DNA from: Symbiodinium sp. CCMP2592
Lineage: Eukaryota; Sar; Dinophyceae; Suessiales; Symbiodiniaceae
Assembly (NCBI GenBank): GCA_905221615.1
Contig: CAJNDT010000330.1
Span: 177,051-241,050, forward strand
Direction: 5' to 3'
DNA: 64,000 bases
The notes under the pieces were generated by a model. That model saw nothing but the letters and a program-made list of their open reading frames with translations, was not told where the DNA came from and searched no databases. Positions 1 to 64,000 of the stretch are shown here, one piece after another (within the stretch, counting starts at the first letter, position 1; the number at the start of each line of letters is the position of its first letter). The position numbers were made by a program, and so were the translations under genes.

Positions 1-266
1 CCAAACCAAAAATGGAGCTGGAGCGACACGCATTTCCGCCGCGGTTTGCTCTCCCAAATGCCACAGCCACTGTTGATTTACTGATGTGGGCCCATCCAGC
101 AATGCGAGGTGTCATAAAAAGGTGCAGCAGTTGGTTCTTCAATCGAACATAGTGGCCGAATCAGTGCAAATGAGTGTGTTTTGCGGGATGTGGGTTGTAG
201 GATTCGCCCTTATCCTTGCAAAAGCCCCAAAGCCACACGAGCTGAAACCTGATCCAAAGCTGCAAG

Positions 267-610
267 GTTTGACCGTGGCCCAGCTGCTTCTGAACTGGGC
301 CACCAGCCAAGGGGTTTCGGTGATTCCATCGGCTCGAAGTGAGCGGCACATGCTTGAGAATTTGACGCTTGCTTCCATTGCGAACGATTTGGAGATGTCG
401 GTTTCGTGCAGTTGAGAACAATCTTGAAAGCTTTACCTTTGACTTGTTGAGCCCTTGGAGACGTAAGGAACTGTTGCGAAAAGAGGCTGTCGCAGAGAGC
501 TTCTGAGATCTTATCTTCCCAGCCAGACTGGCTGCAGCGGAGGATCCAGCCGGATCCGAGGTTCATTACCGTTCCTGGCGTGTCTTTGGAGGATCCCAAT
601 CAACTAAGTG
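267..610 (+). CDS. Aldo-keto reductase, C-terminal exon(s), partial gene
   Basis: The exon at about 267-366 lies between an AG acceptor (265-266) and a GC donor (367). It encodes LTVAQLLLNWATSQGVSVIP followed by SARSERHMLENL. This is the conserved C-terminal part of aldo-keto reductases (typically 'qvlLrWalqqGv.vIPks...eri.eNl'), NADPH-dependent cytosolic enzymes that reduce aldehydes and ketones. Seen directly: the motif and the splice-like borders. Known of the family: this segment precedes the last helices and contributes to NADPH binding. A second open stretch, 542-610, ends at a strong GTAGGT donor and encodes DPRFITVPGVSLEDPNQ. It may be the next exon, but I could not match it to the family. 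The N-terminal barrel must lie upstream of the window. The substrate cannot be inferred. Confidence 0.6.
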
Positions 611-619
611 GTAGGTAAG

Positions 620-1740
620 CTTGAAACCCAAGCCGAACTCGAATTTTTTTTACGTTAGAGTGCGAGATGACATGCAACAAAGCAACGACTTGGGCCTTTC
701 TCACGGCAACACTAGACCCCCAAAAAGGAAAATTGCAGCATTGGGCTCGTTTTTTTGGTCACCTCAAGCAAAGACGCTGGCGGCACAGACAAGAAACTGA
801 AACCCTGGACCAAGGTTGGTAACTCCCCAGGCCCAACATGCATGGAGAGCCCGGCTCAAGCACTGCAGGAGTTTGGCGGCCCGGTCCCGCCTTCTCACGC
901 TCGGCTGGACCTCTTCGGCGCTGTTGATCAGCTCCACATGGGTGTTTTGCGCCAGCAGCTCTTTGGGATGCAAGGAGGGCTGATCAGTCAACACAAGGGC
1001 ACTGTTGTCTTTGATGCAGAGATGGGCTTCAGAATGTAGGGGCACTCTTATATGACTGATATAGTAGTTTCCTTACAGGCAGGACCCGAAACAGGGACCC
1101 CTACTTTCGAGACCCTGCACTAAGGACACTTGCGGTTCCCCGACCAGGGCTTTTGTGTTTCAATCTGGTGGTTTGAGTGCCTTGATAAAGCAGCCAGGTG
1201 CTGGCACGAGCACTTTCAGCCCTATCCCTGCTGCCATCCTTCCTTCGGACCGGAAGGCCTTGCAAGCTGCATCTTGGCTTGGCATTCGGTTTCAAGCTGC
1301 AGTGTTCATTCCTTCGGAACCTGTACACTACCAGGAATTGAACGTTTCGTGGACACAGAGAAGACTTAAGGCGTCTTGGAGTTTAGGTTCGGTCTTTCAG
1401 GGTATGGGAGCCTTAAGACCTAGCGATGATGGCCTACATTTCGTGTAAGTATGATGCGCCTTTCAGATGCTATGCTACATGCTGGGGGGCAACTTATGAA
1501 AGCCGCGTGGCCCCCTGGGCGTTTGGGTTTTTGTTGACGACAGACGCTTTAGAACCTGCTTTCAACAAGGATCGTTGCATCCGCGAGTGGACGGGTTTCG
1601 TGAATTCGGGTATTCCTTCAACACGTCTGTGCTAAGTTCTGTTCTAGCCACACCTGTGATTGGCTTTGCCAGGACGGCTTCGGTTCAAGCTGCATCTCCA
1701 AGTCGTTTGTCATGACCAAGGTTGGGGAACAGGATTTGCG
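620..1740. other. Intron/intergenic sequence with an ambiguous open stretch
   Basis: No gene can be named here. Positions 838-1034 are open on both strands. The + strand reading ends at a plausible GTAGGG donor and contains MGVLRQQLFGMQGG. The - strand reading contains KELLAQNTHVELINSAEEV. Either could be an exon of the neighbouring aldo-keto reductase or GMC genes, or of a fragmented mobile element. The stretch 1155-1340 is also open on + with no family that I recognise. The remainder resembles intron. Confidence 0.3.
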
Positions 1741-1748
1741 TTCCTCGA

Positions 1749-4700
1749 CTGTTGCTTGCCGCCTACGATCCTGAAGCTGACGTTGCCACTTGCAATACCC
1801 TGGCTGCCGGAGGAGGTCGACTTTATCGTCGCACCAGGCTTTTGTTTGGCACTGTTGTTTCTTTACTCTGGGACTGCAAACGATAGCCTGAGGAGCCGTG
1901 TATATCGGCCTTCCGACCAGATCCTGTCCGCCGAACCTACACCCCAAACTTCACTGACCCCGAAACAGGACAAGAGAACCCAACCATCCAGATAACATGA
2001 CAAGGTGGGCGCAGGCTCGGCCGGCAGTGTGGCCGCCTCACGGCTGGCCCGTCGCGGTTTCTCGGTGGCTTTGCTCGAGTCTGGTGGAATGGGAGGCTTG
2101 ACTTGACAAAGTCAGCAAGCAGGGCTGGGGGTTTCAGGGTCCAAGAGTCTCAATGTTTCGGACTTTTGACTTGAGGGTGGTCAGGTTGTCTGGGTGCAAG
2201 TCTTCGAGATTCATGAGCCGCTTTTCCTAGACTTCATGCATGTGCATGATGCATCGTCGTTGCGCGACGGTAGACTCCAAGTCTTGGCATCGAGACGGTG
2301 ATATGGTCTCCAATTATGATCGCTGGTCTGAGTCTGTTTGCTGCTTTTGGTGCTACTTGCTGCGAGTGTGGCAGACTGCTCTGGTGGCATCGTTACGTGG
2401 AGACAATTACTGTAATGATGGTGATAGCTGCTGTCTTTTCCAAGCTTACTGCTCTCAGCATAATCGCCAGTCCTGAAAGCGGTTGCCGTCATTGTTTGCC
2501 GATCGTTCTTCTTTTTTGGTTTATCAGTTTTCCGTGGCATGGGTACCATGCGTTTTCTTATGTGGTCATCGAGACCATATCTGCCCCAAGGCCTGGAACT
2601 CAGAACCAACCAAAAGAACCAGTTCTCCAAGGGTATGCTGGCGGGGTGGACTCCAACCCCAACCCGTCTGCACCGGAGCAAGCCGATCTCTGGCAACTTC
2701 GGCACTCATCGGTATGCTAAAGGATTAAGCAGCTGACAAACGACAGTTCCAAGGCCATGATGATCATATTGAGGATGATGTTGATGTTGGTGTCGGCAAG
2801 AAACGTGCAGTATCCGCAGCAGCTCCAATCGGCTTATAGCTCATGTAGTGGCAGTAATCGCTGTACTCGTAGCAGCGGTCATGACAGTCGCGTCAGTCAC
2901 GAAACAGACAGATTGAGAAAAGGAGGCGTGGAAGGAAAGGAGGCATGGCCATGGAACCAGAAAGTTGCACCAGAAAAAGAAAACTGTAACCAATGTTGTG
3001 TCATCGCAGTAACAACAGTCACAATCAAGGTGTGCAAGGAAGAATCATGTTGTAGTGATCTTGACCGTGCCAACGTAGCAATCATCACCACAGCCGGAAG
3101 AGTGTTGTAGTCAAAGCAGCAGAACAGTGAGAATTCTCAATTATTGTAGCTCAACGGTGGTGCAGCCGTATTGATTGTGCAGGAGCCAGCAGTGACAAGG
3201 TGGTGGTGGTGGTGGTGGTGGTGGTGGTGGTGGTGGTGGTGGTGGTGGTGGTGGTGGTGGCGAAGCTGTCGTCGTCGTCGTGGTAGTTGTGGTAGCAATA
3301 GAAGGAGTGGTCGTCGTCGTGGGCTTCGCCTTAGCGAAAATAGCCGCAGCGCAAAACATCAGTTCTACCCTGAAGCCCAAAACGGGATGAACTGACGACG
3401 TTTACTTGAAGGGTTTACTGCCAAAAGAAATGAAGCATTTACGGGCCAAGGATTCAGGGTCAAAGCTGCAAAACCCTATACCATAAATCGGCAAACGTCG
3501 TCTCAAAATCTTCTTGCGATCAACGGAGGCGGGAAGGGCCCAAGACAAATCCAAATCCTTACACGCAAACCTTAGATTATCGAAGTGCTAAGGTACGTGA
3601 ACGATATCGAGTGGGGCTTGGGGAAGGTGACCCGAGCAACGCAGATCATCCATGGCCGCGGCCTTGGCGGCACCTCCTCCGTGAATGGCCGCTACTACAC
3701 GCGGACCTACCTCCCCTTCGATCTTGAGGTAGCGTTCAACCCTGATGAATGTCGTGAGAATTCGATTCCGAAACCCTCAGCTCTCAGGCAGTACTCTAGC
3801 CCGAAACAGCATCGAAACCCTCTGAACGCTGAATGTTGAATGCCAGGTGGTTTCGAAGGCTTACGAAGATGTGGAGTCGGATCTGGAGATGCACACCGAG
3901 GATTTGGACGGTGAGAGGTCTCCATGGCAGGCCAGGGCTTGGGGGATTTCTTTGGTTTAGGCTTTGGAGGTTCGATGTTGGGAATCGGGGTTGGGTTTGT
4001 GTGTTGGGTCTGGGACGTAGGTTTGGAGTTTCGGGAAGTTTCGGACCTTTCAAGCTCTGATTTTGAAGGGAAGTGCCACGACCGCAAACCCCAAGGCCAT
4101 TTTGGGGGTTTGGCGCTATGGATGCCCTTCATGACAATGATAATGCACTGGGGACGTCGATGCAGCAGCCCGGGAAAACCACGGAGCGCGACCAGGCAGC
4201 CATCCTGGATGCCCTCGCAGAGGCCGGCGTTCCCTTCCGCCAGAATGCCTCGATGTCGTGGCGCCTTCGGCTGTCGAAATCTCGTTCTTCTATACTTCAC
4301 GTGCGAAGGGTGCTTGTCAAGGTAGGTTAAGAAGTCTGGAGGTCCGGCACCTTCTCAGCTTAGACATTTCGTCGTTTGAGCTGCGCTTGGTTCATGGGGG
4401 AGTGAACTCATTCCGCAGTTGAGCAAGACTTGGCCGAAGCTGCGCGCCTCACTTCTTGCAAAGCTACGTGGGTGCCTCCGAGGGTTGGGTTAGGGACCCA
4501 TTGAAGTTCTGAAAGTTGAGGCTGGTTTGAAGCCTCAGCTCATATAACCCTCAGAAGCGCCCAAATGCCAGGTCTAGTTGAAGCCTCGAGGCTCCGAATT
4601 GGTTTGAGGGCACTGTATGCAGTGTCCAAGCATATCCAAATTGGCGGGTAGGGGTTGTTCAAATGCCCAGGCACGGCACATCTGTTGGCCCCACCCAGCG

Positions 4701-5727
4701 GATTGCTCGCTGCCGGCACACGTCTCTTGGGCCGTCGTCCTACCACTGCGCCCTTGGTGCCGAGAAGTCTCAGCCAGGAGAGGGAGGAGAGGGAGCCCGA
4801 GTCCGAGTCGTGTCGCAGGCGCACGCGGTGCGGGTGCTTTTGGAAGGCGGCCGAGCGCGCGGAGTCCTGGTTGGCAGCGGGGGCGCGAGCGGCCGCGAGG
4901 CGTTGGTTCGCTGCCGGCGTGGCGTCGTTGTGAGCGCCGGCGCCTTGCAGACCCCGGCTCTCCTTCAGCGTTCGGGGATCGGCAGCCGCGAGGATGCACA
5001 ACGCTTGGGGATCAAGCTAGAAGTGGAGAGCCCGGCGGTGGGCGGTCACCTCCAGGATCACCAGTACCTTGCTTTCCGAGTAAGAACGCCACTGCCTTGC
5101 ATGGAGCCTGAGCCGCACCGCGGCGGGAGCCTCTACGCCTTCTACTCCCGCTTAAAGCACCCAGGCCCTGCAGGCCCTGCAGGCCGCTCCAGCGGCTCCA
5201 GCCGGCCCAGGCTGGAGCTCCAGATGCTTCCGCATTGCACCAAAAGCGAAGGCCCCCAGCTGGAGCTGAAAAGCTTTCTGATTTTACTCCGGAGCCGAAG
5301 CGATGCCGGCCGCGTGCTGGCCCGCTCCATGGACCCGTCCGAGCCTCCCGGAGTGCTTTTGGATCCCTTTGCAGGCAATGCCTCGGACGTGGCATCCCTC
5401 CTCCGAGGGCTCCGCGAACTTTACGGCGTACTGCAGAAAGCCTGGCCAGAGTTGTCCTTCGAGCCTTCCTACGAAGACCTTATGAAGGACGATGTCGCCG
5501 GACGGCATTGCGCTCAATTTCTGGGTTCCTGGCAGCACCCGATGGGAACTTGCCGTGTTGGGAAGGTGCTGGACGCCCGGCTCGGGGTGCGTGGGGTGCG
5601 GGGCCTTTGGGTGGCCGATGCGTCGGCACTGCCCGACTGGGCGCTGGCCGGGCACCCCGACGCCGGCGTCCGTGCTCTCGGCTCCCTGGTCGCCACCTTC
5701 GCGGCCGAAGATTCCGGAGCGGTCTGA
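1749..5727 (+). CDS. GMC (glucose-methanol-choline) FAD oxidoreductase, multi-exon
   Basis: This is a flavoprotein dehydrogenase/oxidase of the choline dehydrogenase/aryl-alcohol oxidase type, which oxidises an alcohol with FAD. Exons placed by eye: one ending at 1830 (EEVDFIV, GC donor); 2005-~2088, with the FAD-binding VGAGSAGSVAASRLARRGF then LLESGG; 3593-3728, with GMC signature 1 (HGRGLGGTSSVNGRYYTR); 3847-3910; about 4140-4320, ending at GTAGGT; and about 4663-5727. The last exon holds GMC signature 2 (GALQTPALLQRSGIG) and the C-terminal HPMGTCRVG, then VADASALPDW and GHP. In the family, a His in this C-terminal part is the catalytic base. The stop is TGA 5725-5727. The start codon was not found, so the left edge is arbitrary and N-terminal targeting cannot be judged. 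The last exon is long and GC-rich, unlike the others. A (TGG)n run sits in the intron before signature 1. Substrate unknown. Confidence 0.85.
3199..3260 (+). repeat. (TGG)n microsatellite in GMC intron
   Basis: About 62 bp of uninterrupted TGG units inside the GMC oxidoreductase intron. The flanks carry related GTC/GGT trinucleotides up to about 3330. The poly-Trp and poly-Pro open frames over it are artefacts of the repeat. Confidence 0.95.
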
Positions 5728-6925
5728 AATCATCGAGTGTCAAGGAGGTTTCCCTGACAAGCACCTCCGCGTGGCTTCTGCAATGGCGGCTGGGAGATGT
5801 GTAGCTTCGCGACGGCGACAAGTCTCCACTTCAACTGCATCTTCAGCTTTGACCTCTTTCTAGCTGCAGCGGTTACAGCTCCTGCACCATTGATGCGTGC
5901 TGGTTCGTCGCTAAAGGACGATGATGGCGTAGCCGCCATCAGGATCACCAGGTCTACGCAATTTCTTGGAGCAGCCGCGGCCATCAGCTGAGAAGCACAA
6001 GCTGATCACCGTCGCCAACTTTGCCAGACACTTTGCTCGCAAAGGGTAGAGCGCGGCTCTGATTCCTTCAGCCTTCAAGCCCCGAAACTCAGCAATCCTC
6101 GAGTTTGAGGTTCATAAACCCCCAAAGCGGCTCTGAAGAGTCCTCATTCCGAGGCGCCTCGGCAGCTTGATGAACCTGAGGGCCGACAGCTGCACCGAAA
6201 GAAAACGTCTCATACTGCCGGGTCGGTTTGAGCCTGTTCTAGCTTGCCTGAGAGGCCTCCTGTAGAGAAGGTGGAGAGGTCTCTGGGCTTCCGTTTCGCA
6301 CTGAACTTGTCAGGATTCGGGTGTTAGAGCTCAGGGTTTCCGTATGTTTCAGATCTTCCGCAAGTAAATGCTCCACCCCCGAAGACCTTACAGTAACTTA
6401 CGTGGGTCTCCTACACAATCGACTCTTCAGAGCCACCAAGCGCTGATATTTTGTGTCACGGCAACTCGGCTCACAGACGAGAAGACGTGCCGAGTGGCCT
6501 TTGGGTGGGCGCACGTTTTTCTCCGCCGCGGGCTCAGTCCAATGGGGGATCTACAGTACATGACATCTTGTTATCATAAGGCGTCTGGAGCCTAGACCTT
6601 ATCAAACTGAATAGACCACCCACAACCCCCGGAACCTAAACCTCATAAATTGAGACCAGAGGGTACAATGACCATCTCGGGAACCTGCTTGGCCTCCCAA
6701 CCGAAAAGCTCATGGATTTTTTGAACCATGAGAGGCCGAGCGACCTCGCAAATGTTCTAGTGGACGTTCCGCTGAGTGTTCTTGGGAAGCCCCTAGCCCA
6801 TGTCCAAAGAGACCACCCATAAACTACAATCGGAACCCCGGGAGCCCGCGTCACTTGTCTTGGGGTTCAGGATGAAACGACATTGGAAAACCTGAAGCGC
6901 TAAACCGCCCGAGGACATGGTTACA
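5728..6925. other. Intergenic region, GMC oxidoreductase to gene X1
   Basis: About 1.2 kb with no protein that I can support. It contains degenerate GGGTTT/AAACCC-like words typical of non-coding DNA in this window. The 3' end of the GMC transcript and the trans-splice acceptor of gene X1 should lie here. No polyadenylation signal or promoter could be recognised. Confidence 0.5.
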
Positions 6926-9900
6926 ATGCAGCAGTCGGCACTTTGGGTGCTGGCTTTTTTCCCGTGCTGTGTAGATGCCGCCTCTTTACGACGGAGTAAG
7001 ATGACCTTCATCGAGGACCGAAAGCCCTACGGCCGTGGACTCGTTTCCGGTGACATGTGCATTTTTCCTGGGGCTTTTCACAGAATTTGCTGGCACCGGA
7101 GTCTTTTCGTGATACCTTGGGTTCGGGTTTGTAACTGCTTCTTGTCCGTCGGTTCGCAGTGGAAGTTTCGTGACCGTGCTCCTTCAAAAGATGCCTTCCG
7201 TCGGAACTCTGAGAACTCTGCTCTGAAGTTCTTTTGCAGAGGGCATGCCTCCGATAATGCGGCTTAAAGCTGGCCTTGGGCTTGCAGTGCGGAATGCTTG
7301 GTGTACCGTAGTGCTGCAGGAGAAGATGTCCATGCAGATGAAGCTCATGATGCCAGAGAGGGCGACCCTGAACAACATCGAGGTGCCGATACTTCGAAGC
7401 TCTGAATGCGGTGTCAATAGCCCGACTGGGCAGTGTTCCTGTACTAAGTCCCAGCATGAGGACTGTAGCATGCTGTAGCCCTGACTTGTAGGACGAGGTC
7501 CTGCTCCACGTTTCACTCTGTCAGACACCGGACTTGAGACCCTGAGGCCTCCGTCCTAAACATGGCGAAGCTGAGACAATCCAAGCACGGTGAGGGTGGG
7601 AGCAATCTGCCGGGTCCCAAGTTGCACAGGCGCCTTTTCCTTCGCGTGGTTGCCTTGAGGGTCTCAGACTCGAAAAACCCTCAACGCCTTCCCGCCCAAC
7701 TTAAGCTTCAGCAAGAAACACAGCCCAGGAAATAGCAACAGCAAGGGCATTACCATGCTTTACCAATATCTTTAAGTTTTCCACCACAGCGATGACAAAC
7801 CAGCAGTGCTTCTCAGGCTGATGCTGTCGGAAGACCCACCGCTGCTAAACAGGGTGGTGGCCGGCGTACGCCGGCGAGTAACAGCTTCAGAACACCAGCT
7901 TGAAATCTTCAGTTATTTCTTCAGGCCTCATATAAGACACATACGACGCAAGCCCCAAGCCGAAACCCCAAACCCAAGAGCCCAAAGCCCCGAGCCCCGC
8001 CGAACGGCCGGCGTTCCGTTTAGGACGGGCTTCCTGGACCAGATCCAGGGCCTGATCGACAAGACCATGAAGACCAACATAGTCACAAGGCCTCGCAGGG
8101 TCGAAAATAAGGTTACCTCACTTTTGGTTTTCCTTACAACTTGAGGAGAGTTTTCAGGGTTTAGGGCGCCGCACCTTGAGGTTTGGGGCTTGGGGCTTTT
8201 CGGATTTCGGCTTCTCTTTAGTCTTCGTTGCAGGCTTCCAGGAGGCATGTCAAACTTGCGCTCCCGAGCATCAGCCATAAGCTCTACATCCTACATGGCC
8301 CTGCACCACAGAACCCTAAACCGTTTACCCCAGAGTCCCGAAGCCCACGCTGCCAAACCTGACCACCCCCCGACCCCTGGAACTGAGGGCCTTCGGGCTC
8401 CCAGGCACCCCCAGAGCCAACGAAGTCCGAATCCGAAGATCTTTAGGATGATCGATTTTGGCAAGCCCTACTCCAGTTATTTCGGCCAAAGATTCAGGCT
8501 TTAGGGTGTAGTAGCTGCAGAAACACTGGCTGTGAGCGCCGAGGTTTGTCAGTCTAGGGAACAGTCGGGGCCTCTTCCCGAAACCTGCACCCTCCTCAAT
8601 GATCCCCTACATCAAGGCATCCATTTACCCGAGTCGACTCGTCCGGGGCTGCGCTTTGTGGTTTTGGGGCCCTAAAACCCTAAACCTGTCAAGGCAGAAT
8701 CAGACACAGCTGGACCTGGATTCGGCTTGGGCCAACCTTAGCCGCCTCGCCTGCACGGTTTAGTCGAGTCTCTGATAAAGTCTTGGGACTAATGCCACGG
8801 TCACGCGGTCTCAGGAGATAGGACAGCAACCACGAAGGAGCATCAGCTGAGTTTCAGGAGAGTTCAGGACACAAGGAAGACGGGTCCTGAACCCTTGCGC
8901 CCTCAACCTTCAATGCGACGTGCCAAGGCACGTGCCCGCATCCCAACGACACGGACTTTGTAGATACGCTCGCCGAGCTCGACAAAGGTCACACAGAATG
9001 CAGAACGACCCAGGACACTAATGCCACCGTTCTTGCTATGACTGACCGATGATTATGACGGTGGTCGTTGCCCTCGTTTCTTGACGTCGTCGTCGTGCTG
9101 CTGGTGGTGGGGGGTGGTGGTGCTGGTGGTGGTGGTGGTGCTGGTGGTTGTGGTTGTGGTTGTGTTTGTGGTGGTTGTTGTTGTTGCTGCTGGTCCGTCT
9201 TTTCGGGGCAGCCAGAGAAGGTTAACCCGGCTTGGTGGGGACGGGAATATGGTCTCATTTGACGGCTGTTTTGGAGGAGCATTTTGATCTCAATCAATCA
9301 AGGTCAAAGTCACGAGGTCAGTCTCACACCTAGTGAGTAAGGTATTACGCCCGCCATGCGTAGAATCCACTCGCGCAACGTCCAATTTGGGTTCATTGCT
9401 TTGTTGCTTCTGTTCATACTCCCGGTGTGATAATATGCATATTGTTGGTCTTTTTGTTGTTCTGGCCAAACGATACTGTTCTGATTCCCGTCACCATCAT
9501 CTCATCAACGTTGAGTTTGTGGCTCTTGTTTGACTACGTCTACAGCAGTAGTACACTGTCTACAAAATTAGTGAGCGAACCGCAGAAACTGGAAACAAAA
9601 TTGAAAATAAATTTGACGTGAAGCCGGAAACAAAATTGAATCGTTATTGGAAAGTTATTTGGAAATAGACCCAAGGCTGGAAATAAAATTGAATGTAAAA
9701 CTGGAAATATTTTGGAGAATAAATAATCCCAGAATCCTGCCTTAGCCTGGCCACGCCCTTCTCTATAGTACAGAATGCGCCCAGCTTTCAGGGTCCAACT
9801 TCAAGGCTCCTCATCTGAAAAATCCCGAAGCTCGAAACTATCCCAAGAACCTACAGCTCGAAAGCCGTAATCCTAAGCTCGAGGACACCATGTGGTCTAC

Positions 9901-12900
9901 CTACAAGCAGACGTGCATCACCGAGAGCACCTGGCCCTTTCCATTTCGTTCGTGTTCTGAGACTATTCGCTTGGGGTTGTTGAAGGTTTTGGCTTTTGGG
10001 AGGTGCCGTCTGATTAAAGGTGTCGTATGGCATGTTCGCCTAGGTTTGTCTGTCCCACCCCTATCGTACGGACAGGCTTGTGGGGTTCCTTGGACCTTCT
10101 GCGGATTTTTTCCAAGGATTTTGACGGGGAGTTTCCATGGTAACCGGATAAAGGCAGCTGAGCTTGCAGCTTGATGCCTGTGATGAGCGCATAGCTTTGC
10201 AAAGGGGAGATCTTCGAGAACGAGAAGAAGGCTATCTGCGATCAGTACAAGAGCATCAATGTGGCCCGGCTTGCTTGTGACCTTAGCCTTAACTCTCAGT
10301 CTTGGAGCACCAGTACTGCAACCTGAACGGACGAAGATTACAACCAACCTATCCTGCTGCTGATACTATTCAGGATGGGCATCCAGATTCCATTCACCCC
10401 GAAACCAGATGTCGAAACTTAAGCCGACATCCTAAAGCCCTAATTACCGTGTATAGCTCTGGCCTTCTCAGCAGCTCAAGACGCCGAACGCCGAAAGCAT
10501 GCCGTCCAGGAGATGCATGTGTTGTTTCCCCAGGTGAACTCTACATTCCAATTATGAGACTCTTCGAAGCTTCCCATACTCAGTCTCCGAGGTCTTCCCG
10601 AACCCGACGACCACCTGTGTGATGGCCGAGGGCACCGCGGTGTGGGCCCCAAGAAAGTTTCAGGGCTTTGGGATGCTTTGGGTTTGTTTGGGGCTTGAGT
10701 CAAGGGTTTGGAGGTTCAGCCGGTTCAGGGCTCGGGTCTTGAGATTCCTGAACCCGAAGCCCCAAATCGTTACCTCCTCAGCAAAGTCTCAGGTTCCAAC
10801 CATCGGCAACTACTTGACTGCAATGGAGGAACACTTCACCAAGAAGCACGAGACGCTGAAGGATAGCCGTTGTCTGGGATGAGGGTCCAATTTTTTTTTT
10901 CTCCGAGGGTGCCGTTAAGATGTGTCAGGAGTGGAAGGACAAGTGCGACACCGCCCTTGCTACTCCGTTCCCGGGCGATCCGTTGTGCTTCGAGAAGGTT
11001 TGTACGTACTACGCCCCTCTGCTGATGGTATGAGCTGTACTCAAGCGTCAGTCTAGACAGGCAATCCTCTTGGAGATCGTTCTAGCTACCTGACATTCAA
11101 ACATGTGTTCTTTAATCCACCGGGATGTTGAGTTTGGACACACTCCTTGACTTTCCAAAATGCAAAAGTGCCAAGAGTTGAACGGTCCAATGTACACGAG
11201 TAACGAAGAGTAAGATCAATCACTGTGCCTGTCCTGATTGCAGAGTGGCACCGGGGTTTGTGGAAAGCATGGAGGGCTTAGTTCTAGCATTGGGCGAAGT
11301 GGTTAGGTGTCATCCAGGAGCTTAGACGTGCAAGCTCAGAGCGCGCGCGTGAGCTGGAGGTCCATGATCTGGGTCTACAGTTTGGTTATCATAGTGTTGA
11401 GTTGCATATTTTTCTTGTTGCAAGATGGCTTCATCTTGGAGGGTTTTTTGTGTTCAGTATCCGAAACCGCCTTACGACCGCCGTTCTGAGCAGCGATGAA
11501 GACCCGAAGGCCGAAACCGCCGAATCCAGAGCCCTAGACAAACCTGCGGGGATCGTGCCTAAGGACAAGAAGATCGACTGCGACAAGAAGCAAGCGACTT
11601 TCGAGCAGAAATCCTGTGATTTGCACCGCACCTACCGCTGTAGAGCCCTGGAGGCATTGGCATTGGCCCACGGTTTTTGAGTCAGGGTTCAGTAGCCTTC
11701 CAGGCGTTGTTGTGTTGATACTGCAGGCTTCCCTAACTTCGAGCTCCCAAACGTGCAGCTTCCGGGGTTGAGCCTGGCAAAGAACTCAACCTTGGAATGG
11801 CCCAAGAAAGCCCGAAAGCCTAACCACTAACCCCTAAACCCAAGCCCCAAACAACCCAAGATCCAGAGCTTCCAGGGTCCCAAGACCCCAAAAGGGACAC
11901 GACTCTACACTGAGACTACAAAACAGAGCCCGGTGCTCAGGCAGCTACACGAGCTGCTACGATCAGCGCAAGGTCAGAGCTGGGTTGGCAGCCAAAAATT
12001 CTTTCAAAGGTCACAGGGTGCAGATTTCGCACTCGTGCCGAGGGACGAGGTACGACAGTGTATGCTAGCGCCAGTATCCCTTTGGGAAACATCGAAGGTG
12101 TTTCGCTAGAAAACGTCGAAGGGGTTTTCCTCTGAAGCTAAACAGAACGAAGCTTGTCTGTTTGCTAGAGTGTCTGCACATGGCCGGTGAGCCCAGCACG
12201 ATCAGTGCGGCTAGAGAGGAGCGACTGCTAGAGGTTTGGGCAAGGAAGCTCCGTGAAGAGCTGCTAGAGATACATGCCCCGGTTCTCGCTAAGCTGCACG
12301 GGAGTCTGGACCCCGCGAGGGCAGCTATCTTGCTTCCGGGGAAGACCCGGGCGTCGACTCTGAAGCGCTACCTGAGCTACTACAGGCAGTGGCGCCAATG
12401 GCTCCACGCAGCTAAGCTCAGGCCGCCCCCGGTCACCGCCGCGGACCTGGTGGATTACCTCCTCGCTAGGAGTGATGAACCCTGCGGCCGTTCGGTCCCA
12501 GAAGCTATTCTCAAGGCTATCTCCTGGATGGAGAAGGTGGCCGATTTCCCGGTGGAGCTAAGGACCACCTTTGGTCGCCTGGTCTGGGCCGCTAAGGACA
12601 GCATTGTGGAGCAGCTAGCGGAGGGGGCCCCCCTGATCAAGAGAGCGCCCCGCTATCCCGTCTACATGCTGGTGCAGCTAGAGCTCGTGGTCATCAACCC
12701 CGCCCTGGCCGCAGGCTGGCGGATCTGGGCCTGGGCTAAGTTGGTCAAGGTCTGGGCCACGCTAAGATGGTCGGACCTTCAGGCTATCCTGCCGGCCGAG
12801 CTAGTGATGGTGGAGGGGCGACTCACCACCATCCTCCGGAAGACCAAGACTTCCGGCGCTACGAGAAGGGTCAAGGAGCTACCGGTCGTGGTGTCCGAGC

Positions 12901-13997
12901 ACGCCTTTCTGGTCGCTAAGAGCTGGCTGGTGACCGGCTTCGATCTCCTCAAGGCCCACGCTAACTACGCCCGGGATTACCTCATGCCGCGGCTGGGCCG
13001 GGCGGGGCAGCTGGAAAAGAAGATGGCTACCTATGCGGACGCTATGGTGGCAACCGCGGGGCTGCTGGCTATCATGGGCTACCCACGGGAGGTCCAGGGC
13101 TATTGGACGGAGCACAGTGAGCGTTCGGTGCTACCAACAGGTTTGGCGCTAAAGGAGATCCCCCCGCAAGACAAGGATCTGCTAGGGCGTTGACCCGAGG
13201 GGTCCGACGTGTACGCTAGATCCTATGCGGGTAGGGTGTCCCGTCTCCAAGCTCTCTTCGCTAAGACAGCTAGGGGGGACGACCGCTACGAGGCGCTCGA
13301 CGAGCGGGAAATCGCCGCGGACCTCGAGCCCTGGCTGGAAGAGAGGGCCAAGCTAACCCACAGCCAGGCCATCCAAATGGCGGCGAGGCTGCGGAAGATC
13401 TGGATGGAGGGCCTGCTAGGAGTCCCGACCGAGGCCGAAGAGCTAGAGGTTCCCGAGGGACCGGACGAGCCCGCGGAACCGCTAGTGGCCGGGAGTAGCT
13501 CCGAGGCCTCTGCAGAGGTCGTGGAACGGCCCGCTAAGAAGCAGGCCAGGGTTCCCGACCGCAGCCAGGGCAGCTATGTAATCGTAGAGGTCCCAGGCGC
13601 CATTTTCCGCCTGCACAAAGCGGGCGCTACAGGTTGCTGGATGGGGAAGCGGCGTGCTTTCCGCAACGCTAGGGTTTTTGATTCGGTTCCGGAGCCGCAC
13701 GAGTACACACATGTGTGCAAGCTATGCTGGCCGAACCAGGGGGCTATCTCCGAAGGGGACGCTAGCGAAGGATCGCTCGCTAACTCGGAAGATGACGAGG
13801 CCCCAGAGGATCACGCACCGGGGTCCGCTAGCAGTCATCCTTGAGCGCAGGGCGTGCTAAGCCGCCGAACTCGCACTCGCACTGAGGCTAGAAAGGCTGC
13901 TAGGTCGGCACCCTCTTTTCCTTTCCCCTCTGTCTCCCTCTCTCTCTCTCTCTTCCCTCCCTTGCGAAACGCCGCTAGTTTTTGAAGGGGGTGTGCT

Positions 13998-14061
<64 letters not shown>

Positions 14062-17000
14062 GAAAGAAGAGAGTGGTGGGCTTGCTACATGTCACTTGCT
14101 GTTGCCTGTGTTGTGTTTTCGTGTTCCGCTAGTGTCTTGCAGGAGGAGCAAGGAGCGAAGGCAGGCGCTAGGAAACCGGGGCCGGGCGACCCCTCTTCTG
14201 GCCACCCAGGGAACACAGGAGCTAGGTGAGGAGCCAGTGCTTGCGCTAGGTCCGTCTTGCAGGAAGGAGCTAAGGAGCGGAGGAAGGCGCTACGAAACGT
14301 GCGGGCCTTGCACCCGCGAGGCAACAGGGCTACAAAGGAGCTAGGCGCAGGAGCCAGTGACTGTGCTAAACCTCCTCCCACGGGTAGCCTTCGGCTTCGC
14401 TACCTTGGGGTAGCTAGATTTTCTTTAGCCGTTTCACCTGATCCGTGCCTTGGGCGCCGCTATGGGAGGAAAAGGCAAGGATGCCAGCGCTACAACGCCC
14501 AAGGGCGCAGGGCCGCCAGGTGGCCCAGCTACGGCAGAGCAGCCCGCTAGTGGAGACTACCTCCCGGAGACCCTCCGCGGTCTGCGGAAGGCGCTACGGT
14601 TTAGGCCGTTGGAGTGCGCCGAGGGTCTGCCACGCTACCTCGACAAGCCTCTGCTACAGGAGCTGATCGCTATGTCCCAAGAGGCGATCGAGACGCTAGA
14701 CAAAGAGTCCCCGCCACGGAAGTGGATAGGGGCCGGGCTACGCCAGCAGAGCCCCGCTAACCTGATGGAGCGGCGAGTTCTATCCGCTACTAGCTGGGCC
14801 GACCTGTCCCAGGAGGACATCGCTAGCTTGGACGAAGCTATGTCCGCGGGCCTCACGCTCGCCGCTGCCAATGCGGCCGCTAGCGCTGCGAAGGCCAAGG
14901 CCCGCAAGGACGCGGAGGCCGCAGCCGCTAAGCTGGCGCTAGAGAAAAAGGCCGAGCACGACCAGAGGGTCGCAGCGGCCGCGCTAGAGCAAAAGCGGAA
15001 GGAGGCCGCGGAGCGGCTCGCTAAGGAGGAGCAGGCCGCCGAGCTGGAGTACCAGCAGGCGGTGGCCGCTAGCAAAGCCTCCCTGCAGGCCGCAGAGGAG
15101 GCCGCTACCACAGACGCCACCGCTGCCGCTACTGCCGCCGACACCACGGCACCGGCTAACATGGACCCTACGCCGGCAGAGTCGGCCGCTAAGAGGTTCA
15201 TGGAGATTAGGGCCGCTAGCCCCTCGCCCCCTCGCGCTACCAGCCCGAGCCGGGGCCGAGGCAAGGGCGCTAAGGGCAAGCCGGCCGAGGGCAAGGGCCA
15301 GCCGCCCGCTACAATCAATGTGTTCGACTACACGTGGGGCACGCTATTCGAGGATCCCGACCGCTACCTGGAGTTGCTACGCCGCGAGCTCCAGCAGGAC
15401 CGCGCTATCCAGCAGGTGGGGGGCATGCCCGCTAACGTCCGCTTCGCTAAGGGCACGCCAGTGAGCGTGGCGCTAAAGGGACGAGCCAGACCCCCCCCGG
15501 GGGCCCACGCTAACAGTCTCCCCAAGGGGGAGGGCTACTGGTACCTCGAGCTCTCGTGGTCCGCTATTGACCGCGATCTGTGGCCGCTAGGCTCCTGGGA
15601 CCAGCGCCATGAGAAGGGGAAAGGCAAGGGGCCTAACCCCCGCTACGGCAAGGGTGCCGATGGCACGCTACTGAAGAGCGCTATCCACCATGGAGAGCAC
15701 CTCTACTCGCTAGGGAGGGAAGACGTGGCACTTATGTGTCGCTACACCCATCCTCCCGCTAACACGCCCCAGGGGGAGCGCGCTAGCGAGTTGCTGGCCA
15801 TGCTGCTACCAAGCTGCTATACGCAGTACCAGCCTGGACGCTGCCGCTACTCCCTAGGCCACTGGGACGCTAACGCCTGTATTTTCAGGTGCGCTACGAC
15901 CTGCGAGGTCTGTTCGCTAAGAGCCTGTAACAGGCGGATGTGGTTTAAGTGCGACGACCACGCTACTCACTGTTGTGATGGGTGCAAGCAGTGGAGCCGC
16001 GGGGAGGACTGGGGCGGCCGCTAAGACGGGCAGCCCCTGCCTCGCTACAGGCCCCGGCCTCGCTACTTGCACCCGCTACTTTTGCTTTGCATGCGGCTAC
16101 TCTTGCAGCGCCCTCTGCTGCCGACCGCTAGCTGCAGCAAAAGTTCAGGCCGTCCCTCGCTACAGTTGCCAGTGTGTGCACGCTACAGTCATGCTACACA
16201 CATGTCGGCAGCCAGAAAGAAGGGAGGGCTAGAGCGAGAGAGTGTCGAGAGTTTTGGGGAGGGAGGGGCCGGGGTCGGTGGGGCTGCTAGTGCCGCTCTT
16301 TGCTGCAGCGACCCCCTTTTAGCGAAAGCTATCGACTGGCACTCCCTCGCACACTCTCACGCTAGGAGCTTTCCCCCAATGTGCTAGCAGGAATTTTTCC
16401 CTTGAAGTTTTTCCCTAAGGTGGCGTAGGGCCCGTCGTGCCTGCTACCATGGCAGAGGCTCTGGCGAAGAAGCTAGCCCTCGGAAGCAGCGAGCTTCGAT
16501 TCCTGCTAGTGCAACATAAAGTCTCGGATGCTATCCAATCCGAGCTCTTTTCCAACGGTATTGATACCGTCGCTAAATTTGCAGCCTCGGCAACAGATGA
16601 GGCGGACCTCAAGAAGATGCTAAAGGACAGCTTCGCAATTGAGCCGTCCACCTCGCTCGCTAGCCGCGCTCAGGCCGCGGGGGTCACCATCGCATGGAGG
16701 ACCGCTACCTCCCGCTCCGAGCGGCAAGCGGAGGCGGAGGCTACAAGCGAGGTCCGGGACTGGGCAAAGCCCATCCCCGCTACGGACTATATGGCCATGC
16801 GCCAGGCCTTCACCGCTAAGTTCGGAGACCTGGAGGACAAGCAAACCCCCGCTAAAGAGTACCTTGAGAAGAAGCTAGGCGAGCTCGAATCTGGCGAGTT
16901 CCGGGCCGAGCCGCTAACCGAGGTCATTAGCCGGGACGAGTGGGACCCCGACACGCTACTGCCCGTCTGGAATGGCAATGGCACGCTATCCATGAAGAAG

Positions 17001-20000
17001 GGGGGAGCTAGGGCCCCCATGCCTTCTGGGCCGGAGCAGCTACGGCTGCGGCTCACGGTGCTCCAGAACACGCTAATCATGATGCAGCTAAGGCACCCCA
17101 ACCGGGGAGGAGCTACAGGATGTCACTATGGCCCTCTTCGAGCGCTACAAAGACTATCTTCTCGGAGACTATTGCTATGGTCTCCGGTCCAGTGCCGACT
17201 CGGGGTCGCTAGTGCCCCCGTGGACCTTGGTGCTCAGCTACGAGCACGCTATCAGGAAGCACGCGTACAAGGTCATGGCCACGCCGGCTATTCCTTCGGC
17301 GCTGCGCTAGTCCTTGCCTACAAGGACGCTAGCGTGAAGGAGAGGCACTTCACTACACCGCTAGCCCTCCATGCTAAGCGGCCGCAGCCCTGGACCTGGA
17401 CGGAGGAGCGGCCTGCTAAGACCCCCAAGGGGAAGGGCAAAGGCAAAGATGCCCCCCCCAAGGGGGGCAAAGCTAAGAAGCGCCTGGGTGCCGATCGCAC
17501 CCCGCAGGGGAAGCCCATCTGCTTCCGCTACAATGCCAAGGGATGCAAGAATGGCAACAAGTGCCATTTCGAGCACGTTTGCTCGCTATGCTTCGGCAAG
17601 CACCCAGCTACGAAGTGCCCCACCAAGCAAACGGAGACCGCTAAGGAGGATAAGCCCTCCAACTGACCCGCTACGGCGGCTGCGCCCTCAGTGCCTGTGA
17701 CCCCCCCGGGGGGGGAAGCTACGCCAGCCCCACTGGCGGCCGCTACGCACACAAAGCCGCTACGGGTGCTCTACCTCTTCTCGGGTACCTCGCGCCGGCT
17801 AGATGTGGCGCAGTGTTTGCACCAGCTAGCAGCAGAGTTCGACAAAGACGTGAGGGTCGAGTGTGTCGACCTGCTACGGCACGCTAAATACGACCTCAGT
17901 CAGCCCAAGATTCGGCAAAGCTACCTGGACCGGATCGCTAGCAAGGAGTTCGACGCGGTGGTGCTCTCCCCGCCGTGCGCTAGCTTCTCCAGAGCGCCTT
18001 GGGCTAACTTTCAAGGGCCCCGCCCGGTGCGCAGCTACGAGTTTCCCCGAGGTCTGGAAACGCTAACACCTGCAGAGCGAGACCGCGCTATCCTGGGCAA
18101 CATTTTTGCGGATTTCAGCTTTGCGGTCGCTACCCTCGTGGCCGACGGTGCAGCTACGAGGACCTTGGGGCCCTCGCTAAGGGCCCGCATCAAGGGACAC
18201 GGCCGGCTTCTATGTGGCAGTGGCCGCCGCTAGCCGACCTTCTGCAAAAGGGGCTACGGACCGTGGCCTTCCACCAGGCTAGTTTTGGTACGCCATACGC
18301 TAAGCCGACGCGGCTGCTGCTAAAATGCTCTTCTGCTATGCCCGACTTCGTACACGAAGGCCTGCCGTGCTATGACAAAAAGGGCTGCTACACAGGACCG
18401 CTGCCTTCTGCTGCTACCTGGGGCCGCATGTTCAAGCGCCCCGCTAAGGGCCCCTTCAAGACCTCAGGTTCCGAGAAGTGGCCCGCTAGGATGTGCCAGT
18501 GGCTGGCTACCCTGATTCTGGACTCCTGCCAGCACCCTGCTACCGCTGCCCAGGGGGAGGGGGGTGGCGCTAGGCCGGAGTGCCCGCTACCCGAGACCTT
18601 CCCGCTGTGAGCCGGAGGGTCCGCGAGTGCTAGGGGGTTCAGGGCCACCAAGGACCTGCCAACAGCTAGGTGGCAACAAGAGCTACCATGATGGTGGGGG
18701 CCTCTGCTCCCCAGGACGCTGGCCCCACGCTACCCGCAGCTACGCCGAAGGTCCCAACTGGGACTGGCTACGGGAGAAAATGATGGAGGTGATCCTCGCT
18801 AAGATAGGTTCGGAAGCGGAGCTAGAGAAGGAAGCCTTCCGCATGGCTGCCGGGGGGGCCACGGGCTGTGCCCTAGCTAGCTCCGAAGATCTCCAGGAGC
18901 AGCTACGCTTGATCTGGAAAGAGTGGCTGGAAGCTAATGACCTGGGAGACCCGGAGCTGCTAAAGGTGGCCCCGGGGCAGCCGCTATACCTCCGCCTCAT
19001 CCGGGCGCTACTGACCGCGGCCGGCGATCCCGACAGGGACTTCCTCCTCCAGGCCGAGGAGGGGCTACCGGTGGGGGTGAGAGACCCGCTACCACGCACT
19101 CCCACGTCTTCGAGGAACAGCTAAAGTGGCCCTTGGAGAACGCCCCTTGGGAGGCGGCGCTAGCCTGGGTCCCGAACTACTCCTCGGTGGAGGAGTACCG
19201 TGAGTTCGCTAGGGAGAAGTTCGAAGAGGACGTGGCGGAGGGCCTCATGGTCAAGATGACGCTAGGCGAGTTCAAAGCCCGCTATGGCGAGCATCGAGCC
19301 ATCGCCGCGCTAGCTGTCATCGTCGAGGACGAAGCTAGTGGAAAGAAGAGGATGATCCACGATGCTACCCACGGGGTCCGGGTCAACCACCGCATTAAGT
19401 GCAGGGACAAGATCCGGGCCCCAGGAGCTAGGGAGAAGAAGCAGCTACTTCGGGAGCACATCGACGCTAACGAGGTGGCCTTCTCCGTGGTGGGCGACAT
19501 CGCTAAAGCTCACCGACGCTACAAACATGCCGAAGGAGAGCATGGCTACCTAGGGTGTCAGATCGACACCGAGGAAGCTACACCGGGGGACCCCGACAGC
19601 CAGACGGTTTACGTTAATCTGGTGGGGACCTTCGGGCTATCATGTGCGAGCTACTGGTGGACCCGCATAGCGGCGTGTGGGCTTCGACTCACCTACCACC
19701 TGCTAGGGCCATCGTTCCCGCTAGACATGCTTCTCTATGCCGACGACCTCGAGTCCTTGGGCCGAGGGGCTAGAGGACGCATGGGGATCCCGCTAAGCTA
19801 TCTCTTCCTCGCTAGTCTTGGGTACCCCTTCAAGTGGGCCAAGACGAGGGGGGGATTTCGGGTGGAGTGGCTAGGCATGGAAACCGAGTACTCCACCTGG
19901 AGGCTAGGCCTGTCTCAGAAGAGAACCGACTGGCTAGTGGAATGGCTACGGAAGCTAGTCCGAGATGGGAAGTGTGAGGCCCGGCCCTTCGCACAAGGGC

Positions 20001-23000
20001 TAGGGCGCCTGGGGTTCGCTTCCATGGCGCTAGACTGGGAGCGCCCCTTCCTGGGACCGCTACACGCCTGGTCTTCGGCCGTTCAGGGGAAGCTGGGGCT
20101 CCTCACGCTACCCACGATGATTCGCGTCCTCTGTGGCTGGCTAGCAGACCGCCTGGAAGCGGGGGGCCGTCTCCAGAAGCCGGCCTCGCTATTGGACGGG
20201 GCGGCACCGCTCTCCTTCTACACCGACGCTAAAGCCGAGAATGGACGTGCCTGGATTGGGGGCTTCCTCGAGCTAGTGGACGGCTGCCACGGTCCCTGGT
20301 TCTCGCTAGAGGTGAAGAAGGAATGGGCCCCCTGGGCCTTCGCTAAAGGAGACCCGAACAAGGTCATAGCCGCGTTGGAGCTACTGGCTACTCTGGTTGG
20401 TGTGAGGCTCTGGGTCCCGGAAGGGGATGCCAAGAAGACCTCCAAGGTGGCCATCCGGGGCTACACTGACAACCAGTCCAACGAAGCGCTACTGAAGAAG
20501 GCTATGACGACGAAGTTCCCATCGACCTTGGTGTTGATGGAGCTAGCAGAGGAACTCTCCGCTAAGAACTGTGAGCTTCAGCTACAGTGGATCCGCAGGG
20601 ATCTGAACCAGCTAGCGGACGATCTCACGAACGAGAACTTCGCTAGTTTCTCCCCGGACTTCAGGGTGAACCTGGCGGGGGAGAAGCTAGAGTGGCGCGT
20701 GCTGGGCCGTCTCCTCGAACACTCGGCTAGCTACTTCCAAGAGCTAGGAGTGAGGAAAAGGACCGGAGAGCCGAAGGCTCCGAGGTTCGCTAAGAAGGCC
20801 CGTAAGCTAGGTCCCTGGTAGCCCTACGGCTGCGCAAGGAGATTAGCTAGCAAAAGGCTAGAGTTCTTCTCCGGGCTAACGCGGGACTTCGCCACAACGC
20901 TAAAAAGAGAGAAGTTCGTGTTGTCCGTGCTACTGCGTGAAGCCAGCTAGCTTAAGCTAGGCTTGCTACGTACTCCCCGGAGGTGTAGAGGGAGGTGGCG
21001 GGAGGATACGCTAGCTAGTGTACGCACTCGTGCCGAGGGACGAGGTACGACAGTGTATGCTAGCGCTAGTATCCCTTTGGGAAACATCGAAGGTGTTTCG
21101 CTAGAAAACGTCGAAGGGGTTTTCCTCTGAAGCTAAACAGAACGAAGCTTGTATGTTTGCTAGAGTGTCTGCACATGGCCGGTGAAGCAGTGCTACTCCG
21201 TGGCCATTGTGCTGAAAGGCCCCCAGCTATTGGGGGGCAAATTTCGAGTGCCCACCCAACCCACCCTGGAGATTAGCTAGCCGAAGGCTAGAGTTCTTCT
21301 CCGGGCTAACGCGGGACTTCGCCACAACGCTAAAAAGAGAGAAGTTCGTGTTGTCCGTGCTACTGCGTGAAGCCAGCTAGCTTAAGCTAGGCTTGCTACG
21401 TACTCCCCCAAGGTGTAGAGGGAGGTGGCGGGAGGATACGCTAGCTAGTGTACAGGTTTGTCTCGACTGCAGAGTCTTGGCCTAAACCGCAAGGTTTCGA
21501 TTCACTCGCAAATCCGCAACTTCAGCCCCCGGGACCTGGACCTACACCCTAAATCCCAAACGTGCACGCCCAACTTCCCTCCCCTTTCGCCCCAGAGCGC
21601 CTAACTCGAAACTCCAAGCCGCGGCTCGCCTAGTGTGGAAGTGTGTCAAGCCCAAACCCAGATTCCGGAGTTCTGATGTTTCAGAGTCTTGAGCTTCATT
21701 TGGTGTCTGGATTTTGGACTTCAGACAGTGTGTGCAGGGTTAACTTAGGGTTTGCGATGGGAGCCGAAAGCGCATAGCCTTGAAGCCTCAACCTTGATGC
21801 TTATTGGGGTGGCAGGACGTCTACGGGAACGTCGTCTCCCTGGCAAAGGAGAGTGAAGTGGCTGCGAAATCTGAGTGGAGGGCCGTCAAAAGGACTCGAT
21901 CTGCATCGACTGCATGCAGATGGGCGTAAGCATGCGGTGTGACGGGCATGGTTTTTGACATGGGAATTGGGCGCTTGGGTCCGGAGTCGAGGAGTCAGGT
22001 CGCCAACCACCGCAGCATCACACAGTTGATGTGACCACCGGAATGGAGCAGTAGATATCCGTGCAGTAGTTGTTGTTCTTGCACACGGTACGTTGTCATT
22101 CGATGCAGTGACCAGCCCCAAAAACCCAAATCCCCGAAGAATCAGTTGTGAGATCAGCTTTTGCACTGCGACGGTAAAGTCTTTTTTCCACGCATTTCAA
22201 GCAGGATTGAGTGTCTCATCAACGCTCTGCGCGTCGCAGAGAGCGAGCTAGAAGGAGCCATCGATGCGTGCAAGGTGGGCGGCCTACTAAGTGGGTTGGA
22301 ACCCACCCCGACACGAGCTGTAGACCTCAAACCCCGAAACCCCGAAGCGCCCAAGCGTCCTTAACCCTGAGCCCTATACCCTAAGCCCCTTAATCCGAAG
22401 CCCAAAGCCTATGTAACCCCTAAGCTCCTAAACCCTACTGCCCGCAGCACAGGCCAAGAGGCACACGACGGAGCCTGTTGAGTTGACATACCACGGTGAC
22501 CCTCCAGCAGCAAGATCCTGCCAGGAGGTGCCTGAGAGGGTTCACAGGTTGGGGGATTTTTGAGCGTTCCGGGCCTGGTCTTAACGGTTTCGGGCTTCCA
22601 GGCTTCATGTGAGAGCTGTGTGCTTCGCGATTGGTCTTGTTTTCTTTGCTTCATTGAGGAGCCACCATCACTTGTGATTTCACCCCCAAGAAAAGCAGGT
22701 CTACTTGCAGCCCGGATCTGCAGTGTTCTCGAGCACGTGGTACACTGGCATGCCTGTTGATGCGCCCGCGGCGAGCTGTGCCTCCTCGCAGGGCCCTCAG
22801 CTTCAGGCACTTGTACGGTTTGATGGGGTCTTTGGCAATCATGGTCTAAGGCAAGGTCGCTGGTATTCAGGCTGGAGAGTGACTTTGAGTCCTACCCAGG
22901 CCATTGCTTGAATGATAATGCGCAGCCCTCACAGTACGAAAGGTTGGCCTTGAAAGCTCAGCTTGCCACACCAGAAGCGCCAGATGAGGATTTTAATTTC

Positions 23001-23277
23001 AATTTGCACTGACATGCCTTGTGCATGGTGAGGGCCTAGAAGGAGTGATCTGGAACCAAGTCGAACTGCAGCCCTCTGGCCAAGGTGTTGCATGGCCGAG
23101 GCGTTCAACCCGACGTATCCTTCGACGGTGACCTGTCCCTATGTCCCCGCATCCGCAGTCACGACAACGACGACGACCACTACCACCGCGAAAAAGGCGG
23201 CCCCGGCCTTCGTGATGAACTCGCCGTCGCCATTCTCAGGCGGCATGACGTTCGGTGCCGGGATGATAAGAAGATAG
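6926..23277 (+). CDS. Gene X1: secreted Cys-rich protein of unknown function, about 17 exons
   Basis: I do not recognise this family. It is supported by exon-for-exon similarity to gene X2 (51128-63921). ATG 6926 starts a likely signal peptide (MQQSALWVLAFFPCCVDA), so the protein should enter the secretory pathway. Exons by eye: 6926-~7029, 7320-7382, 7547-~7620, 8024-8089, 8694-8740, 8928-~8987, 9884-~9936, 10205-10268, 10592-10639, 10793-10861, 10920-11027, 11564-11642, 11941-11972, 21816-~21891, 22205-22274, 22448-~22541, ~22699-22789 and 23085-23277. Typical segments are FLDQIQGLIDKTMKTNIV, CPHPNDTDFVDTLAELD, CQEWKDKCDTALATPFPG and GSAVFSSTWYTGMP. Paired cysteines suggest disulphides. The last exon has a nine-Thr linker, a Gly/Phe-rich tail and stop TAG after Arg-Arg. 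A 9.4-kb retroelement sits in the intron 11973-21815, in the sense direction. By homology to X2, the donor after 8986 would be the non-canonical GG; this may be a 1-nt indel. Confidence 0.8.
9079..9195 (+). repeat. Degenerate (GGT)n microsatellite
   Basis: Imperfect GGT/TGG/TGC trinucleotide tract in an X1 intron. The Gly-, Val- and Pro-rich open frames across it are shadows of the repeat. Confidence 0.85.
9585..9715 (+). repeat. Short degenerate AT-rich tandem repeat
   Basis: Several diverged copies of a unit like CTGGAAATAAAATTGAA occur in an X1 intron (9588, 9627, 9675 and 9701 regions). It is AT-rich against a GC-richer background. No coding potential. Confidence 0.6.
12028..12190 (+). 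repeat. Split direct repeat A1 (left end)
   Basis: 163 bp repeated at 21023-21185 (A2) with two mismatches. It begins CGCACTCGTGCCGAGGGACG. It contains the ATG (12180) of the recombinase gene, so the repeat supplies the start codon and the upstream leader. It probably acts as terminus and promoter region; that role is inference. Confidence 0.9.
12180..13844 (+). CDS. Tyrosine recombinase, interrupted by one in-frame TGA
   Basis: Phage-integrase-fold recombinase expected to integrate the circular cDNA of the element. ATG 12180 was chosen because it lies in repeat A1 and the upstream TTG is weaker. Numbered from this ATG, the catalytic Arg is in LRWSDL (about residue 196). A basic Lys/Arg stretch follows (KTKTSGATRRVKEL). 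The HxxR box is EHSERS (His 312, Arg 315). The nucleophile Tyr lies in SDVYARSY (345 or 349). TGA 13191-13193 interrupts the frame at residue 338, within what is normally a GRW.P.GSD motif, so it replaces the Trp expected there. The frame continues without shift to 13844. The C-terminal extension has a basic patch and a short zinc-binding-like motif (THVCKLCWP). In known DIRS elements the recombinase is not usually the first gene. Either the copy is inactive or the TGA is read through. Confidence 0.88.
13999..14060 (+). repeat. 62-nt homopolymer G tract
   Basis: An uninterrupted run of 62 G inside the retroelement spacer. The true length may differ because such runs are hard to sequence. It could form G-quadruplexes in the RNA. 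Confidence 0.9.
14137..14369 (+). repeat. Diverged tandem duplication of about 115 bp
   Basis: Two units start with TCTTGCAGGA at 14137 and 14251 and end with GGAGCCAGTG plus a GCTA. Sequence between them has diverged, but GCTA sites such as GGCGCTA and GGAGCTAGG are retained in both. Confidence 0.75.
14462..16024 (+). CDS. Retroelement ORF2: coiled-coil, Lys/Gly-rich, Cys-rich protein of unknown function
   Basis: 520 codons from ATG 14462; an upstream TTG in frame is less likely. I do not recognise the family. N-terminal part, about residues 25-110: ordered-looking, with Leu-rich helices. Residues about 120-225: Ala/Glu/Lys-rich heptads predicting a long coiled coil (for example EQKRKEAAERLAKEEQAAE). 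Residues about 245-290: a basic Ser/Arg/Gly/Lys linker (SPSRGRGKGAKGKPAEGKG) that may bind nucleic acid. Residues about 300-410: a folded region with many Trp/Tyr. The C-terminus is Cys/His-dense (CATTCEVCSLRACN, then HATHCCDGC), probably zinc-binding. Its place between recombinase and Gag suggests a structural or nucleoprotein role, possibly a second Gag-like protein. The frame is intact over its full length, unlike the other genes of the element. Confidence 0.75.
   Translation: MGGKGKDASATTPKGAGPPGGPATAEQPASGDYLPETLRGLRKALRFRPLECAEGLPRYLDKPLLQELIAMSQEAIETLDKESPPRKWIGAGLRQQSPANLMERRVLSATSWADLSQEDIASLDEAMSAGLTLAAANAAASAAKAKARKDAEAAAAKLALEKKAEHDQRVAAAALEQKRKEAAERLAKEEQAAELEYQQAVAASKASLQAAEEAATTDATAAATAADTTAPANMDPTPAESAAKRFMEIRAASPSPPRATSPSRGRGKGAKGKPAEGKGQPPATINVFDYTWGTLFEDPDRYLELLRRELQQDRAIQQVGGMPANVRFAKGTPVSVALKGRARPPPGAHANSLPKGEGYWYLELSWSAIDRDLWPLGSWDQRHEKGKGKGPNPRYGKGADGTLLKSAIHHGEHLYSLGREDVALMCRYTHPPANTPQGERASELLAMLLPSCYTQYQPGRCRYSLGHWDANACIFRCATTCEVCSLRACNRRMWFKCDDHATHCCDGCKQWSRGEDWGGR
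16025..16448. other. Untranslated spacer of the element, ORF2 to Gag
   Basis: About 420 bp without a supported gene. GCTA is even denser than elsewhere at 16040-16200, spaced roughly 10-25 bp. The short open frames here are not credible proteins. Confidence 0.6.
16449..17666 (+). CDS. Gag-like protein with CCCH/zinc-knuckle C-terminus, two compensating frameshifts
   Basis: ATG 16449 has a good context (CTACCATGG). The N-terminal half (ELRFLLVQHKVSDAIQSEL) resembles the Gag-like first protein of dinoflagellate DIRS elements, as far as I can recall. The C-terminus is Lys/Gly-rich and then zinc-binding: CFRYNAKGCKNGNKCHFEH followed by a CxxC...H...C knuckle, expected to bind the element RNA. 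Between about 17110 and 17300 the reading frame shifts. The conserved-looking sequence (MALFERYKDYLLGDYCYGL) is in another frame, and the original frame resumes at FGAALVLAYKDASVKERHF. Both shift points lie near short homopolymers, so sequencing indels are possible. The stop is TGA 17664-17666. The same frame stays open into the methyltransferase region, so Gag and Pol are separated by this single TGA. Confidence 0.75.
   Translation: MAEALAKKLALGSSELRFLLVQHKVSDAIQSELFSNGIDTVAKFAASATDEADLKKMLKDSFAIEPSTSLASRAQAAGVTIAWRTATSRSERQAEAEATSEVRDWAKPIPATDYMAMRQAFTAKFGDLEDKQTPAKEYLEKKLGELESGEFRAEPLTEVISRDEWDPDTLLPVWNGNGTLSMKKGGARAPMPSGPEQLRLRLTVLQNTLIMMQLRHPNRGGATGCHYGPLRALQRLSSRRLLLWSPVQCRLGVASAPVDLGAQLRARYQEARVQGHGHAGYSFGAALVLAYKDASVKERHFTTPLALHAKRPQPWTWTEERPAKTPKGKGKGKDAPPKGGKAKKRLGADRTPQGKPICFRYNAKGCKNGNKCHFEHVCSLCFGKHPATKCPTKQTETAKEDKPSN
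17667..18610 (+). CDS. Pol, N-terminal part: cytosine-C5 DNA methyltransferase-like domain, frameshifted
   Basis: The domain starts with an AdoMet-binding-like motif (VLYLFSG, 17769-17786). It continues with a motif IV candidate SPPCASFSRAPW (PPC at 17970-17978), which resembles the catalytic PPC/PCQ loop of C5-cytosine methyltransferases. The adenine-type DPPY loop of classical DIRS elements does not match it. Further on come EDLGALAKG, SMWQWPPL and YAKPTRLLLK. These are in another frame, so a frameshift lies around 18120-18158. There is no start codon. The region follows the Gag TGA in frame and is presumably part of a Gag-Pol product. Dinoflagellate retrotransposons carrying DNMT genes are known (de Mendoza and colleagues, 2018); whether this belongs to that family needs a profile search. 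Role by inference: methylating element DNA. Alternative: an inactive remnant. Confidence 0.6.
18750..20821 (+). CDS. Pol, C-terminal part: DIRS-type reverse transcriptase and RNase H
   Basis: Reverse transcriptase converts element RNA to cDNA; RNase H degrades the RNA strand. The first catalytic Asp is in VVGDIAKAHRRYKH (Asp at 19496-19498), a form typical of DIRS elements. The palm motif LLYADDLE carries the two catalytic Asp (19736-19747). Upstream blocks include HDATHGVRVNHRI and VNLVGTFGLSCASYWW. RNase H begins near 20216 with FYTDAKAENGRAW and has a later YTDNQSNEALLKKA. The N-terminal linker before the polymerase is in a different frame up to about 19105. A one-base loss at a CCC run near 19103 would explain the switch (LPRTP then VFEEQLKWPLE). 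The stop is TAG at 20819-20821, only 16 bp before repeat B1. All motifs needed for activity are visible apart from the frame break. Confidence 0.9.
20838..21023 (+). repeat. Split direct repeat B1
   Basis: 186 bp repeated at 21268-21453 (B2) with about four mismatches (AAAA/CCGA near 20851 and GG/AA near 20980). It begins GGAGATTAGCTAG and ends GCTAGCTAGTGTAC, directly abutting A2. It contains a perfect 14-bp palindrome, CTAGCTTAAGCTAG, at 20947-20960. Confidence 0.9.
21023..21185 (+). repeat. Split direct repeat A2
   Basis: Second copy of A1, sharing its first C with the last base of B1. Differences from A1: GCGCTAG here versus GCGCCAG (which adds a GCTA), and GTATG versus GTCTG. It carries the same ATG as A1, here opening a 33-codon frame, 21175-21276, that ends inside B2. 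Confidence 0.9.
21268..21453 (+). repeat. Split direct repeat B2 (right end)
   Basis: Right terminus of the element. 82 bp (21186-21267) separate it from A2. The end GCTAGCTAGTGTAC is followed at once by X1 intron sequence. The palindrome is at 21377-21390. Confidence 0.9.
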
Positions 23278-23630
23278 GTAGGTAGCTCCTGAGACCTGTT
23301 CTGCCGGCCCGTTCTGCGCCTTTTTTTGGCGGGCAGAGGAAGGAGTCACACGAGCTTCGTGTGCCAAAAGAGAGTCCGCGATGAAGCTCAGGTCCCTGTG
23401 TGATGCATGTCGCTTCGAAGGTGACGAGAGCTGAATCCCTTAAGGGTAGCGGCCCTACATGGTAGGACACCTAAAGACCTAAACCCTAAAGGCCTTCATC
23501 TTTCGGCGAGTCCTTTTTGAGCCTTGGGCCTTGGATCCTTCGCCTCCGGCTTTCTGACTTGGGGCTCAAGCGGCTACAGGCCGGCAGGACTAGCGAAGGA
23601 TACCCTTTCGCCCTCCGGGTTTCGCAGATC
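23278..23630. other. Short intergenic spacer, gene X1 to RPS9
   Basis: Only 353 bp separate the X1 stop from the RPS9 start codon, which suits closely packed co-directional dinoflagellate genes. It should hold the X1 3' end and the trans-splice acceptor for RPS9. No specific signal could be identified beyond AG dinucleotides. Confidence 0.5.
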
Positions 23631-28246
<4,616 letters not shown>

Positions 28247-31060
28247 ATCTACCGGCTCCTCGCCTCATGTGCCTCAGGGGTTCTTTTTTTTGGGCTGTTG
28301 GGGTATGGGCCGAGGTTTTAGGTGTTCAGAGTTTGGGGTTCGAGGATTTGGGACTTAAGATTTCCTCCAGGTTGAGGGACTGTAGGAGTTTGGTGTCTCC
28401 CATGTCGTGTGGGCAAGCTTAGTGTTTGACCCATTTCACGGCCTTGGTTCGAAAGAATCAGGCCGTTCATATAGGGATCCACCCGGCAATGGGACTGGCT
28501 GCCGAAACCCCATCCCAGCCCCTCAACAGTCTTTGCTGCTCACGTCGTCCCGGCTCTTCCCAAGCTGAGGGGAAGACGAGCGCCAGCTGCTGAGCTTCGG
28601 GACCTCTTGCCGGCCGGAGGGAAAATGTCCGAATGCTTTCAGGGCATTGTAGGGCTTTGGGGCATGAGCACTCGAAGCCTCTGAGCCCGACATCCGAAGC
28701 TCTTGCATCGCACAGCTGTTAGGCAGATGGTCATCAAACCCCAAGCCGATGAATCGAACGATGGCAAAGCAACACTTTCTTGGATTACACCGACGATCCG
28801 AGTTGAACGAAGGCCATCGCACCACTACGGCCAACAACCACGACCGCGACCATGACCGCTACGACCACAGCCCTCAGTACGCCACTACGACCCCCACCAC
28901 CGCCAGTGCCGTCGCCACCAGCACTACCGCCCCCGCCGCCACCGCCACAACCAATGCCACCCCCACCACTGCCTCCACGACGGCGCACGATACCATCGAC
29001 GATCCTGGTGACAATGCCGGTTGCTGCTGCAGGAGCAGCAGCAGCAGTGGACGCGACAAACACAACAAGAAACAACAGAGCATGACCATGCAATTACCTG
29101 TGAGCAGGTTTACATCGGAGGTTCAGGTCCGCTGTGAAGCCCAACTATTTTGGACACAAAATGCCCGTTCGGGCTTTCTTTCAACTGCAAGATTTGATCC
29201 CATTGCCCTAAGATTGAACCTCTGAATTCTTTGCACAGTTCACAGCCCGACACCGCAAACATCAAAGCCGAACTTTAACCCGAACAGCTTCGAAACACTA
29301 AGCTCCAATGCCGTGGCCGTTTGGCACTTCGTGATTGCAGCGGGCGGGGGTGTGCCTCGCTCCGCAGATGAGGCACCACGGAATCTTTTTGATCAATTTC
29401 TCCACTTGTTGCTTGTCCTTTGCTTTCTGCTGAAAGCAACAGCAACACAACACCGGATACTGGCCCTGCAAGGACCTACAACACCTACAACAACAACGAC
29501 AGCAGCAACAACTACAACAACTCCCACTACTCTTACCGCTGTTATTCCTGCTGCTACTGCGACGACGACCACTCCCGCCGCCGCCGCTGCTGCTGCTGCT
29601 GCTGCAGCTGCTACTATTCCTCATCCTCCTGCTGCTACCTGCTACTACTGCTGCCACTCGTGCTGTTACTGTTGCTGTTACTGTTAGTGTTACTGCAACT
29701 GCTGCAAGCACTGCTGGGCGCTACTACTGCAACTACTGCTACTGCTGCTACTCCGGCTACTACGGCTCTACGTCTACTACGCTTCTACTTCTACGTGTAC
29801 TATGAGTACTATTGGCACTATTAGTACGATTAGTACCACTAGTAGCATTGGTGCGACTCGTACAATTAGTACTGCTAGTACTATTATTACTATTAGTACG
29901 GCTAGTAAGAGTACTATTGGTAGTATCAGTACGACGACGACCACGACGACGACGACGACGACGACGACGACTACTACTACTACTACTAGTACTGGCACCG
30001 TCACCGTATGACTTGGTCAAGATGTCACCAAGTCGCAAGACCTCAGCTTTTTTCAGCCCAGAACTTCCTCTGCACTGGAGCTGCAGAAAGAATTATGCCA
30101 ATGCCAGAGACCGAAACCTTCAGACTGTGAAGCTCAAGCCTTCAGGCCTGAAATCCTCTCCAATCTCCCAATGCTTCACACCTCAAGCCCCAGAGTTGCT
30201 ACTGTGCTTTCAGGGAATGAAGTGGTCGCTGCAGCGGTTGCTTGCGGCAGCTCTTGCCCCTGGGTTGCAGAGTGCGTGCAGCACGTAGGGTGCTGGCCTG
30301 GAGGCCTTGGCGGATTAGTGTCAAGACTTGAATTCGTCTGGGCCTTGCTTACCCCCCGAGCCGTGTTAAGACTTGAGATAGATGGGTCCATACTTTCAGC
30401 TCATCTTCACACTAGAGATCAGCAGAGCACGGGTGTTGAAAGTTGCAAGACCCAGCAACCACAATCTCGAGATTCGATTTGGCTCTTACCTAGGCAGTAG
30501 CAGCAGTGGTAGAAGTAGTGGTGCTCGTGGTGGTGGTAGTGGTGGTGGTGGCTAACGCGCGCCTTAGTGACCATGAGGTTTTGGTAGGGTTTTGCGGTTT
30601 TGAGGCTTTTCTGTTTGGGGGGGGGTCCTCTTCGCCACCATCCCCATGAACATCATCAAGATGCAGGCCATCATCATCTGCATAGTGCTTCGACACACAG
30701 AGTACAGAACCCTGGCAAGAACAGTACTTTCACATCATCAACATGTGCATCATCATCACCATCATAATCACGCTTTGTTCCGTTTCAATACTCAGTTCTC
30801 GACGAATCTTAGTCGGTTGGCAGACGCCAAGCACAAGAAGAAATACGTGAAAAACACAAAACCCTGGTAAAACACGTTTTGGAATCAAGCATTCGAAACA
30901 AACCTTTTGGTCCAAAACGTGCACGCAACCCACGTTTGCTGCCTTTTTCAAATCTTACCCACGGACCGTGCCAAAACCCCATGGTCGTTAAGGCGCGTGT
31001 TACCTTTAGTGGTGGTGGTCATGGTGGTGCTATGCATACGCACATGCCCTAGAGACCCTG
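28247..31060. other. Intergenic region rich in trinucleotide microsatellites
   Basis: No gene that I can support. It contains CCN/ACC-rich DNA (28850-29000), CTG/CTA-rich DNA (29470-29760) and mixed TAC/TAG/ACG DNA (29760-29995). There are smaller GGT tracts at 30500-30550 and CATCAT at 30735-30770. Low-complexity Thr-, Val- and Ser-rich open frames across these are artefacts. Confidence 0.6.
29470..29995 (+). repeat. Long degenerate trinucleotide tract (CTA/CTG/TAG/ACG)
   Basis: More than 500 bp with strong 3-bp periodicity but changing unit: ACA/ACT, GCT/GCC, TACTG, then TTAGTA and finally ACG and ACT runs. This suggests an old array diversified by replication slippage and point change. 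Confidence 0.8.
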
Positions 31061-31076
31061 GGATGCCATCGGCCCA

Positions 31077-34000
31077 GGGCTTCCTTTTGCTCGGGGATGC
31101 CTGTGCAGAGGAAGTGTCGCGACTCGCCGGGATTCATCAGTTTGGAGTTTGGGTGTTTGGCTTGCATCATCTGGTTTGAAGAGGGGCACGCTCGTTTCGA
31201 GTCATAGCAGTTTTCTTGGTGGTTGTGGTTCAGGCTTCACGGCTCACGGCCGGCCTGGAGATTGCGGTCGTGGGATACCGATTCCGGGTTGAAAGCTCTT
31301 TCGGATCGGGTTGCGGAATTGCGGTTCAGGGAGTCTAGAAGTATCGTCCCCAAATGCCGAAGCGTCTGCACCCTGAGCAGACAGCCCATGTTCCGTGTTC
31401 CTAACTTAGTGATGTTTGTGTGTGTATATATATATATATATAGATGGGAGAGCCTCGCAAACCTCTCGCGGATTCCGACACTTGAGTCGCCCTGTCATCA
31501 CTGCCAGACGCACATCCCCAGCCCACATGGAGGGTTGCTAAAAACAACAGCTCGCGTGTTAAGCTGTAAGCCCCCATCCTCCCACGAGCCCACGAACCCC
31601 GCGAAATGCGGAGCGGAGCGGAACTACAGGTCGATCAGCGCCCCCGAAAAGCAGGCCTTCCGGAGTTTGCGGCGGTGATAGTCGCAATGCTGGCAAGCCG
31701 CATATTCCGAAACATGATGGTAATCATCTTGCAATGAGACGTATGAGCCAATAGCATCAGTCCGCAAACGGAATCATCGGGCCTCCTTTCAATTGAGGCC
31801 TGCCATCCAAAGAAGAGCTGGGTTTGTCAACATGGGTGAGTTGATTCAGGGATATCAGCGTCTGGGTAGGGTTCTGCATTTTGGCTCAAGCGTTCAGCGG
31901 TTCGAAGGGTTAGACAGGGCGGACTCGAATCTTTTCATGTGGGCTTGGTCTAGGGAGGCTAGTTCTTCATGTCGTGGGTTGAGCGTGGCGAGTTCAGCCG
32001 CTAAAACCCACTCGAAGCAAGTTCTCAATCCCAAGATCTAAACTCACTCGCAACGGACTGAACCGCGAAACTCGGAAGCCAGGAAGCCTTAAACCTTCTA
32101 TATAGTTGAAGGGTTTAAGAAGAGTTTAAGAGGCCGACATGGTATGTCCTTCGAAGCTTTCCCTCCGCTCGGGGGTCCAAAACCAAGGCAATCTTTAGCA
32201 AACCTACATGGCGCAACCTTATAACTTAAACCTATAAAGCCAGTGGGCACACAGCCGTCAGGCCATAGACCCATATGCCCCAGAAAGCCGCGTGCTCACA
32301 AGCTTGGACACCGACAAGCCCAAACGCAAAAGCCCCAATCTTCAAGAAGAACTGCCCTCGCAGCAAAGCCTTGCTAGCTGAACGTGCCAGGCGCTAGCTG
32401 CAGAAAGGCGCAGGGTATCGGAGGCTCTTCGTCGTTGTGGCCTTGTGGGACATTTCAACAAATCTTTGGGCTGAGAGTTCTGGCGGTTCAGGTGTTTCAG
32501 GGTTCAAAGTTTTTTTTGGGTTTCGGGATAAGGATCGTGGTTTCGGGGCCTTGCGATACGGCTTTAGGTGTTCCGAGTTTCTGCGATGCATCCTGAAGAT
32601 CGGAAGTAGTAGCTTGATCTTCGTGTACTAGTATGCTTTACTGACTTACTTTTCAGGACTACGAGCTGCGGCTACGAGTTTGGTCCCCTTCAGAAGCACA
32701 GTCACACTGCATCCCAAAAACCTAGACACATAACCCATGCAAGCCATAGAGCTTCCAACTTCCAAACCCCGGAAGCCTCGTGAGTCTATGGGCTTGTGAA
32801 TCTTGACGAATATTGAAGGCACGTACCCCAGCGCGCCGAATCGATCTTGAGCGTTGGCAGGCCAAATTCGCTGCCTGGCAAAAGCGAGCACCGGCTTTGG
32901 CACAGCCACCGGCCCAGATTGATGCCAGGGACGCTATGAGGTTCAGGGTCCGGGGCCCTGGTATAGTTGTATGATGAATGTTTAAGTTGTGTTAGTCATG
33001 AGTAAACCACGCATAACTCATGTTCTATCTCTGCATACCTACAGATAGATAAAATACGGTATAAGGGCTTGGAAACTTTTATGGGGCGTTGTATTGCTTT
33101 CCTTACATTGATCATCGCTCCCGAAGCCGGACTCGCGCCGGACCCTCTCGCAGAGCTTAAAGCTGAGCCAGGGCCTAGACCTTAGTGTGCAGAACCTTTG
33201 TGAGGCTTTCTGTCTGTTGGACACCTCTTCACGTTGCTTGCGAAGCGCATTGTAAGGTGGAATTGCATCCTGAACCCGGGTTTTCTGAAGCCCCACACCC
33301 TAAACCTAGATGCGGCCACAGTTGACTTACCCAAACAAGCCCTGATGACCCTGTCCAAATCACATCCTGGGCTTCAACTTCTAACTCGTTGGGGGGGTGT
33401 GGGGGAGGGATCTTAGCAAGCATGTTTACGCATTGCTTGTACCTTATCTAAGGCCATGCTGGCTGCCAGGCGATTTTATGTGCTTGTTATCAGGGAGTGC
33501 GGGCTGTTGACAAGCAAGTTCGCGTAACTGCTTTCGCATCTGTTTTCCAGGTGACCATTTGTTTGATAAGGAAGTCAGCAATATGTCCTTCAATAGGAGA
33601 TGCCTTGCAACTGCCGCACAGTGGCACGGTCGACAGCATGTGGAAACAGATGCAAGAAGTCATACCTAGCTTCCACACCGCGAGTTTCGGTCCTGACGGC
33701 GAGATTAAAGTCGACCCCGCCTCGGTAAAGCATTTGCATCGGTTCTCTTCGTGCTGGCATCATGAAGGCAACTTCCAGTGTTTGAGCCAGAAAATCTGAG
33801 CTTCCCGCAAACTGAAGGCTGAAAAAAGGCCCGCCCTAATTTTTCATGTCAATGAATGCTGGCAAGCACAACGAAATCGGTAGGGCAGCAATGGCCGCGC
33901 CAGGCCCTAAACTCAGGCTCGAAGTGTAGCCCACCCTTGCCAGCAAGTTTGATTTTACTTGACCTGTCTATCTATCTGTCTATTCCTGTCTCTACGTTTG

Positions 34001-37000
34001 TACCAGCACAAGGAAGTTCAATCGCCAGCTGCGCCCACAACACCATCAGGTTCTCCCGCCCCTCGGCACCAGATCGCTATTTCGCTCGCAGGGGGTTAAG
34101 GGTTTCGCCTTCAGGACCTGGATCGCTGACTGGAGTGCCGTTTCCAGGTGTCGTGCTGCATGCTGATCAAGAGTTCGGGAGTGGGGTACAGGATTTAAAA
34201 CTTGCGGTGCCCCCTGCTCGTCCTCCATGAATGTCTGAGTGAATGGGGACGTTGATGTAAAACCTCAACCCAAATGGCCATGAGCCTTACTGAATAGCCG
34301 ATTACGTGGCAATATACGGGCGTTTCAAACTGCTAAACGCTCTCCATGGACAGGTGCTTCTGTAGCAATCATAACGGAAGCTGGAGGATGGTTCTCCGCT
34401 AGCTACGATATACCCACAAAATAACTCGGAATCTTTACAAGTTTCAACACCCAAAACCCTACACAGCTTTTGAAGTACGCCACTTACGACTACGAAACTT
34501 TCTATGAGGCCTCAGTACAACACCACACACCCCTGAGCCCGCAAATCCGGATAGATCCTTGAACTACCTCAGACCTGCAACCCAAACCCGGTAGTAGGGT
34601 GTTCTGGATACTCAGAAGAGCCTTTTGGAGGCCTGTGTACGATACATGGCATCTTAAGTGTAAATGAAAACTATTACGACTTACTATAGGGGCCTTAGGA
34701 ATCAGAACAGGGTTTTGGGGACATGAAGCCACAATTGCAGGAAAGAGCCCTCAAACTAGTATGGGTAATAGTCTAGGCCCCTGTGTTACACAGACTTCCG
34801 CAATGGTAGTCGTCCGAATCTGGGCATCAGAGCCTCGACCGATGCCAAGATCGTCCAGCACGGGATGGCGCTTAGGGTATTATAAACGGGTTTAGGGTTT
34901 AGAGAGTATTATGAACGGGACAACTCTTTCTTGGTCGTCGTCAGCTCCTCATCGCTCCTTGTCACTAGCTGCAGGCTCAAACCCAACACTTGGCGCTCTA
35001 AAACCGCAAAATCCAAATGTCTCAAACCTCAGGCGAGCAATCCGAAACTCTAAGCTACGTGCCATCCGTAAAGCCACAATCCCACTCCGCATACCCAGAC
35101 TCCAAATCCCGTAGCCCAAGCAAACCTTCGCAGACAAGTTCCCGTGCCCAGGGCCGCACCTCCCGTCGAGGACCGAAGATGTCCCAAGAAGTCGCAAAGG
35201 ACTAGTAGAAATAAAAGGAACGGCAATCGTTATGACATTAGATAACATGTTACCAGTACAGTAAGGGTAGTAATTATTAGGAATTTTCGAGATAACCGTA
35301 AGACTTTGCAGTGGCAGTGCTCATGATCGCAGTAATACTCATGGTCAGTACATCCATTGGTTGGAACCCTGAGCTGCCGCCCCCGGAAACCAAGAACTAG
35401 TCAACTTCTGCTAGGCCATGCGAGTGAGCCCAGCCCACGAACGCCAAGGCCCTCGCCCTGACACCCTAAGCCCGCAAAGCTCCAAATTCAAAACCCCCTT
35501 TACAGCTCGAATCCTGAAAGCCCTGATCCCTGGACCCCCCAGATAGCGGTTGCGTTTGGGCAGGAGGCCTTCCCAAGCGTCCCGGCGAGTCTACCGAAGG
35601 AAGCCTGTCTGCGTGCTTGGGACTTCCGGTTTAAGGGGGTCATCATCATCATCATCGGCATCGTCACCATGATCAGCATCATCACCATCACCATCACACT
35701 CACCGCAAATTTCACCGCCATCGCCAGCGTCAGCGTCATGGGCAGCAGCATCATCATCATCACTACAGGAAGAACAGATGCCGCTTCGGGGCGTGAGGAC
35801 GCTGGTGTAAGGGTACGGTTGTCTCATGGGCAACGGCAAACGGGGCCCTTCGACTTGTGGGTTAGGTGCCCTGCCCGGCTTGGAGCTGGGGGACACTTGG
35901 ACTCATAAGCAGAGCGACCCGTCCTCCAGGCATCTGAGGAGCAGTGGCAGAAAGACTATGAGGCCAGCTGGGGTTGGGGCGTCGGGCTTCAACAAGGGAG
36001 TCTGGGTTGAGTGCTACGCTGAAGGGCCAAGGCAGCTAAGGCCTGAAGGCCAAGGCTTGGGGCTTAGCTGTCCCAAGTTCCAGATCAGCCAACTCCCAGC
36101 CTCAAGCCAGCAGGCTTTCATGGCGCTGCAAAAGGCGAAAGGCCACCCAGGCTCAGAGACAGCTCGATGGTGGACTCACAGCGTTCGATGTTTTGGTTTG
36201 TTGCTTAGGGTGTAGGGTTCAGGATGTAGGCTTCGTGGCGCAACGTTCGGAATGATGCCGTGATGCAGACTACGTGTTTGCGATCTTTCATTCTGCAGCA
36301 GCGATGCTACAGAGGTTTGTTGTGGTTGTTGATGATCGTGATGATGAGAACGAGACGAAGGAGGACGAGGACTAGGAGGAGGATCAGCAGCAGCAGCGCC
36401 AGCAGCAAGCCGAGCTGTGGATGAGGTCCACAGAAAGACAGTAGTTCAATCTAAGCCGGACGGTGTGTGTTGGAATGTTGCGAGTGTGCAATCTCAAGCT
36501 TGCAGTGATGGCCGCGGGTTCTGGCTTCGGTTTTAACGCCAGCGCCAGCATCAGTAGCATCGCCATCATACGAAGACTACAAGTACTACCCTACACGCTC
36601 ACGTCTCATGACCTTGCCTCCGTCTGCCTGCATGGGAGGTGACGCCCAAGGCACCTCTCTTCTGACCCTTTCTGGGAGCTGCGTCCTCAAAGGAATGCCT
36701 TGGTAGCAAGCTTTCTTTCGTGTCAGGTCTGGTGTCTCGACTCGCCAAATTCAGGCCCTCGAGCCCCGGAACTCGAGAAAGTAAAAGCCGCGTAGATAGG
36801 AAGTGCCGTCATCAAGTCGTGAGTTCTGCGTGGTCTGTTGCGTGTGCTACCCTGCCACCACATCATGCTACGAGTAGTTTTTGCAGGCCGCTTCTACTTC
36901 TGCCCCCAAATTTGCTTTGTAAAGCCTTCTGCTCGACTCCTGCTCACCTCCTGCGCAAAGGTCAGGAAGGCCTTGAGGCGAAAGTGGCGAAGGTCCTCGA

Positions 37001-37019
37001 GGACATTGTGAAATCCTTA
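31077..37019 (+). CDS. Exons of one or more unidentified genes
   Basis: I do not recognise the product. Several short open blocks are bounded by AG acceptors and GT/GC donors and have non-repetitive composition. 31082-31140: LLGDACAEEVSRLAGIHQ. 32832-32940: RIDLERWQAKFAAWQKRAPA, then LAQPPAQIDARDAM. 33551-33724: VDSMWKQMQEVIPSFHTASF, then GPDGEIKVDPAS, ending at a GTAAAG donor. 35930-35973: ASEEQWQKDYEASW. 36961-37019: QEGLEAKVAKVLEDIVKSLA, with a GC donor. The 32832, 33551 and 35930 blocks are the most convincing. Whether they belong to a single gene, and where it starts and stops, is unknown. It must end before the putative start at 37870 if that gene is separate. All are on +, like the neighbouring genes. 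Confidence 0.45.
31877..31890 (+). other. Relict of the dinoflagellate spliced leader
   Basis: CATTTTGGCTCAAG matches exactly the last 14 nt of the conserved 22-nt dinoflagellate spliced leader (ending ...GCCATTTTGGCTCAAG). The upstream part is decayed. Such genomic relicts mark genes re-inserted from trans-spliced mRNA. Confidence 0.6.
35638..35765 (+). repeat. (ATC)n-like microsatellite
   Basis: Imperfect CATCAT/CACCAT tract with interruptions, inside an intron or intergenic DNA. Confidence 0.75.
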
Positions 37020-37869
37020 GCTGTTCATGCTTTAGGAACTTGCAGGGAGTTTCAGAGACTTCAATTAAGTCAAGCTTTAAGAGATTTTTTTTTTTTTTTG
37101 GGGGGGGTCGGGTAGCGGGAGATGATTTAGACGGCTGGTGGGCTTAAGCTCTGAAGCGCCAAATCTCCTAAGCCCCAAGCTCCAGGGCTTGAAATTTCCG
37201 AAGCATAGAGCCGCCTTGTAAGCAGAGACGGCTGTAGGTAATTGAAAAGCAGACTGGCCTTCGGTGCAGGAGACGAGACGGGAGGATGAGCTCCACAGCG
37301 CGGGATATGCAGAAAGGCACACCGAAACCATCCCCCGCCAAAGTTCCATAGAACTTCAATAGTTGGTTCCAGGCACTGGTAGGGTTTTTAAGAGGCCGCT
37401 GTGTCGGTGGAGTCTCTTTGCCTGGGCTGTGATCATGGGGACTAACAGGTACAAACGTGGTTGACACTTTGACCATTTACCCAAACTAACGCTGAAAACC
37501 TAAGGCGTAAAGCACAAAGACTAGTGTTGTTGTGGGAAGCTTAAAGCAGGGGCCAGAACAAAAGTCAATGGTATCCCCCAGACGTGCCTGATCAGTTCTT
37601 CAACAATATTCTCAAAACCCTACTCCAACCAGAGGCCAGGCCTCTGTGCTAGTCTTGAGCTCTCGGCCATCTAGGCCTATCTCGGAGTCGTTTCACTTGT
37701 CCAGCTTCTGAGATTTGGGTTTGGCTTTCGGGTTGTGGGCTTCTGCTTTCAGACTTCGGGTGCAATACCCACGGGGTTTGGGCTTTGGGATTGCTTCGTT
37801 GGTCTGCCCCTTACCAAAACCTGACGAGAGTGATAAGCATCGTACTTAGATTCACCGCTACCGGCACAA

Positions 37870-48902
<11,033 letters not shown>

Positions 48903-51127
48903 GCCGGGGGATGTCCAGACTTCCTCGGAGCAGCATCCCTTGTTTGATTCTGTTGCTTAACTTCTGGCAGGCCTTTCGTAGCTTTTGATTCCTGACAGCT
49001 TTGAAAAGATGTGTACCATGGTTGTGTGGCATAGCTGGGTTGGATCGGGCGATTCTGTCATGATCTCAGCCTCGGGGCTCTTCCGGAGCGAGAACGCTGG
49101 GTTCGGATATGGGTTGAAAGTTTTGAGATTTCATTAAACTCAGTCTTCAGGGCTAGGGGGATGCTCTGTATGACTGTGTGGTCGAGTCCAGAACCACCAA
49201 ACCACGGTACATACACCATGACCCGAACTCCGGTATATATATATATATATATATGTCTATGCATATGTTTATGTAAATGCGTGTGTATATGTTTGCATAC
49301 ACATATAAGAACATGTATAAACTGAGGTAGGCTTAGATGGACTAGGCGCCAGGCACAACTGTGTTAGTAGCATCTTCTCACCGGACGAAGCAACAAGCAA
49401 CGCTACCCCAAAGGCTCGTGAGCGAAGCCCGGCAGGAAGGCCGGGACGGCAGATATTTTTCTTGATGATGGTATTGCCAGCGGATGGTCCGATGGTATAA
49501 CTGACACTGGTGGTTGTTGGAAATGCTGCCACTGCCCTCGACGACGACGACGACTACTACTACTACTACTGCTACTGCTACTGCTACTGCTACTGCTACT
49601 GCTACTGCTACTGCTACTGCTACTGCTGCTACTGCTGCTACTACTACGACAACGACGAGGGCAACGACCACAGCTACTGCCTGCTGATATGAGGACACGG
49701 TTGTCAGCTAGTTACTTTGTGTTTTCTACAAGTACTGCTGCTCCTGTCGATACTGTTGCTACGAATACCAGTCAATCTGGCAGGGTCAGCCACCAACGAC
49801 GTAGACTAACAGATTAATGTGCAAGTCCACCGGCATCAGTACTTGTTGTCATCATCATTCCGGTCGTCATCATCATCATGACCCTGACTGTCATCATCAT
49901 AATCATCTGGCCATGGTGGCAGCAACGGTAGCCACAATTATTCCAACAGGCTTTGTCATAGCGGGAGTGGGCATTCACGCGCGAAGGATAAGTAGTTGCG
50001 TCTACAATCACATTATCATCAATTGTCATCCACATTACGTTGCTGCTGCTTGTATAGCAGATATCTCGTCGCTGCTTGCCATAAGCTTAGAACAACAACG
50101 GGCAACATCATCACAAGCTTTGTCAACGTTACCGTTGTTGAGTAGCACCATGATTGCACTGGTTTTTGTCTGACTGGTGCTATTTTTGTTGTCAGTAATA
50201 GCTTGTGAGGGCTTGGACAGGTTGTGGTGTCTGTGCGGTTGAGTTTTGATTCAGGTCTTTGGTGTTGGCTAGAGCATCTGTTCAGAGACCTCCAAGAAAG
50301 TGCTTTGGTCTCTGGCAGGAAACCGCTTTGACCGATGGAAACTGCAACATCAAGGTCGCAGAGCACCCAAGAGCAGTTTCCTTGCTTGAGCAGCTCTGCA
50401 ATGTTGTGCCTTGCGCAAACCATCTCTGTCTCACCGTGTTACCACTTGGCGGAAGTGGCAAAAGTGCTAAACCCGAACCCTGAACTCAGAGCCCAAGCCC
50501 AGACCCCAGCACTGCAACCTGAAGCTGTCAATTCCCGGCTTGCATGTCCACGTGACTGGTGGAGTCTTGTCCGGCTTCTAAGGGCTTTTATCTATCTTCT
50601 CTTCTTTGATTTTGCACGAGTCTTCGATAATTAGCTTTGGCTTGACGGTTTTCGGTTTAGCTAAAGACCTACCCGGTTTTGGGTCTTACAGTGTAATTTG
50701 GTCTGATCAACGGTAATCACTATGTCGCGAAGCCGTGATGCCTTGAAACTTAACTTATCTTCGGCTCAGACGAGTTTGCGCGCTGGGTCGTTTCGTGGCC
50801 ACAGCACGCCCTCTCTCGCCGCAGCCTCAGTCTGCAGGGCGGAGAACGAATTAAGACTGAACGAGCGACGACGTAGACACCAAGCCCTGAATCGGGTGGG
50901 TTTGGTCTCGTCGACGTGGTGAGGGCTGTAGCAAGTGATCGCCGCTGCAACAGTTTTCGGGAAGTTTGGACACAACTTCTCCTTTCAAGAGCATGCAAAA
51001 CTTAGGCAGTGGGATTTCCCTCTAGAGGTGTGTGTGTGTGTGGGTGGTATGAAGCTCTCTCACAATTTTGGTCGGCAACCTTGCCCGCAAAGCGTAGTCA
51101 AATTGATCGGCATTCCGACAGGCGACA
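48903..51127. other. Intergenic region before gene X2
   Basis: Apart from microsatellites, one open stretch is exon-like: about 50322-50400 (GNCNIKVAEHPRAVSLLEQ) between an AG acceptor and a CTCTGC sequence. I cannot assign it. The rest shows nothing that I can support. Confidence 0.35.
49545..49655 (+). repeat. (CTACTG)n microsatellite
   Basis: GACGAC/TACTAC, then about 11 units of CTACTG, then ACTGCTGCT. Related CATCAT motifs follow at 49850-49910. Confidence 0.85.
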
Positions 51128-54100
51128 ATGCAGCCGTCAGTGCTTGTGGTGCTGGCGCTTCTTCCCTGCTATGTGGATGCATCGTCCTATCGGCGGACGA
51201 AGATGACTTTCATTGAGGAGAGCGCCCCTCTGTAAGCTTCTACGCCTGCAGCCTTTCGGCGGGGCTCTTTATCCTGATCACCCAAGCCCCCGCCTGGATA
51301 TCGAGTGCGTGAGAAGTTGGTTCCTGGTTTCAGCTACACAGTTTGAGGTTTTAGCTTCAGGCAGAGCCAAGAGCTGCTGAAGGTACCGTTGAGGTAGCGG
51401 CGTGTTGCTACAGACCCCCCAAACGAAGTAGTCCTCAAACTGAGCGGCTGCAGCTCTGCAGGAGCAGATGTCGATGCAAATGAAGCTGATGATGCCAGAG
51501 AGGGCGACTCTCAACAACATCGAGGCAGATGGGGTTTTACTACTAGGGTGTAGGGTTGTCGTTTTCTATTATTAAAGCGTTAAGACGGCTGCTCCAGGCC
51601 TCCATGCTGAACATGGCGAGGGCTCGCAAGGATGGCACCGGGGCCACCAACCTGCCTCGGCCTCAACGGGGGGGGCCGGGGGAGGGTTCAGAAATCTACT
51701 GAAGCTGGAAAAGCTCTTTTGCGTTGGTTTTTGGGGCTCCAGGATGCGGCTGTCATTAAGATTCCCGCTCTGACCCTGAACCCGAGAACTCCTTTTGCGA
51801 GTTTGTGTCTTACAGGAAATGCTGAGTTACGAACTAGTTATCGCATGGTCAGAGGCCTCTAAGAGGTGGATTGACAGGCGGTGGAGGTTAGGGGTATGGG
51901 GATCCGGGTTGATGTGCTGAAGGGGCTGGGAACAGCATTCGCTCATGCAGGCGATGTCAAATGTTCCCGCAAGAGCGGGAACTTCTTGTAACGTGTAGTG
52001 CATGTAGTGCTCGGAAGTTGACAAGACCCACTGCGTCACATCTCAGTCAAGCGGTGCTTCACAGACGCAGGGAACTAACGGCGGCTTCCGTAGGGTGGGT
52101 ACAGGCACACAGGCATGTTGTAGGAGCGTGAGCCACACGCGCCCCTGTCATTTTCTTCACTTTTCAGCTGTTCGACTCGGTATTTGCGAAGTTTCCGTCG
52201 TTTCGGGCACTTTATGTTTTCAGGGCCTTTTCAGGGGGTCGCAAATTTCTGCTTTTCTGCTTTCGAGGTTTTGCTCTAGCTTCTCTGGTTCGGGCGTGAG
52301 GCGGGGGTGGGGGTGGGGCCTAATTACATTCATGTTGGAGTGGCTGTTAATTACTTCTCAAATCAAAGTTTTGGGAGGCAGCTTTTGTGCCGGGCCGGGG
52401 GAGTCAGCATACAATGTTACCCCAATCAACGACACAAAACTCCGGCCGACCTCTCGAACATAAACGCATTTCCTCGTCAACATAGGCACTCCCTGCTCAG
52501 AAAATGGCTACTTTGCCAGTAGCAGCTGCTTTAGTTGTTCGGCTTGCACTTCTAACATCTTACTCGGAATGATGTCTTAAAATCTTGACTAGAATCTTTA
52601 TGTTGCGATCCATGTTTCCGAATGATAGTCTCTATGCGCGTAGATAATCTATATCTATATGTACCTCTCTAAATAAGCGAAGATACAAATCTTCAACTTT
52701 GCTTTCGCAGCAGCAGCTTCTGCGTCGCGGGGTGTAACGCAGTCCAAAAAATCTTCAGCCAAACTGGTTGCGAGTTGACATAAGCCCTTTGGCAGCCCTG
52801 AAAGTCCCTGAGCTCCGAATATATCGCCCCTGCCAGTGTTCCCGGCATGTCAACACTACCGGAAGTGCCTTCCGGTACAGGGGCGCCAATGGGGCGCGCA
52901 CTGCAGCATGTTGTAGCTTCTTACAGTTATGGGCCATCTGGGCCCCAACAGTAGCTTCTTGAGACAAGTCGATCCCTGTAACTGTGGAAACGGCCTGTGA
53001 GACAGCTGGCAGGCCCAAGAGAACACATGCAGACAGGAAGCCGAAACTTTGAACACACAGCACCTTTATTCTTGCTGCGGTCAAGAGCCAATGCAGCTGG
53101 CTCCTAAGGACGAGCTTCCTGGACCAGATCCAGGTCGGGTGGCTCATTTCCAGGGGTTTCGGGCTTCAAATCCGAGCCTTCTGGGTCCAAAGCTTGGGTT
53201 TCGTGGGGGAATCGGTTTTGGGGTCGAGGTTCAAGGTTTAGGATTTCAGGGAGGTCTGCCCTGTTCCGGTACCAAAAATCAGTTCCAACAATTACAAGGC
53301 CTGATACGTCCTTTGCCTAAAGCCACCAAGCGCCGCGAACTCCCGTGTGATGAAGGTTTCAGAGAGCGGCCATGGTTCCGATATGTTCCGATGAGACCTT
53401 GAGTGGAGGATCTAAATCCTGTGCGACCTTAGGCGCAAAAAAGCAAGCCCGAGCGCAAGCAGTTCAGCCTGAGCCTTCCACTTGAAACCCTGCAAATGGC
53501 CAGGCTCTTATTGACAAGAACATGAAGGCGAACATCTTGTCAAGGCGGAAGCTCCCACAAGCTTAGGGTTTGGACCAGCTTGGATGTTTAGGATCAAGGG
53601 CGCAGGCCGCAGGCCAGCACGCGGCGCTTGGTTTGCTTCTTGGGTCTGAGCTCCAAGCTCCTCGAATGTTCAAGTGATTACGCCGGCACACACTATCACC
53701 TACACACTGAAAGGCCTGAGTCTGAACATAGTGCGGTATGCTCAGGCTTGAAGATTCATCCCTCAGTCTCCCAGTCCAAACACCCGTAAGTCCTGAACTC
53801 GAATCGACAAGGCAGGTAAACCCAGACCGACTCTTGGGCAGACAACTTGAATCCTTACCCACCCCCCCAACACCGTGAACCCTTAGCCCCCAAAGCAGTC
53901 GGTCAAGATGCTTCGCTCAAGGCACTACTTATCTTGCAGGAGCCTGAGGGCCTAAAGTCGAAGCCTGAAGCCATGAACACGCCGCCCTGAAGCCTTAATT
54001 CCGAAGCCATAGGCAGAATCAGACGCAGCTCGATTTGGACTCGGCTTGGGTCAACCTCAGCGCCCTGAGCAGAGAGGAAGTGCAGGGTCTTCAGTGTAGG

Positions 54101-56019
54101 ATTCCTTCGCGGCTCTTCGGTTCTATGAAGTGTTGGTTGTGCTTTGCTTTGGTTTGCGAGTCAAGAGTTAACCGGGTTTGGGGTTCGGGATTGGGTTTGG
54201 GTCTTATGATTTAGGGTTTTGGTCATAGAGGAGTTCAGAGGCTGGGGCTTCGTGTTGAGGGTTGGCTTGGTAAGGTCAGAGTGGGTGCAGGATTGGGATT
54301 GAGGGTTTCAGGAGGCCAAGGCGGATTGGCTTATTCAGGCCCAGACTCTCCACTAAAACTCTGAAGAGCTCAAGAGCCCGGGTGCAAGGACTCGAGGTGA
54401 GAGTTCCGCTAAATTGGGATTCTTCTGGCGAGGACACTGCTATGTGGGTTCTATTTGGAGTTCCAGACTACCCAACATGTGAGGCACCAAAAAATCTGGA
54501 CCCTCAAACTCTTTAGACGAAGCTCAAGCCCTACCCTGTAGACCCCATGGGGAGTGACTGGAGTTTTGGCGCCCGCCCCAAATCTAGTTCTTTCTGTGGT
54601 CATTTGCTGCACCAGATTCTGACATTCGGAAGGCCCAGTAATAAGCAAGGCTAAAGGCTGGTGCAGGAGCTTAAATGATGAGTAGTATATCTGGTCCAGT
54701 TTCACTGCACCAGGCCCCAGGCAAGCGTAGTTGAGGCTAGTCTGATCTGCATGATCCCCGGAAGCCAAAGTATGCTGCACCTTGAAGCCTTTGTTGCGAG
54801 CCACTCGGCTGTGCGGCTTGAGGTTGGAGTGTTATCCAGGGCTCGAGCTTTGAGGCGTGGGGTTTAGGTACACGGTTTCGGGCGTTCGGTTTTGTGGGGG
54901 TCCGAGGCTCATGTGTGCATCCGAACGACACCGACTACGTCCCCACGCTGGTGGAGCTCGAGAAGGTTCCCAGATCATTTGACTCAGGGTCTTCAATTTG
55001 GCAGTCTCAGCTCTAGACCCTGAGCCCGTCCGACCAGCCCCAAAGCCTTGAAAAGCTAAAGCCCAAAGCCTTGTAGCAGGAACGTCTGGAATCTCCACAG
55101 CCGAAGCCCAAAGCCTTAACCCACTGTTGTCGCACCGACTGCCAAGGTTCACTCAGAGTGCCGGACGAGCCAGGACCTGATCCACTGGGTTTATGGGATT
55201 TTCCCGCATGTGGGAGCACTTGCAATAAGGACCCGTTGAGTTTGTTCAATTTTCGTGTTGCTCCAGTCGTTGATTTCTGCATCTTGAAGGTGGAGAGTTT
55301 TTCACGTTCAGAACGTGGAGTTTAGGTTTCCGTGTCCAGAATTTGGGGGCTTGCTGATGTTTGGGATTCTACGTCAGTGGCAGAGCACTAGCAGCCCAAA
55401 CCACCCTTGACACCTCTCAGTGCCCAGTTGTACACACCCGAACTGGGAGCCACCAAAGCCAAGCCGCAAGAGCTAGAACGGCAATGATGTCCATCCCTGC
55501 ACCCCAAACCCTATCGGGCTAGCAGAAGTCCTGGGGCAGGATACTATGTGGTCCAGCTATGAGCAAACCTGCATCATAGAACGTCGGGGGCCTCGGGGGT
55601 TCGGGATCACGGTTCTGAACTAATTGTTTGGGGTTACTAACCTGGGGATCTGGCACCAGTGAGTGGATGTTTCTTGCGGTTGCGTCTCGTGCTCAGCGGA
55701 ACAGTGAGAATGCCACGGCCCAACATATTCACACTTGGTACAGAGTGCTGGCTAGACCAGGAATGATAGTCACGAAGGCGGAGCGGTGTTAACAAAGCAC
55801 CTGTCAAAGAGTGCTAAGGGCTGGCTATCCTGAGTCTTGCACCCTAGACATGACTTCAGAGACTCCTGAACTCGACGCCATCAACTTCGAAAAATCCCGA
55901 ACCTGATTGGAATACCTGTTCGAGCTGCCATGAGGAACTCCGATTGCTGTAGCTGCTTCATGGGCTTTTTCTGTAGAAGTTGGAAGCACTCAACTGAGCC
56001 GACTTCCTTGCTGCAAGAG

Positions 56020-56075
<56 letters not shown>

Positions 56076-59000
56076 GCTATCCTTTTATTGGTGCTGCTGC
56101 TGCTATCCTGCTGTTGGGACTGCTACTGCTGCTGTCGCTACGTGTCCAGAACCGAAGCAATCTTCATCAAGGTCGGTTTGGGGCTAGGAGCCCGTGTGTC
56201 CATTGTAATCCTCAGGGTCTTTTGATTTTTCAGATCCGCTCTGCCGCCCTTCCTGGAGGGCAAATCTACGAGAACGAGGTCAAGGCCATCTGCGACAAGT
56301 ACAACAGCGTCAACGTGCCTCGGCCGACCGCGACCGCGGCGCCTCCCTGCTCTGCCCGACTCTGCCCCAGGCACAAGCCAGCGTGCCCAAGAGACAAGCC
56401 TGAACTGTCAAGCCTAGATTTTGCATTCAGGGTCGAACGAGGCTCGTAGGCCCAGAAGCCGCTGAGATTGTGACCAGTGGAGCACTCGGGTGAGTTGCGG
56501 CAGTGACGAGTAGCGGCACCGATGCAAGGGGCAACAGCATCAGTCACTAGTCGCAGAAGTCAAGCCGGATCTCAGTGGCCGACTATCGCATCATCACAAG
56601 AAGCAGTTAGACTTTCGATGAGCTTTCTGTTCAATTCTCAGGGATTCGATACAACTGACTTCATGGCCTCCCTCGCACGGAAGACTCCACCCGGATCGGT
56701 TCTGTGTCTAGCTTTGGGGGTAAAGGGTTCAGGGCAGCGGTTTTAGGTCCAAGCCCCGAATCCTAAGCTCTGCGCCCAATGCCCTGAACGTCTAGCCTTG
56801 ATCTGAGGTTTTCCCGAACCCGACGACGAGCTGCACCATGGTAGAGGGCACGCAGGTGCGAGCCTGGAGCTGTTGCTGGAAACTTCCGGATCGAAGAACT
56901 CAGGGGCCCGGAGTTTCGGATTGTTTTGGTTGGAAGCTCAGGTCCCAACAATCGGCAACTACCTCCTGGCAGCAGAGGCCTTCTTCACTGAAAGGTACGA
57001 TCTCGTGAAGGAGTGGAAGGACAAATGCGAGAACGCCACCAATACCCCCTTCGCGAACGAGGAGCTCTGCAAGGAGAAGATCTGCCTTTACTACGCCACT
57101 TCGCTTGAGGAGGTCTTGGGATCTTGGATTTTGATCTTTGGACTCTAGCCTCTTTGAAGTTTCGAAAAACCTCAAGAGTTTCAGGATGATGGAAAGGCTC
57201 GAGGGGATGTAAAGCCTCGTGCCTTGATGTCGAGCAGACAGAAAGCGTAGTTATTGTGTCCCCTAGGCGATTAAGTTTCAGGGGTTCTGGGTTGAGGGTC
57301 TGGGAACGGCCCCCGGCCCCTCCCTCATGCTAAGGACAAGAAGATCGGCTGCGACGAGACGCAGGAGGTCTTCGAGAAGAAGTCCTGTGACCTTCACAAG
57401 AACTACACCTGTGGCTGCCTGGCAGCAGTTGAGCCCACGCCATGAATCCCAAACCCTCAGCACAGCCAGGTCGTTGCACGGACTCTCAAACCGAAACAGG
57501 CCAAAGCCAACCCCCTCAAGCTCGGATTTGCCCTGAGCCTGAGCCGATTTCAGGAAAATACTCCGACTGCTATGACCAGAAGAAGGCCTCCTGGATTAGG
57601 CGTTGGGTGCTAAGTTCTAAGTTCTAAGCGTGAAAAGCATCGGGTGCTGAGTAGCAGCGTAGCATTCAGCCTCGTCGCAGTGCTGCCAGTAGCTCTGAAG
57701 CTCGGCGTTGGGCAGAGCTTTAACCCAAAGCCCGTCGTCGAGAAGGTTGCAGGGTTCTTTGGCATCATGCAAATTCCCGGCAGCACTGAGTCCTGAACCT
57801 TCCCTTCCAAAGCTTGCTTCGCTTCTCGACCCTGGGACGCTTTCTAATCTTCACCTTGAGCATTAAGCACCGAAATCGGGAGAAAATGTCTGCGGGCCCG
57901 GAGCCCCTGCACCTTCGAGGACATCTACTCGAATGTCGTGGCCCTGGCCAAGGAGAACGAGGCGGGGGCCCACCCAGGCTTCGGAAGCCCAGCCTCCTCT
58001 TTGCACATCGAGACAGCCGTGACACGATGGCAGGGTTCAATCCTATCCCATCCTCTTCAGAGGCTAGGGTTGGGGCACGCAAGGCAGGTCGAACAAGAAG
58101 TGCTCAGCTTACCCTGAACCCTCGACGCCCCTACGCCCAAGATCGTAAATGCTGCGATAGGCATACACAGTTGGTAACATGGTGACATGTTGGGAGCAAG
58201 AGGGCGGCCGGCTTGAAATGGCCGTGGAGATATATGAAAGACATACAGCTGAACTTCTTGCCTGCGGTGGGCACCAGCCCCCAGCCTCCCTTCCCTTCAA
58301 CCGGCCCAGCTGCAGCCGTCTGCCCAAAGCTCTTCGTTTTTGCACATTTTTGCGGCAAATGTCTGTGCGCACTGGGAAGGCTGCCACAGTCTTGCCTGAG
58401 CAAGCTACGGTTCCTTCCAAACTCTCCAAGATGCTGTGCAGGCTGCCACGGCGGAGCTGAACCAAAAGCCCCGAACCGTAGACCGTAAACCAAAAAGCCT
58501 TGAGCCCCTGAATACCGAAACACTCTAGACCTGAACCCTAAACCCTTAAATCGCTGAATCCTTGAACCCCTACGCACTCCCATGGGTCCCTAAATCTTGG
58601 GGAGGTCGCGGCCAAGGCTGAGTGGAGGGCTGTAAAGAGGCCAGATTCAGGGATTTATGGGTCAGGGTTTAGGGAGGGGTTCCGGGTTCAGGGTTTCAGG
58701 GCATCTAAGAAACGAGATGTCTGCGTAATTCGGTTCCTATTTCTTTGTATTTCTTGTGGTAGCTTCTTCTTCTGTCTGGTGCTTCTCAGTTACTTAGTTT
58801 GGAAGTTTAGCATGAAGGTTTCAAGGTTCCGAGTTTGCGTACATGCCCCAGAAAAGCGTCGATTTCAGCTACCCTACCCTAAACTCCTAAACCCTCAATC
58901 CTCAAACAATCCCCCCCCACAGCTCAAGGCGCTCAAACAGCGCGAAGCCTCAGCCCCAAACTAAACATACAAAACTCTGCATCGTAATCCGAAGCCCTCA

Positions 59001-62000
59001 AACCTCCAAGAGTACGGTAAGCACGAGTTGGGGGATGTGCATGGCGGGGTCTCAGGCTTGGGCACCCGTAGAAGTGCAAAGGAAGTGCTCATGCACACCT
59101 ACATGGGGTGCTCCCTACCTAACCTACCTTCGTAGATACATGGATATTTAGATGCATAGATATGTAGATACATAGATATGTGCATGCGTGGAGACACACG
59201 TGCACACCTACCGTTAACACTACCATACCATACTGTACTGTACTAAGCCATGCCTTAGATTGCCATGGCACGCCACACAGTACCACACCACGCCATGCAA
59301 TTCATACGTACATATGTACCCACATGTATCATCATGTACCAGTTCAAGCCTGCATATTTGCATACAGACGGACCTACCGACACATAGACATCCGAGCATG
59401 CAGACACACAGACGTGCAGACATGTCGGCATACAGACATACCGACGTGCAGACATAAAGACATACGGACATACAGACATACGGACATACAGACAGACGGA
59501 CGACCGACCGACCGACCGACAGACAGACTGACTGACAGACGGACAGACGGACACAGCAATACGTAGATACATGTACCTCTGCATACCTGCATACGTACAT
59601 ACATCTACATACGTGTGCAGATGTACGGTCGTTCATAGACTTAACGCCATGCTGTGCCCACATTATGTGATGCTATGCTATGGTAGCAGCCACATGAATG
59701 GAAGAGTATAGAAGTCTTGTTGTGTGCATTTGCGAGGGTTGTTATGCGGCTGTCTAGTCTATAGGCCCTTACAGCTTGACCTGATCAGGAAACCTTGATC
59801 GAATTATGCAAGCCACTGCATCATAACCTAAGCCCGAGAACAAGCGGGTTCAGGGCTTTTGATGCTCATCTGTGTTTCTTCCTCAGCACCATGCAACTCG
59901 ACATGCCGAGACCTCAGCCCAAGACCGTGGACCCGGAGAGTTTCCAGCATGAATGCTTCAGTAATTAGGAGCATCATGTGACAACGGCTTCTAATCTTTA
60001 TGCAGGTTTTCGGCATTTGTGTCTGGAGCTGAGTGTTAAGGGCTTCGTAGAATCTTGGCCCTTCGGCATGCTGCCGCAGGATCGAGTGCTTGATCAACGC
60101 TCTGCGTGCGCCGCAGAGCGAGATTGACGCCGCGATCGAAGCCTGCAAGGCTCAAGCACAGAAGCCCTAAACCCTACACCCTACACGCCCTAAGTCCCAA
60201 AGCTTGGCAAGTGCTGAGGGAATACGGATTGGGATGAGGCAACTTGCTTCCTTCTGCGGCGTCTGTTTCGACTGCCAGCATCCTTAAGAGCGTTGGCTTC
60301 GGGTTTGGATGTTGGGGTTTTCCATGGTTTGGGGAGAAAGTGAGTTGTTGCTTGGACCTTGGGTTGGGGGCTGGTGTCAACATGCAAAGATACGGTTGCT
60401 GGAAACCAAACGTTTGGAGGATGTGTTCGGTATAGGTCTGTGTTTTGTGACGAGGCAGCTTGCTGTGAGGTTGCTGGATCCGAAGTCAGTTTCGTATGTA
60501 GGATATATGCGCCTCCTTACCTACTCCCTCAATCCAAGAGCCTGGTCGTCCTTTCCGGTTTGCGATTAGTGAACCGATGAAGTACCGCTTGTGCAGTGCG
60601 TTCGGGCTTCCGGTTCGACTTGGATTTGGGCTGAAAATCAATCCACCAACCGCCTGAACAACAACTCAACTTGAATCCTGACCCTAATCCCAAGTCCTAA
60701 ACGCAAAGTTCTCAAGAATCCAAAAAATCTTCGTTCCCAGGGCAAGATCTATGCCACAACGGATGTCGAGTTGACCTACAAAGGCGATGCGCCGGCGGCG
60801 CGCTCGTGCACCGAGGCCTTGGGCGACGCAAGAGACGAGGATTTTGAGTTCCAGTTGCTGATTTGGGGTTTGGGGCTGATGTGAGGGCGTGTCGGGCTTC
60901 GGGGCTAAGGGTTTCAGTGCTTTGGGATTGAGGGCCGTCGCAAGCGAATCTCAGATCCCAGTTCCCACCTCTTTAGAAAACTTTAGAGAAGGATCTTCAG
61001 GGATTCAGCTTCCGGGATCGGCCCTCCGGCTCAGTGTCTCTGTGGAGTAGATCAACATGGGGCTGCAGCTGCAACTCCTCCTCGTTTTCCTCATCGGCTT
61101 TCCCTCAAGTCGTCTACCTTTCTTTCGCTCTTTCTCTCATGTTAGTTTCCCCTCGGCCTCTGTATCGTCTTTTCCGGCCAGCTATATATGATTAGAACTG
61201 CTGCTGCTTCCTGGGCGCACCCAGCAACATCGGAACAACTGCAGCAGTCGTATACCGTTGCTGTTTCGGCCGTAACTACGACGACGACCACCACCACTGC
61301 AACGACCTACTAGTTGGTGACACGTGCACCAGGCGCCGTGGAAGCCCTCTGGGCTCTGCAGTCGCGTTGCTGAACCCATTCCTCATGTCGGCTTACGACG
61401 TCATCTTCGATTGGCAAAGCACTGACACACATGTACATTTGGCATCCAAAATCGGCTTGACAGGAAGAAACGCGATTTGTGCAGCTGGTGCTTCGTGATG
61501 GTGCCAGCTCGCGCAGAAGCTTCGTTTTATCGGAGCAGTTCACAAGCACAAAGACGTCAGGTCGAGCGTTGACCGCAAGCCATTCGGACTCTCGCAGCAG
61601 ACCGGCATAGGCGGGCAGTGGCAAACATTGAAAAACAAGCCATTCCTAGCAGGTTGAAAGAAAACGATTGAAAGATTAGATCAATCCGGAAAGCCGGAAA
61701 ACGTGCTTTCAATGGTTTTGGCATTGCAATGCATGGAATGCTAAGGCAACACACTGATGTCTTCCTCAGAGCTTTGCTTGAAGCCGTTCGCAAAAAAAAT
61801 CAGATTTTGTCGCCAGAGCTTTGAAGTCGCTCACGAACAGGTGAGTTTTTGCAGTGCCCGGACAAACTTTCGATTCAAAAAAGCCCTGACTCCTACATCA
61901 TTAATCAGAGTTTTTTGAGGTTTTGTTGCGTATTGAAGTCGAGCCACGCAGTCTAGCAGTGCTGTGCTTCAACACTAGAAAATTCGGCGCGCCTAACAAG

Positions 62001-63921
62001 CACACATCGGTCCTTAGCTGAGCGCAAAGTCCTGAGCTGGGATTCTTTTTCGGCCGGGAGCCTGTAGTATGTTGCGAGTTCTTTTCCTGGCCTTTTCAGG
62101 GTCCGTTGCAGGCAAGGTTTACTTGGATTAGCAAGAAACGGGCTGTGGGCAATCCCCAGCATGACTATCTTATACAGTTCCCATGGGTTGCAGGCAAGGT
62201 TTATTAAGAATAGTAGAAAACGGGCTACAGGCAGCATTGAGGATGATTATCTTGGTTCTTATGGGTTTTAGGCAAGTTCGCTATCGTTAGTAGGAACCGG
62301 GCTATAGGCAATACTTATATAGCATGATTAGCTTTGTTCCCATGGATGCAGGTTCAGGCTTGGTAGTCTCGGAAGTTTATCAAATAAATTTACACAAACC
62401 CGCAAATGCGTAAATATGTAAATGAAAATGAAAAAATACTTTAGGCGCTTGCGCAACAGCCACTGTTTTCGTGCCGAGGCCCGAGAAATAAGCTGATTCC
62501 AAGCCTTCAAAACAACGCGGCGCCACGGCACGTGTGACCTAGTTACCAGCACGGCTACATCGACGGCAGCAGCTTTGCTGATGCTTTTGAAAACAGGGGC
62601 GGATGTTCGACATGAGATGCCTGCTGAGGACGGCTACAGCTACGTCGAGAGAAGTTGCACGAAAATCGCAAGTCCCGCGACCGAAGCTTAAGCGCAAGCT
62701 AGAACTCCTTCCGCAACAATCTCACTGCCAGAGTCCTACCCTCAGAAGATGCGGTCTTGAACTACTTCGAGCGGCCGTTGCTATTCACCTTAATGTGTCC
62801 TCGAGTATCCTGCTAGTATCAAGAAAACAATCGTAAGGCAGTGCAGCCGGAGGTCTATCTGCAGCCCGGCTCGGCCGTGTTCTCGAGCACCTGGTACGCT
62901 GGCCTGCCTGCACAGACGCCGGCAGCGAGCTGCGCGTCCACGCACGACGGCTCAGTGGCGGGAGGGTGTCGGTTCAGTGCGCATCCGTACAGGGGACGCT
63001 CTACTGTTGAGCAAACAGTTTTCAAAAAACGAAGTTCGTGTATTGAAGACAGTCCTTCTGCAGAGCCCTGAGCTGATGCAATTTGCTTTTAAGTTGTAGT
63101 GATGCTAAGGATAGTGCAAGGTTTAAGGTGTTCGAGGGAGAGTAACAGCTTCTGGCACCGACAGCATTCAGGACTTCAGGAGGTTGGCAACTTTGCCAGT
63201 GTTGGTGCAGGGTGTTCCTTTCTTCAATGGTGTGGGCGTCGGGGTGTAGGGATTGTTTTGGGTTTGGCTTTTTGGGGCCTTTCACCAGACCGTCAGTCTG
63301 TGGATGACATTCTGCTTCTTCTGAACCTTACGATCAGTCCGACATTCGTGATAGCTATGTAGACTACCGTTGAGTGTCTGTTCGATTCTGCTTTTGACTC
63401 CCTGCCTTCCACGCACCCCATCGTGATATACACCTAGAATCTAACCGCGGTGCTGTAGAAGCTAGGGTGCCATTCGGCATTCCTTGCGGCTTCAATATTT
63501 CTCTTTTTACTCGCAGTGTTTGAATTCTGAGTTTCAGAGAGCTTTTCTGCTTTGGATTTGGGGCTCCTACCCAAACCTCAAAGTCCGCCTCCTGAGGTGC
63601 TGCATGGCTGGGGCATTCACATCGACTTATCCTGCGGGTGCAGCTTGCCCTTACGTCTCCAACACACCGCCGACCACGACGATGCTTGGATTTCTGTGAG
63701 AGGGTTTTCTTAGTACACTGAACAACATAGAGTTGTCACCCTGAACTAGCTCCAATCCTTGCGTGCGCGCGCCCTTCAAGCCAAACAGCGGCAATCGGCA
63801 AAGGACGACCACCACCACTACTACGACCACGACCAAAGCTGCCGCCACAATGTTTTCGGCTCCTGCTGCCTTCGGCTTTGGTGGCGGCTTCTCCTTTGGT
63901 GGCGGAACCTTCAGGAGGTAG
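51128..63921 (+). CDS. Gene X2: secreted Cys-rich protein, tandem paralogue of X1
   Basis: The family is unknown to me; it is the same as gene X1, 44 kb upstream. ATG 51128 lies in the same ACAATGCAG context and starts a signal peptide (MQPSVLVVLALLPCYVDA). Exons: 51128-51231 (donor GTAAGC), 51462-51524, 51598-~51668, 53109-53133, 53504-53544, 54013-54059, 54907-54965, 55540-~55583, 56233-56322, 56808-56855, 56942-57112, 57335-57413, 57554-57585, 57920-57961, 58605-58639, 60080-60149, 60741-~60835, ~62841-62953, 63597-~63678 and 63804-63921 (stop TAG after Arg-Arg). Several exon pairs have identical lengths in X1 and X2 (63, 47, 59, 48, 32 and 70 nt). Segments include CVHPNDTDYVPTLVELEK, NYLLAAEAFFTERYDLVKEW and GSAVFSSTWYAGLP. 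No stop or frameshift is seen within these exons, so X2 looks intact. It ends in a Thr-rich linker and a Gly/Phe tail like X1. Confidence 0.82.
56021..56073 (+). repeat. (CTG)n microsatellite in X2 intron
   Basis: About 17 perfect CTG units, with imperfect continuation to 56130. Poly-Leu and poly-Cys frames across it are artefacts. Confidence 0.95.
59370..59535 (+). repeat. (GACATACA)n / (GACC)n compound repeat
   Basis: ACAGACATACGGACAT-like units followed by GACCGACC and GACAGACT units in the long X2 intron 58640-60079. A TAGATACATAGATATG stretch precedes it at 59130-59180. Confidence 0.85.
62108..62352 (+). repeat. Three diverged tandem copies of an ~80-bp unit
   Basis: Units start with GCAGGCAAGGTTTA at 62108 and 62190 and with a variant at 62269. 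Each contains GGGCT..AGGCA and ends near TTCCCATGG or similar. It lies in the X2 intron before the exon at 62841. Function unknown. Confidence 0.7.
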
Positions 63922-64000
63922 GGGCTCGTGCTCGGAGCTCCAGTGGTCCCAAGTCCCAAGCCCTTTGTGCAGGTTTGGAGTTTAACTCTAGGGTGCAGGC
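63922..64000. other. Downstream flank of gene X2
   Basis: Last 79 bases of the window; nothing recognisable. Confidence 0.4.

Follow-up and report, generated by a model that had tools for sequence, protein, structure and literature searches.

What maintains a single four-letter word, on one strand and at nearly regular intervals, along the full length of a retroelement? The question was raised by a sequence-only reading of a 64,000-nucleotide stretch of DNA from Symbiodinium sp. CCMP2592 (the whole of which is referred to here as the window), in which a retroelement saturated with GCTA was described at 12028-21453. We confirmed this saturation (one site per approx. 31 bases); the element and its parts are as follows.

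12028..21453, plus strand: whole retroelement, bearing 303 GCTA in a lattice (gaps averaging 31, CV 0.47)
12028..12190, plus strand: terminal repeat A1, from repeat comparison with A2
12162..13193, plus strand: tyrosine recombinase-like ORF (HSER at 13113-13124; 33 GCTA)
13209..13844, plus strand: second part of the recombinase ORF, which includes a Cys-rich C-terminal segment (17 GCTA in this part)
13845..14449, plus strand: non-coding spacer with lattice (16 GCTA in 605 nt; run of 62 G at 13999-14060)
14450..16024, plus strand: Ala/Lys-rich ORF with a Cys/His-rich end (54 GCTA; no Pfam match)
16025..16436, plus strand: non-coding spacer with lattice (13 GCTA in 412 nt)
16437..17666, plus strand: Gag-like ORF (CCCH-like finger from 17520, CCHC-like knuckle from 17580; 37 GCTA)
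17691..18610, plus strand: methyltransferase-like domain (SPPC at 17967-17978), split over two frames in the window copy
19133..20821, plus strand: reverse transcriptase (RT)/RNase H ORF (YADD from 19736, YTDN from 20462; 53 GCTA)
20838..21023, plus strand: terminal repeat B1 (98% identical to B2)
21023..21185, plus strand: terminal repeat A2, from repeat comparison with A1
21268..21453, plus strand: terminal repeat B2, containing the last GCTA (21444)

Judged by its sequence, the element is a tyrosine-recombinase (DIRS-like) retroelement, multicopy and mobile. The split direct repeats of the window copy lie in the order A1-coding-B1-A2-B2, as in DIRS-like elements, and A1 and A2 differ at 2 of 163 positions, one of the differences being GCCA versus GCTA. 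HSER and further conserved residues of the recombinase are common to three families; the recombinase domain gave no Pfam match in the window copy or its relatives. In the window copy the recombinase frame is broken near its end, and the Gag-like frame seems to be broken internally (compared with L032 and L033). Long open recombinase frames occur in many other copies: 88 of the 118 scored recombinase places are at least 90% identical, many of them open, and out of 522 RT candidates 40 matches were scored. The methyltransferase-like domain scored 14.8 bits against PF00145, below the cut-off of 22 (12.5 bits in L032; no match in L033).

The RT/RNase H ORF is open over 562 aa and contains YADD and YTDN, which we take to be the RT and RNase H motifs. 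A Pfam search with this ORF of the window copy gave no match, in line with the poor Pfam alignment of Symbiodinium DIRS RTs reported in the accessible part of PMC5890265. The element resembles the DIRS-like elements described there, including SymbioDIRS-Dnmt3, in its tyrosine recombinase-like ORF, putative RT/RNase H and methyltransferase-like domain, in the split A-coding-B-A-B repeats and in its dinoflagellate host. It differs from SymbioDIRS-Dnmt3 in that its methyltransferase-like domain scores weakly and lies, in the copies examined, in a frame apart from the RT, and the same part of that report mentions neither GCTA nor any other lattice.

The 303 GCTA sites in the 9426 bases of the element compare with 32.5 expected from base composition, 26 expected at the rate of the remaining window, and 181 under a second-order Markov model, which already holds most of the signal. 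GCTA ranks first of all 256 4-mers by observed/expected ratio (9.3x), followed by the overlapping CTAC (3.7x), and takes up 303 of the 401 TA dinucleotides. The excess is strand-specific, as had been claimed, since the reverse complement TAGC occurs only 46 times, 33 of them within GCTAGC. The sample counts of the sequence-only reading required minor correction: 12210-12800 holds 19 GCTA, not 20 (the last one straddles 12800; the gap list is identical), in codon phases 10/3/6 instead of 10/3/7, so that all three phases are indeed used, and the figures of 21 GCTA in 19159-19800 and of 1 and 3 TAGC in the two stretches were exact. The lattice ends with the element (first site 12064, last 21444; 5 and 1 sites in the 2-kb flanks), a GMC stretch at 4663-5727 has the single site attributed to it, and none of 15 hand-picked control loci (RVT_1 and PF00589) carries a lattice. 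Small GCTA clusters elsewhere in the window lie inside or adjoin tandem repeats.

A further proposal was that the target of selection is RNA or DNA and not protein, and three results (codon permutation, the gap rule and variants among copies) strongly support this. The non-coding spacers bear the lattice too (3 sites in 134, 16 in 605, 13 in 412 and 27 in 632 nt). In all eight tested ORFs, some of which overlap or take in out-of-frame stretches, GCTA exceeded the largest of 500 codon permutations (for example, 33 versus 13.5, maximum 21; in the narrowest case 15 versus 9.2, maximum 14). Within the recombinase frame GCT is followed by A in 16/16 cases and CTA preceded by G in 12/12, exactly as had been noticed. 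Of the codons able to form GCTA, 106 of 150 Ala and 93 of 214 Leu codons do so; among those unable to form it, GCT accounts for 13 of 167 Ala and CTA for 1 of 49 Leu codons.

The gaps are more regular than random, as had been suspected (CV 0.47 versus a null of 0.88 +/- 0.05; 0/2000 randomisations as regular). Gaps longer than 50 nt number 28 out of 302, with seven above 60 nt and one above 75, the last (13974-14084, 110 nt) enclosing the 62-G run. The use of synonymous opportunities rises with distance from the nearest GCTA, from 10% within 6 nt through 15% (6-10), 41% (10-15), 64% (15-20), 81% (20-25) and 88% (25-30) to 93% at 30-40 nt, and beyond 40 nt all 19 of 19 are used (100%). When the same opportunities were picked randomly, the CV was 0.80 against the 0.43 observed (0/3000). 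An isolated GCTA is thus nearly obligatory, and one close to another is nearly neutral. The frequency of near-miss tetramers showed no clear drop with distance from GCTA.

Comparison of 28 genomic copies of the window family revealed the lattice in 27/27 of the others. Variants private to one copy fall in GCTA columns about as often as these columns occur (87/696, or 12.5%, versus a column share of 13.0%). In contrast, shared variants avoid them, both at fourfold sites (6 per 253 GCTA columns versus 228 per 1007 outside; OR 0.12, p 1.4e-7) and over all columns (OR 0.16, p 3e-13). The test was not significant in non-coding columns alone (OR 0.45, p 0.20), at second positions (p 0.29) or at other third positions (p 0.051), nor in the L030 family (OR 1.5, p 0.23; 9 copies, two of them on long branches). 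Sites that turn over (23) have a closer GCTA neighbour than fixed sites (245), at a median of 13 versus 22 nt (p 6e-5), and two reciprocal swaps were found, over distances of 13 and 6 nt (P 0.002). The lattice is held by purifying selection between active lineages and is almost certainly a selected sequence feature.

These data bear directly on whether a drive towards GCTA, by mutation or conversion, or an artefact of sequencing could be the source of the pattern. Drive can spread a functionless word, as argued for the uptake sequences of Haemophilus and Neisseria in the available text of PMC1939737, which are likewise strongly over-represented short words in coding and non-coding sequence, and several one-step neighbours of GCTA are rarer in the element than in host sequence (observed/expected for GCAA 1.06 versus 1.41, GCTG 1.04 versus 1.45, GCTT 1.03 versus 1.69). 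Uptake sequences are, however, described there as genome-wide, a matter of double-stranded DNA and attributed to drive, whereas the lattice has been seen in one element clade, on one strand, and is under purifying selection; a both-strand, genome-wide excess was not observed, since within the window the excess is limited to the sense strand of the element and the 15 sampled control loci lack it. Private mutations affect GCTA at the neutral rate and are not biased towards it (10 create and 60 destroy a site), which, together with the avoidance of GCTA by shared variants, makes mutation bias and sequencing error unlikely and indicates selection at the nucleotide level. GCCA, GCAA and GCTG occur near their composition-expected numbers, the spacing is regular, TAGC shows no excess apart from its occurrences in GCTAGC and all 27 other copies bear the lattice; we therefore regard drive or artefact as highly improbable.

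Related families, compared at 58-77% pairwise amino-acid identity, retain the lattice while the token changes: it is GCTA in three and GG[C/A]TA in two. L031 has 57 GCTA in 2 kb (TAGC 6) and L029 has 99 in 4 kb (TAGC 9), while L030 carries 75 GGCTA and 36 GGATA in 4 kb (TAGC 26, TATCC 4) and L049 carries 37 and 16 in 2.5 kb (TAGC 10, TATCC 2). The joint set G[CA]TA of L030 is regular (CV 0.59, null 0.86) and the single words are not (GCTA 0.83, GATA 1.09); the corresponding CVs in L033 are 0.47 (joint), 0.57 and 0.90. In both, GATA is located in the gaps between GCTA (p 2e-4 and 5e-4). Between L030 subfamilies that diverge by approx. 18%, 59-75% of token positions are conserved and the regularity is unchanged; the lattice of L049 is less regular (CV 0.68-0.72).

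The tokens are in sense orientation in 5/5 families, which favours RNA or single-stranded cDNA, and the lattice probably acts at that level. A mark on DNA, with the tokens as sites for a DNA-modifying enzyme or DNA-binding protein of element or host, would suit the methyltransferase-like domain (PF00145 score below cut-off) and a host from a group rich in 5-hydroxymethyluracil, as stated in the accessible part of PMC11071213. Set against it are the sense orientation, the replacement of C by A within one shared lattice, and the mapping of 5-hydroxymethyluracil in Breviolum, for which the same part of that paper reports no sequence preference; we consider a DNA mark quite unlikely. GCTA may be a 5-hydroxymethyluracil context, as the sequence-only reading proposed; its other suggestion of this kind was a mark for the methyltransferase of the element, and cytosine methylation fits poorly: GGATA, which lacks that C, stands beside GGCTA in two families, and in one of these both words occupy a single lattice.

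The change of token also bears on the possibility that the lattice exempts the element from host silencing or RNA processing (small RNAs, splicing, decay), a GCTA-free stretch of ~30-50 nt counting as foreign. Such a length-dependent penalty matches the gap rule and can be likened to the PATC signals that license germline expression in nematodes. A host reader should, however, prefer a single token, and two coexist in one genome; moreover, the 15 sampled RVT_1 and PF00589 loci lack a lattice. This explanation appears unlikely.

Because the token differs between families within one genome, we infer a reader encoded by the element. The sense RNA would bear short linear tokens, with few stretches longer than ~50-60 nt lacking one, to be read on the RNA or on minus-strand cDNA. 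We favour the Gag-like protein, which carries CCCH- and CCHC-like fingers, as the likeliest reader: CCCH fingers of the tristetraprolin type recognise single-stranded RNA by words some four nucleotides long. The assignment is a tentative one, held at slightly below even confidence. With one Gag unit on each token, approximately every 30 nt, the full-length RNA of the element would be coated and selected for assembly into particles or for reverse transcription. Of the candidates listed in the sequence-only reading (Gag or RNA packaging, a methylation mark, anti-silencing or splicing signals, modified T), putative packaging by Gag fits best, and the complete reading, a sense-RNA lattice read by Gag for coating and packaging, is our preferred one, at a confidence somewhat short of even.

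Many of the same features could be produced if the tokens were preferred cutting sites of the element's RNase H or served another step of reverse transcription. As the RNA of a GC-rich hybrid needs a cut every 30-50 nt to detach, one site per interval would be enough, which accounts for the maximum-gap rule, the sense polarity and the presence of tokens in coding and spacer RNA alike; RNase H being element-encoded, family-specific tokens are also accounted for. A sequence preference of RNase H has reportedly been discussed for HIV-1 RT, but we know of no RNase H that requires a tetranucleotide so strictly, and in the element the domain is a putative one, recognised by a motif. We judge the RNase H explanation to be unlikely.

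Packaging by Gag would place the lattice at the linear extreme of the dispersed packaging signals whose existence has been argued in RNA viruses, STNV reportedly among them. Those of MS2, picornaviruses and HBV, as presented in the available text of PMC6281560, are similar in their many sites, shared short motif and dependence on spacing, with a coat-type reader that is putative in the element. They are described as stem-loops with a varying motif, whereas the element has a near-invariant linear tetramer every 31 nt that follows a spacing rule. In predicted local RNA folding GCTA was not extra accessible relative to a dinucleotide-preserving null, and its A was lower still, so that no display in stem-loops, as in known packaging signals, was seen. 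We found no published precedent for such a lattice in the open-licence literature, and coding sequence that obeys, over its full length, a second code of spacing without fixed positions (a word per 31 nt) is apparently undescribed in the literature searched. It cautions that nucleic-acid-level signals can dominate codon usage in mobile elements. It is also conceivable, and we put this more tentatively still, that a retroelement clade writes a private self-recognition word over all frames, word and zinc-finger reader diverging together and keeping apart the RNAs of families in one nucleus. The problem of self-recognition, of element RNA against that of the host and of sister elements, would here be tractable: the word is known, the allowed spacing measurable, and the related families vary naturally in both word and putative reader.

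Coverage by retroviral nucleocapsid is denser than one token per 31 nt, and this sparseness is a point against coating by Gag. The finger spacing is C-x7-C-x5-C-x3-H in the window copy versus C-x8-C-x5-C-x3-H at the end of the L033 Gag, and the last zinc ligand is apparently missing in an L029-family copy, a comparison of three sequences that is too small for covariation with the token. The Gag of the window copy gave only a weak match, to PF25585 (14.3 bits, cut-off 30), and that of L032 gave none. The L033 Gag scored 19.6 bits against zf-CCCH (PF00642), just under the cut-off of 20.5 (E 9e-4), and its best phmmer match in the PDB was tristetraprolin (1m9o, E 0.0014), followed by TIS11d-type (0.03), CPSF30 (0.17) and U2AF23 (0.33) proteins.

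The retroelement at 12028-21453 (forward strand) is bounded by split direct repeats that are 98-99% identical:

12028-12190, forward strand, terminal repeat A1
20838-21023, forward strand, terminal repeat B1
21023-21185, forward strand, terminal repeat A2
21268-21453, forward strand, terminal repeat B2

Its sense-strand ORFs are recombinase-like, Ala/Lys-rich and Gag-like or contain a methyltransferase-like domain and RT/RNase H, several of the assigning motifs being ones whose identity we presume. Several frames are interrupted in the window copy; long open recombinase frames are common among the other copies. The element has the same A-coding-B-A-B anatomy as that described for DIRS-like elements of Symbiodinium (PMC5890265), and it belongs to this group or is closely related to it.

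The sequence-only reading had described this element as saturated with evenly spaced, strand-specific GCTA, and full counts bear this out. GCTA occurs 303 times, versus 32.5 expected from composition and 26 at the rate found outside, and the reverse complement TAGC is scarce (46 occurrences, 33 of them inside GCTAGC). GCTA accounts for 303 of the 401 TA dinucleotides of the element, and most other TA contexts are, relative to composition, rarer here than in host sequence. The pattern ends at the element ends and extends through the non-coding spacers, where a GCTA comes every 23-45 nt. In all eight ORFs tested, GCTA exceeded every one of 500 codon permutations; this result and the opportunity test described below disfavor codon usage or amino-acid content as the cause.

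The gaps are indeed more regular than random (mean 31 nt; coefficient of variation [CV] 0.47 versus 0.88 for random placement, 0/2000). Across seven ORFs, GCTA can be written without a protein change at 395 positions, of which 228 are used. Use rises from 10%, where another GCTA lies within 6 nt, to 100% (19/19) beyond 40 nt, and the gap CV is 0.43, compared with 0.80 for random choice among the same opportunities (0/3000). Each interval therefore demands one token (as we call the repeated word), and a second is nearly neutral. Where GCTA cannot form, GCT (13/167) and CTA (1/49) are rare codons. The depletion of near-miss tetramers showed no clear trend with distance from GCTA. The only gap above 75 nt is explained by a run of 62 G within a spacer (13999-14060).

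The same bias was found in all 27 other copies aligned with the window element (from 12328 on), 17 of which exceed 8.5 kb and differ from it by 2.2-5.9%. The gap CV is 0.44-0.52 in 25 of the 27; in the remaining two, L011 (0.70) and L012 (0.98), the longest gap reaches 310 and 423 nt, respectively. This recurrence, extended by four diverged families (see below), argues against a sequencing artefact.

These copies also distinguish selection from mutation. Of 696 variants confined to a single copy (private variants), 87 (12.5%) lie in GCTA columns, versus a column share of 13.0%. Variants shared by several copies avoid them: with the G run and columns of fewer than 15 letters omitted, the odds ratio (OR) relative to private variants is 0.16 for all columns (p = 3e-13) and 0.12 for fourfold sites (p = 1.4e-7), where there are 6 shared variants in 253 GCTA columns versus 228 in 1007. 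Broken down by site class, fourfold sites and also first positions (p = 5e-4) show significant avoidance; second positions (p = 0.29), other third positions (p = 0.051) and non-coding columns (OR 0.45, p = 0.20) do not. Private changes create GCTA in 10 cases and destroy it in 60. The lattice of regularly spaced words is thus due to selection, and mutation bias or hypermutation, as alternative sources of the excess, are disfavored by the contrast between private and shared variants. Subfamilies differ at 23 GCTA sites, whose median distance from another GCTA is 13 nt, shorter than the 22 nt of the 245 fixed sites (p = 6e-5). Three sites are found only in the window copy and locus L009, and six only in the other clade; two of the three are no more than 16 nt from one of the six (expected 0.065; P = 0.002).

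A search with the recombinase across the assembly that includes the window (1.098 Gb, 5383 contigs) yielded 1777 candidates, of which 118 were scored: 88 at ≥90% identity, 2 at 77% and 28 at 63-66%. The more distant loci revealed that the word itself can change. GCTA is retained in L031 (77%; 57 in 2 kb, CV 0.52) and in L029/L032 (66%; 99 in 4 kb, CV 0.62, and 59 in 2.5 kb, CV 0.50). In L030/L033 (64%), 4 kb contain 75 GGCTA (16-fold) and 36 GGATA (9-fold), and GATA fills the holes of the GCTA lattice: the CVs for GCTA alone, GATA alone and the joint set are 0.83, 1.09 and 0.59 in L030, and 0.57, 0.90 and 0.47 in L033. GATA lies within 12 nt of GCTA in 16% and 0% of cases, versus 41% and 37% at random (p = 2e-4 and 5e-4). 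A fifth family, L049 (69% identical to L030, 63% to the window and 59% to L029 over the aligned parts), uses GG[C/A]TA (37 and 16 in 2.5 kb; CV 0.68, P = 0.009). Flanking preferences differ: G before GCTA is disfavored in the window family, L030 and L049 favor G before the token, and L029 favors A at the second base after it. The L030 subfamilies, about 18% apart and differing mostly at third positions, share 59-75% of token positions, versus 42-44% identity for other 4-mers, with a G[C/A]TA CV of 0.46-0.56 in the four copies measured; the private/shared test was not significant in this family (9 copies, two on long branches).

The sense word far exceeds its own reverse complement in all five families, and this polarity, together with the occurrence of tokens in all frames and in spacers, indicates that they would be read on sense RNA or single-stranded cDNA. 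That two tokens are used in one genome suggests that the element itself carries the reader. The C-terminal end of the Gag-like protein of the window element has a CCCH-like finger and, after it, a CCHC-like knuckle. For the intact-looking Gag of L033, zf-CCCH scored 19.6 bits (cut-off 20.5), and the nearest PDB match of its finger was tristetraprolin (E = 0.0014); the fingers of TIS11d-type proteins, CPSF30 and U2AF23 matched less well. The tristetraprolin-type CCCH fold reads short single-stranded RNA words. We therefore favor Gag coating or packaging of the element RNA as the best candidate for the purpose of the lattice, with the putative fingers reading the tokens. Alternatively, the tokens may serve the RNase H of the element or evasion of silencing. 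A modification mark had also been proposed; a mark on cytosine is disfavored, since one of the words that share a lattice has A in place of C. Display of GCTA in loops found no support in local folding, as a hint of accessibility against a mononucleotide shuffle (0.152 versus 0.122) vanished with the stricter dinucleotide-preserving null. The second large ORF (14450-16024 in the window, 2359-3732 in L029) gave nothing over the Pfam cut-off; its Cys/His-rich end is conserved, and it is possibly another candidate RNA reader.

To our knowledge, such a lattice is undescribed. Searches of the open-licence literature turned up neither a GCTA/GCUA lattice nor anything similar; the nearest working analogy is with the packaging signals dispersed along the RNAs of viruses (PMC6281560) and the nearest statistical one with bacterial uptake sequences (PMC1939737). 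Fifteen control loci, chosen by hand out of match lists of 150 and 66 entries, showed no lattice: there are 3-10 GCTA per 1.5 kb in seven RVT_1 stretches, probably LINE-type, and 2-13 per 2 kb in eight that carry other Pfam recombinases (PF00589). One RVT_1 locus (L040, 1-1500) has a strong sense CACA bias (29 versus 3 TGTG, all phases), without regular spacing.

No relatives of the element were detected in viral_contigs (three scans) or genome_contigs (one scan), and neither ARAGORN (tRNA, bacterial code) nor Rfam found anything in the window. The RT matched only crystallin/small heat-shock structures in the PDB, which we took as chance. The GATGC peptide of three ORFs was rejected as a common nucleotide word, as it is not encoded by one shared word.

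The dinoflagellate spliced leader has 429 exact matches in the assembly (0 for the reversed control), which marks the host as a dinoflagellate; it is absent from the 64-kb window. Among 100 of these places listed, inspection by eye revealed at least four exact leaders 1.42-1.48 kb 5′ of an L030-family recombinase piece, on the same strand (contigs C52, C522, C645 and C737), which suggests that RNA of this family is trans-spliced and that the leader was copied into DNA.

The host flank contains microsatellite-like arrays (41322-46837; units such as TAG, TGTA, GATGGAAG and ATATGT). Contig C5051, where phage integrase is matched twice and very strongly (E below 1e-43), is possibly a bacterial contaminant of the algal assembly.
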